This document shows positions 1 through 64,000 of a stretch of DNA of 64,000 bases, piece after piece. Source of the DNA: an uncultured Alphaproteobacteria bacterium (GTDB taxonomy: Bacteria; Pseudomonadota; Alphaproteobacteria; Rhodobacterales; Rhodobacteraceae). The translations under genes and the position numbers were made by a program. The notes under the pieces were generated by a model. It saw nothing but the letters and a program-made list of their open reading frames with translations, had not been told where the DNA came from and did no database searches. Location of the stretch: contig CAKMYZ010000005.1 of assembly GCA_929200255.1 (NCBI GenBank), forward strand, positions 1 through 64,000. The letters are read 5' to 3'. Numbering within the stretch: position 1 is the stretch's first letter; each line of letters opens with the position of its first letter.

Positions 1-53
1 AGCGGGTCAAATCTCGGTGACAATACCGGGTCAGTTCTCAATGACATTCAACA
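1..53. mobile_element. Terminus of an IS21-family-like element
   Basis: Two similar 19-mers lie 24 bp apart at 4-22 (gggtcaaatctcggtgaca) and 28-46 (gggtcagttctcaatgaca). Read on the minus strand, the block starts TGTTGAATGTCATTGAGAAC at position 53. Multiple short GGGTCA..GACA-type repeats next to a TG..CA end are characteristic of IS21-family termini. Only the end is in the window; the body would lie upstream of position 1. Family assignment is from pattern recall, not a search. The neighbouring transposase scrap begins right after it. Confidence 0.5.
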
Positions 54-264
54 GTCAGCACTTGTGGGACGTGCATTGTGGCGGCGCTTGACTGGTTACC
101 ATCGCCGAAGCCGCGTTGAGACAAAGATGCATTGCTTGAAATTACTCGGGCAGCGCCTCTCAGCGCGCGACTTCGATCGGCAGGTCGCAGAGATCCAGAT
201 ACGGGCCGCCATCCTCAATGGCTTCACTGCGCTTGGTATCCCCAAAACCGTGGCCACAGAATAA
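54..264 (+). pseudogene. IS5-family transposase, 3' remnant
   Basis: The frame is open from position 1, but recognisable transposase sequence starts near the GTG at 64 (GRALWRRLTGYHRRSRVETK) and continues through ARDFDRQVAEIQIRAAILNG to a TAA at 262-264. This matches the C-terminal end of IS5-type DDE transposases, including the YHRRSRVETKM segment that carries the last catalytic acid of the family. The first ~250 residues are missing, replaced by the IS21-like terminus directly upstream, so it cannot encode an active enzyme. No promoter or start of its own is evident. Confidence 0.65.
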
Positions 265-290
265 ATCCGTCTGGGGAAAGGGGACCTCCG

Positions 291-964
291 TCAATCAATC
301 GATTTGTGCAACAAAGCCGCCGATGACCACGAAAAGTCATTTGTCATGAAGAGGCCACGCTCATTGTGACGCACTGCGTGTCCATGACCCGAACAATCAG
401 AATGCTCGGTGTATGATTTTTCGTCACCATGCGAGTCGCTGTAAACGTAGGTTTCAGTTCCATTTGACTGCCGAGCCCACGTCGCGGTCGCAGTTACGGG
501 CCCATCGATGGTCGTTACGGTGAGACGCTCAAAAGCAGGGTTGCTGATACTGACCTCTTGGAAAGAGCCGCTTTCACTGGGTTGGGTTGTGAATGACAGT
601 GCCTGCCCCATCCAGCCGCGCATCTGCCACGCTGGCGGGCCAAAAAGCATTCCCTGCACATTCATTTGCCTCGTACATGTCGTAGCTGCACATCGCGGCG
701 AGACCCGGAGGCACGAGGTCAACGAGCCCCATCAACATAAACTCACCCAACGCGCCTGCGCGAAAAGCGTTTTCAAAGGGGTTGGCCTTGCTCCAGCCTT
801 TGAAGCGTTGCCTCGACTTCGGGATATCCTGGGGAGTCCAAGGTGACATAATTTTGTAAATCAGCAGACGCATTGTACTGCCGACAAGAGAGTTCGATCC
901 CGTCATCCGCCGCCGCGATGTGACCAATAAAACAAAGCCACGTGGCAGAACAGATCAGACGCAT
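291..964 (-). pseudogene. Secreted hypothetical protein, broken by two frameshifts
   Basis: Translation begins at an ATG (964-962) three bases after the stop of the PDZ gene, so the two were probably cotranscribed. The first frame gives a signal peptide (MRLICSATWLCFIGHIAAA) and stops at 773. A second frame carries on plausibly (ANPFENAFRAGALGEFMLMG.. to ..YEANECAGNAF). A third takes over near 630 (FGPPAWQMRGWMGQALSFTT) and runs to a TGA at 291. Each piece looks coding where the previous one ends, which suggests one ~220-residue exported protein hit by two single-base indels, near 780-800 and 620-640. No family is recognised. Sequencing error is an alternative. Confidence 0.5.
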
Positions 965-967
965 CTC

Positions 968-2164
968 TTATCCCTCTCCCACTTGAGACACCATTTCCCA
1001 ATATGCGTAGTCATCATGCAATGAATCATCCCAAATCACGAGATTTTCGCGGTTCATCGCAATATACTCCGGTGCGGCAGACACCCGTTCGTCAGCAAAC
1101 ATCGCCGACGGATCGCACAATACCACAAGCGGTAGACCTTCGGAGATCGCTGCATCTTCAGCTTCATACCACCCCTTAGGATCTGCGCCGCGATCTCGGA
1201 CGCTGGTGATGACCACGAACCGTTCTATGCGATCTTTCATGTGGGGATACATCAGGCGAAACGCATGCAGCCCCGTGTTATACGGTCCATTGCCACGGAA
1301 GGTCAGCATCAAACAAACAGGCATGACTTTCCCTATTGGTAAGGCCTTCGCCCATTTCGTGACATTCGCCCCACCTTCGCCGCCAGCAATAGTTTCAAGT
1401 GCCATCAATTCAAGGCGATAATTGTACTGCTTGCCAACGCGCGTGCCAGGCTCCCTTAGGTCAGCTTCTTTCGCGAAAGCTGTCATGCGCGGGCTGTCCT
1501 GCCCAACATCTTCCATCAAGGGAATGAGAATATTCCGGCATGCGGTCTCGTTGCCCGTTTGCCACTCATGTAATGCAGCATAGAAATCGGCCAAACGTCC
1601 CACATTGCCGTTCGTGCCGTGGCCCATTTCTTTGCGTAGCTCCAGAATAGTGTCAAACGCAGTGTTGTCGCCCGCTTCGACGTCGCAAATGGCCCTAACA
1701 AAGGCGACAAGGTCTTTGCCTTTGGTAGCATAGGTGAACTTCTTGAAAAGCTTGGCCACACCACTGCCGTCACAAATTGCTCGCAAGTGATCATAGTCAC
1801 CGCGTTCCCAAAGGACCAGTGCATCCTCAAATTGATCCAACGGCTGCGTTTTGTATCGTTCAACGATATCGTCAGAAGCCGGTTCCGTCCGGACCCCCAT
1901 TGGAAGAGCCGCCGTTTTCACCTCAACCAACTGGCCTGCCTTTCGATAAAAAACATAGGTCACATGCTCTTTCGCCAGCAGGATCGTCGGAAGGTCAGCC
2001 TTGACCGCAGGGGTCCCGTTCACGCTGACAAGCGCATCACCGGGCGCCAGCGCGAGTGAGGCGGCTGGCGAGTTTCTGGCCACCTTTGTGATCACGACAT
2101 GACCTTTTGTAGGACTTGAGCTAGGCGTTTCTCTGTGCTCAATAAACCAGTCTTCGTTCGCCAT
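968..2164 (-). CDS. PDZ domain-containing protein
   Basis: A 398-residue protein beginning MANEDWFIEHRE. A longer frame reaches 2269, but the internal ATG at 2164 is preceded by GGAAGAAACGGT, a good ribosome binding site. Residues ~15-75 form a PDZ domain (GHVVITKVARNSPAASLALA, then PGDALVSVNGTPA). The rest is soluble, alpha-helix-rich and unassigned; the last ~130 residues contain an alpha/beta-looking stretch (IGKVMPVCLMLTFRGN, ERFVVITSVRDRG, LVVLCDP) possibly of Rossmann type. No signal peptide or membrane helix is present, so a cytoplasmic role is inferred. The downstream gene starts 3 bp after its stop but is frameshifted. Confidence 0.7.
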   Translation of the reverse strand: MANEDWFIEHRETPSSSPTKGHVVITKVARNSPAASLALAPGDALVSVNGTPAVKADLPTILLAKEHVTYVFYRKAGQLVEVKTAALPMGVRTEPASDDIVERYKTQPLDQFEDALVLWERGDYDHLRAICDGSGVAKLFKKFTYATKGKDLVAFVRAICDVEAGDNTAFDTILELRKEMGHGTNGNVGRLADFYAALHEWQTGNETACRNILIPLMEDVGQDSPRMTAFAKEADLREPGTRVGKQYNYRLELMALETIAGGEGGANVTKWAKALPIGKVMPVCLMLTFRGNGPYNTGLHAFRLMYPHMKDRIERFVVITSVRDRGADPKGWYEAEDAAISEGLPLVVLCDPSAMFADERVSAAPEYIAMNRENLVIWDDSLHDDYAYWEMVSQVGEG

Positions 2165-2640
2165 ACCGTTTCTTCCTATGCCAATGATGTACGATGACTT
2201 GGACAGATGTTTGTAGCAGATGCAACAGGCCCAGTGCTCCGATCGCGAAACCTGACATTCGCTGCACAACGGAAATTTTGCAAGATGGGCTCGAAGCGGA
2301 CTTCCACTGCAATGCGTTTGAATGTCGGCTTCACGAATTTCGGTAATTCATCCACCATGCCGCGAAGAGAAAGCCCGGTACGCCTTCCCTGTTCGCTCAG
2401 ATCAATTCGCTGATGCCATACCAAAATTCCCTGCTCGCTAGTTTAGGGAAATCGTGCCTAAGTCACTGTTTTCGTAGTGGCAATCCGTGCGACAAACTCG
2501 AATAATAGCAGAACTGGCAGTTTTTCCCTGTTATCAGGGAAATTCAGCGCAGACCGCCTAGCTTGAGACTGCCTGCACAGCCAACCTTCCTTGGTGTGCC
2601 GTCCGATGTGAATTGCAACTTGTCCGGCGAGAAACGCAAC
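2165..2640. other. 476-bp gap without a convincing gene
   Basis: This lies between the PDZ gene and the 3' end of a small ORF. A minus-strand frame (2176-2424, 82 codons) runs into the PDZ gene's upstream region, and a short plus-strand frame (2207-2413) overlaps it. Neither resembles a known family nor has a good ribosome binding site. The segment with ttgcaaaatttccgttgtgc (read on the minus strand) followed by gcgaatgtcaggtttcgcg resembles intergenic sequence seen repeatedly in roseobacters, but this is from memory. The promoter of the PDZ operon is expected here. Confidence 0.3.
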
Positions 2641-2850
2641 TTATGTCGGGCAAGAACCCAACTTTGTGAGTTTTCTCCAGGTATTCGAACTGCCTGACTC
2701 TGTCGCACCTAGAAGGTGAATAGCTGGGTTTTCGATAGTCAACACATCGGCATGGCGAGTGATGGGCATCTTAGCTTTCACTGCTAGATTGTAGATTGCC
2801 GCGGCTGCAACCAGAACGATCACAGTGCCCGCAAACAAGTACGTTCTCAT
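2641..2850 (-). CDS. Small single-pass membrane protein, hypothetical
   Basis: A 69-codon frame starting MRTYLFAGTVIVLVAAAAIY, which forms one hydrophobic N-terminal helix (residues ~3-24), followed by a short polar tail (ITRHADVLTIENPAIHLLGA). GGAAGG sits 9 bases upstream of the ATG, which supports real translation. No family is recognised and there is no operon partner; both flanks are non-coding. It may also be a chance ORF or a remnant in a scarred region. Confidence 0.4.
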   Translation of the reverse strand: MRTYLFAGTVIVLVAAAAIYNLAVKAKMPITRHADVLTIENPAIHLLGATESGSSNTWRKLTKLGSCPT

Positions 2851-3135
2851 TTAGATGAACCTTCCAAATCAAACACGAGGTATTCAGCAGCTATTGAATC
2901 TTCCGACTGATACTCAATAGCCATCAAGCAATGTGCAGTATGCATCTGTTGGTGCGTAGCGGAAACAAGACGTTGACAATCGTACGGTGAAAGTCCGAAA
3001 AGTCCGCGTTGCCGACATTAGGTCAGAAATGCCTGAGTTTTGGCCAATACTGTTTGACGCGCCGCTCTGATATGATTCAGAAAATTGGCCCCATCGAGTC
3101 AGGCATTCGCGACGCTCGACATATCAGGTCTGACC

Positions 3136-3636
3136 CTATTCGGACGGAACGGTCGCACTTGCAGCCATCATCGCCTCGGTAAAGCCGGTTTCCTGCATGT
3201 CGCGCAATTGCAGTTCCATCATGCCGCATTCCTGATTGATGCGGGCCGAATCCTCTAACGTCATACCCACGGGCAGCATCGTTTCGGCCATCTCACTTTC
3301 TGCAAATTCCGTCATGCCCATCTCTTGCATGACCGGCAGCGCTGCATCCAACCGGTCCAGTAGGGCATCCACCTCTGCGTTGTCGGTGGCATCACGGTAC
3401 TGATCAAGGATACACCCACCGGCGGCTCGCATGTCATCGTCCCATTCTGGCATGGTTGATCTGACATCGCGCAATGCCGTTGCATCACCGCCAAGGTTTT
3501 CGATTTCGAAGGCCATCATTTCCACCATCAGCTGGTTCATGCTTTCAGACAGGTTCTCAAAACGCTCTAGCTGGGTTTCGGCAAAGGCTGTCGCAGGAAA
3601 CAGAAGCAGGGTAGCGGTGAGTGCAAATCGTGTCAT
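3136..3636 (-). CDS. Secreted hypothetical protein, Met/Glu-rich
   Basis: A 166-residue protein starting MTRFALTATLLLFPATAFAE, a typical Sec signal peptide with cleavage after AFA. A longer upstream frame exists but would bury this signal peptide, so the ATG at 3636 is preferred. The mature part is acidic, helical and rich in methionine (ESMNQLMVEMMAFEIENLGG, TEFAESEMAETMLPVG), with two conserved-looking cysteines (GGCILDQ, NQECGMM) that could form a disulfide in the periplasm. Roseobacters encode similar small periplasmic proteins of unknown function. No binding motif is recognised. Confidence 0.65.
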   Translation of the reverse strand: MTRFALTATLLLFPATAFAETQLERFENLSESMNQLMVEMMAFEIENLGGDATALRDVRSTMPEWDDDMRAAGGCILDQYRDATDNAEVDALLDRLDAALPVMQEMGMTEFAESEMAETMLPVGMTLEDSARINQECGMMELQLRDMQETGFTEAMMAASATVPSE

Positions 3637-3730
3637 TTGGTCGCTTTCATAATTGGGCCGTTCGTAGGGCGATGGTGCGACTTTGTGGCCAGAAAACAAG
3701 GAAGGATTTCCTGACTGGGGCGGAAGGCGC

Positions 3731-4441
3731 TCATGTGTTTGTCGGTGCAACGGCAAGTGGGTGCCGCTGCTGGCCCGCGTCATCAAAGTTTTCTGGTGCG
3801 ATCCAGTTTTCAAAACAAGATTTGATCCGTGGCCAATCCTTGTCGAGGATTGAAAACCACGCCGTATCCCTATTGCGCCCCTTGTAGACCAATGCCTGTT
3901 TGAACAGCCCGTCGTAGGAAAAGCCCAGCCGCGCGGCGGCCTTTCGCGATGCAGCATTCAGCGCGTCGCATTTCCATTCATAGCGCCGATAGCCGAGATC
4001 ATCAAAAACACGGACCATCATCAGATACATTGCCTCGGTCGCCATGACCGTGCGCTGAAGTGCAGGCGAAAAAGTGATGTAGCCCACTTCGGCCACCCCG
4101 TTTTCCGGCTGGATGCGCAGAAAGCTTGCAACCCCGACGGGCTTGCCGCTCGATTTATCGATTATCGCGAAAAAGAGCGGGTCACTGCTTTGGCAAGCAT
4201 CGTCGACCCATGCCGCATAAGCCGCTTCATCTGCAAATGGTCCTGCCGGCATATAGGTCCAGAGCGTGCCGGTCTGATCGGCGCTGAAGGCTGCGTGCAA
4301 GCCTGCGCTATGTGACGGCGCCAACGGGATCACATCGCAGGTGCGTCCGCGCATTGGCGTTCTGGGGATTGGTGCGCAACCGGTCCAGTTGGGTACGGGT
4401 GCGCCAATGGGTTGCCCCTGATCGTTGGTGTCGTCGGTCAT
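3731..4441 (-). CDS. GNAT-family N-acetyltransferase (RimJ/RimL-like)
   Basis: A 236-residue protein starting MTDDTNDQGQPIGAPVPNW. The acetyltransferase fold spans residues ~25-205: substrate strand (TCDVIPLAPSHSAGLHAAF), central strands (PVGVASFLRIQPENGVAEVG), and the acetyl-CoA region (ALQRTVMATEAMYLMMVRVF, then EWKCDALNAASRKAAARLGF). The EWKCDALNAASRKAA pattern is typical of the RimJ/RimL-type group. It is probably cytoplasmic with an unknown amine substrate. Its ATG overlaps the stop of the upstream FAD oxidoreductase by 4 bp (ATGA), indicating a coupled operon and perhaps a shared amino-acid substrate (inference). Confidence 0.85.
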   Translation of the reverse strand: MTDDTNDQGQPIGAPVPNWTGCAPIPRTPMRGRTCDVIPLAPSHSAGLHAAFSADQTGTLWTYMPAGPFADEAAYAAWVDDACQSSDPLFFAIIDKSSGKPVGVASFLRIQPENGVAEVGYITFSPALQRTVMATEAMYLMMVRVFDDLGYRRYEWKCDALNAASRKAAARLGFSYDGLFKQALVYKGRNRDTAWFSILDKDWPRIKSCFENWIAPENFDDAGQQRHPLAVAPTNT

Positions 4442-5508
4442 GTGAACCTCTGTGGTGATAGTTCTGCGATGGTCTGTGGTGACAAGGGCGATGTGGCCCC
4501 CCCGATCAGGTCCGCAAGCAGCTGGCTTGCCCCCGGAGAGGATTGCATCCCATAGCCGCCTTGCCCTGCACACCAGATGAATGCCGGCTCAATCTGGTCG
4601 CGCCCCAGAACGAGGTTGCGGTCAGGGGCAAAGGTGCGCAGTCCGGCCCAGGAGCTGAGCAGCCGCGTGACCGGTTCGGTCACGAAGCTTTCGTAGCGGG
4701 CCAACCCTTCGGCCAGTACCATATCGTCGGTATAGGCGTCATGCGGGGTGGTGAGGTCTTCTTCCGCAGGAGAGACGATCAGCGCGCCCGCGTCCGGCTT
4801 GCAATACCAGTCTTCGCCCGGACCAAAAGCCATTGGCCAACTGCTCAGGTCATGCCCCGCTGGTGCAGGGATGCGGGCCATGGAACGGCGCAAAGGCGTA
4901 AATCCAATGGGTTGAATACCCGCCATCTTGGCGATTTCATCAACCCAGGCACCTGCCGCATTGATCAATGTGCGGGCCTCGAAGGTTTCATCGCCTGCCG
5001 CAACCGCCCAGCCGGGCCCTGTCCGGGTGATCGAGGTGACCCGGGACTTCGTCCTGATCGTGGCCCCCTTGCTGCACGCGATGCGTGCGAATGTCTGCAC
5101 CAGTTTGTCGGTATCAATATCCCAGGCAGAGGCATCATATGCAGCGCGGTCAACAACCTTGGTATCCAGCACCGGCATCATTGACTGTGCTTCGGCAACC
5201 GTGATCTGCTCAAGATGCATGTCCTGCACGTCCCGAGCAAAAGCCGCTGCCTGCTCCTTGGAGCCAATCACCATCAGGCCGCGGGGGCTGAGAACATCAG
5301 CCTCGCGGTGAAAGTCGCGGCTGGCCTTGTTCAGCGCTACCGTCGCGGGCTTGCCGTAGTTCTGTTCAAAGAGCGCCGCCGACCGCCCCGAGGCGTGATA
5401 GGTCAGCGCATCCTCTTGTTCGAGCAGGGTGACCGAACCAAGTTTCGAAAGCCGCGCCGCTGCGGAGACGCCTGCAATACCACCGCCGATGATGAGAAAA
5501 TCGATCAT
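4438..5508 (-). CDS. FAD-dependent oxidoreductase, DAO family
   Basis: A 356-residue protein with an N-terminal dinucleotide-binding motif (DFLIIGGGIAGVSAAARLSK) and the following acidic strand end (VTLLEQEDALTYHASGRSAA). A C-terminal FAD contact (IWCAGQGGYGMQSSPGASQL) completes the D-amino-acid-oxidase / glycine-oxidase fold. Members oxidise amines, D-amino acids or 2-hydroxy acids; the substrate here cannot be read off. No signal peptide. The downstream GNAT gene overlaps by 4 bp. The long plus-strand frame inside it (4543-5184) is a shadow. Confidence 0.88.
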   Translation of the reverse strand: MIDFLIIGGGIAGVSAAARLSKLGSVTLLEQEDALTYHASGRSAALFEQNYGKPATVALNKASRDFHREADVLSPRGLMVIGSKEQAAAFARDVQDMHLEQITVAEAQSMMPVLDTKVVDRAAYDASAWDIDTDKLVQTFARIACSKGATIRTKSRVTSITRTGPGWAVAAGDETFEARTLINAAGAWVDEIAKMAGIQPIGFTPLRRSMARIPAPAGHDLSSWPMAFGPGEDWYCKPDAGALIVSPAEEDLTTPHDAYTDDMVLAEGLARYESFVTEPVTRLLSSWAGLRTFAPDRNLVLGRDQIEPAFIWCAGQGGYGMQSSPGASQLLADLIGGATSPLSPQTIAELSPQRFT

Positions 5509-5762
5509 GCGTTCTCCTATTCGTCAGGCGCGGTGCCGGGGTCTGGCAGAGCTTTGTCGTTTCTGCTTAGAATGCGCACATCGGCGGTGGTGGCAACGCG
5601 CCGCATCGCCGGATCTGTTACGTGGACAGTGGCATGCCTGCGATATGATGAAAAGAGGTTGTGATCGGGTGACGAAACGGGCGTGGCACAGCTTTGACTG
5701 ACAGGAAATTGACAAGCTTAAGGTGGCATGACCGCTTGCCATCGTCGTTATAGGAGATCGCA

Positions 5763-6791
5763 ATGACTTATGTACCTGCCGAAGACCGCTATGACCGTAT
5801 GGTCTATCGCCGCTGTGGGGCGTCGGGGGTGAAACTGCCGGCGGTTTCGCTTGGGCTTTGGCATAACTTTGGCCATGATATGCCGCATAAGACAAAGCAG
5901 GCGATTTGCCGGACCGCCTTTGATCACGGCATCACGCATTTTGATCTGGCCAACAACTATGGCCCGCCGCCGGGATCGGCTGAGCATGCTTTTGGGTCTA
6001 TCCTTGCTGAGGATTTCAAAGGCTACCGTGATGAGCTGATCATTAGCTCCAAGGCGGGATATGACATGTGGCCGGGCCCTTATGGCGAATGGGGCAGCCG
6101 CAAGTATCTGGTCGCATCTTGTGATCAATCGCTCAAGCGGATGGGCCTTGATTATGTCGATATCTTCTATTCGCACCGGTTTGACCCTGACACCCCGCTA
6201 GAGGAAACGATGGGTGCCTTGGATTACATCGTGCGTTCGGGTCGTGCCCTTTACGCCGGGATTTCATCCTATAACTCCGCACGCACCCGTGAAGCTGTGG
6301 CGATTCTGAAGGATTTGGGCACGCCCTGCCTGATCCACCAACCCAGTTACAATATGCTGAACCGTTGGGTCGAACGGGATGGGTTGAAGGAGACGCTGGA
6401 GGAATTGGGCGTCGGTTCCATCGCCTTTACACCACTGGCCCAAGGCATGCTGACCAAGAAATATCTTGGTGGCGTCCCAGCGGGTAGCAGGGCCACACAG
6501 GACAAATCGCTATTCCCTTCTATGCTGACCGATGAGGCGCTGGGGAATATCCGTAAGCTCAACGAAATTGCAGAAGGCCGTGGGCAGACGCTGGCGCAGA
6601 TGGCGATTGCCTGGGTCCTGCGGGATGGCGGGATTACCACGGCGCTGATCGGTGCCTCAAAACCGAGCCAGGTTGAGGATTGTGCGGGGGCCATCGGCAA
6701 TCTTGAGTTCAGTGCGGAAGAACTTGCCTTGATTGGTCAATATGCGGATGAAGAGCAGATCAACCTTTGGGCAGCTTCGGCTGAGCAGTAA
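5763..6791 (+). CDS. mgrA: Aldo-keto reductase, L-glyceraldehyde 3-phosphate reductase type
   Basis: A 342-residue NADPH-dependent reductase with a TIM-barrel fold. The catalytic tetrad is visible: Asp and Tyr in HFDLANNYGPPPGSAE, Lys in IISSKAGYDMWPGPYGEWGS and His in IFYSHRFDPDTP. The insertion GPYGEWGSRKYL and the start YDRMVYRRCGASGVKLPAVS are typical of the YghZ/MgrA subgroup, which detoxifies L-glyceraldehyde 3-phosphate and methylglyoxal and has sequence similarity to Kv-beta channel subunits. A good ribosome binding site (aggag) precedes the ATG. It is monocistronic; nadD follows after ~200 bp. Confidence 0.88.
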   Translation: MTYVPAEDRYDRMVYRRCGASGVKLPAVSLGLWHNFGHDMPHKTKQAICRTAFDHGITHFDLANNYGPPPGSAEHAFGSILAEDFKGYRDELIISSKAGYDMWPGPYGEWGSRKYLVASCDQSLKRMGLDYVDIFYSHRFDPDTPLEETMGALDYIVRSGRALYAGISSYNSARTREAVAILKDLGTPCLIHQPSYNMLNRWVERDGLKETLEELGVGSIAFTPLAQGMLTKKYLGGVPAGSRATQDKSLFPSMLTDEALGNIRKLNEIAEGRGQTLAQMAIAWVLRDGGITTALIGASKPSQVEDCAGAIGNLEFSAEELALIGQYADEEQINLWAASAEQ

Positions 6792-6989
6792 GCAGGCAGA
6801 GCGGGTCGTCAGAAATGATCCACAGCCCTGTGTGTCACCGCCCCGATGACGTCTGTTTTGCCCCTGCGCGCTATGCCGATTGACAAGGATTACGTTGCGA
6901 TGGCTATTACAAGGCAGCGGTGTAAGAGGAACGATGTTGCCTGAGTTTTGGAAAACTTCCGTTGGCCGGACCGGCACAGGGCCGGGCCA

Positions 6990-7583
6990 ATGACGGCCCT
7001 GCCTGTCGCGAAATCCGGTCAGGTCATCGGGCTTTTGGGGGGATCGTTTGATCCACCCCATGCAGGTCATGTGCATATCAGCAAGGCCGCGCTCAAGCGG
7101 TTTGGGTTGGACAGGCTCTGGTGGTTGGTGTCGCCGGGCAATCCGCTCAAAAAAGACGGCCCTGCGCCCTTGGCAGAGCGGATGCAGGCCGCACAGTCCA
7201 TCATGCAGCATCCACGTGTCACAATCACCGATATCGAGGCGCATTTGGGCACGCGCTATACCGCGCAAACCCTTCTGGCCTTGCGCCGCCGTTATCCCGG
7301 TGTACGGTTTGTCTGGCTGATGGGGGCCGATAATCTGGCGCAGTTTCACAGCTGGCAAGATTGGCGCTGGATCATCGAAAACGTGCCTATTGGCGTGGTT
7401 GCCCGCCCCGGTGACCGTATCTCGGCGCGTCTGTCCAAGACCGCGAAGGTTTATGCTCAGGCGCGGATTCCGGGCCGGGGCGCCCATGTTTTGGGCCGGA
7501 TGCCGCCCCCTGCCTGGGCCTTTGTGAATCTGCCGATGTCGGATCAGTCCTCGACAGCGATCCGTGAACGGGGGGAATGGTGA
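6990..7583 (+). CDS. nadD: Nicotinate-nucleotide adenylyltransferase
   Basis: A 197-residue enzyme of NAD synthesis that adenylates nicotinate mononucleotide with ATP to give deamido-NAD. The nucleotidyltransferase signature [15 protein letters not shown] contains both the GxFDP and HxGH parts, and the C-terminal [14 protein letters not shown] matches the family's second ATP motif (ISSTxIR). An in-frame TTG at 6948 would add 14 residues, but the ATG at 6990 fits the family length and start. The stop overlaps the start of dacB, so the two are coupled. Confidence 0.92.
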
Positions 7584-9046
7584 TGCGGCTTTCGCGACGT
7601 GCGTTGTTGGCTGGCGCGGTGTCGGCTGTGGCGGCGCGCGCCTGGGCCGATGCACCACTGACGTCGGTCCGTCCTGTTGCCCGCGTGCCGGACAAGAATG
7701 CCGTGGCCCGGATCGTGGCGGGCGCGGGGCTGTCTGGCGAGGTCGGTGTTGTCGTCGTTGATACAGCAACGGGTGAGGTGATCGAGACGATTTCACCGGA
7801 TGTGCCGCAGCCGCCCGCCAGCGTGACCAAGGCGGTGACTGCGCTTTATGCTCTGGAAACTCTGGGAAGTGATTTTCGCTTTAGAACGCGCCTGTTTGCT
7901 ATGGGTGCCATCGAAAATGGGATTTTGGATGGTAATTTGATCCTGGCCGGCGGTGGCGATCCAAATCTGGTGACCGATGACCTTGCTGAACTGGCGCAGC
8001 GTTTGCGGGATGCGGGGCTGCGCGAGGTCCGGGGTGCGTTTCAGGTCTGGGACAGCGCTTTGGTCAATCTTGAAGAGATTGACAGCCAGCAGCTTGACCA
8101 TCTTGGGTATAATCCGGCGATTACCGGGCTGAACCTGAACTTCAATCGCGTCCATTTTGAATGGAAGCGCATCGAGGATGCATTTGAGACGGCAATGGAT
8201 GCCCGGAGCGAGAGTTACCGGCCTGCTGTGACGTCGTCACGCATTCGCGTCGTTGATCGCGCAGCCCCGGTCTTTACCTACCGGGCCGCTGGCAATGTTG
8301 ATCAATGGACGGTGGCAAAGGCGGCGCTGAATGATGAAGGGTCGCGCTGGTTACCGGTGCGCAACCCGGCGCTTTATGCAGGGCAGGTTTTTGCGACATT
8401 TGCGCGAAGCCACGGCATTGCGCTGAAAGCCCCGGAAGAGATCGCAGAAGAACCAACCGGTACACCTTTGGCAGAAATCGAAAGTGTGCCGTTGCGCGAT
8501 CTGATGCGGTCCATGATGCGGTTCTCGACAAATATCACTGCCGAGGCCGCGGGCCTGATGGCAACGTCAGAGCGTACAGGCCAGCAACGTGGGCTGCGGA
8601 CCTCGGCCTATGGTATGGCGCGCTGGGCTGATACCCGTGCTGGCGGGATTGCCCCCTATTTGGTTGATCATTCCGGGCTTGGTGATCTGTCGCGGATTAC
8701 TGCGGCGGATATGGTGCAGTTCCTGCGCGCAGTGGGCGTCGAAGACACGCTGCGCCCCATCATGCGGACTGTGTCGCTGGTGGGGGACGATGACAAAGTC
8801 ATCGAGGGTGGTGTTGAGGTTCGGGCCAAGACGGGGACGTTGAATTTCGTTTCGAGCCTCGCGGGATATGTGCAGACACGACAGGGCCGCAATCTGGCCT
8901 TTGCGATTTTTGCTGCTGATCTGGACGCGCGCGAGCGGGGCAAGTTGCTGGGCGATGAGCGGCCACCGGGCGCGCGGTCATGGAACCGGCGCGCCCGGGC
9001 CTTGCAGCAGGATATCCTTAAACATCTCGCGATGCGTCTAGTCTAG
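7577..9046 (+). CDS. dacB: D-alanyl-D-alanine carboxypeptidase/endopeptidase (PBP4 type)
   Basis: A 489-residue class C low-molecular-weight penicillin-binding protein that trims or cleaves peptidoglycan cross-links in the periplasm. All three active-site motifs are present: SVTK ([11 protein letters not shown], near residue 83), STN in [11 protein letters not shown], and KTGT in [15 protein letters not shown]. The N-terminus ([20 protein letters not shown]) has a twin-arginine-like pair before the hydrophobic core, so export may be by Tat. Two start codons (7577 and 7583) overlap the nadD stop. The 3' end overlaps the convergent TerB-like gene by 9 bp. Confidence 0.92.
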
Positions 9047-9460
9047 CGTCATATGACGGGCGCGCGATCCACGTTCGATTGCCGCCGCGTGTAGCCGATC
9101 AAGGTTCAGCTCATCGCGAATCTCTTCCAGCATCCGCACTTCTGGCCCCACGATCCGGCCATCAGCCGCCGCAACGTCACATGATAGCGCGTATGCTGTC
9201 TCAAACAGGCGCTCGGGTAAGGCATCGCGGATCAGGCCAAAGAGCGTTTCCAGCCCTTCTTCCTGCTCCAGAAGGTCAAAGACAGTTTTGGACATACGGG
9301 GCAGGCGTTCTGCGTCGTAGCCGGCAAAAACAGGCAAATTGTTGATAGAATTGCTCATTTTCACCAGCTCTGCGGTGCGGATTTCCTCGTCAGAGGCCGA
9401 CATGGCGATCATCAGTGCGGCAAGCGCATCCTGTGCGGTCATTGGGGCATCTTCGAGCAT
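9038..9460 (-). CDS. TerB-family tellurite resistance-like protein
   Basis: A 140-residue all-helical protein starting MLEDAPMTAQDALAALMIAM. The paired acidic segments ALMIAMSASDEEIRTAELVK and CDVAAADGRIVGPEVRMLEE are the repeated metal-binding helices of the TerB/DjlA N-terminal fold. An in-frame ATG at 9487 is possible, but AAAGGA lies 7 bases before the 9460 ATG, which is therefore preferred. Stand-alone TerB proteins are cytoplasmic and of unsettled role; tellurite resistance itself is not implied. It is transcribed toward dacB and divergent from lysS. Confidence 0.8.
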   Translation of the reverse strand: MLEDAPMTAQDALAALMIAMSASDEEIRTAELVKMSNSINNLPVFAGYDAERLPRMSKTVFDLLEQEEGLETLFGLIRDALPERLFETAYALSCDVAAADGRIVGPEVRMLEEIRDELNLDRLHAAAIERGSRARHMTLD

Positions 9461-9569
9461 GATCAAATCCTTTGCTTTGCTACCCATTTATTGACCCGCC
9501 CCCCGTCTCACAATAGGGAGTGCCCGATATGGCGTCAAAATGACACCCTCAAGCGATGTGGAAAGACAG

Positions 9570-11138
9570 ATGAGCAATTTGCGTGAAGCGGCGATGACGT
9601 CAAAGGCCTGGCCCTTTGTTGAGGCGCGTGCATTGCTCAAACGGTATGGAAACAAGATGCCCGAGAAGGGCTACGTCTTGTTTGAAACTGGCTATGGCCC
9701 CTCCGGGTTGCCCCATATCGGTACGTTTGGCGAAGTTCTGCGCACCACAATGATCCGCCGCGCGTTTGAGGTGATTTCGGATATTCCGACCAAGCTGATC
9801 TGCTTTTCCGATGATCTTGATGGAATGCGCAAGGTGCCGGGCAATGTGCCCCAGCAAGAGATGCTGGCCGAACATATGCATAGGCCACTCACATCCGTTC
9901 CGGACCCGTTTGGAACGCATGAGAGCTTTGGCCACCATAATAACGCAATGCTGTGCCGGTTTCTGGATACTTTCGGGTTTGAGTATGAATTCTATTCTGC
10001 GCGCGAATTTTATCAGACGGGCCAGTTTGATGAAATCCTGCTGCGTGCCGCCGCCCGTTATGACGACATTATGGCGGTCATGCTGAAATCCTTGCGCGAA
10101 GAACGCCAGGGCACCTATTCGATCTTTCTGCCGATCCATCCGGAAACGGGGCGCGTTCTTTACGTGCCAATGAAGCATGTCGACGGTGAAAAAGGTGAGA
10201 TTACCTTTGACGATCCCGATGGCCGCGAGTGGACGCTGCCAGTCACCGGCGGCAATGTGAAATTGCAGTGGAAGCCGGATTTTGGCGCGCGCTGGGCAGC
10301 CCTTGATGTTGATTTTGAGATGTACGGCAAAGAACATGCCACCAACACCGCAATCTATGATCGGATTTGCGAGATATTGGGTGGCAAGAAGCCGAACCAC
10401 TTCTCATATGAGCTGTTTCTGGATGAGAATGGTCAGAAGATTTCCAAGTCCTCCGGCAACGGGATTTCGATTGATGAATGGCTGACCTATGCTTCGACTG
10501 AATCTTTAAGCTATTTCATGTACCTCAAGCCCAAGACCGCCAAGCGGATGCATTTCGATGTGATCCCAAAGGCTGTTGATGAGTACCACCAGCAACTCCG
10601 GGCATATGCCGATCAGGATGATTCGGGTCGGGCGAATAACCCGGTGTTCCACATTCATGGTCACAATGTGCCCGCTTCCGATATGGTTGTGCCCTTTGCC
10701 ATGCTCTTGAATCTCGCCTCTGTTTCCGGGGCCGAGGACAAGGATACGCTTTGGGGCTTTATCCAGCGCTATGCGCCAGAAGCATCTGCCGAAAAGAACC
10801 CGCAGATGGATCAGGCGGCAGGTTTTGCCGTGCGCTACTACAATGATTTCGTGAAACCCACGAAGGTGTATCGCGCGCCTGATGATCAGGAACGGGCTGC
10901 GCTGGAAGATCTGGTTGCCCGCCTCAAGGCGTGGGACGGCGGATTGGACGCGGAAGCGTTACAGACGATGGTGTTTGCCGTTGGCAAAGAACATGCGTTT
11001 GACCCTTTGCGCGCCTGGTTCACGGCTCTCTACGAGGTGCTTTTGGGCGCGTCACAGGGCCCACGCTTTGGTGGGTTCATCGCGCTTTATGGTGTGGATG
11101 AGACAATTGCACTGATCGAGGGCCGCTTGTCAGCGTAA
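9570..11138 (+). CDS. lysS: Lysyl-tRNA synthetase, class I
   Basis: A 522-residue class I synthetase that charges tRNA-Lys. The HIGH-type motif appears as [16 protein letters not shown] and the KMSKS-type motif as [19 protein letters not shown]. The unusual class I form, also found in archaea, is normal in most alphaproteobacteria. A frame from 9540 adds ten residues, but the ATG at 9570 has a nearby GGAAAG and matches the usual start ([20 protein letters not shown]). It is monocistronic and divergent from the TerB-like gene. Confidence 0.93.
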
Positions 11139-11258
11139 CCGCGTGTTTATCCGCCGCAACAGTGTGATGAGCGACGATGCCGTGGAGGGTCGCAACATTT
11201 GTTGAATTCGCAAACGGACTGAAACCCAAGTCAGTCAAAATGAAACTAATCTGCCGCC

Positions 11259-11290
11259 CTGTCCGTACCTATTGATATCGATACGGACAG
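11259..11290. promoter_or_regulatory. 9-bp inverted repeat upstream of the DUF4864 gene
   Basis: CTGTCCGTA (11259-11267) and TACGGACAG (11282-11290) are a perfect inverted repeat separated by 14 bases that include ttgatatcga. It ends 13 bp before the ATG of the secreted DUF4864 protein. It could be an operator for a dimeric repressor, or a hairpin in the 5' leader covering the ribosome binding site. The flanking sequence has no T-run, so a terminator is unlikely. Confidence 0.5.
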
Positions 11291-11303
11291 AAAGGCGTTT
11301 GGG

Positions 11304-11705
11304 ATGCGTATTTTATCACTGGTTTTGGGGCTTTGGCTGGCGGCGACATCTGTTTTTGCACAGGATTCAGACGCGATTGAGGGCGTGATCGGGAACCAGC
11401 TGAATGCCTTCAACAACCGCGACATTGATGAGGCTTGGCAATACGCCAGCCCCAATATCAAGCGCTTGTTTGGCAATCCCAGCAATTTTGGCACAATGGT
11501 CCAGCAAGGCTATCCGATGATTTGGGATAATGCGGATGTGCGGTTTCTGGAATTGCGCGATGTGCGCGGCAACCTATGGCAAAAGGTGATGGTGCGCGAT
11601 AGTCGGGGCGTGTTGCATATACTGGATTATCAGATGATCGAGACCGCAGACGGCTGGCAGATTAATGCTGTGCAACTGTTACCCGCACCTGACGTTGGGG
11701 CCTGA
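11304..11705 (+). CDS. Secreted DUF4864 protein
   Basis: A 133-residue protein with a signal peptide (MRILSLVLGLWLAATSVFAQ) followed by a cystatin/NTF2-like small domain: IGNQLNAFNNRDIDEAWQYA, FGTMVQQGYPMIWDNADVRF, LHILDYQMIETADGWQINAV. This is the pattern of DUF4864, a periplasmic or lipoprotein-like family of unknown function common in alphaproteobacteria. No partner gene is next to it. A strong inverted repeat lies just upstream. The start is the only ATG that preserves the signal peptide. Confidence 0.82.
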   Translation: MRILSLVLGLWLAATSVFAQDSDAIEGVIGNQLNAFNNRDIDEAWQYASPNIKRLFGNPSNFGTMVQQGYPMIWDNADVRFLELRDVRGNLWQKVMVRDSRGVLHILDYQMIETADGWQINAVQLLPAPDVGA

Positions 11706-11893
11706 CGCGCAAGGCTTATGACCCGAAGCTGATCACCTTTGACACCGGATGCCTCACGTCGGCGGCAACAGGTGTTGCGTGCCCCTGCGTCATGGTGGTC
11801 TCAGCCGCTCTTCACTTTCTGCCTTTACCCCTTGGCCCTGTCGCCCGGCACTTGCCGCGGGCTTTTCGCAGTTATCAAAAGGGGCCAATCGCC

Positions 11894-14182
11894 ATGAACA
11901 AAGCCATCACCGACGGGATCGTCTTCAACCCATTGCCGTTTTCTGCGGGGCTTGCGCTGTGGTCGTCGGGGGATGGCACGCCAGGGTCTGACAGCTATGC
12001 GATCAGCGGATCTGGTGTCTTTGTGGCCGCTGATCAGGATTTTGCAGGATGCCTTGAGGTGCTCAAGACAGATGCGACAACGCGCGTCCGCTATATGGGA
12101 GAGACGCCGATCGAACCGGGTTGCTATCTTCAGGTAACCGCGCGGATCAAGGCGATTTCCGGCCCGATGCCAGCGGTCAGTATCAGTGGCTGGGCCGGTC
12201 TTGCGGGTGGGATTGAACTGACTGGTGTGCCCGAGGTTGGCCCGTCGGTACAACTGACCACCTATGGCGAGGTTGTCGAGGTCAAGGCGATCATTGCAAC
12301 GGCGGATCGGTCTGGCGTGGATATGGTCTGGACCGGTGCGCAATATGGCCACCTGGGCATCAACCTGACCGGCCCGACGGGTGGTCTGGTGCGTCTGGAC
12401 GACATCACGATTGACGATGTTTCATCTGTTTTCACCCGCGATTTGGTGGGGCTTGTTGATGTGCGCGACTATGGTGCCAAGGGTGACGGCGTGACCGATG
12501 ACAGTGCGGCTTTCAACGCTGCTGATGCTGCCGCTGATGGCCGGACGGTGATGGTGCCTGCGGGTGACTATCTGCTGGAAAGCAATGTTACGATGGACAA
12601 TGTCGTGCGCTTTGAAGGGCGGATCGTGCAAGCGCCCGAGTACCGGTTCATCATGCAGCGCGACTATAACTATGACACCTATCTGGCTGCGTTTCAGGAT
12701 GAGGAATTGGCCTTCAAGAAGGCCTATCAGGCGCTGATCAACTTCGCCGACCACGATTCGCTGGATCTGTGCGGGCGTCGTGTCCTGTTGACCGAACCTG
12801 TCGACATGCAGGCGACTGACCCGTCACGCGTGCGGTTCGAAACCCGCCGCGTCATTCGCAATGGCCAGTTTCAGCCCGATGACAGTGCTGCATGGGATCC
12901 GGTTCAGGTGACGTCGCAGGCAACATATTCGGCTGGCAACCACAGGGAGCTGACAAATGTGACCAACATTACCAGCATTCCGGTTGGATCATTGGTTGAG
13001 GGCAACGGTGTTGGTCGCGAAATTTATGTTACGTCGGTGAATATCGGTGCTGAAACACTCGAGTTGAGCCGCCCGCTGTATGATGCCGAAGGCAGCCAGG
13101 TTTTCACCTTTACGCGTTTTCAATATCTGCTCGATTTCTCTGGCTACGAAAAGCTAAGTCAGTTCATCCTGGACGATATCGAATTTCAGGGGCGTGGTGT
13201 CGCCAGCGGCATCATGATGGCACCGGATGGCTTTACCTTTCATGTGCGCGACTGCTTTGTGAATAAGCCCAAGGATCGTGGCATCACGTCGCCGGGACGC
13301 GGGTGCCAGGGTATGATGATCGATCGTTGTCAGCTGATTTCGGATGAGCAGGCCGTGCCTGTTTCAGCGCGTGTCAGCATTGGTTTTAATGCCAACGCTA
13401 ATGACGTCAAAATCCGCGACAACCGGGTTAGCAAGTTCAAGCATTTCTGCGTGCTGGCCGGGTCCGGCAGCCTGATGACTGGCAACCACTGGTTCCATGG
13501 CGATGATGAGGTCAATGGCGTGCGCATGGGTGGTATTGTGCTGACGCTGCCGAACCCAAAAAGCATCTTCACAGGCAACTATTGCGACAACAACTTCATT
13601 GAATGGACCAACGAACATGACGCTTCACCGGCCCTTGGTGCGCAGTTTTCTTTTGGTGGACTGACGATCACCGGCAATATGTTCACAACCAACGACGTGG
13701 CGGATTGGTTCAATTTTATCGTGATCAAGCCTTATGGTGCAGGCCATTTCATCAACGGCTTTTCGGTGGTGGGGAATGTGTTTCGTTCGCTCAATGGACG
13801 TATTGATCGAGTGGAAAGCGTTGACACGACATTCGCCGATCTCGACTTTACCCGGACCCAAGATTTGGACTTCTTCGGGAATACGTTCCACAATGTGAAT
13901 GAACCGGCAACGAACCCCGCCCATCTGACACATGATCAGCAAACAGAGGCGACAACATGGGTGATGGACGCAGGTGCCGCACTGCCCTTTGGCGGCCGCG
14001 CCCGCAGTGTTGAAAGTGTCATGCCGCAAGGTGCAATCACCAATGCCACGTCCACCCGCGTTCATGATCTGCCATGGTCAGAGGGTGAACAAGGGGGCGA
14101 CAATCGTTCTGTGCACCTCAATTGGAGCGAACCCGTTAAGGGCGAAGTGCGCTATGCGGTGCGGATGGACCAGACCACCTAG
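11894..14182 (+). CDS. Right-handed beta-helix protein, pectate-lyase/GH28-like
   Basis: A 762-residue protein. The ATG at 11894 has AAGGGG upstream; the 34-residue extension in the same frame is unlikely. Residues ~1-180 form an N-terminal beta-sandwich-like domain (DGIVFNPLPFSAGLALWSSG, TYGEVVEVKAIIATADRSG). The pectate-lyase superfamily entry motif follows (VDVRDYGAKGDGVTDDSAAF, then DGRTVMVPAGDYLL), and the rest is repetitive beta-helix sequence with many N/T/G turns (FLVD-like rungs up to ~700). There is no signal peptide. It may be a cell-surface or tail-fibre-type polysaccharide-binding or cleaving protein; the substrate is unknown. A strong terminator follows. Confidence 0.75.
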   Translation: MNKAITDGIVFNPLPFSAGLALWSSGDGTPGSDSYAISGSGVFVAADQDFAGCLEVLKTDATTRVRYMGETPIEPGCYLQVTARIKAISGPMPAVSISGWAGLAGGIELTGVPEVGPSVQLTTYGEVVEVKAIIATADRSGVDMVWTGAQYGHLGINLTGPTGGLVRLDDITIDDVSSVFTRDLVGLVDVRDYGAKGDGVTDDSAAFNAADAAADGRTVMVPAGDYLLESNVTMDNVVRFEGRIVQAPEYRFIMQRDYNYDTYLAAFQDEELAFKKAYQALINFADHDSLDLCGRRVLLTEPVDMQATDPSRVRFETRRVIRNGQFQPDDSAAWDPVQVTSQATYSAGNHRELTNVTNITSIPVGSLVEGNGVGREIYVTSVNIGAETLELSRPLYDAEGSQVFTFTRFQYLLDFSGYEKLSQFILDDIEFQGRGVASGIMMAPDGFTFHVRDCFVNKPKDRGITSPGRGCQGMMIDRCQLISDEQAVPVSARVSIGFNANANDVKIRDNRVSKFKHFCVLAGSGSLMTGNHWFHGDDEVNGVRMGGIVLTLPNPKSIFTGNYCDNNFIEWTNEHDASPALGAQFSFGGLTITGNMFTTNDVADWFNFIVIKPYGAGHFINGFSVVGNVFRSLNGRIDRVESVDTTFADLDFTRTQDLDFFGNTFHNVNEPATNPAHLTHDQQTEATTWVMDAGAALPFGGRARSVESVMPQGAITNATSTRVHDLPWSEGEQGGDNRSVHLNWSEPVKGEVRYAVRMDQTT

Positions 14183-14206
14183 GTTCAGAGGTTGGATGAT
14201 GTTGAG

Positions 14207-14233
14207 AAGGGGTGCCTTTGGGCGCCCCTTTTT
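14207..14233 (+). terminator. Rho-independent terminator after the beta-helix gene
   Basis: A 10-bp stem AAGGGGTGCC / GGCGCCCCTT (one G-T pair) with a TTTG loop, followed by a T-run at 14229-14233. It lies 25 bp after the stop of the beta-helix gene. Confidence 0.85.
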
Positions 14234-14372
14234 AGGTTCAATGGGTGCTGATCCTAGCGGAAGCAATGCAACTGCTGCATGTTGGACATGCAGAATGCGG
14301 CGTTGTTGCGCGGTGTAAAGAGGCCTAGGTGAAGTGTCGGGAGGACTGACACTATCATCTACGAGGCAGACA

Positions 14373-14597
14373 ATGACACTTCGTCCCGACAACACTTTGA
14401 TCTCTCACCGCGAAATGCTAGTCGAGTTGGTCCTGACACCTTTCCGCGCATTTGCGCGTTTGCTTGAGCATCTGACCGAGAACAATTCGCGCGCGCAGGC
14501 ACTGGCTGCCGTCAACGCGATCTCTGAAGAAGAGCTGCGCGCCAAGGGGCTGACCCGCGCCGACGCAATCAGCCAGGTCTTCCGCCACGACGCCTGA
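14373..14597 (+). CDS. Small DUF1127-like protein
   Basis: A 74-residue basic protein starting MTLRPDNTLISHREMLVELV. The C-terminal segment AVNAISEEELRAKGLTRADA matches the LSDxELxDxGITRxDI pattern of DUF1127 (YjiS-like) proteins; these are short, abundant in alphaproteobacteria, and some members are implicated in RNA turnover or phosphate control. Upstream residues may form one amphipathic helix. It is monocistronic, bracketed by two terminators. The ATG at 14373 is chosen over an earlier in-frame start at 14334. Confidence 0.7.
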   Translation: MTLRPDNTLISHREMLVELVLTPFRAFARLLEHLTENNSRAQALAAVNAISEEELRAKGLTRADAISQVFRHDA

Positions 14598-14617
14598 GGT
14601 CCCAGCAGTTGAGAATA

Positions 14618-14659
14618 GCGACCGGCGCCGCTTTGACCGCGTGGGCCGGTCGCTTTTTT
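14618..14659 (+). terminator. Rho-independent terminator after the DUF1127-like gene
   Basis: A perfect 9-bp stem GCGACCGGC / GCCGGTCGC with an 18-base loop, followed by six T's at 14654-14659. Confidence 0.85.
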
Positions 14660-14720
14660 ATCTGCGTGCTGCAGAACCATTCATGCAGCGTCGCAGCCAA
14701 TATTCGCGTATCATGAACCT

Positions 14721-15119
14721 ATGGCGATTCTACTGACGGTGATCTTGGGTGTGATTGCGGCCACCTACTTTGCATGGGGCCTGCGAATTTGGGTGCCCAT
14801 CAAAGATGAGGAGCAGCTGGCCCGCGCCGCTGTTGGTGCAAAGGGCGTGACGCGCATGCCTGGCACCATACCTTGTATGCTGGTTGTGGCAGCATTATTG
14901 GTCGTGATTGCCGCGCTCTGGACGCCACAATGGGCTGTCTCTCGCTTTGCCTTGTGGTTTGCTGGCGCTGTTTTCCTGGGGCGCGGTGCGATTGCCTATT
15001 CAAAGATGTGGCGTGCCATGACCCCGGAAGAGCCGTTCAACACCTATGATCAACGCTATTATGGGCCATTGTGTCTTGTGACTGCCGGTGGGTTACTTGT
15101 CATTCTACTTGGCGCTTAG
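14721..15119 (+). CDS. DUF3995 membrane protein
   Basis: A 132-residue protein with four predicted membrane helices: MAILLTVILGVIAATYFAWG, IPCMLVVAALLVVIAALW, FALWFAGAVFLGRGAIAY and YGPLCLVTAGGLLVILLGA. The segment RAAVGAKGVTRMPGTIPCML and the motif NTYDQRYYGPLC match DUF3995, an inner-membrane family of unknown function. It has no operon partner and converges on the YdcF-like gene, overlapping it by 20 bp. Confidence 0.8.
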   Translation: MAILLTVILGVIAATYFAWGLRIWVPIKDEEQLARAAVGAKGVTRMPGTIPCMLVVAALLVVIAALWTPQWAVSRFALWFAGAVFLGRGAIAYSKMWRAMTPEEPFNTYDQRYYGPLCLVTAGGLLVILLGA

Positions 15120-15564
15120 CGGCCAGTTTCACCTTGTATCCCAAGATCGCGATGACCTCGCGCAGGCGCTGTTTGATGTGCCAGCCCGCCGGCTCGGGGC
15201 AGTCCGCCCTTGCATTCAGCCCAAAATGCCGCGCGACCATCAGCGCGCGCCGCGCATGATATCCGTCCGTTACGATGATGACGGCGTCGAACGCGGCCAG
15301 TCGCGCCCCGTTGCGGATATTTTCCAAGGTGTTCGTTGACTTATCTTCCAATGTGATCGCCCCGTCACTAACCCCACCTGCGACAAGCAGGTCCCGCATT
15401 GCTGCAGCCTCGGTGGGGGGATATGCGCCCAACCCACCACACACGATGATCTGCGCGTCAGGTTGCGCATGCCACAGGGTTGCAGCATGCGCCGTGCGTC
15501 GCCGCAGGGTTGGGGAGGGGCCGTTTTGCCGGACCGCCGCCCCAAGGATCAGGATCGTTTGCAT
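15100..15564 (-). CDS. YdcF/ElyC/SanA-family protein (DUF218)
   Basis: A 154-residue protein with a Rossmann-type DUF218 fold: strand and loop IIVCGGLGAYPPTEAAAMRD, acidic turn LEDKSTNTLENIRNGARL and VIIVTDGYHARRALMVARHF. The pattern E-x-K-S-x-x-T-x-E-N is the family hallmark. Some relatives (ElyC, SanA) act in envelope biogenesis and vancomycin sensitivity. Unlike those, this one lacks N-terminal membrane helices, so it is probably cytoplasmic. The start MQTILILGAAVRQNGPSPT fits the family. Confidence 0.85.
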   Translation of the reverse strand: MQTILILGAAVRQNGPSPTLRRRTAHAATLWHAQPDAQIIVCGGLGAYPPTEAAAMRDLLVAGGVSDGAITLEDKSTNTLENIRNGARLAAFDAVIIVTDGYHARRALMVARHFGLNARADCPEPAGWHIKQRLREVIAILGYKVKLAAKRQVE

Positions 15565-15768
15565 GTGTGTTCACTACCTGGGGCGCGGTCAGAGCGGGAG
15601 TGTAAATTGTTTGACATCACATGTGACCGCTCTGCGCAGAACTTGACAAATCCACCGCCCGATGTGTTCCGCACCTTGGATTCATCTGCGATTTCACCAT
15701 GATGCATCACGGAGGAGGCTGCGGGCATCACCCGGCGCCGCTGCAAAAATTCAATGGGGGAACACGCC

Positions 15769-17727
15769 ATGACTGATTATCCAACAGGCACCTACGCACC
15801 ATCCGCCGATACTGCGCAAGGCGCACATGCGGACAAAGCGACCTATGAGGCGATGTACGAGGCCTCGATCAACGATCCAGAGGCGTTTTGGGCAGAGCAT
15901 GGCAAGCGGGTCGATTGGATCAAGCCGTTCACCAAGGTTAAAAATACCAGCTTTGCCCCCGGCAATGTCGACATCAAATGGTTTGAAGATGGCACGCTGA
16001 ACGTCAGCGCCAACTGCGTCGACCGGCACTTGGCAACGCGCGGCGATCAGACCGCGATCATCTGGGAACCCGACAGCCCGGATGAAAATGCGCAGCATAT
16101 CACCTACAAGGACCTGCACGAGAGAACCTCGCGCATGGCGAATGTCCTCAAAGAGATGGGCATCGGCAAAGGCGATCGCGTTGTCCTTTACATGCCGATG
16201 ATCCCCGAAGCGGCCTATGCGATGCTGGCCTGTACGCGCATTGGTGCGATCCATTCGATTGTCTTCGCCGGGTTCTCGGCTGATGCCCTCGCTGCACGCA
16301 TTAGCGGATCGCAAGCGAAAGTTGTCATCACCGCCGACGGCGCGCCTCGTGGTGGTCGGGTCACCAACCTCAAGGACAGCGTCAATCAGGCGCTGATCAA
16401 CGTCATGCATGATTGCAAGTGTCTTTGTGTGAAACGCACCGGGCAGCAAATCGCATGGCGCCCCGAAGGTGACTATTGGCTGCATGAGATGTCCGAGAAA
16501 GTCAGCGCAGACTGCCCGCCCGAAGAGATGGGCGCAGAAGATCCGCTGTTCATCCTCTATACGTCAGGCTCTACCGGTATGCCAAAGGGGGTGGTCCACA
16601 CGACCGGCGGCTACATTGTCTATGCTGCGATGACCCATCAATACACGTTTGACTATCACGATGGTGATGTCTTCTGGTGTACGGCCGATGTGGGCTGGGT
16701 GACTGGACACAGCTACATCGTCTATGGTCCGCTGGCCAATGGTGCGACCACATTGATGTTCGAAGGCGTGCCGACCTACCCCGATGCAGGGCGTTTCTGG
16801 GCTGTTTGTGAAAAGCATAAAGTGAACCAGTTCTACACAGCACCTACGGCCATCCGTGCCCTGATGGGACAGGGCAATGAGTTCGTAGAAAAGTACGATC
16901 TGTCTGACATCAAAGTACTGGGTACTGTGGGTGAACCGATCAACCCCGAGGCCTGGAATTGGTACAATGATGTGGTCGGCAAGGGTAAAGCGCCAATTGT
17001 TGACACATGGTGGCAGACTGAAACAGGTGGCCACCTTTTGACCCCGCTGCCCGGTGCAACCGCAACGAAACCCGGTTCGGCGACCCTGCCGTTTTTTGGC
17101 ATCCGGCCGGTTATTCTGGAACCGACAACAGGCGAAGAAATCCGCGATACCGCCGCCGAAGGTGTGTTGTGTATGGAAGACAGCTGGCCTGCACAGATGC
17201 GCACCGTCTGGGGCGATCACGAGCGGTTCGAAAAGACCTATTTTGCGGACTACAAGAACTACTACTTCACCGGTGACGGCTGTAAGCGCGACGAAGACGG
17301 CTACTACTGGATTACGGGCCGTGTGGATGATGTGATCAACGTATCAGGCCACCGGATGGGCACGGCCGAAGTGGAAAGTGCTTTGGTCGCCCACGCCAAA
17401 GTGGCCGAAGCCGCCGTCGTTGGCTACCCACATGACATCAAAGGGCAGGGCATCTACGCCTATGTGACCCTGATGGGCGGGGAAGAACCATCCGACGCAT
17501 TGCGCAAAGAGCTTGAGGTCTGGGTGCGATCCGAAATTGGCCCGATTGCCAAGCCGGACCTGATCCAATGGGCCCCGGGCCTGCCCAAGACACGGTCGGG
17601 CAAGATCATGCGCCGTATCCTGCGCAAGATTGCTGAGGATGACTTTGGCACGCTGGGCGATACGTCAACGCTGGCCGATCCATCGGTGGTGGATGATCTG
17701 ATCGAGAACCGAATGAACAAAGGGTAG
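15769..17727 (+). CDS. acs: Acetyl-CoA synthetase
   Basis: A 652-residue AMP-forming acetate-CoA ligase, the usual length for the family, which turns acetate, ATP and CoA into acetyl-CoA. The P-loop-like adenylation motif [19 protein letters not shown], the acetyl-CoA synthetase signature [17 protein letters not shown] and the C-terminal [18 protein letters not shown] are all visible. The lysine in SGKIMRR is the site acetylated by Pat-type enzymes in relatives. The ATG at 15769 follows GGGGGA; a start five codons earlier is less likely. A terminator follows. Confidence 0.95.
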
Positions 17728-17754
17728 TGTCACCGCCCTATTTTATGAGGACTG

Positions 17755-17785
17755 GGCCGCGCGGGTATCTGCGCGGCCTTTTTTT
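17755..17785 (+). terminator. Rho-independent terminator after acs
   Basis: A perfect 8-bp GC stem GGCCGCGC / GCGCGGCC with an 8-base loop and seven T's at 17779-17785. Confidence 0.88.
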
Positions 17786-17965
17786 GCAAGGAATGGCAGG
17801 TTTGAGCCCAGATCGACGGCCCGATGCGAAAGGCTTTGGCGCATTTTCGCCATAGCATCGCGGACGGGTTGCGATGGTTTTCACGCTGCCATAGTCGATG
17901 CCCATGTACTTTGAATAGTAGTCAGTTCATCGACCCGAAACGAAATCTACTCAATGGAGAAAACA

Positions 17966-18232
17966 ATGAAATCGTCCTTAACACGCATTTGTGGCGGCTT
18001 GACTTTAAGCGTATTTGCGACCGTTGCAGCTGCTGAATGCACCTATGAATCCGTGCAGGAAAAGACAATGGCCGTGACGGAAGGCATGCAGGCTCTCGCG
18101 GCGACAGACCCAGCTAAGATGCAGGAGATTGCAACAAAAATGCAGGATTCAATGACTGCTGCGGCGACGACTGGTGACCAAGAGGCCATCTGCGCTTCAC
18201 TGGATGAACTTATCGCTGAACTCGAAGGCTAG
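17966..18232 (+). CDS. Small secreted protein, hypothetical
   Basis: An 88-residue protein with a signal peptide (MKSSLTRICGGLTLSVFATV, cleavage near AAA-EC). The mature ~64 residues are helical and contain two cysteines (ECTYESVQEKTM and AICASLDELIAELEG) that could pair in the periplasm. The middle (EIATKMQDSMTAAATTGDQE) is amphipathic. A GGAG box 8 bases before the ATG supports this start over one four codons earlier. No family is recognised. It stands alone between acs and the mechanosensitive channel. Confidence 0.65.
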   Translation: MKSSLTRICGGLTLSVFATVAAAECTYESVQEKTMAVTEGMQALAATDPAKMQEIATKMQDSMTAAATTGDQEAICASLDELIAELEG

Positions 18233-18245
18233 ACGGTTTGATGAT

Positions 18246-18270
18246 GTGTCCGCGTCAGGTACGCGGGCAC
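18246..18270 (+). terminator. Weak terminator-like hairpin
   Basis: The 10-bp stem GTGTCCGCGT / ACGCGGGCAC (one G-T pair) with a 5-base loop ends 38 bp after the small secreted gene. The T-run is poor (attgtgctttt), so it may only be an attenuating or mRNA-stabilising hairpin. Confidence 0.5.
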
Positions 18271-18298
18271 ATTGTGCTTTTAAGGTGCCAACACTTTT

Positions 18299-19672
18299 TC
18301 AAGCACTCGCGGGCCCAACATTTCGCGCCAGGTTTTCAGGTCCGCCCTCCAGCAATTTCACCTCTCTCTGCGGGAATGGAATGCTGATACCCTTCTCAGC
18401 AAACGCATCCCAAAGCGCCAGAAACACATTGCCGCGGATGTTGGTCAGGCCGCCGGTGGGGTCTTTGATCCAGAACCGCAGGATGTAATCCACAGAACTG
18501 TCGCCAAACCCCACGATATGACACACCGTCGGCCGGGTCTTGAGCACCCGATCCACGCTTTGCGCGGCGGCAATCGCGATCTTGCGTACCTCGTGCGGGT
18601 TGTCGTGATAGGCTGTCCCAAAGTGGATATCGAGGCGCACGAAATCGTTAGAGTGCGACCAGTTCACCACCTGACCAGTGATCAGGTCTTCGTTGGGGAT
18701 CAGATATTCGCGCCCGTCACGGGTGACAACCGAGACATAGCGCGCACCCAGTGAATTGATCCAGCCAAAAGTATCCCCAAGGCTGATCACGTCGCCGGGT
18801 TTGATCGACTTGTCCAACAGGATGATCACGCCGGATACGAGGTTAGACACGACCTTTTGCAAACCAAAACCGAGGCCCACACCAATGGCGCCAGAGAGTA
18901 CGGCAAGCCCAGTCAGGTCGATCCCCAACGCCCGGACACCAAGAAAGAATGCGGCGCCATAAAAGGCAATCTGCACGCCTTTGACGATCAGCACTTGCAT
19001 GGAGGGGCTGATGTCCTCGTTTGATTTGATCCGTGACGCGGTTGTGGTGGTGAAGAACCGTGCAAGTGCTATCAGCACGCCCAGAATGACCAGTCCCTGC
19101 ACAAGCAACAGCAAGGAGAACCGGATGTCGCCGATCGCGAAGCCAACACTGTCAAGCAGCCGTTCGGCCTCTTCCAGAAGTCCTAATATCTGCAACGTCG
19201 CCCATGTCCATGCGCCGTAGCGCACCATTTTACGCAGAAGCGGGCTTTTGATCAGGCGGGTGCCAAAGACGATGGCAAGCCAGGCAAAGGCAAGTGTGCC
19301 GATGATACTCAGCAGGTAGCTGCGGCTGTTCCATGTATACTCGCGCATCGCGTAGATCACCGCCCAGATCAGGACGACAAAGAAGATCGCGCGCAGGCGT
19401 TGATGGACGACAACAAGAATCCGCATCCGCCACTTGGGCCAATTGTCCCGCGATCCCATCCAGGCCCGAATACGCGGCCCAAGGACCGCCCGCAGGATAT
19501 GTGCCGCAACAAAGACACCAAGCGCGATCAGCAGTTGGTAAAAATTCCAGGGGCGGAACATGCTCTCCACAAACAGCTGACCTTGCGAAAACAGGTCGCT
19601 GCTGATGTTGATGACGTCATCCAATGGCACCTCAGCGGCATCATTGTCGGGAGTACTGTCGTGAACGGCCAT
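18299..19672 (-). CDS. Small-conductance mechanosensitive channel, MscS family
   Basis: A 457-residue inner-membrane protein. Several N-terminal helices (NFYQLLIALGVFVAAHIL, LRAIFFVVLIWAVIYA, YLLSIIGTLAFAWLAIVFG, FSLLLLVQGLVILGVLIAL) precede the pore helix region VLSGAIGVGLGFGLQKVVSN with the Gly/Ala pattern of MscS TM3. The beta domain follows (DKSIKPGDVISLGDTFGWIN, DGREYLIPNEDLITGQVVNW). It is expected to open on hypo-osmotic shock. The ATG at 19672 is favoured by AGGA just upstream; an earlier in-frame start at 19711 lacks a ribosome binding site. Confidence 0.9.
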   Translation of the reverse strand: MAVHDSTPDNDAAEVPLDDVINISSDLFSQGQLFVESMFRPWNFYQLLIALGVFVAAHILRAVLGPRIRAWMGSRDNWPKWRMRILVVVHQRLRAIFFVVLIWAVIYAMREYTWNSRSYLLSIIGTLAFAWLAIVFGTRLIKSPLLRKMVRYGAWTWATLQILGLLEEAERLLDSVGFAIGDIRFSLLLLVQGLVILGVLIALARFFTTTTASRIKSNEDISPSMQVLIVKGVQIAFYGAAFFLGVRALGIDLTGLAVLSGAIGVGLGFGLQKVVSNLVSGVIILLDKSIKPGDVISLGDTFGWINSLGARYVSVVTRDGREYLIPNEDLITGQVVNWSHSNDFVRLDIHFGTAYHDNPHEVRKIAIAAAQSVDRVLKTRPTVCHIVGFGDSSVDYILRFWIKDPTGGLTNIRGNVFLALWDAFAEKGISIPFPQREVKLLEGGPENLARNVGPASA

Positions 19673-19846
19673 TCGGATCCTGAGCAGTTTGTCTGGCCAA
19701 AAGGGTCGCATGGGGCAGGGGTTTAGGCAAGCGGCGCAAATTCGCCACTCGGACTATAGAATTGCGCGGCTATATTCTCTTTTCTTGTTTGGATGGCTGT
19801 CTGGGTTTAACAATCCATAAACCAATACTCTGGGAAAGAATCCACG

Positions 19847-20827
19847 ATGGACATGACGATTATTCTGCTGCTTCTCGCCTCCGGCGCGCTCCTCGTGCCA
19901 CTGATTGGCGGCGATGGAGATGATGATGACTCGGAAGAAATTCGGGGTACGCCCGAGGATGACCCGGATCTCAACGGGACCGAAGGCAATGATCTGATTT
20001 ATGGCTTTGGTGGTGATGATACGATCGATGCCCTTGGCGGCGACGACACCGTTAGGGCGGGTGCCGGCAATGACATTGTCAACGGTGGCGACGGCCGGGA
20101 TTTTATTTTTGGGTTTGATGGTGACGACACACTGAATGGTGGCGATGGCGCTGATAAAATCCAGGGCGGCGAAGGGGCCGACATCATTGATGGCGGCCGG
20201 AATGCTGATGATATTGATGGCGGTCCGGGCGATGATATTCTGCTTGGCGGTGCGCCGGCTGTGCGGGGCACTGGTGGCGAACTGATCATCGACACGCTAC
20301 GCAGAGATGATGTCGATGGTGATGATGGGAATGACACCCTGTTCATCTGGGGCGGACGTGGCGAGGCCGAAGGCGGCACCGGTGACGATGACTTGGTTTT
20401 GGTGACCGGGCAGGGTACCTTGAGTGATGAATTCGGTGGCCAAACAGACTTTTATGTCTTTGCGAACGCCGAGGATGATACCATTCCAACCCGCGGCACC
20501 ATTACAGAGTTCAACCCCGCCGAGGATACGCTGACGCTGACCGTGGACGCCGATTTGGATGGTGCGGCAGCACCTGATGTTGAATTTTCACTTGAAGCAC
20601 GCACAGTGATGGAGGGCGGTACCCCTGTGAATGGCGTGTTTGTATTGGCGAGGATCGCTGACGGAGAGCCGGACGTGCCGGGTAGCGAGGGCGCGGGTGT
20701 GTTTTTGCGTGGTGCAACGCTTACGGGTTTGGAGGACGCAGAGATTAACGTCGTGTTCACAGACAATGCGGACTACTTCGATCCACAAGCAACACTCGCA
20801 TTTGTGCAAGATCAACTTGCCGTCTGA
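19847..20827 (+). CDS. Short RTX-type calcium-binding repeat protein
   Basis: A 326-residue acidic protein. It begins with one hydrophobic helix (DMTIILLLLASGALLVPLIG) and a DGDDDDSEE stretch. About seven hemolysin-type nonapeptide repeats follow at residues ~45-125 (NDLIYGFGGDDTIDALGGDD, NGGDGRDFIFGFDGDDTLNG), which bind Ca2+ in a beta-roll. The C-terminal ~170 residues (DFYVFANAEDDTIPTRGTIT and beyond) resemble the region that follows RTX repeats in roseobacter surface proteins. Type I secretion is usual for the family, but the N-terminal helix could anchor it. No transporter is adjacent. Confidence 0.85.
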   Translation: MDMTIILLLLASGALLVPLIGGDGDDDDSEEIRGTPEDDPDLNGTEGNDLIYGFGGDDTIDALGGDDTVRAGAGNDIVNGGDGRDFIFGFDGDDTLNGGDGADKIQGGEGADIIDGGRNADDIDGGPGDDILLGGAPAVRGTGGELIIDTLRRDDVDGDDGNDTLFIWGGRGEAEGGTGDDDLVLVTGQGTLSDEFGGQTDFYVFANAEDDTIPTRGTITEFNPAEDTLTLTVDADLDGAAAPDVEFSLEARTVMEGGTPVNGVFVLARIADGEPDVPGSEGAGVFLRGATLTGLEDAEINVVFTDNADYFDPQATLAFVQDQLAV

Positions 20828-21100
20828 CCCAATCTCCTTGCGGCTGGCTCTGCCCTATCAGCCTGGCTGATGCGGCAAAGGGGTGCATAGCTGACCGCAC
20901 ATGATCTTGATTGTTCCTGCCCTTGCGGCGTTGGTGTCGCCGGTGTATCTGGACGTGCATGAAAAAGGTTTTTGACATGGACGATCGAGCGCGACTGCCT
21001 TGGCGGTTCTTTGGTGCGCGCTGTACGATCCTCGCTCGCGGGTAAACTTCCTCGTTTCCGCACGCCTGACGACCACTGATATTTATGACGGGAGAGGACA

Positions 21101-22507
21101 ATGTCCCCCAAAACGCTCTATGATAAAATTTGGGATGCGCATGTAGCCCATGAAGCCGAAGACGGCACTTGCCTGCTGTATATTGACCGCCATCTGGTGC
21201 ACGAAGTGACCAGCCCGCAAGCCTTTGAAGGGCTGCGCATGGCGGGCCGGCGGGTCCGCGCGCCAGAAAAAACAATTGCTGTGCCGGACCACAATGTGCC
21301 GACAACGCCGGGCCGCGACGACCCCAAGAACATGACCGAAGACAGTGCCATTCAGGTCGCTGCTTTAGACACGAATGCCAAGGAATTTGGCATCCATTAC
21401 TATCCTGTTTCTGACGTCCGTCAGGGCATCGTGCATATCGTTGGCCCCGAGCAGGGGTGGACCTTGCCGGGTATGACGGTTGTATGCGGTGACAGCCACA
21501 CAGCGACCCATGGTGCTTTTGGCGCGTTGGCCCATGGGATCGGTACGTCCGAGGTGGAGCATGTGCTGGCCACCCAAACGCTGATCCAGAAGAAATCCAA
21601 GAACATGAAGGTCGAAATCACGGGCAAACTGCGCCCCGGTGTGACGGCCAAGGACATTACCCTGTCCGTGATCGGGGCCACAGGCACCGCTGGCGGAACT
21701 GGCTATGTCATTGAATACTGTGGCAAGGCGATCCGAGACCTGTCCATGGAAGGGCGCATGACCGTTTGCAACATGGCCATCGAAGGCGGCGCACGTGCTG
21801 GTCTGATCGCACCGGACGAAAAGACCTATGACTACTGCAAAGGTCGCCCGCACGCACCAAAAGGTGCCGCATGGGAAGCGGCCGAGGCCTATTGGCGGAC
21901 GCTCTTCACTGATGAGGGCGCACATTTCGATAAGGTGATCACGCTGAAGGGCGAAGACATCGCACCAGTGGTAACATGGGGCACGTCGCCCGAGGATGTG
22001 CTGCCGATCACGGCGGCGGTGCCTGCAGCCGATGATTTCGAAGGTGGCAAGGTCGGTGCGGCACAGCGGTCGCTCGACTATATGGATTTGAAGCCGGGCA
22101 CACCTTTATCGGACATCACAATCGACACAGTGTTTATCGGTTCCTGTACCAACGGCCGGATCGAAGACTTACGCGCTGCAGCTGCGATCCTGAAGGGCAA
22201 GAAAAAGAAGGACGGTCTGCGTGCGATGGTCGTGCCGGGCTCTGGTTTGGTGCGCGCACAAGCCGAAGAAGAAGGGCTGGCGCAAATCTTTACCGATGCC
22301 GGGTTCGAATGGCGGCTTGCCGGTTGTTCCATGTGTCTGGCGATGAACCCTGATCAATTGGCGCCGGGTGAACGTTGCGCGGCCACGTCCAACCGCAACT
22401 TCGAGGGGCGGCAGGGTCGGGGCGGACGCACCCACCTGATGTCACCCCAGATGGCTGCCGCTGCAGCCATCACAGGCAAGCTGACCGACGTGCGGGAGAT
22501 GATGTAA
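21101..22507 (+). CDS. leuC: 3-isopropylmalate dehydratase, large subunit
   Basis: A 468-residue aconitase-family subunit that, with LeuD, isomerises 2-isopropylmalate to 3-isopropylmalate in leucine synthesis. The 4Fe-4S cluster cysteines are present in [15 protein letters not shown] and in [15 protein letters not shown]. Other family motifs include [16 protein letters not shown] and [19 protein letters not shown]. The stop overlaps the leuD start by one base (TAATG), indicating coupling. The 273-bp upstream gap (20828-21100) shows no leucine-rich leader peptide. Confidence 0.95.
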
Positions 22508-23112
22508 TGCAAAAATTCACGAAACTCAGCGGTATTGCCGCGCCGATGCCCTTGGTCAACATCGACACTGATATGATTATCCCCAAGCAGTTCCTGAAAA
22601 CGATCAAGCGTTCGGGTCTTGGGGTGAACCTGTTTGACGAGATGCGCTATGATGATGATCGCAATGAAATCCCGGATTTTGTGCTAAACAAGCCGCAATA
22701 TCGCGAGACTCAGATTTTGGTGGCGGGTGATAACTTTGGCTGCGGATCATCGCGTGAACATGCGCCATGGGCCATTGCGGATTTCGGGATCACCTGCGTG
22801 ATCGCGCCGTCCTACGCCGACATCTTTTACAACAACTGTTTCAAGAACGGCATCTTGCCGATTGCCCTGCCGCAAGAGCAGGTCGACCTGTTGATGAAGG
22901 ACGCCGAGAAGGGGTCAAACGCGCGTATCGAGGTGGACCTTGAGGCGCAGACAATCACGTCGTCCGATGGTGAGGTTTTCAGCTTTGAGGTGGACCCGTT
23001 CAAAAAGCACTGCCTGATCAATGGCCTGGATGACATTGGTCTGACCATGGAAAAGGCTAACGCTATCGAGAGCTTCGAGACACAGGCCAGCATTGCGCGC
23101 CCTTGGGTGTAA
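22507..23112 (+). CDS. leuD: 3-isopropylmalate dehydratase, small subunit
   Basis: A 201-residue swivel-domain partner of LeuC. Typical motifs are [40 protein letters not shown] and [16 protein letters not shown]. The start is the ATG in TAATG shared with the leuC stop; a longer frame from 22375 lies inside leuC. A GC-rich hairpin follows the stop. leuB is not in this operon but ~4 kb downstream. Confidence 0.95.
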
Positions 23113-23133
23113 GCAACCTGAGCAAGAGTTGAC

Positions 23134-23163
23134 GCCGCGTCCCACCCGGGCGCGGCTTATTTC
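23134..23163 (+). terminator. Probable terminator after leuD
   Basis: The stem GCCGCGTCC / GGGCGCGGC (with a G-T pair) has a 5-base loop and is followed by TTATTTC. The T-run is interrupted, so strength is uncertain. Confidence 0.6.
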
Positions 23164-23396
23164 ATTCCCGGTTGAGCGCATATGATAGTGGCAAAACTGC
23201 AATATTTGGTTGCATTATCGCATCACTTTTATTGCAAAGCGTTCATCTGGAGCAGTTTCAAGCCTCTGCATCATTGATGCGCCCAAATTGATTGCGCAAT
23301 GTATCGCCAAGAACAAGTATACGACGTTGAGCATGGCCGATTGGGGCGACCCAGCTACGCGATCTGTTCGCTAGACTTTGAGAGAGGTAACACGCA

Positions 23397-24233
23397 TTGC
23401 TGACACGTCTGCCGGGAGCAATTGTCAGAGCCATGATGGTCGTAATGCTGATCGTGTTGCCCTACGCATTGTTGCCAAGCAGCAGTGTGAACAGCACACA
23501 GATCGTGACGCTTGTCGCGATCTTTGGTGCCTTGTTCACCATCGTTGAATATAGTTCCAAAAGTCCAAGTCTGGTAGAGTTTCGTGACGCGCCGCCTTTT
23601 AACAGGGTGCGTTTCTCGGCGCTTTTTGCCACTGTTTTTTGCCTGGCGATCATCTTTCGTGGTGGCGATGCGCCATCGGCGATTTCAGCGCAGTTTCAGG
23701 CCAGTGGCGCGCAGATTGGTCAGGCCATTGATTTTCCCTATTCACCTGTACGCCTGATGGTGTTGATGATGCCCGATGGCACAGATCCTGCAGTGATCAC
23801 GCGCCTGAGGGATGCTGCGGGGCTGAGCTACCTGGTGTCGGTGTTTTCCGTGATCTGGTTTGTTGTCCTGCTGCGCCTTTATCATTGGCCGCGCCGGACT
23901 GAGGCGTTCAACGTCTGGATCAACTTACCCACATTTGACCCGACTGCGGGCGGCGATGTGGTCAAGCGCCTGCAACGTGATGGCCGCATTAACATAATAT
24001 TAGGGTTTTTGCTGCCCTTCTTTGTTCCTGCGGTTGTGAAACTGGTGGAGCGTCTTGGCACACCTATCAACCTTGATAACCCGCAGACCTTGATCTGGAC
24101 GGTATCCGCATGGGCCTTTTTGCCAGCCAGTATTTTGATGCGTGGCGTTGCACTCAGCCGTGTGGCGCAGATGATCCTTTTGCAACGCGAGAGGTCGTAC
24201 GACCGCGCAGAAACCCGATCTGGTCCCTTCTGA
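23397..24233 (+). CDS. Conserved multi-pass membrane protein, hypothetical
   Basis: A 278-residue protein starting at a TTG with AGAGAGG eight bases upstream. It has about six hydrophobic helices (VRAMMVVMLIVLPYALLP, IVTLVAIFGALFTIVEYSS, FSALFATVFCLAIIFRGG, LVSVFSVIWFVVLLRLYHW, IILGFLLPFFVPAVVKLV and TVSAWAFLPASILMRGVALS). No family signature is recognised, though roseobacters carry similar conserved proteins. The downstream phosphatase-like gene overlaps its 3' end by up to 124 bp, suggesting cotranscription and a possible functional link. Confidence 0.7.
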   Translation: MLTRLPGAIVRAMMVVMLIVLPYALLPSSSVNSTQIVTLVAIFGALFTIVEYSSKSPSLVEFRDAPPFNRVRFSALFATVFCLAIIFRGGDAPSAISAQFQASGAQIGQAIDFPYSPVRLMVLMMPDGTDPAVITRLRDAAGLSYLVSVFSVIWFVVLLRLYHWPRRTEAFNVWINLPTFDPTAGGDVVKRLQRDGRINIILGFLLPFFVPAVVKLVERLGTPINLDNPQTLIWTVSAWAFLPASILMRGVALSRVAQMILLQRERSYDRAETRSGPF

Positions 24234-25240
24234 TTGCAACGCTTGCCGCGACGACCGCATCTGCTGATACCTATCGTATCGCCACGTTTGCGGCCCCGCT
24301 CAGCCGTGATGGTCCGGGATTGCTGCTGCGTGACCTTGCCAAGGGTGATGACGCAGAGATCGCGGCGATTGCTGCCGTCATTGCCCACACGGCCCCGGAT
24401 ATTCTGGTCCTGACCGACTTTGACTATGATCTGGATGGGTTGGCACTGACCCTTTTCGCGGAAAGGTTCGGGGATGACTTTCCCTTCCGCTTTGCGTTGC
24501 AGCCCAATTCCGGCATCCCGACGGGGCGCGATATCGATGGTAACGGCAGGCTGGGTGATGCCCGCGATGCGCAGGGTTATGGGCGCTTTGCCGGAGATGG
24601 CGGCATGGCGGTCTTGTCGCGTTTCCCGATCCTGACGGAGGATGTCATGGATCATTCAAAACTGCTCTGGGCTGACATGTCCGCGGCGACCCTACCTCAG
24701 ACCGAAACGGGGCCATTTCTGGATGAAGGCGCCCAGGCTGTTCTGCGGCTATCTTCGACGGGGCATTGGATTGTCCCGATCGCAGTGCCGGATGGTGGGC
24801 CGGTTTCGCTGCTTACTTACTCTGCCACGCCGCCCGTCTTTGACGGGCCGGAAGACCTGAACGGTTTGCGCAACCGTGATGAGCTTCGGTTGTGGCAAGC
24901 GGTGTTGGATGGTGGATACGGGGCCGTGCCACAAGGCTTTGTGATTGCGGGCAATGCCAACCTTGATCCTGCCAGTGGGCAGGGGTTCTCTGATGCAATG
25001 GCGGGCTTTCTTTCTGACCCGCGCCTGCAAGATCCTCTTCCCGGCCAGAACACTGCGGACTGGCCGGATGATGGTCCGGGCGATTTGCGGGTCAGCTATG
25101 TTCTGCCGTCGCGGGACTGGACGGTTGTCGACGCGGGCGTTTTTTGGCCCACGCGCGAAGACGCGGATGCGCATATCTTAGGGGGTGACGGGCTGGCGGC
25201 TGGGGTTCATCACCTTGTTTGGGTGGATATCAGCAGGTAA
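24110..25240 (+). CDS. Endonuclease/exonuclease/phosphatase-family protein
   Basis: The 376-codon frame ends in a recognisable exonuclease-endonuclease-phosphatase fold: YRIATFAAPLSRDGPGLLLR, ILVLTDFDYDLDGLALTLFA, GGMAVLSRFPILTEDV, FVIAGNANLDPASGQGFSDA, PGDLRVSYVLPSRDW and the final LAAGVHHLVWVDI. A signal peptide (RRNPIWSLLIATLAATTASA) sits at residues ~33-52, so the protein is probably exported. The only ATG upstream is 24110, which would overlap the previous gene by 124 bp and put a long tail before the signal. A non-standard start near 24190-24230 is possible. The 3' end overlaps the convergent epimerase by 63 bp. Confidence 0.8.
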   Translation: MGLFASQYFDAWRCTQPCGADDPFATREVVRPRRNPIWSLLIATLAATTASADTYRIATFAAPLSRDGPGLLLRDLAKGDDAEIAAIAAVIAHTAPDILVLTDFDYDLDGLALTLFAERFGDDFPFRFALQPNSGIPTGRDIDGNGRLGDARDAQGYGRFAGDGGMAVLSRFPILTEDVMDHSKLLWADMSAATLPQTETGPFLDEGAQAVLRLSSTGHWIVPIAVPDGGPVSLLTYSATPPVFDGPEDLNGLRNRDELRLWQAVLDGGYGAVPQGFVIAGNANLDPASGQGFSDAMAGFLSDPRLQDPLPGQNTADWPDDGPGDLRVSYVLPSRDWTVVDAGVFWPTREDADAHILGGDGLAAGVHHLVWVDISR

Positions 25241-26086
25241 CCCGGCCAGCATGACCTCTTCCAAGGGGCTGGATATGAAATCCGGCAACAGACGGTTGAA
25301 TTTTTCGGTGCCGATCTGGTGTGGCATTTCGAAAAGATACCGCATTTCGCGCATTTCACGGGCCAGTTCCCAGAACGGGCTGAGCAATGCCATGATGGCC
25401 CAGGGAAAGCGGTCAATCTTGATCGGGCGATCCAGCTTTGCCTGCACGGCAGATTGAAGCGCGTTGATCGTAAAGGTGTGACCCGGAAAAGGCACGTCTT
25501 CAAACCGATCCAATTGCCCACGCTTTTCGGCCAGTTGCACCGCAGCGCGGGCCCAATCGGGCACATAGGCATAGGCCTGCAGCGTATCGGGGTCCGAGGC
25601 GGAGGTGAGTTTTCCCTTGGTGATATTACGCATCACGAGCGCGCTCATGATGTCGCCATTGCCGGCGGGATCGATAAAATTGCCTGCGCGCAGCACGATT
25701 GTTGGCACGCCAGCGGCGCGATAAGCCGCTTCCATCTCAATCCGCACGCGCCCTTTTTTGGTATGTGCATTCTCTGGGGTCGTTTCGTCCAGTACCCCAG
25801 GCTGATCGCCGTAGTTATAGATATTGCCGGGAATGATTATGGTGGCCCCACTGGCCTGTGCTGCCGCGATCACTTGCTCTGTGATGTCCGGGATCGTGCG
25901 CTCCCAATCGTGATAGGCGGGCGGGTTGAGCCCATTGACGATCACCTCAACACCGTTGGCGGCGGCCACCATATCGTCGGTGGTGCGGTCATAAGATCGC
26001 ACGGTCCACCCGGCATTCCAAAACGCCTCTGCTGACCGGCTTCCGACTTTGCCGCTTGCGCCCAGGATCAGGACTGTCTGTTGCAT
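25178..26086 (-). CDS. NAD-dependent epimerase/dehydratase-type protein
   Basis: A 302-residue extended short-chain dehydrogenase-fold protein. The glycine-rich cofactor loop is TVLILGASGKVGSRSAEAF; EVIVNGLNPPAYHDWE, IIIPGNIYNYGDQPGVLDET and IVLRAGNFIDPAGNG follow the pattern of atypical SDRs, with the catalytic Tyr apparently in NIYNYG. The substrate is unknown. It is divergent from a LysR gene, and a perfect inverted repeat lies in the shared 92-bp intergenic region, so regulation by that LysR protein is likely. Confidence 0.82.
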   Translation of the reverse strand: MQQTVLILGASGKVGSRSAEAFWNAGWTVRSYDRTTDDMVAAANGVEVIVNGLNPPAYHDWERTIPDITEQVIAAAQASGATIIIPGNIYNYGDQPGVLDETTPENAHTKKGRVRIEMEAAYRAAGVPTIVLRAGNFIDPAGNGDIMSALVMRNITKGKLTSASDPDTLQAYAYVPDWARAAVQLAEKRGQLDRFEDVPFPGHTFTINALQSAVQAKLDRPIKIDRFPWAIMALLSPFWELAREMREMRYLFEMPHQIGTEKFNRLLPDFISSPLEEVMLAGLPADIHPNKVMNPSRQPVTP

Positions 26087-26132
26087 GGTTTGCTCCGTCG
26101 TTGTGTCTGAACGGAAGATGGATCACCCGATA

Positions 26133-26158
26133 TGCGAAATAAATTGCTAGATTTCGCA
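26133..26158. promoter_or_regulatory. Probable LysR operator between divergent genes
   Basis: TGCGAAAT (26133-26140) and ATTTCGCA (26151-26158) form a perfect 8-bp inverted repeat with a 10-base spacer. The site lies 47 bp from the epimerase start and 21 bp from the lysR start, in a 92-bp divergent intergenic region. This is the usual place for a LysR-type dimer site controlling both itself and the neighbouring gene. Confidence 0.7.
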
Positions 26159-26178
26159 AGTCATGTATTCATTTTTGA

Positions 26179-27075
26179 ATGGATAAGATACTTGGACATT
26201 TGGATTGGTCACTGGCGCAAACATTTCTGGCTGTCGCAGAAACGGGTAGCCTGTCGGGCGCCGCACGTCAGCTGGGCACAAGCCAGCCAACATTGGGGCG
26301 GCAGATCAAAGCGATCGAGGTGCAATTGGGGGCAGAGCTGTTTCACCGGCAACCGCGAGGCTTCGCACTAACCCAAATCGGGGCTGAACTCGTGGCCCCT
26401 GCCAAGGCTATGCAGGATGCCATGCGCCAAATTGCGCTGACGGCCGCCGGCCAGCAGGCGCGCCTGGATGGCACCGTGCGGATTACTGCAAGCGTGGCAA
26501 CCTCTGCTATGCATCTGCCGCCGATCATTGCAAGAATCCGAAAGCTTGAACCGCAGATCGCGATTGAGCTGGTGCCAAGTGACGACACCAGCAATCTGCT
26601 ATTCCGCGAGGCTGACATCGCAGTCAGGATGTACCGACCCACACAGCTTGACCTTGTTACCCAGCATATTGGCGATATTGCATTGGGGGTTTTTGCAGCA
26701 AGATCATATCTGGCGGAACGTGGCACGCCAGCATCGCTTGCCGATGCAGCCGGCCACGATTTTGTTGGGTTTGATAAACATCTTCATATCATCGAGGGTA
26801 TGGCCAGGGCTGGCATTCAAGTGGACAGGGGCTTTTACAAGGTGCGATGTGACGACCACATTGCCTATTGGGAACTGGTGCGTGCGGGATGTGGTATCGG
26901 TTTCGCACAGACGAATATCGGGCAGGCTGACCCGCTTGTCGTGCAATTGATGAAAGACGTCGCGATTCCACCGTTGCCGATCTGGCTGACAGCCCATGCA
27001 GCGATGCGCCAGACCCCCCGCATCCGCCGGGTTTGGGAACTGTTGGCAGAAGGGTTAAGGCCCTTGGTATCTTGA
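26179..27075 (+). CDS. LysR-family transcriptional regulator
   Basis: A 298-residue regulator. The N-terminal winged helix-turn-helix spans residues ~8-67 (SLAQTFLAVAETGSLSGAAR, QPTLGRQIKAIEVQLGAELF), followed by the periplasmic-binding-type effector domain (GTVRITASVATSAMHLPPII, READIAVRMYRPTQLDLVTQ, WELVRAGCGIGFAQTNIG). It is divergent from an SDR-type epimerase whose promoter region holds a perfect inverted repeat. The effector is unknown. leuB starts 57 bp downstream but is probably separately expressed. Confidence 0.9.
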   Translation: MDKILGHLDWSLAQTFLAVAETGSLSGAARQLGTSQPTLGRQIKAIEVQLGAELFHRQPRGFALTQIGAELVAPAKAMQDAMRQIALTAAGQQARLDGTVRITASVATSAMHLPPIIARIRKLEPQIAIELVPSDDTSNLLFREADIAVRMYRPTQLDLVTQHIGDIALGVFAARSYLAERGTPASLADAAGHDFVGFDKHLHIIEGMARAGIQVDRGFYKVRCDDHIAYWELVRAGCGIGFAQTNIGQADPLVVQLMKDVAIPPLPIWLTAHAAMRQTPRIRRVWELLAEGLRPLVS

Positions 27076-27132
27076 ACACCGCGCCCCATCGCGCTAGGGC
27101 CTGTTCCATATACGCAAGCAAGGATGTGACCC

Positions 27133-28239
27133 ATGGCTAACCCCTCCCTATTGATCCTCGCCGGTGACGGTATCGGCCCTGAAGTTATGGATGAGGTGAA
27201 GCGGATCATTGGCTGGTTCGGCGACAAGCGCGACCTCACCTTCGACGTCTCCGAGGATCTGGTGGGTGGTGCGGCCTATGACGCCCATGGTGTGCCTTTG
27301 CATGATGACACGATGGCCAAGGCCCAAGAGGTAGACGCGGTGCTGCTGGGTGCTGTGGGCGGCCCAAAATACGATGATCTTGATTTCAGCGTGAAACCAG
27401 AGCGGGGGTTGTTGCGCCTGCGCAAGGAAATGGACCTGTTCGCCAACCTGCGCCCGGCGCAGTGTTTTGATGCGCTGGCGGATTTTTCGTCTTTGAAGAA
27501 AGAGCTGATCGCTGGCCTCGACATCATGATTGTCCGCGAGCTGACCTCTGGTGTCTATTTTGGTGAGCCGCGCGGCATTCACATTGAAGACAACATGCGC
27601 GTCGGCATCAACACCCAGCGCTACACTGAGGCCGAGATTGAACGTGTGGCCCGCGCCGCATTTGAGCTGGCCAAGAAACGCGGCAACAAGGTCTGTTCTA
27701 TGGAAAAGGCCAACGTCATGGAAAGCGGTATTCTGTGGCGCGACGTGGTCAACGAAGTGCATCAGGCGGAATACGCCGATGTCGAACTTTCCCATATGTA
27801 CGCCGACAACGGTGCGATGCAGTTGGTCCGCGCGCCCAAGCAGTTTGATGTGATCCTGACGGATAACCTTTTTGGTGACATTCTGTCTGACTGTGCGGCC
27901 ATGTTGACCGGCTCGCTGGGCATGCTGCCGTCGGCGTCTTTGGGTCTACCGATGGCCAATGGACGGCCCAAGGCGATGTATGAGCCGGTCCACGGCTCTG
28001 CCCCTGATATCGCAGGTCAGGGCAAGGCGAACCCCATTGCCTGCATCCTGTCGTTTGCGATGGCGCTGCGTTACTCCTTTGACGAAGGCGCTGAAGCGGA
28101 TCGTCTGGAGGCCGCCATTGAAAAGGTCCTGGCGGATGGTGCCCGCACCGCCGATCTGATGGGCCCAGAGGGTGGCACAGCATTTGGCACGACCGAGATG
28201 GGTGATGCGATCCTTGCAGCCCTAGATGCGAGCCTGTGA
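27133..28239 (+). CDS. leuB: 3-isopropylmalate dehydrogenase
   Basis: A 368-residue enzyme that oxidatively decarboxylates 3-isopropylmalate to 2-oxoisocaproate with NAD. Visible motifs are [18 protein letters not shown], the substrate-binding [20 protein letters not shown], the catalytic [20 protein letters not shown] with [13 protein letters not shown] (Asp metal ligands), and the adenine-binding [16 protein letters not shown]. Its stop overlaps the start of a lipoprotein gene (GTGA), so the latter is cotranscribed. Confidence 0.95.
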
Positions 28240-28874
28240 AACGGAGCGTTACACTCGCGATCGCAGCGGTCGGAGTTGGCGCGCTTGCAGCACTCGGAGG
28301 TTGCGAAATTGTCGCAGTTGGCGCGCTCAACCTGATTGAAACCACCCGGTTCACGGTGGAGGGTGAAACCCTCTACATGAGCGGCGAAATTAACAGCAAG
28401 ACCGATGAGCAATTTGCAGCAGTTATTGCCGCGAACCCTCAGATCACAACAATTGTTGAGTGTGATGTGCCTGGGTCGCTGGATGATGACACGATGATCC
28501 CGCTATCCTATCAGGTTCGCGCCCTGGGGCTGAATACCCATCTGACCGGGAATAGTGAAATCGCGTCCGGCGGCGTCGATTTCTTTCTTGCCGGTGTAGA
28601 GCGGACGATGGAAGCGGGCGCACGGATTGGCGTGCATTCGTGGTCTGATGGCAGCCGCGATGCCAAGGATTATCCGCGCGACTCTCCCGAGCATGAGGCG
28701 AACCGAGAATATGTTGCAGATATGCTGGGCGATGATGCGTTCTATTGGTTCACGATCTACGCGGCGCCGGCAGATGACATCTATTGGATGCGCCCTGACG
28801 AGGTTGCTGAATACGGTATGCTGACAGTCCCTGTGATGCGGGATAGCACATACGACTGCCCATCGGAGCCTTAA
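28236..28874 (+). CDS. Lipoprotein with ClpP/crotonase-like domain, hypothetical
   Basis: A 212-residue protein starting at a GTG that overlaps the leuB stop by 4 bp. The signal sequence ends in a lipobox-like AALGGC at residue ~23. The domain [60 protein letters not shown] resembles the COG3904-type periplasmic ClpP-like family, with SGG and the later GVHSW as possible active-site segments. The expected serine-bearing motif is not textbook, so activity is uncertain. Its coupling to leuB is probably positional. Confidence 0.7.
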
Positions 28875-28891
28875 GCGGAAGGGGAAAGATC

Positions 28892-29860
28892 ATGTCATCC
28901 AATGTCAAAGGTGCATTGTTCGCGCTGCTCGCCTTTGGCATTTTTTCGACCCATGATGTGATCGTGAAAGTTCTGGGTGGGATCTATTCGCCCTTTCAGA
29001 TCGTGTTCTTCAGCGTATTGCTCAGCTTTCCCTTGGCGACGCTCATGCTGATGCGCGACAGCAAGCCGGGCACGCTTATTCCAGTGCATCCCTGGTGGCT
29101 GGCCCTGCGGACAGGGGCCGCTGCTGCAACCGGTGTCAGTGTGTTTTATGCGTTCTCGGTTCTGCCGTTGACACAGGTTTATGCCATCATTTTCGCGACG
29201 CCGCTTTTGATCACCATTCTGGCGATCCCCGTTTTGGGTGAAAGGGTGCGGTTGCGCCGCTGGATGGCGGTGCTTGTGGGTCTTGGCGGTGTCCTGGTGG
29301 TCCTGCGCCCGGGGGAAACCGCGCTGTCTTTAGGCCACCTTGCTGCCCTTGTGGGTGCTGTTGGCGGTGCTCTGGCCTCAATCGTTGTGCGCAAGATTGG
29401 CAGTGAGGAGCGGCCTGCAGTCATGTTGCTTTACCCGATGGTTGCGAATTTCACGCTGATGGCCTGTGCGCTGCCCTTCGTCTATGTGCCCATGCCGATT
29501 GAGCATCTAGGTTTGCTTGCGATCATTGCGGCCTTTGCATTGTTTGCCAGCCGCCTGATGATTTCGGCCTATCAGTCGGGTGAGGCTGCGATCATCGCAC
29601 CGATGCAGTATAGCCAGATCATATGGGCCAGCATTTTTGGCTATGCGTTCTTTGGTGAAACGATTGATCAGCCCACGGCGATTGGTGCGGGCATCGTTAT
29701 CGCCAGCGGCTTGTATATCGTGTTGCGCGAGAGCCGGAGTGGCAATTCAGAGAATACACCCGTGCTACGCACCCGGTCGCGGGCAGAGACCGGGACAACG
29801 CCGCGCATGTCACTCATGATGCGTCTGACCGGACGCACCCCGCCGCGTCAAGACGGCTGA
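28892..29860 (+). CDS. DMT-superfamily transporter (EamA)
   Basis: A 322-residue inner-membrane protein with ten hydrophobic helices arranged as two EamA repeats: first AFGIFSTHDVIVKVLGGIYS to LGGVLVVLRPGE, second LAALVGAVGGALASIVVRKI to AIGAGIVIASGLYIVLRESR. Such proteins export metabolites or amino acids; the substrate is unknown. The hydrophilic tail of ~40 residues is arginine-rich. The stop codon lies inside one arm of a palindrome shared with the convergent glutamate-synthase-like gene. Confidence 0.88.
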   Translation: MSSNVKGALFALLAFGIFSTHDVIVKVLGGIYSPFQIVFFSVLLSFPLATLMLMRDSKPGTLIPVHPWWLALRTGAAAATGVSVFYAFSVLPLTQVYAIIFATPLLITILAIPVLGERVRLRRWMAVLVGLGGVLVVLRPGETALSLGHLAALVGAVGGALASIVVRKIGSEERPAVMLLYPMVANFTLMACALPFVYVPMPIEHLGLLAIIAAFALFASRLMISAYQSGEAAIIAPMQYSQIIWASIFGYAFFGETIDQPTAIGAGIVIASGLYIVLRESRSGNSENTPVLRTRSRAETGTTPRMSLMMRLTGRTPPRQDG

Positions 29861-29960
29861 AGCGTTTCGGTTTCAGGCAGTATCACAATTTGCTGCCTCT
29901 CCCTGACGGTCGAACGCAGGTTGTGATGCACGATGTTTCAGGTCAAACCGAAACGCTTTA
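29858..29960. repeat. Nested palindrome between convergent genes
   Basis: AAGCGTTTCGGTTT (29860-29873) and AAACCGAAACGCTT (29945-29958) are a perfect 14-bp inverted repeat, extendable by two bases, enclosing 71 bases. Inside, ATCACAA (29883-29889) and TTGTGAT (29921-29927) form a second stem. Both flanking stop codons (TGA at 29858 and TAA at 29960) lie in the arms. It may be a bidirectional terminator or an intergenic palindromic element of the kind common in alphaproteobacteria. Confidence 0.75.
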
Positions 29961-31574
29961 ACGCGCCTCTGGCGGGGCAAAGCTGTGGGCGTCGGCCCGG
30001 TTCCAGCGCTCGGTGAACCCGTGATCATCACCCGTGCCCTCCAGCAGAAAGCCTTCTGGCATGTAGGTGTAGACGTCATTGGCTTCCGTCATGGTTCCGT
30101 CACCCCGGCGCGCCATGAAATGGTACGGCAAGAAATCACAGGGGTTCTGCAACCCCGCCGCCCCGGCGATTTCGCCCAGCGCCTTCAGCGTATTTTTGTG
30201 AAAGCGGGCCACACGTTGGCTTTTGTCGGCGACGTTCAGTGCCTTTTGGCGCAATGGATCCTGCGTGGTCACCCCGACGGGGCAGTGGTTGGTGTGGCAG
30301 GCCTGCGCCTGAATACAGCCAATCGCAAACATGTACCCGCGGGCCGAGTTACACCAATCTGCCCCCAGTGACAGCGCGTAAGCGATGTCAAAGGCGCTGA
30401 CCAGCTTGCCTGCCGCCCCGATCTTGATCTGATCGCGGATGCCCGCGCCGCGCAGGGTGTTATGGACAAAGCTGAGGCCCTCAACCATCGGCATGCCGAC
30501 GTGATTGGCAAATTCCAATGGTGCGGCGCCGGTGCCACCTTCGGTGCCGTCGACAACAATAAAGTCGGGGGTGATGGCGGTTTCCAGCATCGCCTTGACC
30601 ATGCACATGAACTCGCGCCGGTGGCCGATGCAAAGCTTGAAGCCAACAGGTTTGCCGTCGGACAATTCACGCAGCTTGCCAAGAAATTGCATCATCTCAA
30701 TTGGCCCGCTGAAGGCGCCATGGGCGGCGGGTGAGATGCAATCAACACCCATGGGAATATCACGGGCCTCTGCAATCTCTGGTGTGATCTTGGCCGCAGG
30801 CAACACGCCACCATGCCCGGGCTTGGCCCCCTGGCTTAGCTTGACCTCGATCATCTTGACCTGCGCAAGGGTGGCGCGTTCCGCGAATTTGTCGGGGTTA
30901 AAACTGCCATCGTCATTGCGGCAGCCAAAGTAGCCAGAGCCTATTTCATAGATCAGATCACCGCCACCTTCGCGGTGGTAGCGGCTGATCCCGCCTTCGC
31001 CGGTGTCATGGGCAAAGCCGCCGATCTTTGCACCCTTGTTCAGGGCTGAGATGGCATTGGCTGAGAGCGATCCAAAGCTCATCGCTGAGATGTTATAGAG
31101 CGAGGCCGCGTAAGGTTGTTTGCACTCAGGCCCGCCAACCGTGACGCGAAAGTCGCTGTCGTCAAAATGCGTGGGTTCAACCGAGTGGGTCAGCCAGTGA
31201 TAGCCCGCCTCATACACCCGTTCCTGCGTGCCAAATGGGCGTTTGTCCTCTGCCCCTTTTGCGCGTTGATAAACAAGCGAGCGTTGTTCGCGGCTAAAGG
31301 GTTGTTCGTCCTGATCACTTTCGATCAGGTATTGGCGAATTTCGGGGCGGATTTTTTCAAACAAAAACCGGATATGCCCGATGATGGGATAGTTGCGGGT
31401 CACAGCGTGATGGTCTTGGCTGATGTCGCGCAGACCAACCATGGTCAGCAAGGCGAAAATGACAAATAAGACAAAGACCCAAGGGGCCCAAAACCCGATC
31501 AGCAGTGTTGCGATGGCTAGCAGCGCCACGATTGCCAGCGTTGCATATCGCTGCAATGAGATTAATTCACGCAA
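29958..31574 (-). CDS. FMN-binding glutamate-synthase-like protein
   Basis: A 538-residue protein starting at a TTG with GGGAGAG six bases upstream. Residues ~12-48 hold two membrane helices (TLAIVALLAIATLLIGFW, VFVLFVIFALLTMVGL). The rest is the TIM-barrel FMN domain of glutamate synthase: YNISAMSFGSLSANAISALN, LSQGAKPGHGGVLPAAKI, VVDGTEGGTGAAPLEF, and an iron-sulfur-type cysteine cluster in CIQAQACHTNHCPVGVTTQD. It lacks the glutaminase domain, so it is not a classical GltB. A redox role at the membrane is inferred; the substrate is unknown. Confidence 0.85.
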   Translation of the reverse strand: MRELISLQRYATLAIVALLAIATLLIGFWAPWVFVLFVIFALLTMVGLRDISQDHHAVTRNYPIIGHIRFLFEKIRPEIRQYLIESDQDEQPFSREQRSLVYQRAKGAEDKRPFGTQERVYEAGYHWLTHSVEPTHFDDSDFRVTVGGPECKQPYAASLYNISAMSFGSLSANAISALNKGAKIGGFAHDTGEGGISRYHREGGGDLIYEIGSGYFGCRNDDGSFNPDKFAERATLAQVKMIEVKLSQGAKPGHGGVLPAAKITPEIAEARDIPMGVDCISPAAHGAFSGPIEMMQFLGKLRELSDGKPVGFKLCIGHRREFMCMVKAMLETAITPDFIVVDGTEGGTGAAPLEFANHVGMPMVEGLSFVHNTLRGAGIRDQIKIGAAGKLVSAFDIAYALSLGADWCNSARGYMFAIGCIQAQACHTNHCPVGVTTQDPLRQKALNVADKSQRVARFHKNTLKALGEIAGAAGLQNPCDFLPYHFMARRGDGTMTEANDVYTYMPEGFLLEGTGDDHGFTERWNRADAHSFAPPEAR

Positions 31575-31644
31575 AACGATCTCTCCCTTATTGATGTCAC
31601 CTTAGGGTGCTGATTTGGATAGCGAAAGACAGTTTGTCAGCGCT

Positions 31645-32454
31645 TTAGAAATCCGGCGTGACACCGGGCAAATCAAGCGCTTTGATCAACTCGCGCAATT
31701 CCTGCCGGGCAGCAACGTTTGAGATATTCATCCCCTTCACCCCGATGTCCCGCAGGTCCAGCAGGGTTAGCCCACGCGGAAAGAGTTCACGAAAGATCAC
31801 CCGTTCATTAAAGCCCGGCGCGGTGCGAAAGCCGATCCGCTTAGAGAGCTTGGCGACGGCCCGCTGCATCTTTTCCTTGTTTACCATCGCCTGTGCGCCC
31901 ATCCGGTTGCGCACGACGATCCAGTCAATGGGTTTAAGCCCTGCCTGACTGCGCAATTGTCGCGCATTCCATACCATTTCGGAATAGACCGAGGGGCCTG
32001 TGATGTCCTCTCCGTCACTGTCCACATGGGCCAAAAGATCAAAGTCGACAAAGCTGTCATTCAGTGGGGTGATCAGCGTGTCAGCCAGTGAATGGGCGAC
32101 CTGGCTTAACCGGGTATGCGAGCCAGGACAGTCGATCAGGATGAAGTCGGCAGACGATTCCATTTTGGCCACGGCCATGGACAGACGGTGATCATAGGCG
32201 TTTTCGCCCGGCTTCAATGTCGTTTGGTCAATCTCTGGCAGATCGTGATAGGCAGGCGTTGGCAGATCAAGGCCCTTCTTGGCAAGGAACGTCTGCCGGT
32301 TTTTGATGTAACGCCCCAGTGTTTTCTGGCGCAGATCAAGGTCAAGCGTGTCCACCCTATGGCCCATGCGGGCCAATGCCGTGGCCACATGCATCGAGAC
32401 CGTAGATTTGCCCGCACCGCCTTTTTCGTTGCCGACAACAATTATATGCGCCAC
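31645..32454 (-). CDS. mipZ: Division plane positioning ATPase MipZ
   Basis: A 269-residue ParA/MinD-type ATPase. The deviant Walker A motif is VVGNEKGGAGKSTVSMHVAT, with DLDLRQKTLGRYIKNR and ILIDCPGSHTRLSQVAHSLA as the switch regions. Length and DLDLRQ/NRQ motifs fit MipZ, which forms a polar gradient on chromosomal ParB and keeps FtsZ at mid-cell in alphaproteobacteria that lack MinCD. The start is a GTG with GAGGGCC about 7 bases upstream. It is divergent from the DEAD-box gene over a 366-bp gap. Confidence 0.9.
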   Translation of the reverse strand: MAHIIVVGNEKGGAGKSTVSMHVATALARMGHRVDTLDLDLRQKTLGRYIKNRQTFLAKKGLDLPTPAYHDLPEIDQTTLKPGENAYDHRLSMAVAKMESSADFILIDCPGSHTRLSQVAHSLADTLITPLNDSFVDFDLLAHVDSDGEDITGPSVYSEMVWNARQLRSQAGLKPIDWIVVRNRMGAQAMVNKEKMQRAVAKLSKRIGFRTAPGFNERVIFRELFPRGLTLLDLRDIGVKGMNISNVAARQELRELIKALDLPGVTPDF

Positions 32455-32820
32455 TGCACGGCCCTCACCATTTATGTCTTTGATCCACTATATGATGTGG
32501 TCTGCATGAGTGAAAGCACGAGGCGACACCACGCACGTTCTTTTTCGCGCTGCCTTGACAGATGGTCTGTGAAGGCGCATGTGCCACCTAATCGACGCAA
32601 GCTGCCGCGTGAGCAGAGCGGGATGTACAGTCTGTCGCAAGGTGTCGTTTAAACTTCAGGTTCCCACATCACGCAGGGGTCCCGCGCCACATCGGCGCCC
32701 GGACAATGCGGTCTTGGCTGTCAGCATATTGGCGCAACCTTGCAGGGGTTCACGACACTTATGTCGCGGGCCAAATGATATGTGCGGGCCAGACGCCCGC
32801 AAGAAACAGGATATCCATTC
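32455..32820. other. 366-bp gap between mipZ and the helicase gene
   Basis: Divergent promoters for mipZ and the helicase are expected here. A 48-codon plus-strand frame (ATG at 32507, ending TAA at ~32652, start MSESTRRHHARSFSRCLDRW) lacks a convincing ribosome binding site and resembles nothing known; it is not called. The 3' part (ggacaatgcggtcttggctg onward) could be a long 5' untranslated leader of the helicase mRNA, as is common for cold-induced DEAD-box genes, but no specific structure was identified. Confidence 0.3.
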
Positions 32821-34122
32821 ATGGATTTTGACATGCTGGGCCTCGCGCCCCGATTGATTAACGTACTCGAAGACCAGGGGATCACCAATCCCACCCCAAT
32901 TCAGACCCAAGCCATCCCGCACGCCATGAATGGCCGCGACGTGATGGGGCTTGCACAGACGGGCAGTGGTAAAACCGCAGCTTTTGGTTTGCCAATGATC
33001 CACGCGCTGATGAAGGCGGGTGTGAAACCCAACCCAAAAACATCGCGTGGTCTGATTCTTGCCCCAACGCGCGAGTTGGCCAAACAGATCGCTGACAACC
33101 TGACCGCCTATACCAAAGGCAGCCACTTGAAAGTGGCGCTGGTGGTCGGCGGAGCGGGGATCGTGGCACAGACGAAACGCCTGGCTGGCGGCGTTGACCT
33201 GCTGGTCGCAACACCCGGCCGCTTGATTGACCTGATCGACCGTCGCGCCGTACGTTTGGACGAAACGATCTACCTGGTCCTTGATGAGGCCGATCAAATG
33301 CTCGATATGGGTTTCATCCATGCGCTGCGTCGCATCGCGCCGCTGCTGGCCAAAGATCGCCAGACGATGATGTTCTCGGCCACGATGCCGAAACTGATGG
33401 GCGAGTTGGCCGGAACTTATTTGACCGACGCCGTGCGCGTGCAGGTGAACCCACCCGGCCAGGCGGTCAAGAAGATCAACCAATCTGTCCATTTCGTGGC
33501 ACAAGCGGCCAAGACCGACCTGCTGATCGAACTGCTGGACAAGCATCGGGATGAACTGGCGATTGTGTTTGGGCGGACCAAGCACGGTTGTGAGAAGCTT
33601 TACAAAGTGCTTGAGAAGAAAGGCTTCGCTGCCGCTTCGATCCATGGCAACAAATCGCAAGGGCAGCGCCAGCGCGCGCTGGAGGCATTCAAGGCCGGCA
33701 AGACCCGCGTTCTTGTGGCAACGGATGTGGCGGCCCGTGGCCTCGACATCCCAGATGTGCGGTTTGTCTATAACTACGACCTGCCCAATGTGGCCGAAAA
33801 CTACGTCCATCGCATTGGCCGAACCGCGCGCGCGGGGGCTGACGGATCAGCGGTCGCATTGGTGGCACCAGATGAGATGATCGAATTGCAGGACATCGAA
33901 AAGGCGATGAAGGATACGATTCCTGTCGCCTCTGGCCGTCGTTGGGAAATCCAGCCCGGCCAGAAAAAGCGCCCCAACGGTGGTGGCGGACGTCGTGGCG
34001 GTGGTGGTAATCGCGCGGGTGGTCAGCGCGCTGGCAGCAAACCCGGTGGCGGTCATGGCAAGCCCGGTGGGCGCCGCCGGGGCGGCGGCGGTGGTCGAAG
34101 TCGCGGGCACTCAGCGGCGTAG
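32821..34122 (+). CDS. DEAD-box RNA helicase, RhlE-like
   Basis: A 433-residue ATP-dependent RNA helicase. All core motifs are visible: Q motif (NPTPIQTQAIP), Walker A (AQTGSGKTAAFGLP), Ia (PTRELAKQIA), DEAD (VLDEADQMLDMGF), SAT (FSATMPKLMGELA), then GRTKHGCEKLYKVL, ATDVAARGLDIPDV and HRIGRTARAG. The last ~60 residues are Gly/Arg-rich (GGGGRRGGGGNRAGGQRAGS), a non-specific RNA-binding tail. The start ATG at 32821 is preferred to an in-frame start 13 codons earlier. Probable roles are ribosome assembly or RNA decay, especially in the cold. Confidence 0.92.
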   Translation: MDFDMLGLAPRLINVLEDQGITNPTPIQTQAIPHAMNGRDVMGLAQTGSGKTAAFGLPMIHALMKAGVKPNPKTSRGLILAPTRELAKQIADNLTAYTKGSHLKVALVVGGAGIVAQTKRLAGGVDLLVATPGRLIDLIDRRAVRLDETIYLVLDEADQMLDMGFIHALRRIAPLLAKDRQTMMFSATMPKLMGELAGTYLTDAVRVQVNPPGQAVKKINQSVHFVAQAAKTDLLIELLDKHRDELAIVFGRTKHGCEKLYKVLEKKGFAAASIHGNKSQGQRQRALEAFKAGKTRVLVATDVAARGLDIPDVRFVYNYDLPNVAENYVHRIGRTARAGADGSAVALVAPDEMIELQDIEKAMKDTIPVASGRRWEIQPGQKKRPNGGGGRRGGGGNRAGGQRAGSKPGGGHGKPGGRRRGGGGGRSRGHSAA

Positions 34123-34128
34123 CGCCAA

Positions 34129-34173
34129 CAGAGTTTTTCCAAAACTCTGGCCCAAAATCTTCGAAGATTTTGG
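34129..34173. terminator. Tandem perfect palindromes, bidirectional terminator
   Basis: Two hairpins fill the gap between convergent genes. CAGAGTTTT / AAAACTCTG (34129-34137, 34141-34149) has a TCC loop; CCAAAATCTTCGAAGATTTTGG (34152-34173, 22 bases) is a perfect palindrome. A/T-rich stem ends provide U-runs in either direction. Similar AAAATCTTCGAAGATTTT elements recur in Rhodobacteraceae (recall). Confidence 0.75.
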
Positions 34174-34175
34174 TG

Positions 34176-34490
34176 TCACCCGTATTTGCGAAATGCCTCC
34201 ATTTCGAGGCTGAGTTTGGTGTGCAGCTCTGACAATCGCAGCTGCACAGCTTTGCGTTTGGCCGCATCAGTCAGGTGTTTCAACTGCTCCTGCGCTTCCA
34301 GAATCTGACGGCGCAGGATGACTACCGGTGATTTGGCATCTGCCTCCTGCATCATCCTGTTCAACACGGCATTCTGCGGGTGATCCAGATTTGCCAAGGG
34401 TTTGCCCGCGCCAGGTAGATCATCAAACTCCCCGCGCTTCTCAGCGTTTTGCACGATCTGATCAATCAGTCCGCTCAACGGATGGTGCAT
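34176..34490 (-). CDS. DUF1992 (DnaJC28-like) protein
   Basis: A 104-residue protein beginning MHHPLSGLIDQIVQNAEKRG, with the family motif GEFDDLPGAGKPLANLD and a helical C-terminus (VVILRRQILEAQEQLKHLTD, HTKLSLEMEAFRKYG). This is the DUF1992 domain found next to a J-domain in eukaryotic DNAJC28 and alone in bacteria; its molecular role is unknown. It is cytoplasmic, monocistronic and convergent with the helicase gene across paired palindromes. Confidence 0.88.
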   Translation of the reverse strand: MHHPLSGLIDQIVQNAEKRGEFDDLPGAGKPLANLDHPQNAVLNRMMQEADAKSPVVILRRQILEAQEQLKHLTDAAKRKAVQLRLSELHTKLSLEMEAFRKYG

Positions 34491-34600
34491 GGTGAGGGTC
34501 TTTCTTTTACCAGTGCGCGCACTCTAATTGCATAGAAGTTGTGTGATTCTCAAACCCCAGGCAACTAGCATCAGCTTGATAATGATTAAGGGGGAGTGAC

Positions 34601-34796
34601 ATGGCATATCCATTTCAGGATGTGGATGTCGCGTTGCCGGCATTGTGACCGACCCCTTTGCGGTTGCCGAGCTGCGCCAACTTGCGCAAGACGCTGACGT
34701 CAGTCATCTTGAAATGGTCAGCCGAACCGCAACAGCGCCTGAAAAAATGCTGCCCTGAGTTGGGGAAATAACCAAACTGATGGGAGCACGCGGCCA
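34601..34796 (+). pseudogene. Decayed small gene, 5' part, split by IS66
   Basis: An ATG at 34601 follows an excellent ribosome binding site (aagggggagtgac) but stops after 15 codons (MAYPFQDVDVALPAL). A -1 frame then continues GIVTDPFAVAELRQLAQDAD.. to EKMLP, meets a TGA at 34756-34758, and in the same frame goes on VGEITKLMGARGQ into the IS66 target duplication. So the gene carries a frameshift, a nonsense codon and the insertion. The reconstructed protein would be ~110 residues, of no recognised family. GATAATGATT upstream is faintly Fur-box-like. Confidence 0.6.
34789..34796 (+). repeat. IS66 target-site duplication, left copy
   Basis: CGCGGCCA immediately before the left terminal repeat, identical to the 8 bases immediately after the right one (38569-38576). 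Eight base pairs is the duplication length characteristic of IS66-family elements. Confidence 0.9.
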
Positions 34797-34822
34797 GTAA
34801 CCGTCTGGCCTCCCCGCTCTGA
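34797..34822 (+). repeat. IS66 left terminal inverted repeat
   Basis: Begins GTAACCGTCTGGCCTCCCCG. It matches the inverted right end in 20 of 26 positions, including the first eight. Confidence 0.9.
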
Positions 34823-34881
34823 TGTGTCTTGATGTGGTCTGATAATGTCCATTGTTGATAATGGACATCTTGAGGGCGGAT

Positions 34882-35271
34882 ATGGCGGGCAAGAAGGGAC
34901 AGAAGAAGCGGTTCTGGTCGGATGATGAGAAGCGCTTGATTTGCGGGCAGACGACGGTGTCGGATGTATCGGTTGCGCAGGTTGCGCGGCGTTATGCTAT
35001 GAATGCCAACCTGATCCATAATTGGTTGAAGGATCCGAGGTTTGCGCCGGTGCATGACATCAATGCGGTGGTGGATACTGGTACAGGCTTTCTGCCGGTT
35101 GAGATCGCAGACACAGTCGCTGTTTCCTTAGTCGATGAAGCGCCTCAGATGGACGTCGCGGTTTCGGCTGACCGTGTGGACATCACGTTGTCAGACGGCC
35201 GGCGGATTTTGGTGGAAGGCCCCACGGCCCTGTCTGGGGTTCTGGCTCTGGTCGAAGGGCTGATGGTGTGA
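34882..35271 (+). CDS. tnpA: IS66 accessory protein TnpA
   Basis: A 129-residue basic protein starting [20 protein letters not shown]. The N-terminal helix-turn-helix ([20 protein letters not shown]) is a MerR/Tc1-type DNA-binding module found in IS66 TnpA, and the C-terminal part ([18 protein letters not shown]) is typical. TnpA is needed for transposition along with TnpB and TnpC. The ATG at 34882 has GAGGGC upstream; in-frame starts at 34852 and 34861 are possible. Its stop overlaps the tnpB GTG by 4 bp. Confidence 0.88.
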
Positions 35272-35639
35272 TCCCGGTTCCGTCGAACACGCGGGTCTGG
35301 CTGGCGGCGGGTGTCACGGACATGCGCAAGCAGTTCAACGGATTGTCAGCCTTGGCCGAGGGCGTTCTGAAGCAGGATCCGTATTCGGGGCATCTGTTTG
35401 TGTTTCGTGGCCGCCGGGGCGATCTCATCAAGATCGTATGGTGGGATGGTCAGGGGGCTTGCATGTTTTCCAAGCGTCTGGAGAAGGGCAGATACATTTG
35501 GCCCGCAGCTTCAGATGGCAAGGTGACGATCAGTCCAGCGCAATTGTCGATGCTGCTGGAAGGGATTGACTGGCGTGCGCCACAACGGACTTGGCGGCCT
35601 TTGACGGTCGGCAATTTATCAGCAAATCCAGCACCATAG
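35268..35639 (+). CDS. tnpB: IS66 accessory protein TnpB (Orf2)
   Basis: A 123-residue protein of the IS66 Orf2 family, starting at a GTG ([20 protein letters not shown]). The conserved core is [40 protein letters not shown] and [12 protein letters not shown]. Its biochemical role is unknown, but it is essential for transposition in studied IS66 elements. The 4-bp overlap with tnpA (GTGA) implies translational coupling. The C-terminus after [12 protein letters not shown] is a short variable tail. Confidence 0.92.
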
Positions 35640-35676
35640 GATTCACATTGGTGTGCCGATCCGCTATCTATCGGTC

Positions 35677-37179
35677 ATGTATGACGCACCTAAATTCCTG
35701 CCATCTGACCCTACAGAACTGCGTGTTGCGGCAGAAGGTTTGGTCGAACTGGCCAAGGCCCAAGCGTTGCAGATTGAGAAGTTGAAGCACCAGCTTGCAG
35801 GCCATCAAAAGCATCGTTTTGGATCAAAGTCGGAATCGTCTGACCAACTCAACCTGCAGCTTCGGCTGGAAGAGGAAGAAACAGCTGCCGCCCAGATCAA
35901 CCTACCTGAAGAGGTGACTGATCCCGAGCCAAAGCAAAAACCAAAGCGCAAGCCGCTGCCGCCAACCCTGCCTCGCAATGAGCAGATACTGAGCCCAGGT
36001 GAGGCGTGCAAATGTGGCGGCGAACTGCGGGCCATTGGCGAAGATGTGACCGAGGAACTGGAATATGTCCCAGGCCGGTTTGTTGTGAACCGGATCGTCC
36101 GCCCTCGGATGGCTTGCAAATGCTGCGACAAGATCGTGCAAGCCGCGTTGCCATCGCGCCCCATTGAGCGCGGCCGACCTGGTGCCGGTCTGTTGGCCCA
36201 TGTGCTTGTGAACAAATACGCGGACCATTGCCCCTTATATCGCCAAAGCCAGATCTTCGCCCGCGAAGGCATTGACCTGGATCGTTCCACGCTGGCGGGA
36301 TGGGTTGGGCAATCCACGAAGCTTCTGGAACCCCTGGCTGACGCCATCGGGCGTTATGCCCGAGCCGGAGAGGCGATCTTTGCGGACGACACACCGATCA
36401 AGATGCAAGCCAAAAAGAAGTGTGCAACAGCCCGCATCTGGACCTATGTCCGCGATGAACGACCATGGGGCAGCTCCGATCCACCGGCGGCTTTGTACAA
36501 GTTCAGTACCGACCGCGAAGGCAAACATCCCACCGAACATCTGGCCAACTACCAAGGTTGGATACACGCGGATGGATATACAGGGTTCAATGATCTGTTC
36601 AGCAAGGAAGACGTCCATGAGATGGCCTGCATGGCCCATGTCCGCCGCAAGTTCGTCGATATCTTCCAGTCGCAAGGCTCACAGATCGCCGAAGAGGCCA
36701 TCCGCCGGATCGCACTTCTCTATGCCGTCGAAAAGGCCGCGCGAGGCAAGTCACCGGATGAACGGGTGGCATTGCGCCAACGCGATGCCAAACCGGTGTT
36801 TGATGGTCTGGAAGTCTGGTTTGGCGCGCAGCTGAACCGCATCTCTGGCAAATCGGAACTGGCCAAGGTCATCCGCTATGCTCTTGGCCGCATGAAGAAG
36901 ATGCGCGGATATCTCAAAAACGGCTTCCTGGAGCTCGACAATAATTGTGCAGAGAGATCAATCCGTTGTGTGGCCTTGGGCAGGAAGAATTATCTCTTCG
37001 TGGGCTCCGAAGGTGGAGGCAAAGTAGCTGCCATTACCTACACCCTGATCGAAACCGCCAAGCTCAACAAAGTCGATCCACAAGCCTGGCTCACTTGGGT
37101 TCTCGCTCAAATCGCCGACCACAAGATCAAACGCATCGACGAGCTCCTCCCATGGCGTTACGCTGCTACAGTAGCATAA
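35677..37179 (+). CDS. tnpC: IS66 transposase TnpC
   Basis: A ~500-residue DDE transposase. Residues ~25-65 form a leucine-zipper-like coiled coil ([20 protein letters not shown]). A zinc-binding segment follows ([36 protein letters not shown]). The catalytic triad is visible: D in [12 protein letters not shown] in [13 protein letters not shown], and E in [20 protein letters not shown]. The C-terminal IS66 domain ends [11 protein letters not shown]. The frame is intact, so the element may be active. Starts at 35653 (GTG) and 35677 (ATG) are both possible. Confidence 0.93.
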
Positions 37180-37248
37180 CAGCTCAAACCCTGCTTCAAT
37201 GGTTGGGAGCCTTACAGTACAGAAAACAATGGAACGGTGACACATAGC

Positions 37249-38442
37249 ATGAGAACAATTGTTTGTGCCATAATTGGATTGCTGATATTGGCGTCTCAAT
37301 CGCATGCTCAAAGCCTCGGGCAGGACCTTTTGCCACCTGGTGCCGGGTCTGACCCTGTTGGTTCATTGAGCTTCAGCGAGGAGCGGACCCCCAAACCTCA
37401 AGAAGAAGGTCTGGGTTTTTGGTTCGACATTTCACTTGGTCTTGCTCATCAGGGCAATGCTCACGCTCAACTGCACGTTGCGTCGGTATATTATGACCAA
37501 GTTTTTGACTTCGCTGAGGCGGCGAAATGGTTCAGAATGGCAGCAGAACAAGGTCTTCCCTTGGCTCAGTCAAGTTTGGCATCCATGTACTATTCCGGCG
37601 CCGGCGTGCAACATGACTGTCAGGAAGCTCGGAAGTGGTTTGGCCTGGCGGCTCAACAAGGCGACACTCATTCGCAACACAACCTCGCGACGATGTATCT
37701 CCTTGGTGAATGTGCCCCACTAGATCATATAGAAGCCCAAAGGTGGTTCCGTTTGTCCGCTGAAGGCGGTCTCGTGGGGTCGCAAATTGAACTCGCGACG
37801 ATGTATCTAAATGGTGCCAGAATTGCGCAAGATTACCATGAAGCAGAGATCTGGTTTCGTCGGGCAGCAGAACAAGGTGATCCTGAAGCCCAAAGAATGC
37901 TTGGTGAGATGTTTGCCGACGGCCTTGGGGTGGCGCAGGATGACGTGGAGGCGACGAGGTGGTTCAAACTGGCCGCGGATCAAGGTGATCCAAAGGCTCA
38001 GTATTTTCTTGGGTCCCCGCAAAGCAACGACGACGTCAGCGGAGAGCTGTCAATCAACCTCGTCGTTGAAACGGCCTACAACGCAGCAAAAGTTCCGAGT
38101 GTCGGCAATTTGCTTTTGCCAGACAGAGAGACCATCGGACGTTTCTATATTGTCGAACAGCAACCTGTGGTTTCCGCCGATGACATCGTGGACGCTCGGC
38201 CGGACTTTGCCCGCAATGGCCCTCCCGCAGTTTGGATTCTGTTGGATCCACTGGCTACTGAGCGATTTCGGCAAGTGACCTCGGACAATATAGGAAAGTC
38301 TTTGGCGATCGTCTTGAATGGTGAGGTAATTTCAGCTCCAATGATACAGTCGTCCATACCGAATGGAGAAATCTACATCACTGGCAACTTCACCGGAACG
38401 GAAGCAGCCAACTTGGCAAATGTTGTTCGCTTAGGAGAGTAG
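37249..38442 (+). CDS. Passenger gene: exported Sel1-repeat / SecD P1-head-like protein
   Basis: A 397-residue protein. A signal peptide (MRTIVCAIIGLLILASQSHA) leads to about six Sel1-type TPR repeats of ~36 residues (AEAAKWFRMAAEQGLPLAQS, CQEARKWFGLAAQQGDTHSQ, VEATRWFKLAADQGDPKAQY). The last ~125 residues resemble the periplasmic P1-head subdomain of SecD: ARNGPPAVWILLDPLATERF, then VTSDNIGKSLAIVLNGEVIS and IYITGNFTGTEAANLANVVR. It lies between tnpC and the right terminal repeat of the IS66 element. The combination is unusual and the function unknown. Codon composition appears more A/T-rich than the flanking chromosome. An upstream GTG at 37237 is an alternative start. Confidence 0.82.
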   Translation: MRTIVCAIIGLLILASQSHAQSLGQDLLPPGAGSDPVGSLSFSEERTPKPQEEGLGFWFDISLGLAHQGNAHAQLHVASVYYDQVFDFAEAAKWFRMAAEQGLPLAQSSLASMYYSGAGVQHDCQEARKWFGLAAQQGDTHSQHNLATMYLLGECAPLDHIEAQRWFRLSAEGGLVGSQIELATMYLNGARIAQDYHEAEIWFRRAAEQGDPEAQRMLGEMFADGLGVAQDDVEATRWFKLAADQGDPKAQYFLGSPQSNDDVSGELSINLVVETAYNAAKVPSVGNLLLPDRETIGRFYIVEQQPVVSADDIVDARPDFARNGPPAVWILLDPLATERFRQVTSDNIGKSLAIVLNGEVISAPMIQSSIPNGEIYITGNFTGTEAANLANVVRLGE

Positions 38443-38511
38443 TTTATGGAATCCAGAGTATGATTGGCCCCATCGGGGTCGATTTGGGTAAGGGACGAAA
38501 TCCCCCTTTAA

Positions 38512-38537
38512 GTAACCTTCTGGTCTGCCCACTCTGA
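38512..38537 (+). repeat. Extra IS66 left-end-like repeat inside the element
   Basis: Begins GTAACCTTCTGGTCTGCCCA and matches the true left repeat at 22 of 26 positions in the same orientation. It lies only 5 bp from the right terminal repeat, facing it, so 38512-38568 looks like a 57-bp internally deleted IS66 relative fused to the right end. Confidence 0.7.
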
Positions 38538-38542
38538 CGGTG

Positions 38543-38568
38543 TTTGAGCGGCCAGACCACACGGTTAC
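38543..38568 (-). repeat. IS66 right terminal inverted repeat
   Basis: On the minus strand it reads GTAACCGTGTGGTCTGGCCG from 38568, matching the left terminal repeat at 20 of 26 positions. It is followed by the 8-bp duplication CGCGGCCA. Confidence 0.88.
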
Positions 38569-38576
38569 CGCGGCCA
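38569..38576 (+). repeat. IS66 target-site duplication, right copy
   Basis: CGCGGCCA directly after the right terminal repeat, identical to 34789-34796. Confidence 0.9.
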
Positions 38577-38685
38577 GATCGACCAAAGCATTGGGGAGGC
38601 GCTTGTGGCCTGGCGCGACCGACGCGCGGCTGCTGGCACACTTAATGGCTATCAGACGTTTGCCCCGCTGATTGCAAGACGCTGA
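38569..38685 (+). pseudogene. Decayed small gene, 3' part beyond IS66
   Basis: When the element and one duplication are removed, the frame before the insertion (TKLMGARGQ) continues without a shift as IDQSIGEALVAWRDRRAAAG, then TLNGYQTFAPLIARR and a TGA at 38683-38685. This shows the two fragments belong to one former gene. The family is not recognised. Confidence 0.6.
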
Positions 38686-38730
38686 TCCGATTCATTTATC
38701 CAGAAATACCTTTGACCATCCTTGCAAAGC

Positions 38731-38758
38731 AAAACGCCGCCCCGGATGAGGGCGGCGT
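38731..38758 (-). terminator. Terminator of the ffh-rpmE operon
   Basis: On the minus strand, stem ACGCCGCCC / GGGCGGCGT (9 bp, 7-base loop) is followed by TTTTGCTTT. It lies ~40 bp after rpmE and marks the end of the long minus-strand operon. Confidence 0.85.
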
Positions 38759-38797
38759 CAGCAACATCGTAAGGTGGGTGAAACCCACCGCCCGTCA

Positions 38798-39019
38798 TTA
38801 AAAACCCAGACCGGCGTATTTGTTCTTGAACTTGGAGACACGGCCACCTGCGTCCATCAGACGGGTGGAACCACCGTTCCATGCAGGGTGCACGGATGGG
38901 TCAATATCCAGCGCCAGCGTGTCGCCTTCCTTGCCCCAAGTGGATTTCATTTGCACCACAGTGCCATCGGTCATTTTGACGTCGATGATGTGGTAGTCGG
39001 GATGCGTATCTTTTTTCAT
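38798..39019 (-). CDS. rpmE: 50S ribosomal protein L31
   Basis: A 73-residue ribosomal protein ([60 protein letters not shown]). It is the cysteine-free form, lacking the CxxC zinc site of the other L31 type, as is usual in alphaproteobacteria. It follows rplS by 11 bp and is followed by a terminator, being the last gene of the operon. The IS66 element lies 230 bp downstream and does not interrupt it. Confidence 0.95.
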
Positions 39020-39030
39020 GATGCCGATCC

Positions 39031-39414
39031 TTAGCTTGTGGCGCCCTTAGGCGCTTTGTAGTTGGTGACTTCTGCGATACGCGCGGACTTACCGCGACGT
39101 GACCGGAGATAATACAGCTTGGCGCGGCGCACACGACCGCGGCGCACCACGGTGATGCTGTCGATGTTGGTGGAATGCAGCGGGAAAACACGCTCTACAC
39201 CTTCGCCAAAGGAAATCTTGCGCACTGTGAAAGATCCGGCAATGCCTTTGCCGTTCTTGCGGGCGATGCACACGCCTTCGTAGTTTTGCACACGGCTGCG
39301 TGTGCCTTCGGTCACCTTGTAACCGACGCGGATGGTGTCACCCGCCTTAAAGTCGGGGATTGTGGCCCCAAGTGCGGCGACTTGTTCCGCTTCGAGTTGT
39401 GCGATCAGGTCCAT
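39031..39414 (-). CDS. rplS: 50S ribosomal protein L19
   Basis: A 127-residue ribosomal protein at the interface of the 30S and 50S subunits. The family core is clear: [60 protein letters not shown] and [20 protein letters not shown]. Its place after trmD matches the bacterial rpsP-rimM-trmD-rplS order, although an extra gene and a 254-bp gap intervene here. rpmE follows closely. Confidence 0.95.
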
Positions 39415-39668
39415 CTGAAACGCTCCTTATGATGCTTGCGGTTATCCGCAATGTTTGTTTGCGTGGCTCAGAGCTCTGCGTCGTTACCGGGTCCAGTTGC
39501 CTGCCCGCCAGAGATGCGTCATCGTTCATTGTTGTGGCTGCCCGGCCTGTCCGGTGAGGGCGGCACTAACGCAAGTGCTCTCATGCTCCGGATGGTTCCA
39601 TAAACCAACGCCCGGAATCAGCTGCGCTGACCGGGAATGCCGCCGTATAGGCGCATGGGCGGTGTGGA

Positions 39669-40016
39669 TCAAGTGGTTTTGGGGCGTCTGACGGGGCGAT
39701 TGTTGGGTGTGATGTGGTCAAGCGCACCGTCGCCGTAGGATTTTGTGACCTCCGAAATCACAACGTGAAATCCGCCATACCATTTCTCGTATTGCTTTTT
39801 GGCTTCCAGATGCGATGGATGCGCTGAAAATGCCTTAAGGGCTACCTGATTGTCCCAATAGTAGATGGAATTTCGCGTTTTGCGGTCTTCGCTGAACCAG
39901 TTTTCTTTGCCCAAGAATCCGTCTGTTTCCTTGGCGGCTTGCGCAATCAGCCCATCCAACCGAAAGAATTCATCATCCAATTCGGTTTCAGTGAAAATGA
40001 AACTTGCTGTCAGCAT
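39669..40016 (-). CDS. Antibiotic-biosynthesis-monooxygenase-fold protein
   Basis: A 115-residue ferredoxin-like-fold protein: [80 protein letters not shown]. This alternating strand-helix pattern matches ABM/YgiN-like proteins of unknown physiological substrate. Its ATG overlaps the trmD stop by one base (TGATG), so it is translationally coupled. A longer in-frame start lies inside trmD and is rejected. Its presence between trmD and rplS is not canonical. Confidence 0.8.
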   Translation of the reverse strand: MLTASFIFTETELDDEFFRLDGLIAQAAKETDGFLGKENWFSEDRKTRNSIYYWDNQVALKAFSAHPSHLEAKKQYEKWYGGFHVVISEVTKSYGDGALDHITPNNRPVRRPKTT

Positions 40017-40816
40017 CAATCCTTCTCCTGCTTGGCCTTGTGGGCCATCCATAAATCAGGCCGCCGGCCCTGCGTGATCTTTTCCGACATCTCGTGTCGC
40101 CACGCGGTGATCTTGGCGTGGTTGCCAGACAGCAGAACCTCGGGGATCTTGTGCCCCTGCCATTCGGCGGGTTTGGTGTATTGCGGGTGCTCCAGAAGCC
40201 CGGCTGAAAAGCTTTCTTCAACTGCGCTGTCGGCATTGCCCAGCACGCCCGGCAGCAACCGCACTGTTGCGTCGATCATCGCCTGTGCTGCAATCTCGCC
40301 CCCGGTCATCACAAAGTCACCAAGGCTGACCTCTTGGATGCCGAAATGTTGCAACACCCGTTCATCCACGCCCTCAAACCGACCGCAGAGCATGGTGACC
40401 CCATCCATATGCGCCCAATTGCGTGCCATTGCCTGATTAAACCTTGGCCCGCGCGGCGACAGGTAAACCAAAGGGGCGGCCCCCTTGGTGCCTGCACGCG
40501 CCTCAACGATCGCTTTTTCCAATACGTCGGCCCGCAGCACCATACCCGCGCCGCCGCCCGCCGGGGTGTCATCAACATTGCGATGTTTGCCAATGCCATA
40601 GTCGCGCAGATCATAGGTTTGCAATTGCCACAACCCATCCTGCAACGCCTTACCGGTCAGACTTTCGCCCAGCACACCGGGAAAGGCCTGCGGGAACAGG
40701 GTCAGGATCTGGGCTGTCCAGGATCCGGCAATATCCGGGGTCTCTGTCATCAACTCACGCGGCTTCAGCGTGGGGCGGACAGCAATGCGCCCGGCGGATT
40801 TTGGGGACTTGTTCAA
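40016..40816 (-). CDS. trmD: tRNA (guanine37-N1)-methyltransferase
   Basis: A 266-residue SPOUT-family enzyme that methylates G37 next to the anticodon using S-adenosylmethionine. Motifs: [80 protein letters not shown] (the trefoil-knot SAM site). A 22-residue N-terminal extension ([20 protein letters not shown]) from a TTG overlapping the rimM stop resembles that of other roseobacters; the ATG at 40750 is the alternative start. Confidence 0.93.
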
Positions 40817-41316
40817 AACAACCCCTCTGGCGGGTCCGCAATAATGCGCCGGCTGGCCAGATCAACGGTTGGCACGGCGGCCTGCGTAAAGGGTAGCAAG
40901 ACTGTGTCGGATGCGCCCGGTACGGTGATTTCCAGCAAATCACCCGCGCCGTGGTCCATAACGTTCTTGACGGTGCCAAGGGTTGCCCCGCCGGTGTCCA
41001 GGACTGTGAGGCCGATCAGATCGGTGTAGTAATATTCATTATCCGGCAGTGACGGCATCACATCGCGCGGGGCGTATAGGTTCACGTTGCGTAGAGCGTC
41101 GGCATCTTCTTTGGTCACAATGCTATCAATGCGCGCGGTAAACCCGTTCTTGAGCTGGCCTGTCAACAGAACCTGGGCGAAGGCGCGCCCGTCTTCGGTA
41201 AAAAGCGGGGTATAATCTGCGATCGCCTGCGGGTCGGCGCAATAGGACTTCAGGCGCACTTCGCCCTGAACACCAAATGCGCCACCAATGGCACCCACGA
41301 TCACATGATCAATCAT
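40813..41316 (-). CDS. rimM: Ribosome maturation factor RimM
   Basis: A 167-residue 16S processing factor that binds S19 during 30S assembly. Typical sequence: [60 protein letters not shown] (PRC-barrel). The ATG at 41316 has GGAG eight bases upstream and overlaps the stop of the preceding 48-residue ORF by one base (TGATG). The stop overlaps the trmD TTG by 3 bases. Confidence 0.93.
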
Positions 41317-41462
41317 CAGTCGAACTCCGGTCCCACGCAAATATTTTCAATCCATAGCCCGCCGCCGCCCTCGCAGATGCCCTGCTGGCCGTCGCGTTCA
41401 AACAACATGCCGGCCACAAAGGCGAACATCACCAGAATAAGCGTGCGTAACAAGCGAAACAT
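41316..41462 (-). CDS. 48-residue membrane protein between rpsP and rimM
   Basis: A short frame starting [20 protein letters not shown] (one membrane helix, residues ~3-21) followed by [20 protein letters not shown] and ICVGPEFD, with two cysteines that could form a disulfide on the periplasmic side. A GGGA box lies ~8 bases upstream, and its stop overlaps the rimM start (TGATG). Position inside a tightly packed ribosomal operon and the coupling argue that it is real. Function unknown. Confidence 0.65.
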
Positions 41463-41525
41463 GCATTGATCCCAAATGGGAAATGGGCGTCACCCCGGCG
41501 CTGGGCCGGGGCAACCTTTGCAGAT

Positions 41526-41942
41526 TTACTCTTCTGCTGCGGCTTCTTCAGCCACGTCTTCTGCGGGTGCTTCTTCCGCAGGTGCGTTTGCAGCCTCTTC
41601 AGCAGCAGCGGCTTTGGCAGCCTTTTCTTCAGCACGTGCCTGAGCCGCCTTGCCCGGGGTACCCTTCTTGGGGTTGCTGCGGTCTTTCTTGGGCAGTTCG
41701 CCGGCAGCTTCCAGCATGCGCGATATACGGTCGGTTGGCTGTGCACCTTCCCCCAACCAGTATTTCACGCGCTCCATGTTCATTTTCACACGCTCTTCGC
41801 TGTCTTTTGGCAGCATCGGGTTATATGTGCCCAGCTTTTCGATAAAGCGGCCATCGCGTGGCATGCGGCTGTCGGCCGCCACGATTGCATAAAAAGGACG
41901 CTTCTTTGAGCCGCCACGGGCCAAACGGATTTTCATAGCCAT
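41526..41942 (-). CDS. rpsP: 30S ribosomal protein S16
   Basis: A 138-residue protein. The S16 core occupies residues ~1-80 ([53 protein letters not shown]). The remainder is an alanine/glutamate-rich low-complexity tail ([20 protein letters not shown]), longer than in gamma-proteobacterial S16 and typical of alphaproteobacteria. It is the first canonical gene of the rpsP-rimM-trmD-rplS block. Confidence 0.95.
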
Positions 41943-41982
41943 CAGATTTTCTCCTTAAAGATGGGGTCGAGGGCGTAGGCCC

Positions 41983-42279
41983 TCAGGATTGGTGTTGTTT
42001 GTGGTGTTGGATGACTTCCTGAATGATGAAATTCAGGAATTTCTTGGCAAATGCCGGGTCAAGATCGGCCCGGTTTGCAAGATCGGTAAGCCGCGCGATC
42101 TGCCTCTCTTCACGCGCAGGGTCAGAGGGGGGCAGGTCGTGTTCGGCCTTGAGTCGCCCAACAGCCTGCGTATGTTTGAACCGCTCGCCCAAGGTGTAGA
42201 CAAGGATGGCATCAAGCCGGTCGATGCTTTCACGATGATCTTTCAGGATATCAGCGGCGCGGATGGTGGCGTCGGTCAT
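41983..42279 (-). CDS. Chorismate mutase, AroQ type
   Basis: A 98-residue all-helical chorismate mutase (chorismate to prephenate). The first helix RESIDRLDAILVYTLGERFK and HTQAVGRLKAEHDLPPSDPA carry the Arg and Lys active-site residues, and ARLTDLANRADLDPAFAKKF with NFIIQEVIQHHK the third helix. Its start overlaps the third GNAT gene by 4 bp (ATGA). Its presence upstream of rpsP is a known alphaproteobacterial arrangement. Confidence 0.9.
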   Translation of the reverse strand: MTDATIRAADILKDHRESIDRLDAILVYTLGERFKHTQAVGRLKAEHDLPPSDPAREERQIARLTDLANRADLDPAFAKKFLNFIIQEVIQHHKQHQS

Positions 42280-42791
42280 GCGACATCTCCTTTTACGGTA
42301 TTTCTTGTGTGGCGGTAGACCAGCGTGCCATCGTCTTCGGGCGCTTTGGCGTCCGGGTCATGCACCGCGCCCAGCTTTTGCGCGACGCGGATCGAAGCGG
42401 CGTTGCCTTCGCCGATGTAGCTGACAATGCTGGGCAGGTCTGTCGTGGCAAAGCTGTGATCGATGATTGCGCGCCCGGCTTCCTCTGCCAGTCCTATGCC
42501 GGTGAAACCATCATAGATGAACCAGCCGCATTCGGGTTCGGGAAAATGCGGTGGATGCACGAGGCCGACACCACCGGCAAGCTTTCCGTTCATCTCAACG
42601 GCCAATGGGCCAAAGCCGTAAAGCGACCACGTGGCCACATCATTGGTAAACCATGTCCACGCCTGATCGCGGCCGATGGGGCCGTCCATATAGACAGCGC
42701 GGTCACTGGCCATGAAGGCGGCGTAGGTGTCGAAATCACAGCGCAGATAGGGGCGCAAGGTTAGGCGTTTGGTGTGCAGGGTCGGGATCAT
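42276..42791 (-). CDS. GNAT acetyltransferase, third of a tandem trio
   Basis: A 171-residue RimJ/RimL-type acetyltransferase starting MIPTLHTKRLTLRPYLRCDF. The acetyl-CoA region is GWFIYDGFTGIGLAEEAGRA, followed by IVSYIGEGNAASIRVAQKLG. It is 4-bp coupled (ATGA) to the GNAT gene before it and to chorismate mutase after it. The start MIPTLHT is shared with its upstream neighbour, pointing to tandem duplication. Substrate unknown. Confidence 0.88.
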   Translation of the reverse strand: MIPTLHTKRLTLRPYLRCDFDTYAAFMASDRAVYMDGPIGRDQAWTWFTNDVATWSLYGFGPLAVEMNGKLAGGVGLVHPPHFPEPECGWFIYDGFTGIGLAEEAGRAIIDHSFATTDLPSIVSYIGEGNAASIRVAQKLGAVHDPDAKAPEDDGTLVYRHTRNTVKGDVA

Positions 42792-43300
42792 ACGGACACC
42801 TCTGGTGCGGGATGTCGCCAGACATGAAGCGTGCCATAGGTTTCGTGCTGGAAGGGGGGGGCCTGCACGCACCCCATCCGTTTGGCGAGCGCTACTGATC
42901 GGGTGTTGTCAGGGTCGACTGCGCTGATTAGTGTGTCCCATCTAAGTGCGTCATAGGCATACTGCCGTGCCGCCACGGCGGCCTCATGTGCAATCCCACG
43001 TCCTTCGGCGTCGTCGAATAGGGACCATGCAAGTTCCGGCTCTGGCCATCCTTCGGGGAAATACAGCCCCACGATGCCCAACGGCGCATCACTTTTACGA
43101 TCAGCCACCATCCAGCGCCCGTACCCGCGCAAGACCCAATGACCAAGGATCGCCGACAGCTGGGTGAATGCCTGATCTCGTGTGAACGGTCCGCCAGTTG
43201 TGACCATTCGCGGCGAGGCACGAAATGCGGCGTAAGCCTCAAAATCGTCCCAACGCGGAGCGCGCAGCGTCAAGCGATCCGTATGCAAAGTAGGGATCAT
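42788..43300 (-). CDS. GNAT acetyltransferase, second of a tandem trio
   Basis: A 170-residue paralogue of its neighbours, starting MIPTLHTDRLTLRAPRWDDF. Motifs: GHWVLRGYGRWMVADRKSDA, LAWSLFDDAEGRGIAHEAAV and LISAVDPDNTRSVALAKRMG. It has the same N-acetyltransferase fold as the RimJ/RimL group that modifies N-termini of ribosomal proteins in E. coli, though substrate cannot be inferred. Overlaps both neighbours by 4 bp. Confidence 0.88.
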   Translation of the reverse strand: MIPTLHTDRLTLRAPRWDDFEAYAAFRASPRMVTTGGPFTRDQAFTQLSAILGHWVLRGYGRWMVADRKSDAPLGIVGLYFPEGWPEPELAWSLFDDAEGRGIAHEAAVAARQYAYDALRWDTLISAVDPDNTRSVALAKRMGCVQAPPFQHETYGTLHVWRHPAPEVSV

Positions 43301-43845
43301 GCAATCGCCCCTGCGGCTTGTCGCATCGCGCGCGTGTCGTCATGGGGCAGATGCCGGAACACGATGCAATTTTCACCATCCACAACATCACGGCGTTCCT
43401 CAACAGCGCCTAGCCGGGTCGCCAAGGCCAAAGATCGCGTGTTGCTGGGCGAGATTAGTGAAATCAGCGGCTCAAGCCCTAATGTGCCACCGGCCCATTC
43501 ACGTACCGCACAGGCGGCCTCAAACGCATAGGACCGCCCTTCGAAGCCATCAAACATATGCCACGCCAGCTCAGGCTGCGGCCATTCGATGTGGTGCAAC
43601 ACACCGACCCGACCTGCTGCAATACCCGTTCCACGCTCGGTGACCGTAAAGAAGCCATAGCCGTGCCACTGCCAATGCCCGATGCCTGCGATGAAGCCGC
43701 GCCACGCATCACGTTCCGTACCCGGACCACCCACAGCCTCCATCCGCTCAGATCGGGTGACCCATGCGGTAAAGGCCGCAAGGTCCCGTTTCTGAGGGCC
43801 GCGCAGCACAAGGCGCGCCGTTGTGAGGGTGGGTGCGGGTGTCAT
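43297..43845 (-). CDS. GNAT acetyltransferase, first of a tandem trio
   Basis: A 182-residue acetyltransferase starting MTPAPTLTTARLVLRGPQKR. Motifs: GHWQWHGYGFFTVTERGTGI, LAWHMFDGFEGRSYAFEAAC and LISLISPSNTRSLALATRLG (acetyl-CoA binding). It starts 3 bp after the ffh stop and overlaps the second GNAT gene by 4 bp. The alignment of GHW..GYG, ELAW..F and NTRS.ALA with its neighbour shows common descent. Confidence 0.88.
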   Translation of the reverse strand: MTPAPTLTTARLVLRGPQKRDLAAFTAWVTRSERMEAVGGPGTERDAWRGFIAGIGHWQWHGYGFFTVTERGTGIAAGRVGVLHHIEWPQPELAWHMFDGFEGRSYAFEAACAVREWAGGTLGLEPLISLISPSNTRSLALATRLGAVEERRDVVDGENCIVFRHLPHDDTRAMRQAAGAIA

Positions 43846-43848
43846 GGA

Positions 43849-45354
43849 TTACTTTTTCTTCCCGAAACCTGACAGGCCGGGTGGCAGCCCCGCAGCACCG
43901 CCGAGACCGGGCAAACCGCCGGGCGGCATTTGACCGCGCAGCGCTTTGGCCGCTTCGGCCATCGCCTTGGGGTCGTTCATGTCTGGCATTCCGCCTTCGG
44001 GCATGCCGCCGCCTTCGCCGAACATGCCCTTCATGGCCTGTTTCAGCATGCCGCCCTTGCCCATCTTTTTCATCATATCGGCCATCTGGCGGTGCTGTTT
44101 GACCAGTTTGTTCAATTCGGACACTTCAAGGCCAGCGCCCTTGGCGATCCGTTTTTTGCGAGAGGCCGCGAGCAGATCAGGGTTGGCCCGCTCTTTCTTG
44201 GTCATGGAATTGATCAGCGCGATCTGGCGTTTGAGGATGCTGTCATCCATGCCAGCTGTGGCCATCTGTTTGCCCATCTTGGCGGCACCGGGCATCATCC
44301 CCATCATGCCTTCCATGCCGCCCATTTTCATCATCTGCTCGAGCTGCATCTTCAGGTCGTTCATGTTGAAGCGACCCTTTTGAAAGCGCTTCATCATGCG
44401 TTCGGCCTGTTCGGCCTCGATCGTTTCCTGCGCCTTTTCGACCAACGCAACAATGTCGCCCATGCCAAGGATGCGGCCAGCGATGCGGTCCGGTTCGAAC
44501 GTTTCAATCGCGTCCATCTTTTCGCCAAGACCGACAAAGCGAATGGGCTTGCCGGTGATGGCACGCATGGACAGGGCCGCACCACCGCGCCCGTCACCAT
44601 CCATCCGTGTCAGGACCACGCCAGAGACGCCGATCTTGTCGTCGAATTCTTGCGCGACATTCACCGCGTCCTGACCTGTCAGCCCGTCAACGACCAGTAG
44701 TGTTTCGCGTGGGTTGGCGACGTCGCGCACGGCGGCGGCCTGCGCGATTAGTTCCTGATCGATGTGCAAACGACCTGCCGTGTCGAGCATATAGACATCA
44801 TACCCCCCAAGGCTGGCTTGGGTCTTGGCGCGATTGGCAATCGCAACCGGGTCTTCGCCTTTGACAATCGGCAGGGTATCGACACCGATTTGTCCGCCCA
44901 AAATCGCCAGTTGTTCCATCGCGGCTGGGCGATTGGTATCAAGCGAGGCCATCAGCACACGCTTGCCTTCGCGCTCTTTCAGGCGTTTTGCCAGTTTGGC
45001 AGTGGTTGTCGTTTTGCCGGACCCTTGCAAGCCCACCATCAGGATCGGGGCAGGCGGGTTGTCGATTTTCAGCGCGCCGGGATCATCATCGCCGGTCAGG
45101 ACATGCTGCAATTCATCATGCACGATCTTGACGACTTGCTGGCCGGGGGTAATTGACTTTGTGACGGCCTGACCTGTTGCCTTATCTTGCACGGTCTTGA
45201 TGAAATCGCGCGCAACAGGCAGCGATACATCAGCCTCAAGCAGGGCTACACGCACCTCGCGCAGGGCTGTTTTGACGTCATCATCCGTCAGCGCACCTTG
45301 CTTGGTCAGCTTGTCAAAGACACCGGATAGGCGTTCGGATAGATTTTCAAACAT
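43849..45354 (-). CDS. ffh: Signal recognition particle protein Ffh
   Basis: A 501-residue SRP54 homologue that, with SRP RNA, targets nascent membrane proteins to FtsY. N domain (residues ~1-90), G domain with GLQGSGKTTTTAKLAKRLKE, DTNRPAAMEQLAILG, DTAGRLHIDQELI and VLTRMDGDGRGGAALSM, then the methionine-rich M domain (MMKMGGMEGMMGMMPGAAKM) that holds SRP RNA. The C-terminal tail is Gly/Met/Pro-rich. The ATG at 45354 gives the normal family start MFENLSERLSGVFDKL. It heads the long minus-strand operon. Confidence 0.95.
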   Translation of the reverse strand: MFENLSERLSGVFDKLTKQGALTDDDVKTALREVRVALLEADVSLPVARDFIKTVQDKATGQAVTKSITPGQQVVKIVHDELQHVLTGDDDPGALKIDNPPAPILMVGLQGSGKTTTTAKLAKRLKEREGKRVLMASLDTNRPAAMEQLAILGGQIGVDTLPIVKGEDPVAIANRAKTQASLGGYDVYMLDTAGRLHIDQELIAQAAAVRDVANPRETLLVVDGLTGQDAVNVAQEFDDKIGVSGVVLTRMDGDGRGGAALSMRAITGKPIRFVGLGEKMDAIETFEPDRIAGRILGMGDIVALVEKAQETIEAEQAERMMKRFQKGRFNMNDLKMQLEQMMKMGGMEGMMGMMPGAAKMGKQMATAGMDDSILKRQIALINSMTKKERANPDLLAASRKKRIAKGAGLEVSELNKLVKQHRQMADMMKKMGKGGMLKQAMKGMFGEGGGMPEGGMPDMNDPKAMAEAAKALRGQMPPGGLPGLGGAAGLPPGLSGFGKKK

Positions 45355-45705
45355 CGGCCAAGGCCCTCGTCTCGTTTCAGTTGCCCTGCGTATATAGTGA
45401 CGCAATGCATAAAGCAGTAGCGCCCCCGTGGGCGCGACGCGCTGACGGAGGGCGATCCCCTGATATTTGGGGACCGGAAAGCTGTTGCTATCCGGGTGTT
45501 GGCTGGCGTTTACGCCTGTCGCGGGCTTGAGTCAACATACACCGGGTGAAGCCGCTCGGATGGCAGCGCCATCTGCATTGCCATGAGAGGCGGTGGTTTT
45601 GGGGCGACCCCCTGCATTTGAATGCCAATAGAAATACTGCCTTGCACCCGCGAACGAAATGACCGAATTTTGGCCTCATATGTTTGCAAACGCACAGGCG
45701 ACCTC
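45355..45705. other. 351-bp divergent gap between ffh and a LysR gene
   Basis: This contains the expected divergent promoters. Two hairpins are visible: GCGCCC / GGGCGC at 45420-45435 and TCCCC / GGGGA around 45449-45466. Minus-strand frames at 45488-45707 lack ribosome binding sites and family resemblance. A perfect 10-bp palindrome GTTTGCAAAC is at 45682-45691. Nothing else is supported. Confidence 0.35.
45682..45691. promoter_or_regulatory. Palindrome GTTTGCAAAC before the LysR gene
   Basis: A perfect 10-bp palindrome ending 14 bp before the ATG at 45706. Its location suggests autoregulation by the LysR protein, but no known consensus was matched and a short palindrome may arise by chance. 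Confidence 0.35.
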
Positions 45706-46584
45706 ATGGATAACTGGGATGAGATCAGAACGGCCTATCAAGTGGCGCGGATGGGCACCGTCAGTGGCGCCGCGGATCAGTTGGGCGTACATCACGCAAC
45801 GGTGATCCGCCACATTGATGCGTTGGAACAACGTCTGGGCGCAAAACTATTTCAACGTCATGCGCGCGGGTATACGGCGACCGAGGCTGGCACCGATCTG
45901 TTGCAGGTTGCACAGGCCACCGATGATCAATTCACCCAATTGGCCGGACGGATCAAAGGGCAGGGCGAAGGTGTTTCGGGAGACTTTGTTGTTACATCGC
46001 TGACGATAGCCTCGGGCATGTTGACCCCGATTCTGGTGGCGTTTCAGGCGGAACACCCCGACGTGCGGGTGCGGTATCGGACGGGTGAGCGTCTGTTTCG
46101 GCTCGAATATGGCGAGGCCCATGTCGCAATCCGTGCGGGTACCATGCCCGACGAGCCCGACAACGTGGTGCAGCCGCTCATGCAGCAGCAGATGGCGCTG
46201 GTCGCCTCTGACGGCTATATCGCGCGACATGGTGCGCCAAAGGATGTGGCGGACCTCAAGAACCACTATTTTGTGACGCATGATAGTGACAATAGCCGCG
46301 CGCCCTTCACCCGTTGGCTACGCGCCACGGTATCCGAAGATCGCTTTATCTATCGCGCAACCGATAACCGCGACATGCAGGATGCTATCGTGGCCGGTGC
46401 CGGGATCGGGTTTGTTCTGGCGCAGACGGCAAAGGCCAATCCCGCACTGACCGAGGTGATTGCGCGCCAAGACGAATGGGCCGCACCGCTATGGATCGTG
46501 ACCCATGTGGATTTGCACCGGACGACCAAAGTGCAAACCTTCCTGCGCTTTCTAAAAGAGCGCATCAAGATGTTGGAGTGCTGA
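45706..46584 (+). CDS. LysR-family transcriptional regulator
   Basis: A 292-residue regulator: helix-turn-helix at residues ~4-63 (IRTAYQVARMGTVSGAADQL, HHATVIRHIDALEQRLGAKL) and an effector domain (SGDFVVTSLTIASGMLTPIL, VAIRAGTMPDEPDNVVQPLM, DAIVAGAGIGFVLAQTAKAN). The start ATG at 45706 fits the family. The downstream EamA exporter starts within the stop (TGATG), so the pair forms an operon and the regulator may sense what the transporter exports (inference). Confidence 0.9.
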   Translation: MDNWDEIRTAYQVARMGTVSGAADQLGVHHATVIRHIDALEQRLGAKLFQRHARGYTATEAGTDLLQVAQATDDQFTQLAGRIKGQGEGVSGDFVVTSLTIASGMLTPILVAFQAEHPDVRVRYRTGERLFRLEYGEAHVAIRAGTMPDEPDNVVQPLMQQQMALVASDGYIARHGAPKDVADLKNHYFVTHDSDNSRAPFTRWLRATVSEDRFIYRATDNRDMQDAIVAGAGIGFVLAQTAKANPALTEVIARQDEWAAPLWIVTHVDLHRTTKVQTFLRFLKERIKMLEC

Positions 46585-47489
46585 TGTCGCAGGGGCGTGC
46601 CGGGCATCTGGCGATGCTCGTCTTTTCGATGTTGGTGGCAGGATCCTTTGCGTTGGGATCGCTGGCCGCCAATGAGGTCGCGCCGACAGTGCTGAATGTT
46701 GTGCGGTTCTGGATTGCCACGGCGATTATGGGGATGGTTGCGGTGGCCACGACCGGATTGCCCCGGAGCGCCGCGCGGGCGCCATGGCGTTACTTCGTAT
46801 TGGCGTCCTTTTTCACGACTTACTTTGTGTTGATGTTCGAAGGGTTGAAAACCGCCCCGCCGGTCAGTGCTGCGGCGGTGTTCACGCTGACGCCGATCCT
46901 GTCGGCGGGTTTTGGCTATATCCTGCTACGGCAAGTCGTGACGCCAAGGATCGCCCTTGCCCTTTTGATTGGGGCGCTGGGTGCGGTATGGGTCATCTTT
47001 CGGGCTGATGTCGCGGCGATCCTGCGATTTGAGGTCGGGCAGGGCGAGATGATTTATTTCTGGGGTTGCGCTGCCCACGCGGCCTATACCCCGCTGGTAC
47101 GCAAACTGAACCGGGGCGAAAGCGCGATTGTATTCAGCTTTGGTGTTCTGCTGGCAGGGTCTATTCTGTTAACGTTCTGGAGCGGGAAAGAGGCAATCGC
47201 CACGGACTGGGCCAACCTGCCAATGATTGTCTGGCTGACAATCATTTACACAGCCGTTTTTGCGAGTGCAGCGACCTTTACCTTACTGCAATTCGCCGCA
47301 CTGCGGCTGCCGAGTTCAAAGGTGATGGCCTATACCTATCTGGTGCCAAGCTGGGTGCTGGTATGGGAGGTTGCACTGGCTGGCGACACTGCGCCAGTCA
47401 AGGTGATCATTGGGCTCGCTTTGACGATATTTGCGCTGTCTCTCCTCTTGCGAAATGAAGATGAAGCGCCAGCCATGCAATTGAAGTAA
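46584..47489 (+). CDS. DMT-superfamily transporter (EamA)
   Basis: A 301-residue inner-membrane protein with ten hydrophobic segments in two EamA halves (AMLVFSMLVAGSFALGSLAA, RYFVLASFFTTYFVLMFEGL, LSAGFGYILLRQVVTPRIAL; then EMIYFWGCAAHAAYTPLVRK, VIIGLALTIFALSLLL). The motif LKTAPPVSAAAVFTLTPILS is a typical drug/metabolite transporter segment. The ATG overlaps the lysR stop by one base. Substrate unknown. Confidence 0.88.
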   Translation: MSQGRAGHLAMLVFSMLVAGSFALGSLAANEVAPTVLNVVRFWIATAIMGMVAVATTGLPRSAARAPWRYFVLASFFTTYFVLMFEGLKTAPPVSAAAVFTLTPILSAGFGYILLRQVVTPRIALALLIGALGAVWVIFRADVAAILRFEVGQGEMIYFWGCAAHAAYTPLVRKLNRGESAIVFSFGVLLAGSILLTFWSGKEAIATDWANLPMIVWLTIIYTAVFASAATFTLLQFAALRLPSSKVMAYTYLVPSWVLVWEVALAGDTAPVKVIIGLALTIFALSLLLRNEDEAPAMQLK

Positions 47490-47574
47490 TCCCAGTGGGC
47501 GCGCGATGTCGCGGTGCCACGAAACAAAGTCAGCCCGATGCGCCATTCCATCATCTTGTCGGGCCGGTGCGGAT

Positions 47575-47907
47575 CTATTGCGCGCCTTCATTGAGCTGTT
47601 GTGACAGGAAGCTTTCGAAGGCATCCAGATCAATCGCATCCATCTGGCCAAACGCCTGCATCCAGACTGAGGCCTCGCGCAGCGCGTCAGGTTCCAGCTT
47701 GCACCATTTCACGCGGCCTCGCTTTTCCTGCGAAATCAGACCAGCAGCAGTCAGTACAGCCAGATGTTTGGATATGGCGGCCAGAGATGTTTCAAAAGGT
47801 TCGGCAACATCGGTGACGGCCATGTCATCCTCCAGCAGCATCGAAAGGATCGCGCGGCGTGTGGGGTCGGCCAAAGCCGCGAAAATGATGTCGAGAGGAT
47901 GTGCCAT
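47575..47907 (-). CDS. ArsR-family transcriptional regulator
   Basis: A 110-residue winged helix-turn-helix protein: AHPLDIIFAALADPTRRAIL, AVTDVAEPFETSLAAISKHL, AVLTAAGLISQEKRGRVKWC. There are no metal-site cysteine pairs in the recognition helix (no ELCVCDL motif), so it is not a classical metal sensor; this subtype usually sits next to an SRPBCC/AHSA1 gene, but none is seen here. The start is the ATG at 47907 with an in-frame alternative six codons earlier. Confidence 0.88.
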   Translation of the reverse strand: MAHPLDIIFAALADPTRRAILSMLLEDDMAVTDVAEPFETSLAAISKHLAVLTAAGLISQEKRGRVKWCKLEPDALREASVWMQAFGQMDAIDLDAFESFLSQQLNEGAQ

Positions 47908-48215
47908 CCGGTCAAGGCTTAGCAATCAACGACCTGTCACGCCAGTATTTCATAATACCAGACGGTATCGGCACGTTGCGATAGCGCGCTGGACTGGCTG
48001 CTGGATGACAACGCGATGCTTCGCGCAATCAAGCAATAGTCAACCACTGGGTTGAATATCGTAACACCGTTTCATGTGTGAAGCGGGGGCGCCTTCTTAT
48101 CGAGATCGAAGTCCTAAGTTGTTGAATATAAAGCAATAAAACGAATCTCCTGCTCGCTTGACTCTGTTGCGGTCCCACCATAGACCAACCGCAACTGACG
48201 GATGGGCCAAAACCG

Positions 48216-48548
48216 ATGTCTGAACGCGATGATGCTGACCGCCTCAAGGCGCTTGAAGCGAAGATTGACGCGCTCAAAACACCGAAAACGGTAAAGGACC
48301 ATTCCGAAGAGCACTATTCTCAGGCGCAGCTTGCCTGGCGGATGGTGATCGAGCTTGTTGCCGGTCTTGGGATCGGCTTTGGCATTGGATACGGGCTGGA
48401 TACCGCGTTTGGTACGACGCCGATTTTTCTGGTGCTGTTTATATTCTTTGGCCTCGCTGCCGGTGTTCTCACCATGATGCGATCAGCCAAGGAAGTGCAG
48501 AAAAAGCAGCTTGAGGCTGCGAAAGATGAGGGCGAAACACGTGGCTGA
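48216..48548 (+). CDS. atpI: ATP synthase assembly protein AtpI/AtpZ
   Basis: A 110-residue membrane protein that heads the F0 operon. Two helices ([40 protein letters not shown]) are separated by a short loop after a helical N-terminus ([20 protein letters not shown]). AtpI aids assembly of the c-ring or Mg2+ uptake in relatives. Its 3' end overlaps atpB, whose translation starts at a GTG (48541) or ATG (48526). The promoter should lie in the ~300-bp region upstream. Confidence 0.88.
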
Positions 48549-49290
48549 AGAAAAAGCAGAAGGTGGTCTGGTATTTCACCCGCTGGATCAGTTTATCGTC
48601 AAGCCAATTTTCGGTGACGGTCCTGTACACTGGTATACGCCAACAAACGTGACCCTCTGGATGGGTTTGTCGCTGCTGGCGATTGTCGCTATCTTTGTTT
48701 TGGGCAGCCGCGGTCGCGCAATCATTCCAACACGTCTGCAGTCCATCGGTGAGCTGATCTACGGCTTTATCTACAAGATGGTTGAAGATGTAACAGGCAA
48801 AGATGGCGTGAAGTATTTCCCCTACATCATGACGCTGTTCCTGTTCATTCTATTCGCCAACTATCTGGCGCTGATCCCAACATCTTATAGCGCCACCTCC
48901 ATGATCGCGGTGACCGCCGTGCTTGGTTTCGGTGTCTTCATTGTTGTGACTATTCTTGGCTTTGTTCTGAACGGGCCGGCGTTCCTTGGTTTGTTCTGGA
49001 TGAAGGACGCCCCGGCGATCCTGCGGCCGATCATCGCGGTTATCGAAGTGATCTCTTACTTCGTGCGCCCGGTAAGCCACTCTATTCGTTTGGCGGGCAA
49101 CATCATGGCCGGTCACGCGGTGATCAAAGTGTTCGCAGGTTTTGCCGCGCTGACAGTGGTGAGCCCCGTCGCGATCCTTGGCATCACAGCCATCTACGGT
49201 CTTGAGGTCCTTGTGGCCGGTATTCAGGCCTATGTTTTCACCATTCTGACGTGTGTCTATCTGAAAGACGCGCTTCATCCCGCACACTAA
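48541..49290 (+). CDS. atpB: ATP synthase F0 subunit a
   Basis: A 249-residue proton-channel subunit with five to six membrane helices. The essential arginine is in the fourth helix segment [20 protein letters not shown], and the C-terminal [20 protein letters not shown] is diagnostic. The start is set at the GTG that overlaps the atpI stop by 8 bp and is preceded by GAGGGC; ATG 48526 is an alternative. It pairs with the c-ring to move protons through F0. Confidence 0.95.
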
Positions 49291-49346
49291 CGACGTGGGC
49301 TTTGCCCACCCTACTATCTAACTTCCAATCGTAAGGAGAAATACTC

Positions 49347-49571
49347 ATGGAAGGTCAACTCGCACACATCGGCGCAGGTCTCGCAGCTATCGGTTCCGGC
49401 GCTGCCGCAATCGGTGTTGGTACAGTTGCAGGTAACTACCTGGCTGGCGCATTGCGTAACCCATCTGCTGCTGCTGGTCAGACAGCAACATTGTTCATCG
49501 GTCTGGCATTCGCCGAAGCCCTGGGGATCTTTGCATTCCTCGTGTCGCTTCTGCTGATGTTCGCAGTCTAA
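49347..49571 (+). CDS. atpE: ATP synthase F0 subunit c
   Basis: A 74-residue hairpin proteolipid. Helix 1 is [20 protein letters not shown] with a Gly/Ala packing ladder; helix 2 is [20 protein letters not shown] with the proton-carrying glutamate in [15 protein letters not shown] lies 8 bases before the ATG, and a 56-bp gap follows atpB. Multiple copies form the rotor ring. Confidence 0.96.
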
Positions 49572-49653
49572 GAACACACCCATATCCTTACGGCTTGGTG
49601 GTCGCGGAGCCCCGTGACCACCAAGTAAACACTCAAGGTATTCGGGGGCCATC

Positions 49654-50202
49654 ATGGCAACAGAAACAACAGACGCCGTCGCTGGTGCTTGCGTAGATGC
49701 AGGGGGTTCTGCCCTTGGTATGCCGCAGCTTTGCGCGGATTGGATGCCCAACCAGATTTTCTGGCTGGTTGTCACATTGATCGCAATCTTCTTTGTGATG
49801 TCACGCATCGCTTTGCCCCGCATTGGTGCGGTTCTGGCAGAACGGTCCGGCACCATTACAAACGATATTGCCGCAGCCGAAGAGCTGAAGAATAAGGCGG
49901 CAGAAGCTGAAGCGGCTTATGACCAGGCGCTTCTGGATGCCCGTGCGGAGGCGCAAAAGATCGTCGCCGACGCCAAAGCAGAAATTCAGGCCGAGTTGGA
50001 CGTGGAACTGCAGAAAGCAGATGCCGAGATCGCGGCCAAGGCAACCGAAAGCGAAGCGGCCATCGCCGAAATTCGCGAGGGTGCCAAGAAAAGCGTGACA
50101 GCCGTCGCCAAGGACACAGCCAAGGAATTGGTTGCAGCTATGGGCGGCTCTGCCGATGCCAAGACGATCACGGCTGAAATTAACGCGCGGATGAAAGGGT
50201 AA
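49654..50202 (+). CDS. atpG: ATP synthase F0 subunit b'
   Basis: A 182-residue peripheral-stalk subunit. One N-terminal membrane helix ([20 protein letters not shown]) leads into a long Ala/Glu/Lys-rich coiled coil ([40 protein letters not shown]). The b' form pairs with the b subunit encoded next; the doubled stalk gene is typical of photosynthetic bacteria and alphaproteobacteria. Often named atpG or atpX in this context. A short gap of 3 bp separates it from atpF. Confidence 0.9.
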
Positions 50203-50205
50203 GAT

Positions 50206-50766
50206 ATGAGACTGATACTCACCGCCCTTTTCGCTCTTGCCGCCAGCCCAGCGCTTGCGGCAGGTGACAAGCCTTTCTTTTCGCTGGCGAACACGGACTT
50301 TGTTGTCTCAATCGCCTTCCTGATTTTTGTTGGAATCCTGCTGTACTACAAAGTGCCCAGCCTTGTTGGCGGCATGTTGGACAAGCGTGCCGACGATATC
50401 AAATCCGAACTGGATGAGGCCAAGGCACTGCGCGAAGAAGCCCAGTCTTTGCTGGCCAGCTACGAGCGCAAGCAAAAGGAAGTCCAAGAGCAGTCCGAGC
50501 GTATCGTTGCTGCTGCCAAGGAAGAGGCGACAAATGCCGCTGCTGCTGCCAAGGATGACATAGCGAAATCTATCGCCCGTCGCCTAGCTGCTGCTGAAGA
50601 GCAGATTGCGAGTGCGCAAGCTGACGCCATCAAAGAAGTACGTGATCAAGCGATTACGGTTGCTGTTGGCGCTGCCAAGGACGTGATCACCAAACAGATG
50701 GACGCAAAATCTGCAGGTGCATTGATCGACACATCAATCGCCACGGTGGCTGACAAGCTTCACTAA
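50206..50766 (+). CDS. atpF: ATP synthase F0 subunit b
   Basis: A 186-residue stalk subunit. A signal-like start (MRLILTALFALAASPALAAG) precedes the membrane segment VVSIAFLIFVGILLYYKVPS, followed by a coiled coil (KSELDEAKALREEAQSLLAS, IAKSIARRLAAAEEQIASAQ). Both parts together are known in roseobacter b subunits. It is the last gene of the F0 operon, ended by a strong hairpin. The F1 genes (atpHAGDC) are not in this window. Confidence 0.93.
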   Translation: MRLILTALFALAASPALAAGDKPFFSLANTDFVVSIAFLIFVGILLYYKVPSLVGGMLDKRADDIKSELDEAKALREEAQSLLASYERKQKEVQEQSERIVAAAKEEATNAAAAAKDDIAKSIARRLAAAEEQIASAQADAIKEVRDQAITVAVGAAKDVITKQMDAKSAGALIDTSIATVADKLH

Positions 50767-50787
50767 GCGGCCGTCACAACCGAATGC

Positions 50788-50822
50788 AAAGCCCGGCCGT
50801 GTGATGCGCAGCCGGGCTTTTT
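50788..50822 (+). terminator. Terminator of the F0 operon
   Basis: A perfect 10-bp stem AAAGCCCGGC / GCCGGGCTTT with a 13-base loop, ending in TTTTT at 50818-50822. Confidence 0.88.
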
Positions 50823-50886
50823 CGTTGACAGGGGGGCGTTGCGCTTGAACACTCAATCAAGGGGCGAAAGCGGGAGAGGATCAAAA

Positions 50887-51627
50887 ATGCCGACCCTTTG
50901 GCTCGGCGCGCGCGCCGCTGTATTTTATGTTGGTGTTCTGACCCTTGGCGCGTTTCTTGTTTTTCGTGTCGGCGCCCCGCCGGTGGATGTTCCGGGCGTA
51001 TTGGCCAAACTCTTGCCAGTTCAATGTGTCGCTGTCGCGCTATGTGTTTTCTTCGCCCTACGCAGCGGTGGGTGGCGGAATGTGGGATTTGGCCGGATAG
51101 ACCTGACAGGTCTCATCTGGTTTCTACCTGCATGGTGGGTCCTGGCTGCCCTGTTCGGGGAGGTGTTCCTTGATGGATCAGCGCCCGCGCTCAAAGACCT
51201 TGGCGCAGCAACCTGGACCTTTCTGCTGCTCGCTCCTCTTCTTGTCGCTTTCGGGGAAGAGGTCATGTTCCGGGGTGTCTTACTGCGGGGCGCATTAGCC
51301 GAATTGCCGGTTGCGCCTGCCCTGTTGCTGAGCACAGTAGGTTTCGCGGCGCTGCATTTCGTGAATGGGATTTCCGGGCAGGCGGCCGCAGGGACGGTGC
51401 AGCAGGTTGGCTTTGCCCTGGTTGTTGGCTTTGCACTTGCCCCGTTGGCGATCCGGATCGGCAGTCTTTGGCCACTCATCCTGTGGCATTGGCTTTGGAA
51501 TGTGGCGATCTTTGCCAGCCAAATCGCTGGTCTTATTCACCCTTTTGTGTTCATCGGAATGTCCATTCAGGCGGCCGTGTCAATCTGGCTTTGGATCGCG
51601 CTCATCCGTGGTGACATCAAACCCTAA
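50887..51627 (+). CDS. CPBP-family intramembrane metalloprotease
   Basis: A 246-residue multi-pass membrane protein of the CAAX-protease / bacteriocin-processing family. The three active-site motifs are visible: AFGEEVMFRGVLLRGALAEL (EExxxR), VGFAALHFVNGISG (FxxxH) and WPLILWHWLWNVAIF (HxxxN/D-type). The ATG at 50887 has GAGAGGA upstream; a start 16 codons earlier is possible. Physiological substrates are unknown. It overlaps the convergent GntR gene by 4 bp. Confidence 0.88.
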   Translation: MPTLWLGARAAVFYVGVLTLGAFLVFRVGAPPVDVPGVLAKLLPVQCVAVALCVFFALRSGGWRNVGFGRIDLTGLIWFLPAWWVLAALFGEVFLDGSAPALKDLGAATWTFLLLAPLLVAFGEEVMFRGVLLRGALAELPVAPALLLSTVGFAALHFVNGISGQAAAGTVQQVGFALVVGFALAPLAIRIGSLWPLILWHWLWNVAIFASQIAGLIHPFVFIGMSIQAAVSIWLWIALIRGDIKP

Positions 51628-52391
51628 CGCTTGGCTTCATGCTCCAGCCGCTTTTGCGCAAAAACCTCGTCACGGTCGGATTTTTGCTGATCGGACAGCG
51701 CGGTTTCAACAAAGCTGAGATGCGATTCCACCGCAGCACGTGCGGCCTGCGGGTCGCGTGATTGCAGAGCGGTATTAATGACCCGGTGCTGGTCTAGCAA
51801 TGTGTCGCGCGTCATCCGTTGCTTGAACATGACAGTGCGATTGTAGAATACACCTTCACGTAGCAAGTCGTACATAGAGCGCATCATATGCAGCATAATG
51901 ACGTTGTGGCTGGCCTCGATGATCGACAGGTGGAAATCGGCGTCAAGCCGGGCCTCGTCCGCTGGGTTCCGTTTTTGATGGGCGGCCTCCATCTTTTCAA
52001 AGATCGTGTTGATGACCTTGAGATCGGTATCGCTGGCGCGCTGTGCTGCGCGTTCTGCCGCCAGCCCCTCCATGTCGCGGCGGAAACTGATGTAGTCAAA
52101 GACCGCCCTGTCATGGGTGGCGAAGAGTGTGACCAGAGCAGGTGAAAACGCCGAGCCCAGCACGTCGGCTACATAGACGCCAGCACCCGCCTTGGACGTC
52201 AGCAAACCGCGGTTTTGCAAATCTGCCAAAGCTTCACGCAGGGAGGGCCGCGAAACGCCCATCCGTTCGCTGAGTTCACGCTCGGACGGCAGACGCTCAC
52301 CCGGTCGCAGAATGCCGCGCAGGATCAGGCCTTCGACCTGGCGGATCACACCATGAGAGAGTTTTTCTTGCTGAACAGGTTCAAACGGCAT
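51624..52391 (-). CDS. GntR-family regulator, FadR/PdhR type
   Basis: A 255-residue repressor. Winged helix at residues ~10-75 (VIRQVEGLILRGILRPGERL, PSERELSERMGVSRPSLREA) and the FCD effector domain (AVFDYISFRRDMEGLAAERA, ADEARLDADFHLSIIEASHN, VESHLSFVETAL) with the acidic/His metal-binding set in DADFHLSIIEASHN. Members sense pyruvate, lactate, glycolate or fatty-acyl-CoA. An inverted repeat TTGGTCA / TGACCAA lies 17 bp upstream, which fits autoregulation. The regulated pathway is not adjacent. Confidence 0.9.
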   Translation of the reverse strand: MPFEPVQQEKLSHGVIRQVEGLILRGILRPGERLPSERELSERMGVSRPSLREALADLQNRGLLTSKAGAGVYVADVLGSAFSPALVTLFATHDRAVFDYISFRRDMEGLAAERAAQRASDTDLKVINTIFEKMEAAHQKRNPADEARLDADFHLSIIEASHNVIMLHMMRSMYDLLREGVFYNRTVMFKQRMTRDTLLDQHRVINTALQSRDPQAARAAVESHLSFVETALSDQQKSDRDEVFAQKRLEHEAKR

Positions 52392-52407
52392 GGAATATCA
52401 TCTCCGA

Positions 52408-52428
52408 TTGGTCAAATGATATGACCAA
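52408..52428. promoter_or_regulatory. Operator of the GntR-family gene
   Basis: TTGGTCA (52408-52414) and TGACCAA (52422-52428) are a perfect 7-bp inverted repeat with a 7-base spacer, 17 bp upstream of the start. The TTGGT..ACCAA half-sites resemble those of FadR/PdhR/GlcC-type regulators, though with wider spacing. Confidence 0.7.
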
Positions 52429-52445
52429 AGGGGGGGGCTCACAAC

Positions 52446-52473
52446 AAAAAAGGGGCTGCGTTATCGCAGCCCC
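52446..52473 (-). terminator. Terminator of the OmpA-family gene
   Basis: On the minus strand, stem GGGGCTGCG / CGCAGCCCC (9 bp, ATAA loop) is followed by TTTTTT. It lies 28 bp after the OmpA-family stop. Confidence 0.9.
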
Positions 52474-52500
52474 TGTCGGCAAATCGTCGGGGTCAGCGCC

Positions 52501-53163
52501 TTAGTTTGGCGTGATCACAATCTCAACCCGACGGTTGGCCTGACGGCCCGCCTCATTGAGGTTGGATGCAACAGGCTGGTTCTCACCTGCACCGATGGAG
52601 CGCACACGGGCTGCCGAAACACCACCGCTGAGCAACACGCCCGATACGGCTTGCGCACGACGCTCAGACAGGCCTTGGTTAAAGGATGCATCACCAACAT
52701 TGTCAGTATGGCCGATCACGTTGATTGTCGTGTCAGGGTACTGCCGCAGCGAGTTGGCAACAATGCGCAGCTCACGCTGGGCAGTGCCGGAGAGTTGCGT
52801 GCTGTTGGTTGCAAAAAGAAGGTCCTGGCTCAGGACGACACGCAGGTCACGGCCGTTGTTGGATACACCAACATCATTGCGCAACTGGCGCCGCAGATCT
52901 TCGGCCTGGCGATCAAGTGAGTTACCAACGCCCGCCCCAAGGCCCGCACCAAGGGCGGCGCCAATCAATGCGGCCTGATTGCGTTCCCGCACAGAGCCGT
53001 CGTTGTTTGTCAACGCGCCAAGCACCGCACCGGCACCAGCACCAATCAGGGCGCCTTGCTGCGTATTTTGCATCTGGTTCGGTCCGGTGGTGTCACAAGC
53101 TGCGACAAATGTCATCGTGGACGCCGCAAGGACGAGTGGCAACTTCTTAAGTGTCATGGTCAT
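52501..53163 (-). CDS. OmpA-family lipoprotein with glycine zipper
   Basis: A ~220-residue outer-membrane lipoprotein. The signal ends in a lipobox (TFVAAC), followed by a glycine-zipper region (QGALIGAGAGAVLGALTNND, ALIGAALGAGLGAGVGNSLD) that probably inserts into the membrane, and a C-terminal OmpA peptidoglycan-binding domain (TINVIGHTDNVGDASFNQGL, SERRAQAVSGVLLSGG, ENQPVASNLNEAGRQANRRV). The start region repeats ATGACC three times (53169, 53163, 53157); 53163 has the best spacing to GGAA. It anchors the outer membrane to the cell wall. Confidence 0.9.
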   Translation of the reverse strand: MTMTLKKLPLVLAASTMTFVAACDTTGPNQMQNTQQGALIGAGAGAVLGALTNNDGSVRERNQAALIGAALGAGLGAGVGNSLDRQAEDLRRQLRNDVGVSNNGRDLRVVLSQDLLFATNSTQLSGTAQRELRIVANSLRQYPDTTINVIGHTDNVGDASFNQGLSERRAQAVSGVLLSGGVSAARVRSIGAGENQPVASNLNEAGRQANRRVEIVITPN

Positions 53164-53278
53164 GGTCATGGTTCCATTTGATGTAAGTGCGCAAATCGCA
53201 CCGTGGATGGATCAGCTTATGCAGAGTTCGCCCATGATATCCAATAACGGCGCTATGACCAGCAGGGTTTTGCTTACT

Positions 53279-54127
53279 TTACGCCCGCTCTGCTGCCGCA
53301 TCCACGCGCGCTGATTCCCAGGCGAGCATGGCGCGTTTGACGGGAAGCCCCCAGTGATAGCCGCCCAGGCCTCCTGATTTGCGCAATGCCCGGTGACAGG
53401 GGATCAGCCAGCTGACCGGATTGCGCCCGACTGCTGTACCAACGGCGCGCACCGCTTTGGGTTTGCCGATAGATTGTGCGATCTCGGAGTAAGTGGTGAC
53501 ATGGCCCGACGGGATCGTCAGCAAGGCCTCCCACACCTTCAGCTGGAAAGGGGCGCCGATCATATGCAGTTTGGTCTCGCCAGTCATGCCAAGCGCTGCC
53601 TCGGCCCATTGGCGCAGAAAACCCCGATCCTCGACAAATCGGGCCTTGGGCCAGCGCGATTTCAGGTCTGCCATCGCAGGTTCTCGTCCCGCCTCTGCCG
53701 CGAATGCCAACCCGCAGATACCGCGATCAGTACCCATCACTAAGGCGGGTCCGAAGTGGCTTTCAAACCAGCCCCAATAGATCGTCAACTCCGCACCGTC
53801 GCGGGCATAGTCGCCGGGGCTCATGGCCTCCCAGCGTACAAAAAGGTCGTGTAACCGCCCGCTGCCCGACAGACCGACCGCATGGGCGGTTTCGAGCGTC
53901 GTGAACCGGTCACGCAGCAATGTCTTGGCGTGCGCCAGCGTCAGATACTGCTGATAGCGTTTTGGCGACACGCCAACCCATGTCGAAAAGAGCCGCTGAA
54001 AATGTGCCGGGCTCATGTTCATGTCGGCTGCAAGATCGGCCAGCGTTTGTGGGGCGTCTCCTGCGGCATCGATGGCTTCGATGGCGCGACGCATGACTTG
54101 ATAATGATATGTCTCTGTGTGTTCCAT
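53279..54127 (-). CDS. Ada-like regulator / O6-methylguanine-DNA methyltransferase
   Basis: A 282-residue fusion of an AraC-type DNA-binding domain (residues ~1-105: LADLAADMNMSPAHFQRLFS, SPKRYQQYLTLAHAKTLLRD) and a methyltransferase domain (TYWGWFESHFGPALVMG.., FQLKVWEALLTIPSGHVTTY, NPVSWLIPCHRALRKSGGLG). PCHR holds the cysteine that accepts the methyl group. The N-terminal Ada zinc domain with its phosphotriester-accepting cysteine is absent, so the classic Ada activation switch is missing. It lies divergent from nth. Confidence 0.88.
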   Translation of the reverse strand: MEHTETYHYQVMRRAIEAIDAAGDAPQTLADLAADMNMSPAHFQRLFSTWVGVSPKRYQQYLTLAHAKTLLRDRFTTLETAHAVGLSGSGRLHDLFVRWEAMSPGDYARDGAELTIYWGWFESHFGPALVMGTDRGICGLAFAAEAGREPAMADLKSRWPKARFVEDRGFLRQWAEAALGMTGETKLHMIGAPFQLKVWEALLTIPSGHVTTYSEIAQSIGKPKAVRAVGTAVGRNPVSWLIPCHRALRKSGGLGGYHWGLPVKRAMLAWESARVDAAAERA

Positions 54128-54221
54128 GGTTTCAAATTACGGGTAACCCGGCCGCTACGCGACCCGGAAATTGCGCATCCGGCGCTTGCCCCCTTTGGGC
54201 CAAGCAGGCATACGGGGGCGC

Positions 54222-54866
54222 ATGGCAAAACAGCTTGATTATCATACCATTCGCGAGATTTTCACGCGCTTTCACGCGGCAGAGGCCGAACCGAAAGGTG
54301 AGTTGGAACATGTGAATGTCTATACACTTGTGGTTGCAGTTGCACTTTCAGCGCAGGCCACAGACGCGGGTGTGAACAAAGCGACGCGTGCATTGTTCAA
54401 AATCGCCGATACACCGCAGAAGATGCTCGACCTTGGGCTGGAGGGTGTGACCGAGCATATTAAGACCATCGGCCTGTTTCGCAACAAGGCCAAGAATGTC
54501 ATCAAGATGAGCCAGATCCTGGTTGATGACTATGGCGGTGAGGTGCCCAATTCACGTGCTGCATTGCAGTCGCTCCCCGGTGTGGGCCGCAAGACCGCCA
54601 ATGTGGTGCTCAACATGTGGTGGGGGCAACCCGCGCAAGCTGTTGATACGCATATCTTTCGCTTTGGCAATCGCAGCGGCGTGGCTGTGGGCAAGGATGT
54701 GGACGCCGTCGAACGCGCGATTGAAGATCATATTCCGGCTGATTTTCAACTCCATGCCCATCACTGGATGATCCTGCATGGGCGCTACACCTGTGTCGCC
54801 CGCAAACCCAAATGCGCGGCCTGTCTGGTGCGCGATCTATGTTTATTTGAGGATAAGAACCTATGA
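54222..54866 (+). CDS. nth: Endonuclease III
   Basis: A 214-residue base-excision DNA glycosylase/AP lyase. Motifs: helix-hairpin-helix with the catalytic Lys in LQSLPGVGRKTANVVLNMWW, the catalytic Asp in QPAQAVDTHIFRFGNRSG, and a four-cysteine iron-sulfur loop (CVARKPKCAACLVRDLC). The ATG at 54222 gives the expected start AKQLDYHTIREIFTRFHAAE; the longer frame is rejected. Overlaps adenosine kinase by 4 bp (ATGA), and is divergent from the Ada-like gene. Confidence 0.95.
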   Translation: MAKQLDYHTIREIFTRFHAAEAEPKGELEHVNVYTLVVAVALSAQATDAGVNKATRALFKIADTPQKMLDLGLEGVTEHIKTIGLFRNKAKNVIKMSQILVDDYGGEVPNSRAALQSLPGVGRKTANVVLNMWWGQPAQAVDTHIFRFGNRSGVAVGKDVDAVERAIEDHIPADFQLHAHHWMILHGRYTCVARKPKCAACLVRDLCLFEDKNL

Positions 54867-55852
54867 GCAACTATGACGTCATCGGGATCGGCAATGCGAT
54901 TGTCGACGTGATCGGCCAGGCCAGCGATACATTTCTGGACCACATGGGCATCGAAAAAGGCATCATGCAGCTGATCGAACGTGACCGTGCAGAGGTGCTT
55001 TATGCCGCGATGCAGGATCGTACGGAAACGCCGGGTGGGTCGGTGGCGAATACCATCGCCGGTTTGGGCAGCCTTGGCCTGTCGACCGCCTTCATCGGCA
55101 AGGTCAAAGATGACGCTTTGGGCCGGTTTTATGCCAAGGGCATGGAAGAGGCCGGCACCGCATTTCCCAACGCGCCATCTGCACAGGCGCAGGCGCCCAC
55201 CTCGCGCTCGATGATCTTTGTCTCGCCTGATGGGGAACGGTCGATGAACACTTATCTGGGGGCTGGCGCCGATCTGGGGCAGGGCGATGTGTCCGACGCA
55301 TTGTTTGCTGGTGGCAGAATCCTGTTCCTCGAAGGGTACCTGTTCGACAAGGACGAAGGTAAAACCGCTTTTGCAGCTGCCGCGCAGTCCATGCGGGCGG
55401 CAGGCGGGCAGGCCGGTATCACGCTGTCCGATCCGTTCTGTGCAGACCGTCACCGTGCTGATTTTCAACGCCTTGTCGCGGAAGACATGGATTTCGTTTT
55501 GGGCAATGCGGCCGAGTGGACGACGCTGTATGAAACGGATGATTTGGATGCAGCGCTGAAACAGGCCAGCGCTGTGTGTGAGACGGTAGTCTGCACCTGC
55601 TCAGGTGATCCGGTCATCCTGATCCAAGGCGAAGAACAGGTGCAGGTTCCGGTCCGCAAAGTCGTGCCTGTGGATGCGACCGGTGCAGGCGATCAGTTTG
55701 CCGCGGGCTTTCTATATGGTTTCACGACAGGTCAACCGCTTGAGACATGCGGGCGCATGGGCGTTGTCGCCGCCGCAGAGGTGATCGGCCATGTTGGGCC
55801 GCGGCCCAAGACGGACCTTAAGAGCCTCTTTGTGGCTGAAGGGTTGATTTAA
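54863..55852 (+). CDS. Adenosine kinase, PfkB family
   Basis: A 329-residue ribokinase-family sugar/nucleoside kinase. N-terminal substrate motif MSNYDVIGIGNAIVDVIGQA; TPGGSVANTIAGLGSLGLST; anion-hole and catalytic Asp in VDATGAGDQFAAGFLYGFTT. Sequence and length fit the alphaproteobacterial adenosine kinase group (adenosine + ATP to AMP), a salvage role; sugar kinase activity is an alternative. Coupled to nth by 4 bp, and overlaps the convergent unknown gene by 35 bp. Confidence 0.88.
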   Translation: MSNYDVIGIGNAIVDVIGQASDTFLDHMGIEKGIMQLIERDRAEVLYAAMQDRTETPGGSVANTIAGLGSLGLSTAFIGKVKDDALGRFYAKGMEEAGTAFPNAPSAQAQAPTSRSMIFVSPDGERSMNTYLGAGADLGQGDVSDALFAGGRILFLEGYLFDKDEGKTAFAAAAQSMRAAGGQAGITLSDPFCADRHRADFQRLVAEDMDFVLGNAAEWTTLYETDDLDAALKQASAVCETVVCTCSGDPVILIQGEEQVQVPVRKVVPVDATGAGDQFAAGFLYGFTTGQPLETCGRMGVVAAAEVIGHVGPRPKTDLKSLFVAEGLI

Positions 55853-56537
55853 GCCAAAGCGCGTCAAGCTGATCAATGGCGGTGACGTCGAAACGGTCTT
55901 CTTCTTTCCAGTATTTGCCGGAGGGCACGTCGTATCCCAAGCGCCGTTCTTCGGCGAGGGCTGCATCGACCGCGATTTCGTCCATTGCCAGTGGCGTTGC
56001 CTTGCTTGCGGTCGCCGCGGTCGCACGTGGGAAAACCAGACGGCTTTCGTCCTCAGACAGGTTGACCATCGCACAGTGCCGCTGTGCGGCAATGGCCATC
56101 AGGCGCGCTGACTTTGCCTCCAATGACCGCAGGGTGACATCCTTGCGCAGCGGGTCAGCGGTGCCCTTGCCATAAAAATGCGTTTTGGTCGCCCCGGCAT
56201 AAACCATGTCACAGCCCAAAACGGCAATCACGCGGGGATTGAGCGCGGCAAGCGCCCAGTAGCAGGCCGTGAACGCCATCGTGCCGCCTGCGTAAACGAA
56301 GCCACCCATGGTATTCTGTAGTGGTACGTAGTCGGCAGCGCGGATGATCCGCTGGCCTGCGCGCAAATTGATTGGCATTCGATCCGGGGGGAAATCATCC
56401 GGGTGGATGTGATCATCCCAATCAGACCGCACGGCCCAAGCATTGTTGATGACCACGATCCGGTCAAACGGTGCGCGCGGCCAATCGCGGCAGGCAACGA
56501 CATTCGGCCCACTGCCAAGGATCAAAACAACGGTCAC
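55818..56537 (-). CDS. Hypothetical protein, MptE/DUF115-like fold possible
   Basis: A 239-residue cytoplasmic protein starting at a GTG (VVLILGSGPNVVACRDWPRA) with AGGAGG 11 bases upstream. The segments GSGPNV, RIVVINNAWAVRSDWDDHIH, NPRVIAVLGCDMVYAGATKT and FYGKGTADPLRKDVTLRSLE suggest a Rossmann-like alpha/beta domain of the kind seen in DUF115/MptE-like proteins that act in surface-glycan modification. This is fold-level guessing. It is next to a sulfotransferase and a glycosyltransferase and is transcribed with the former. Confidence 0.65.
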   Translation of the reverse strand: MTVVLILGSGPNVVACRDWPRAPFDRIVVINNAWAVRSDWDDHIHPDDFPPDRMPINLRAGQRIIRAADYVPLQNTMGGFVYAGGTMAFTACYWALAALNPRVIAVLGCDMVYAGATKTHFYGKGTADPLRKDVTLRSLEAKSARLMAIAAQRHCAMVNLSEDESRLVFPRATAATASKATPLAMDEIAVDAALAEERRLGYDVPSGKYWKEEDRFDVTAIDQLDALWLKSTLQPQRGS

Positions 56538-56648
56538 GCTTGTGTCATCCTCCTACCGCTGGACTTGATGCAGCCGAGAAATTGTTCCCGATGAGGGTCG
56601 CGATGTTTCGGTTCGTCGGGGCCGATTACCCCCAAAGCAACGGTTCTG

Positions 56649-57470
56649 CTATTGGCCAAGCTTTGCGTGAACCTCATCGAGGTCGATTTCGCCGATGGGC
56701 ATCTTGTTGGCAGGATTTTCGAAATCGTATTTGAAAATCCGAAAGTCCTTTTTGTAGATCTCGTAGACCAGATGCATTGACAGATCATCAAAGTAGTCCT
56801 CAACCGGGTGCGCGCGCTTGGGCCCATGCCCTTCGCTTTCGTTAAAGCGCGGGATCTGTGCCAGATCGACGGGATGTGCCGTTTCCACGCCATTCAACAC
56901 ATCTTGCATGCCGTCGTTGAATTGCTCGGTCCAGAAAATCTTGTCGTATCGACCTCCATTCACAATGAAGGTCGAGATATGGCCAGACATGGCGGACCAG
57001 TGAATGTCAGGCTCCATCGGGCGGCGCCAGCGGATGGTGTCGCGAGCAAAAAGCAAAAACCGGCGGAAGCTTTTGATCTGATCAAACTCAAACCCGTTGT
57101 CAGGGTCGCCGACGTCGATCCCGTATTTCTGGATCAGCAGAGGCACCAGATTGCCACGATAATACTTTCCGTTGCGCTGCACGCCGCAGATTTTGTCAAA
57201 GAATGACGACAGGATACGGGTGTAGGGATTGCGCACGCAGGTGAAGGCATAGCTTTTGTGTTGGCGTACGTTCCGTTTTATCACGTCTTGGCTGTCATCC
57301 AGCGCCCATTTGTGGATACCCATCTTGGCGTCGTGGATATCGCCATCAAAGAACGTACCATGGTCGGAGTAATACATGATTTGACCAATGGTCGAACACG
57401 CGCATTTGGGTACAACGCGGTAAACCATGCTTTCGCTGGTTGTCATCCATGTGCCTGGAAAGTTCGCCAC
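56649..57470 (-). CDS. Sulfotransferase, family 2-like
   Basis: A 273-residue protein starting at a GTG with AAGGA eight bases upstream. The 5'-phosphosulfate loop is YRVVPKCACSTIGQIMYYSD and the 3'-phosphate motif AFTCVRNPYTRILSSFFDKI, both hallmarks of PAPS-dependent carbohydrate sulfotransferases. Later segments (HWSAMSGHISTFIVNGGRYD, DLSMHLVYEIYKKDFRIFKY) fit family 2. It lacks a membrane helix, so it probably acts in the cytoplasm on a glycan precursor. It is divergent from the glycosyltransferase and upstream of the unknown gene. Confidence 0.88.
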   Translation of the reverse strand: MANFPGTWMTTSESMVYRVVPKCACSTIGQIMYYSDHGTFFDGDIHDAKMGIHKWALDDSQDVIKRNVRQHKSYAFTCVRNPYTRILSSFFDKICGVQRNGKYYRGNLVPLLIQKYGIDVGDPDNGFEFDQIKSFRRFLLFARDTIRWRRPMEPDIHWSAMSGHISTFIVNGGRYDKIFWTEQFNDGMQDVLNGVETAHPVDLAQIPRFNESEGHGPKRAHPVEDYFDDLSMHLVYEIYKKDFRIFKYDFENPANKMPIGEIDLDEVHAKLGQ

Positions 57471-57585
57471 GTCGCTATTCCTTTTTGTTGCGCCCCTTTA
57501 AGAGCAAAGAAACACTGTCACTTCAATGTCTGTTCGCGTTATGACAACTCACGACGTTTATCAGTCAAAGGAAAACTGCCTGCTC

Positions 57586-59163
57586 ATGGCCCGTATCGCC
57601 TTCATCCTCTTGTGTCACAAGAACCCTGATGCTGTCGTGCGGCAGGCTACGCAGTTGACGGCAGCTGGTGACTATGTGGCCATTCATTTTGATGGATCGG
57701 CTGCGCAGGCCGCCTATCGTGCGGTTCAGGATGGTTTGGCCGGAAATCCGAACGTTGTCTTTGCAAAGCGCCGCATCAAATGTGGTTGGGGTGAATGGAG
57801 CCTTGTACAGGCGACGCTGAACGCGGTTGAGGTCGCCGAGGAGGCATTTCCGAGGGCCACCCATTTTTACATGGTGTCCGGCGACTGTATGCCGATCAAA
57901 TCGGCCAAGTTCGCGCATCAGATGCTGGATCGGAACGATGTCGACTACATCGAAAGTTATGATTTCTTTGACAGTGACTGGATCAAGACAGGGTTTCGTG
58001 AAGAGCGGCTGATTTATCGCCATTTCTTTAATGAGCGCACCCAGAAACGGCGGTTTTACGCAGCACTTGGCTTGCAGGAACGGCTTAGGCTTACTCGCGA
58101 CATTCCCAAAGACCTGCAAATCATGATCGGATCGCAATGGTGGTGCCTGCGCCGCCGCACGGTCGAGGCGATCCTGGAATTCACCAAGGCCCGCCGCGAT
58201 GTGATGCGGTTTTTCCGCACAACATGGATTCCGGATGAAACTTTTTTCCAGACGCTTGTGCGACATCTGGTGCCGGGACGCGAGATCGAGAACCGTACGC
58301 TGACCTTCCTAATGTTCACCGATTATGGCATGCCGGTGACCTTCTACAACGACCACTATGACCTGCTGCTTGGTCAGGACGGTATTTTCGCCCGTAAGAT
58401 CAGCGCAGAGGCGGAAGGTCTGCGTGATCGCCTTGGCGATCTTTACGCCAGCGATGAGATGGATTTCGTGATCTCTGACGAGGGGCGTAATCTGTTTCGG
58501 TTTCTGACCGGGCGTGGCCGGATCGGGCGCCGTTTTGCCCCACGGTTCTGGGAAAACGAAACAACGCTGGGCCGTAGCCGCGAGTTGATGATTATTGCCT
58601 GTAAAAAATGGCACGTCGCCAAACGCTTGGTTGCCTCAATTCGCCAGCATACAAATGTGCCGGCCATCGAGTATTTGTTCAACGAAGATGCCACCGAACT
58701 GCCGGATTTGGGCGGTATCGAAAGCAGTCTGCGCAAACGGGGGCGTCACAGGCGGGCCCTGATGCGGATGCTTTTTGATCATTATGACAGTGACCGTCTG
58801 GTTATTTGTCTAGATACATCCAGCCTTGATTTGATGCGCGATTTCTTCACGGATCGCGCCACTGTCCGCCTGCTGGAGATCGAATGCAGTTTTGATGATA
58901 CCTATCTTGTTGGTCACGCCAAACGGGTTGGCTTGGCAGGAGAGCAGACCAGCAATGCGACCTTGGAGCGTCTCTTGCCGACCATTCGTCATGACATGAT
59001 CTATGAACGTGACGCGATCCGGGACGCTGAATTCGCCAATGCAAGTCGCATCAAGGAAACAGCGTCACTGGATGAAAACACTGCTGCGATTGCCCGGTTT
59101 CTGAGTGCTTCACCAGAGGTCGCCCGTAAACTTGCCGATACCCCCCATCTTTTTGTTGATTGA
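57586..59163 (+). CDS. GT14-like glycosyltransferase with C-terminal extension
   Basis: A 525-residue protein. Residues ~1-270 match the core-2/I-branching GlcNAc-transferase family GT14: ARIAFILLCHKNPDAVVRQA, DYVAIHFDGSAAQAAYRAVQ, FYMVSGDCMPIKSAKFAHQM, IGSQWWCLRRRTVEAILEF, TWIPDETFFQTLVRH. The C-terminal ~230 residues (DUF5927/5928-like in my recollection) include a P-loop-free alpha/beta region (LMIIACKKWHVAKRLVASIR). It likely builds a branched or sulfated surface glycan with the neighbouring sulfotransferase (inference). Starts at 57526, 57541 and 57586 are in frame; 57586 gives a clean family start. Confidence 0.85.
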   Translation: MARIAFILLCHKNPDAVVRQATQLTAAGDYVAIHFDGSAAQAAYRAVQDGLAGNPNVVFAKRRIKCGWGEWSLVQATLNAVEVAEEAFPRATHFYMVSGDCMPIKSAKFAHQMLDRNDVDYIESYDFFDSDWIKTGFREERLIYRHFFNERTQKRRFYAALGLQERLRLTRDIPKDLQIMIGSQWWCLRRRTVEAILEFTKARRDVMRFFRTTWIPDETFFQTLVRHLVPGREIENRTLTFLMFTDYGMPVTFYNDHYDLLLGQDGIFARKISAEAEGLRDRLGDLYASDEMDFVISDEGRNLFRFLTGRGRIGRRFAPRFWENETTLGRSRELMIIACKKWHVAKRLVASIRQHTNVPAIEYLFNEDATELPDLGGIESSLRKRGRHRRALMRMLFDHYDSDRLVICLDTSSLDLMRDFFTDRATVRLLEIECSFDDTYLVGHAKRVGLAGEQTSNATLERLLPTIRHDMIYERDAIRDAEFANASRIKETASLDENTAAIARFLSASPEVARKLADTPHLFVD

Positions 59164-59171
59164 GGACGCCT

Positions 59172-59534
59172 ATGGACTTTGTCTATGACGATCAGAACAT
59201 CTTTGCCAAAATTCTGCGCGGAGAAATCCCCAACAAGACGGTCTATGAAAACGACCATGCCCTGGCGTTTGAAGATATCGCACCGCAGGCACCGGTGCAT
59301 GTTCTTGTCATCCCAAAGGGTGCTTACGTCAGCCTTGATCACTTTGCCCGCGATGCATCAGCCGATGAACAAGCAGGTTTTATGCGGGCCATCGCAGAGG
59401 TTTGCCGCCTGACTGACGTTGCAGCAGGGTTCCGTGCGATCGCAAATACGCGCGCCCATGGGGTGCAGGATGTGCCGCATTATCATATGCACATCATTGG
59501 TGGTCGCCAGCTGGGGCGGATGCTGCAAGGTTAA
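59172..59534 (+). CDS. HIT-family nucleotide hydrolase (HinT-like)
   Basis: A 120-residue purine-nucleoside phosphoramidase-type protein. The His triad is VPHYHMHIIGG (HxHxH), preceded by AFEDIAPQAPVHVLVIPKGA and ANTRAHGVQDV. It hydrolyses AMP-lysine or similar adenylates in relatives. It starts 8 bp after the glycosyltransferase stop, so is probably cotranscribed, and overlaps the convergent ABC gene by 4 bp. The ATG at 59172 is used instead of an earlier in-frame start. Confidence 0.93.
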   Translation: MDFVYDDQNIFAKILRGEIPNKTVYENDHALAFEDIAPQAPVHVLVIPKGAYVSLDHFARDASADEQAGFMRAIAEVCRLTDVAAGFRAIANTRAHGVQDVPHYHMHIIGGRQLGRMLQG

Positions 59535-60460
59535 GGGGCGGAGGTCAGCGACAGGAACACGTCTTCCAGATGTGGTTCTTCGGTACGCACGTCTTTGATG
59601 GTGATGCCTGCGTCACGAACCAATGACAGGATCTGGTCGGCGGGTGTGGCCCCCGATTTGTAGGTAAAGGCCAGTGTGCCATCGGTCTGTCTCTGCCCGG
59701 TGATTGTATCGGGTAATTGTGGCAGATCCACTGCCGTTTCAGGTGTGATGACAAGCGTTTTGCTGTCCAACCTGCCAAGAAGATTTGCCGTGCTATCCTT
59801 CACGATCACCTCGCCATGGTTGATGATGGCGATATCACCGCACATCTCTTCGGCTTCTTCGAGGTAATGCGTCGTGAGGATGATCGTCATGCCTTCGTCG
59901 TTCAGGCGACGCACGTTCTGCCACAGCATATTGCGCAGCTCGATATCCACCCCTGCGGTGGGTTCGTCCAGCACCAGAATTTGCGGTGAATGCACCAGCG
60001 CCTTGCCCAGCAAAAGCCTGCGGCGCATCCCGCCCGACAGCGAGCGGGCATAGGCGTCAGCTTTGTCGGTCAGTCCGATCAGGTCAAGGATCTCTGCGGT
60101 CTTGCGCTGGCTCTTGGGAACGCCATAGAGCCCGGCCTGCACATCCAATGACCCTGCTGGCGTAAAGAACGGGTCAAGATGCGGCTCTTGCGGCATGACG
60201 CCAATCGCCGCACGCGACTGTCGCGGATTTTCGTCCTGATCAAAGCCCCAGATTTTCACGCTTCCCGCAGATTTGACCACAAGCCCGGCCAGAATATTGA
60301 TCAAAGTGGATTTGCCGGCACCATTGGGCCCCAGAAGCCCAAAGATCGACCCGCGCGGGATTGTCAGGTCAATGCCTTTGAGGGCTTCTTTCGCGGCTGA
60401 GCGTCCAGTCGCACTGTAGGTTTTCTTGAGCCCGTGAATTTCTATCGCATTGTCTGTCAT
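59531..60460 (-). CDS. ABC transporter ATP-binding protein
   Basis: A 309-residue ATPase of the multidrug/ABC-2 type. Walker A (FGLLGPNGAGKSTLINILAG), Q-loop (IGVMPQEPHLDPFFTPAGSL), signature (RSLSGGMRRRLLLGKALVHS), Walker B (PQILVLDEPTAGVDIELRNM) and H-loop (IILTTHYLEEAEEMCGD) are intact. A C-terminal ~80-residue domain follows (LGRLDSKTLVITPETAVDLP). No permease lies next to it in the window, so the partner is unknown. It converges on the HIT gene and is divergent from the zinc-finger gene. Confidence 0.9.
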   Translation of the reverse strand: MTDNAIEIHGLKKTYSATGRSAAKEALKGIDLTIPRGSIFGLLGPNGAGKSTLINILAGLVVKSAGSVKIWGFDQDENPRQSRAAIGVMPQEPHLDPFFTPAGSLDVQAGLYGVPKSQRKTAEILDLIGLTDKADAYARSLSGGMRRRLLLGKALVHSPQILVLDEPTAGVDIELRNMLWQNVRRLNDEGMTIILTTHYLEEAEEMCGDIAIINHGEVIVKDSTANLLGRLDSKTLVITPETAVDLPQLPDTITGQRQTDGTLAFTYKSGATPADQILSLVRDAGITIKDVRTEEPHLEDVFLSLTSAP

Positions 60461-60546
60461 GCCGGTCTTTCCCCTGTGTCGCGCCTGCGGTATATCTGTC
60501 TGATCTAAGGCGGGCAGTGGTCCGCGGCAACCAGATGAGATAGATC

Positions 60547-60726
60547 ATGCCCAGACCGGCACCAGAAACGAAGATTGTTCATGATTGGCGCGTTGCCTGT
60601 GATGGGGGTGAGAGTGCGCTTGGCCATCCACGGGTTTGGCTGCAAATCCCGAACGAACATGGCTGGATCGAATGCCCCTATTGCGATGCCAAGCTGGTGC
60701 ATAAGGAATTCGAAGGTCAGGTCTGA
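60547..60726 (+). CDS. Small zinc-finger domain protein
   Basis: A 59-residue protein ([59 protein letters not shown]). The Cys-His-Cys-Cys arrangement (VACDG..GHP..CPYCD) matches the CHCC zinc finger of the NDUFS6/complex I accessory-like family, which is common in alphaproteobacteria. It sits between the ABC gene and pirin. It is too short for standard gene cut-offs but is a well-conserved family. Role unknown; a link to respiratory complex I is only suggested by homology. Confidence 0.85.
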
Positions 60727-60813
60727 AGCCTGCACAGTTTGTGTTCGCGGGTGCGCGTTTCGCGGTAAGCCAGTGTGGGCTATATGCTGCTTGCGTTTCT
60801 CAAGGAGCATGAA

Positions 60814-61725
60814 ATGACGTTCCGCCCTGTGACCCAAACCACCCGCGCCCATCCCACGATGGAGGGGGCTGGTGTTCACCTGCACCGCGCATTTGGCTTT
60901 GGTGACCCAGGTGAGAGCGATCCGTTTCTGCTGTTGGATGATTTCCGGAACGATGATCCTACCCATTACGAACGCGGGTTCCCTTGGCATCCGCATCGTG
61001 GGATCGAGACAATTACATATGTTTTGGAGGGTGAGGTCGCACATGGCGACTCGCTGGGTAACACCGGTGTGCTGGGGGCGGGGTCCGTCCAATGGATGAC
61101 CGCGGGGTCGGGTATTTTGCATCAGGAAATGCCAAGCGGGAATGCCGCAGGGCAGATGCATGGGTTTCAGCTTTGGGCGAACCTGCCCTCGTCCCTGAAA
61201 ATGACGTCACCGCGTTATCAGGATATTGCGGGCCGCGATGTGCCGGAAATCATTGATGACGACGGCACACGGGTAAAGATTATCACTGGCAAATTCTGGG
61301 GCAAAGCGGGGCCGGTTGATGGGATCGCTGCTGATCCGCTTTATCTTGATATCTCGGTCCCGCCCAACACGCGCAAGACCTTGCCGGTGGATACACGCGC
61401 AAACGCCTTTGCCTATGTTTTTGCGGGTGAGGGTGGTTTTGTGGATGCCTCTGATCCTGTTGGCGTGCGCGTTGAAAAAGAAGTGGCGGGTCAAGAGGTC
61501 AACATCCGCGACATGACCGGCAACCGCACGCTGGTGCGTTTTGGCAATGGTGACGATGTGACCGTGCAAGCGGGGCCTGACGGCATACGGTTCCTGCTGA
61601 TTGCCGGACGTCCCATTCAGGAACCTGTCGCATGGCACGGTCCGATTGTGATGAACACACAAGCCGAGCTGCGTCAGGCGATGAAAGACCTGCAAAACGG
61701 CACCTTCATTCAGGCCGCGCACTAG
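60814..61725 (+). CDS. Pirin-family protein
   Basis: A 303-residue double cupin. The metal-binding cupin motif is GFPWHPHRGIETITYVLEGE with VAHGDSLGNTGVLGAGSVQW, and the second half holds ILHQEMPSGNAAGQMHGFQL. Pirins bind Fe2+ and some are quercetinases or redox regulators; the bacterial role is unsettled. AAGGAG lies 8 bases upstream of the ATG, rejecting the 13-codon longer frame. polA follows 52 bp later. Confidence 0.92.
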   Translation: MTFRPVTQTTRAHPTMEGAGVHLHRAFGFGDPGESDPFLLLDDFRNDDPTHYERGFPWHPHRGIETITYVLEGEVAHGDSLGNTGVLGAGSVQWMTAGSGILHQEMPSGNAAGQMHGFQLWANLPSSLKMTSPRYQDIAGRDVPEIIDDDGTRVKIITGKFWGKAGPVDGIAADPLYLDISVPPNTRKTLPVDTRANAFAYVFAGEGGFVDASDPVGVRVEKEVAGQEVNIRDMTGNRTLVRFGNGDDVTVQAGPDGIRFLLIAGRPIQEPVAWHGPIVMNTQAELRQAMKDLQNGTFIQAAH

Positions 61726-61777
61726 ACCCTCTGCGCCCCCCGCGATAGGTGTTGAGCAATACCAAAGGGGGTCCAAC

Positions 61778-64000
61778 ATGGCGTTTGGCAAAGGCAGTCA
61801 TCTGCATCTGATCGATGGATCGGCGTTTATTTTCCGCGCGTATCATGCGTTGCCGCCGCTGACGCGAAAATCTGATGGCTTGCCCGTGGGGGCGGTCAGC
61901 GGGTTCGTGAACATGCTGCAACGCTATGTCGAAGGCAACAGCGGTGCCGATGCTGCAACCCATGTGGCGGTGATTTTTGACAAAGGTAGCCACACGTTTC
62001 GCAACGACATGTATGACCAATACAAGGCCAACCGCGAGGCGATGCCAGAGGATCTGCGCCCGCAAATGCCCCTGACCCGGACCGCCACCAAGGCCTTCAA
62101 TATCGCCTGTGAGGAAATGGAAGGGTTCGAGGCCGATGACATTATTGCCACCCTGTCCCATCTGGCCCGTGATGCCGGCGGGCGCGTGACGATTGTGTCT
62201 TCCGACAAGGATCTGATGCAATTGGTCGGCGACGGGGTTGAAATGCTGGACCCGATGAAAAACAAACGCATCGACAGGGATGGTGTGCATGAAAAATTCG
62301 GTGTCGGGCCGGAACGTGTTGTGGATGTGCAGGCGCTGGCCGGTGACAGCGTGGATAATGTGCCGGGAGCGCCTGGTATCGGGATCAAGACAGCCGCCCT
62401 GCTGATCAACGAATATGGCGATCTGGAAAGCCTGCTGGACCGCGCCGGAGAGATCAAACAACCCAAACGCCGCGAGACGCTGATCAACAACCGCACACAG
62501 ATAGAGCTGTCAAAGAAACTGGTTCAGCTTGATTGTGGCATGACCCTCGAATTTTCGCTTGATGATCTGGAAGTGCGCGAGCCAGAGCCGGAAACGCTGC
62601 TGGGCTTTCTGGCCGAAATGGAGTTTCGGACCGTCACGAAACGGATTGCAGAGAAACTGGGCGTTGAACCACCCGTAATCGAGGACAAAGCGCCTGCTGC
62701 GGAGGAGGTTGCGACCCCCGAAGCTGTGCCATTTGACCCCGAATCCTATGAATGTGTCCGTGATAAAGCCTCCCTTGAGGATTGGATCAGTCGTATCCGC
62801 GAACGGGGCTATGTGGCCGTGGATACCGAAACCACCGGGTTGAATGAAATGATTGCTGATCTGGTTGGTATCTCGCTTGCGGTTGAACCGGGGCAGGCTT
62901 GCTACATCCCGTTGACGCACAAATCTGCCGCATCAGATGATCTTTTTGGGTCCGATGATCTGGCCGAGGGGCAGATGGATTTTGAGGATTGTCTGGCGCT
63001 GCTCAAACCCGTTCTGGAAGACCCAGCCATCCTGAAAATCGGTCAAAACATGAAGTATGACGCCAAGATATTCGCCCGTCTGGATATCGCGGTTGATCCC
63101 ATCGATGACACGATGCTCATGTCTTATGCCATGAATGCGGGGATGCATAACCACGGCATGGATACGCTTTCCGAACGTTATCTTGGGCACACGCCGATCC
63201 CAATCAAGCCGCTGTTGGGCACGGGCAAATCGGCCATCACCTTTGACCGTGTGCCGGTCGACGATGCCGTGAAATATGCCGCAGAGGATGCTGACATCAC
63301 CCTGCGCCTTTGGCAGCAGTTCAAACCGCAATTGCATGTGAAGCGGGTCACATCCGTCTATGAAACAATGGAGCGTCCGCTGGTCCCCGTCCTGGCACAA
63401 ATGGAGCGCAACGGGATCAAAGTGGATCGCGATACGCTGAGCCGCATGTCAAATGGTTTTGCCCAGAAGTTGGCAGGGTTGGAGGCTGAAATTCAAGAAA
63501 TGGCAGGCCGCCCCTTCAATGTGGGCTCCCCCAAGCAATTGGGTGAAATCCTGTTCGATGAAATGGGATTGCCGGGTGGCAAAAAGGGGAAAACCGGGGC
63601 TTATGCCACTGGTGCCGATGTGCTGGAAGACCTTGCCACGGAACACGAACTGCCGGGCCGCGTGCTGGATTGGCGGCAACTGGCAAAACTGAAATCCACC
63701 TATACCGATGCGCTGCAGGAACATATCAACGCGGACACCGGCCGCGTGCATACCTCTTACTCCATTGCAGGTGCCAACACTGGTCGCCTCGCGTCCACGG
63801 ATCCAAACCTGCAGAATATCCCTGTCCGATCAGAGGAAGGACGGCGTATCCGCGAGGCCTTTGTGGCCGAAGAGGGTAAGGTGATTGTCAGCCTCGACTA
63901 TTCCCAGATCGAACTGCGCATCCTTGCACATATCGCCGGAATTGATGCGCTGAAGCAGGCGTTTCTGGATGGGATCGATATTCACGCGATGACCGCATCA
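61778..64000 (+). CDS. polA: DNA polymerase I (partial at window end)
   Basis: The first 741 codons of a family A polymerase, cut by the window edge (full enzymes are ~930). N-terminal 5'-3' exonuclease domain (FGKGSHLHLIDGSAFIFRAY, VTIVSSDKDLMQLVGDGVEM); a proofreading 3'-5' exonuclease with DxE motif (GYVAVDTETTGLNEMIADLV, DAKIFARLDIAVDPIDDTML); and the polymerase start (NTGRLASTDPNLQNIPVRSE, motif A VSLDYSQIELRILAHIAG). The ATG has AAAGGGGG a few bases upstream. Functions in repair and Okazaki fragment processing. Confidence 0.95.
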   Translation, partial: MAFGKGSHLHLIDGSAFIFRAYHALPPLTRKSDGLPVGAVSGFVNMLQRYVEGNSGADAATHVAVIFDKGSHTFRNDMYDQYKANREAMPEDLRPQMPLTRTATKAFNIACEEMEGFEADDIIATLSHLARDAGGRVTIVSSDKDLMQLVGDGVEMLDPMKNKRIDRDGVHEKFGVGPERVVDVQALAGDSVDNVPGAPGIGIKTAALLINEYGDLESLLDRAGEIKQPKRRETLINNRTQIELSKKLVQLDCGMTLEFSLDDLEVREPEPETLLGFLAEMEFRTVTKRIAEKLGVEPPVIEDKAPAAEEVATPEAVPFDPESYECVRDKASLEDWISRIRERGYVAVDTETTGLNEMIADLVGISLAVEPGQACYIPLTHKSAASDDLFGSDDLAEGQMDFEDCLALLKPVLEDPAILKIGQNMKYDAKIFARLDIAVDPIDDTMLMSYAMNAGMHNHGMDTLSERYLGHTPIPIKPLLGTGKSAITFDRVPVDDAVKYAAEDADITLRLWQQFKPQLHVKRVTSVYETMERPLVPVLAQMERNGIKVDRDTLSRMSNGFAQKLAGLEAEIQEMAGRPFNVGSPKQLGEILFDEMGLPGGKKGKTGAYATGADVLEDLATEHELPGRVLDWRQLAKLKSTYTDALQEHINADTGRVHTSYSIAGANTGRLASTDPNLQNIPVRSEEGRRIREAFVAEEGKVIVSLDYSQIELRILAHIAGIDALKQAFLDGIDIHAMTAS

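Follow-up and report, generated by a model that had tools for sequence, protein, structure and literature searches.

An IS66-family element with a Sel1/SecD-head passenger gene and a 57-bp double right end, probably the scar of capture between two IS66 copies

Insertion sequences that carry passenger genes have been named "transporter ISs" (PMC3129680), and passenger-bearing IS66 elements (tIS66) are an already published kind. According to PMC12888890, 7 of 25 Pseudomonas IS66 elements carry passengers, and ISPa75-fosZ and other Pseudomonas tIS66 share the layout described here, with IS66 tnpABC followed by one passenger inside the ends. The left and right ends of ISPa75-fosZ resemble different IS66 elements, which the same paper takes as a sign of capture; a similar account is given below for the present element. 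The fosfomycin-resistance gene carried by ISPa75-fosZ occurs in 159 strains, and ten target duplications are reported for it, whereas the element studied here has a Sel1/SecD-head cargo in one copy, and in its case a second IS66 would also have left a visible left end. The available part of PMC11092175 has no bearing on passengers in IS66, and our literature search brought up no paper on an IS66 element that carries a Sel1/SecD-head protein, a negative of little weight. The present element is of an ordinary kind; its cargo is unusual, and its probable capture scar is informative.

The window is a 64,000-nucleotide stretch of contig CAKMYZ010000005.1 from an uncultured member of the Rhodobacteraceae. 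It contains an IS66-family element of 3772 bp at 34797..38568, whose features are as follows.

34789..34796, no strand: target duplication CGCGGCCA, left copy, 8 bp (sequence and end scan)
34797..34822, + strand: IRL, left terminal inverted repeat (end scan and end comparison)
34852..35271, + strand: tnpA, longest open reading frame from TTG, with in-frame ATGs at 34861 and 34881; NCBIfam NF047595 (IS66 TnpA) 72.1 bits
35268..35639, + strand: tnpB; Pfam PF05717 (TnpB_IS66) 7.6e-39
35653..37179, + strand: tnpC, IS66 transposase; PF03050 (DDE_Tnp_IS66) 8.8e-93, NCBIfam NF033517 423 bits with a cut-off of 180
37180..37248, no strand: region that holds the right end in relatives, with none recognisable here (end scan and ungapped matching)
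37249..38442, + strand: passenger gene, with a signal peptide recognised by eye, Sel1 repeats at about residues 50-255 and a SecD P1 head at about residues 264-397
38512..38542, + strand (direct orientation): IRL', extra left-type end
38543..38568, - strand: IRR, right terminal inverted repeat in use (end scan and end comparison)
38569..38576, no strand: target duplication CGCGGCCA, right copy, 8 bp (sequence and end scan)

The ends of the element were sought by combining left ends in 34000-35000 with right ends in 37150-40000. A pair had to have GT...AC termini, its flanking 8-mers could differ at no more than one position, and its terminal repeat had to reach 13/24 or better. The sole pair that passed was 34797/38568, with no mismatch in the duplication and a terminal repeat of 19/24, or 20/26 when extended to 26 bp. 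Read across 34789-38576, the letters are CGCGGCCA, GTAACCGTCTGG..., ...CACACGGTTAC, CGCGGCCA, so the flanks match at 8/8 positions. The norm for the target duplication in the IS66 family is 8 bp. The element belongs to this family by its TnpB and its DDE-type TnpC, and by its 8-bp duplication and GTAA-type ends, which are the same in 18 relatives. The initial annotation had described 26-bp imperfect terminal repeats, a perfect 8-bp duplication on both sides and tnpA-tnpB-tnpC followed by an unrelated 397-codon gene inside the ends; all of this was borne out, with the four genes on the same strand. TnpA fell slightly short of the NCBIfam cut-off of 74 bits and had no Pfam match at 0.001. The D, D and E residues of the transposase motif were spotted by eye in TnpC. 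A promoter and terminator scan of 34700-38700 gave nothing above shuffled sequences, with 0 terminators called. An imperfect inverted repeat, seen by eye, spans the tnpC stop at 37154-37181, and likewise in the related loci L012, L023, L027 and L030.

A standard IS66 might instead have inserted beside an unrelated gene, the repeat at 38569 being due to chance. The gap after tnpC is a plausible place for a right end, and most relatives end there. However, just after tnpC in the window neither a pair of ends nor a repeat rose above chance level, and for this reason we take the outer ends at 34797 and 38568 as real; the possibility that they are not, raised in the initial annotation as what would undo its reading, thus did not materialise. 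When each end was matched without gaps, its top four hits also left out 37180-37248, where a strongly decayed end could escape this kind of matching. Exact 8/8 flanks coincide here with a 19/24 repeat, and the scan gave no other right end that is accompanied by a duplication; the chance explanation is very improbable. The unit inserted is the one defined by the outermost ends, and the ends together with the duplication support insertion of the 3772 bp as one unit. As the anatomy indicates, TnpA, TnpB and TnpC would act on these outermost ends, insert everything between them and create the 8-bp duplication.

The same end rule was then applied to 37 loci with a related tnpC; a locus counted as clean if its 8-bp duplication was exact and its repeat scored 16/24 or more. 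Clean ends were obtained for 18 of the 37; the other 19 include several whose locus or contig stops nearby. Locus L132, with 18/24 ends and one mismatch in the duplication, was excluded from the 18, and three of those counted come from a single genome (G064) and are hence not independent. In sixteen of the clean loci, the right end follows 14-49 bp after the position that aligns with the final codon of tnpC. The distance is 549 bp in L131, 608 bp in L150 and 1392 bp in the window, and L131 and L150 are the two of the 18 clean loci with passengers: a GrpB gene (PF04229, 2.1e-40) and a pRiA4b ORF-3 gene (1.3e-51), respectively. The initial statement that passengers are uncommon in IS66 therefore agrees with these relatives (2/18), but less well with the Pseudomonas proportion reported in PMC12888890. 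A wider tnpC survey of 385 genomes of the class matched 7 genomes and added few new full copies.

L131 lies on contig C32 (56-2987) of the same genome as the window; this genome thus contains two IS66 elements with passengers, and the cargo differs between them. L131 is 2932 bp long, has a perfect 8-bp duplication GCGGCAAC and, like the window's element, one gene after tnpC (GrpB, 2414-2959). Among plasmids, 231 records matched the GrpB element, none of them covering 80%, and the ten listed match the tnpC part only. L150, on a plasmid of Paracoccus sp. Arc7-R13 (5147-8114), is likewise a tIS66 with one gene directly after tnpC, as are its counterparts on Roseomonas mucosa plasmids. In contrast to the window's cargo, the pRiA4b ORF-3 gene is shared between genera, and the Paracoccus plasmid has it at two sites. 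Its position next to an IS66 transposase on the Roseomonas mucosa plasmids marks it as a recurrent IS66 cargo directly after tnpC.

The window's element differs from both of these in the structure of its right end. When the element was scanned with its own ends, a third end-like sequence (IRL') was found at 38512, matching IRL at 20/24 and IRR at 19/24 positions. In 100 dinucleotide shuffles, the best scores were 17 against IRL and 18 against IRR, and IRL' exceeds both. No internal match above 16/24 was found in five control elements (L131, L150, L130, L121 and L122). IRL' starts 69 bp past the stop codon of the cargo and directly adjoins IRR; the stretch 38512-38568 is therefore a 57-bp palindrome in which 21 of 28 positions pair. 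It consists of two ends, one left and one right, without any intervening sequence, and thus forms an "empty IS66". In comparison with sixteen left ends, IRL' was closest to that of a Leisingera IS66 (27/31), followed by that of G036 (25/31); the left end of the window's element shared third place with two more (23/31). IRL' matched the window's IRR at 20/26. IRR itself scores 20/26 both against left ends and against right ends of relatives, which counts against the capture history proposed below.

The palindrome could be an elaborated right end or a hairpin, such as a terminator, in which the likeness of 38512 to a left end is incidental. Its pairing, its position shortly after the cargo stop and the unexceptional folding of the wider 81-base stretch (z -1.33) are compatible with this. 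However, the match to the left end lies above all 100 shuffles and extends beyond the 24-bp core to 31 positions, there is no T run, the scan described above called no terminator, and the right ends of relatives lack a palindrome. We regard the hairpin explanation as improbable, though less so than a chance duplication.

A stronger competitor is a tIS66 whose 57-bp right end was a pre-existing MITE-like miniature IS66 derivative, used in trans, and not the remnant of a second copy. The presence of both ends and nothing else fits such a derivative, as does the folding of the 57 bp as single-stranded DNA, which was better than in 197 of 200 shuffles. Against it, the 56 genomes of the genus held no strong free copy of the 57 bp; the 129 bp before the right end matched strongly only at its own place, the best other match having an E value of 0.019. 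A scan of genome_contigs for a 49-79 bp end-pair pattern, so strict that the 57 bp of the window would not satisfy it either, gave three stretches and no IS66-linked example. A miniature derivative is thus a rather unlikely origin of the right end. The three stretches are planctomycete palindromes of 57 and 70 bp (L158 1406-1462, L159 7641-7697 and L160 920-989) whose arms are the exact IS66 end consensus; they resemble longer hairpins, and no tnpC match was found within 8 kb around them.

Because of this 57-bp scar, we infer capture of the gene between two IS66 copies. Overall, the element is a tIS66 whose cargo, a possible Sec helper or decoy, was likely captured between a complete left IS66 and a collapsed right IS66. 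The left IS66 would have lost its own right end while its left end stayed in use. Its partner would have been the right end belonging to another IS66, in the same orientation beyond the gene, and this second copy would since have been reduced to 31 bp of left end and 26 bp of right end. The element is no composite transposon, as it does not have two IS copies flanking the cargo; the right copy is 57 bp of ends only. Against this history, an earlier stage with two full copies flanking the gene was not found in a DNA search of 146 genomes, the genus genomes revealed no empty site, and the end-pair scan of genome_contigs gave no IS66-linked case. L131 and L150 have no extra end, so the two-copy route is not general.

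The cargo gene runs from the ATG at 37249 to the stop at 38442 and encodes a protein of 397 amino acids unrelated to transposition, as expected of a tIS66 passenger. The exported Sel1/SecD-head-like protein proposed earlier is right by domain evidence, with export judged by eye. Its Sel1 repeats form a solenoid, as in Sel1-repeat proteins. SecD itself combines a P1 base, a membrane domain and the P1 head, of which the cargo has the head only, and its score against the NCBIfam secD model was 85 bits with a cut-off of 244. Compared with the P1 domain of SecD/SecDF (TtSecDF, 3aqo and 5yhf), the cargo lacks the SecD membrane segments and the P1 base and has Sel1 repeats instead. The P1 head of SecD binds the translocating substrate (PMC7793623), and an exported, membrane-free head on a Sel1 scaffold would therefore most simply be a helper or decoy of the Sec channel. 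In this arrangement, the solenoid may serve protein contacts while the head binds unfolded or translocating polypeptide. Judged from its domains, the most likely role of the cargo is that of a soluble Sec helper or decoy, placed on the periplasmic side of the machinery.

No protein with both Sel1 and SecD P1 parts was found in 56 genomes of the genus, 295 of the family or 385 of the class. In the class sample (E <= 1e-38), 19 genomes matched the cargo, and only the window's own match reaches the P1 head. The 146-genome DNA search matched the cargo region only in G129 (176 bases), where it falls in a Sel1 protein with a different C-terminus (by eye), and in G083 (31 bases). A peptide-pattern scan for relatives gave 14 stretches in genome_contigs, none related by tblastn, and one unrelated stretch in viral_contigs. 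Plasmids had no DNA match to the cargo, and of 858 plasmid records from the protein search 0 covered 80%. PADLOC assigned 0 families to the three passengers (window, L131 and L150). Rare, apparently exported proteins with a SecD P1 head and without the rest of SecD do occur (L186 2833-3864, L183 2662-3465, L184 2039-2845 and L185 1438-1962), and three of these four adjoin secD.

The cargo-bearing element is present in one copy in its genome, and no element with the cargo was found elsewhere in the 56 genus or 295 family genomes. The initial annotation had looked to several independent insertions with identical ends and cargo as support; the genome searches gave this single insertion, an absence of support that is not disproof. 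The single copy counts against the proposed history, and movement of the cargo-bearing form accordingly rests on one duplication. Even so, the initial annotation was right about mobility as a unit, which the ends and the duplication support. Other IS66 DNA in the same genome lies on C32 (the GrpB element), on C49 and as a lone fragment on C26. The latter (C26:17228-17310, L007 / L013) is an 83-bp left-end fragment, 89% identical, which has lost the outermost bases; it begins at base 6 and stops near the start of tnpA. The nearest relative found, in G036, is 92% identical over the first 1449 bp; its match breaks off inside tnpC, and it is therefore no guide to the presence of the cargo.

A search with the joined 309-base flanks revealed no empty allele in the 56 genus genomes; it matched two of them, the genome itself and G028, the latter over 27 bases (E 4.8e-4). 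The element sits in a decayed reading frame with a shift and a stop (34600-34788 and 38577-38688), which stays in frame across the duplication and is located between a DEAD-box/DUF1992-like region and ribosomal protein genes (names assigned by eye). A weak RexA match of this frame (0.097) was below the cut-off and taken as chance, leaving the frame with no family.

To the passengers reported for the IS66 family, the element adds a further class, that of exported proteins bearing the P1 head of SecD. We tentatively propose, as a bolder possibility that we hold less probable than the capture itself, that a collapsed "ends only" copy of 57 bp still serves as a working right end and that the soluble Sel1-SecD-head cargo tunes export in any host the element enters. 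The scar makes one capture route testable, in which IS66 transposase would pair two ends, the left one from a complete copy and the right one from a collapsed copy, and take the intervening DNA along; this route bears on how plain insertion sequences become gene carriers. If true, the collapsed copy would represent a rarely seen step from insertion sequence to transposon.
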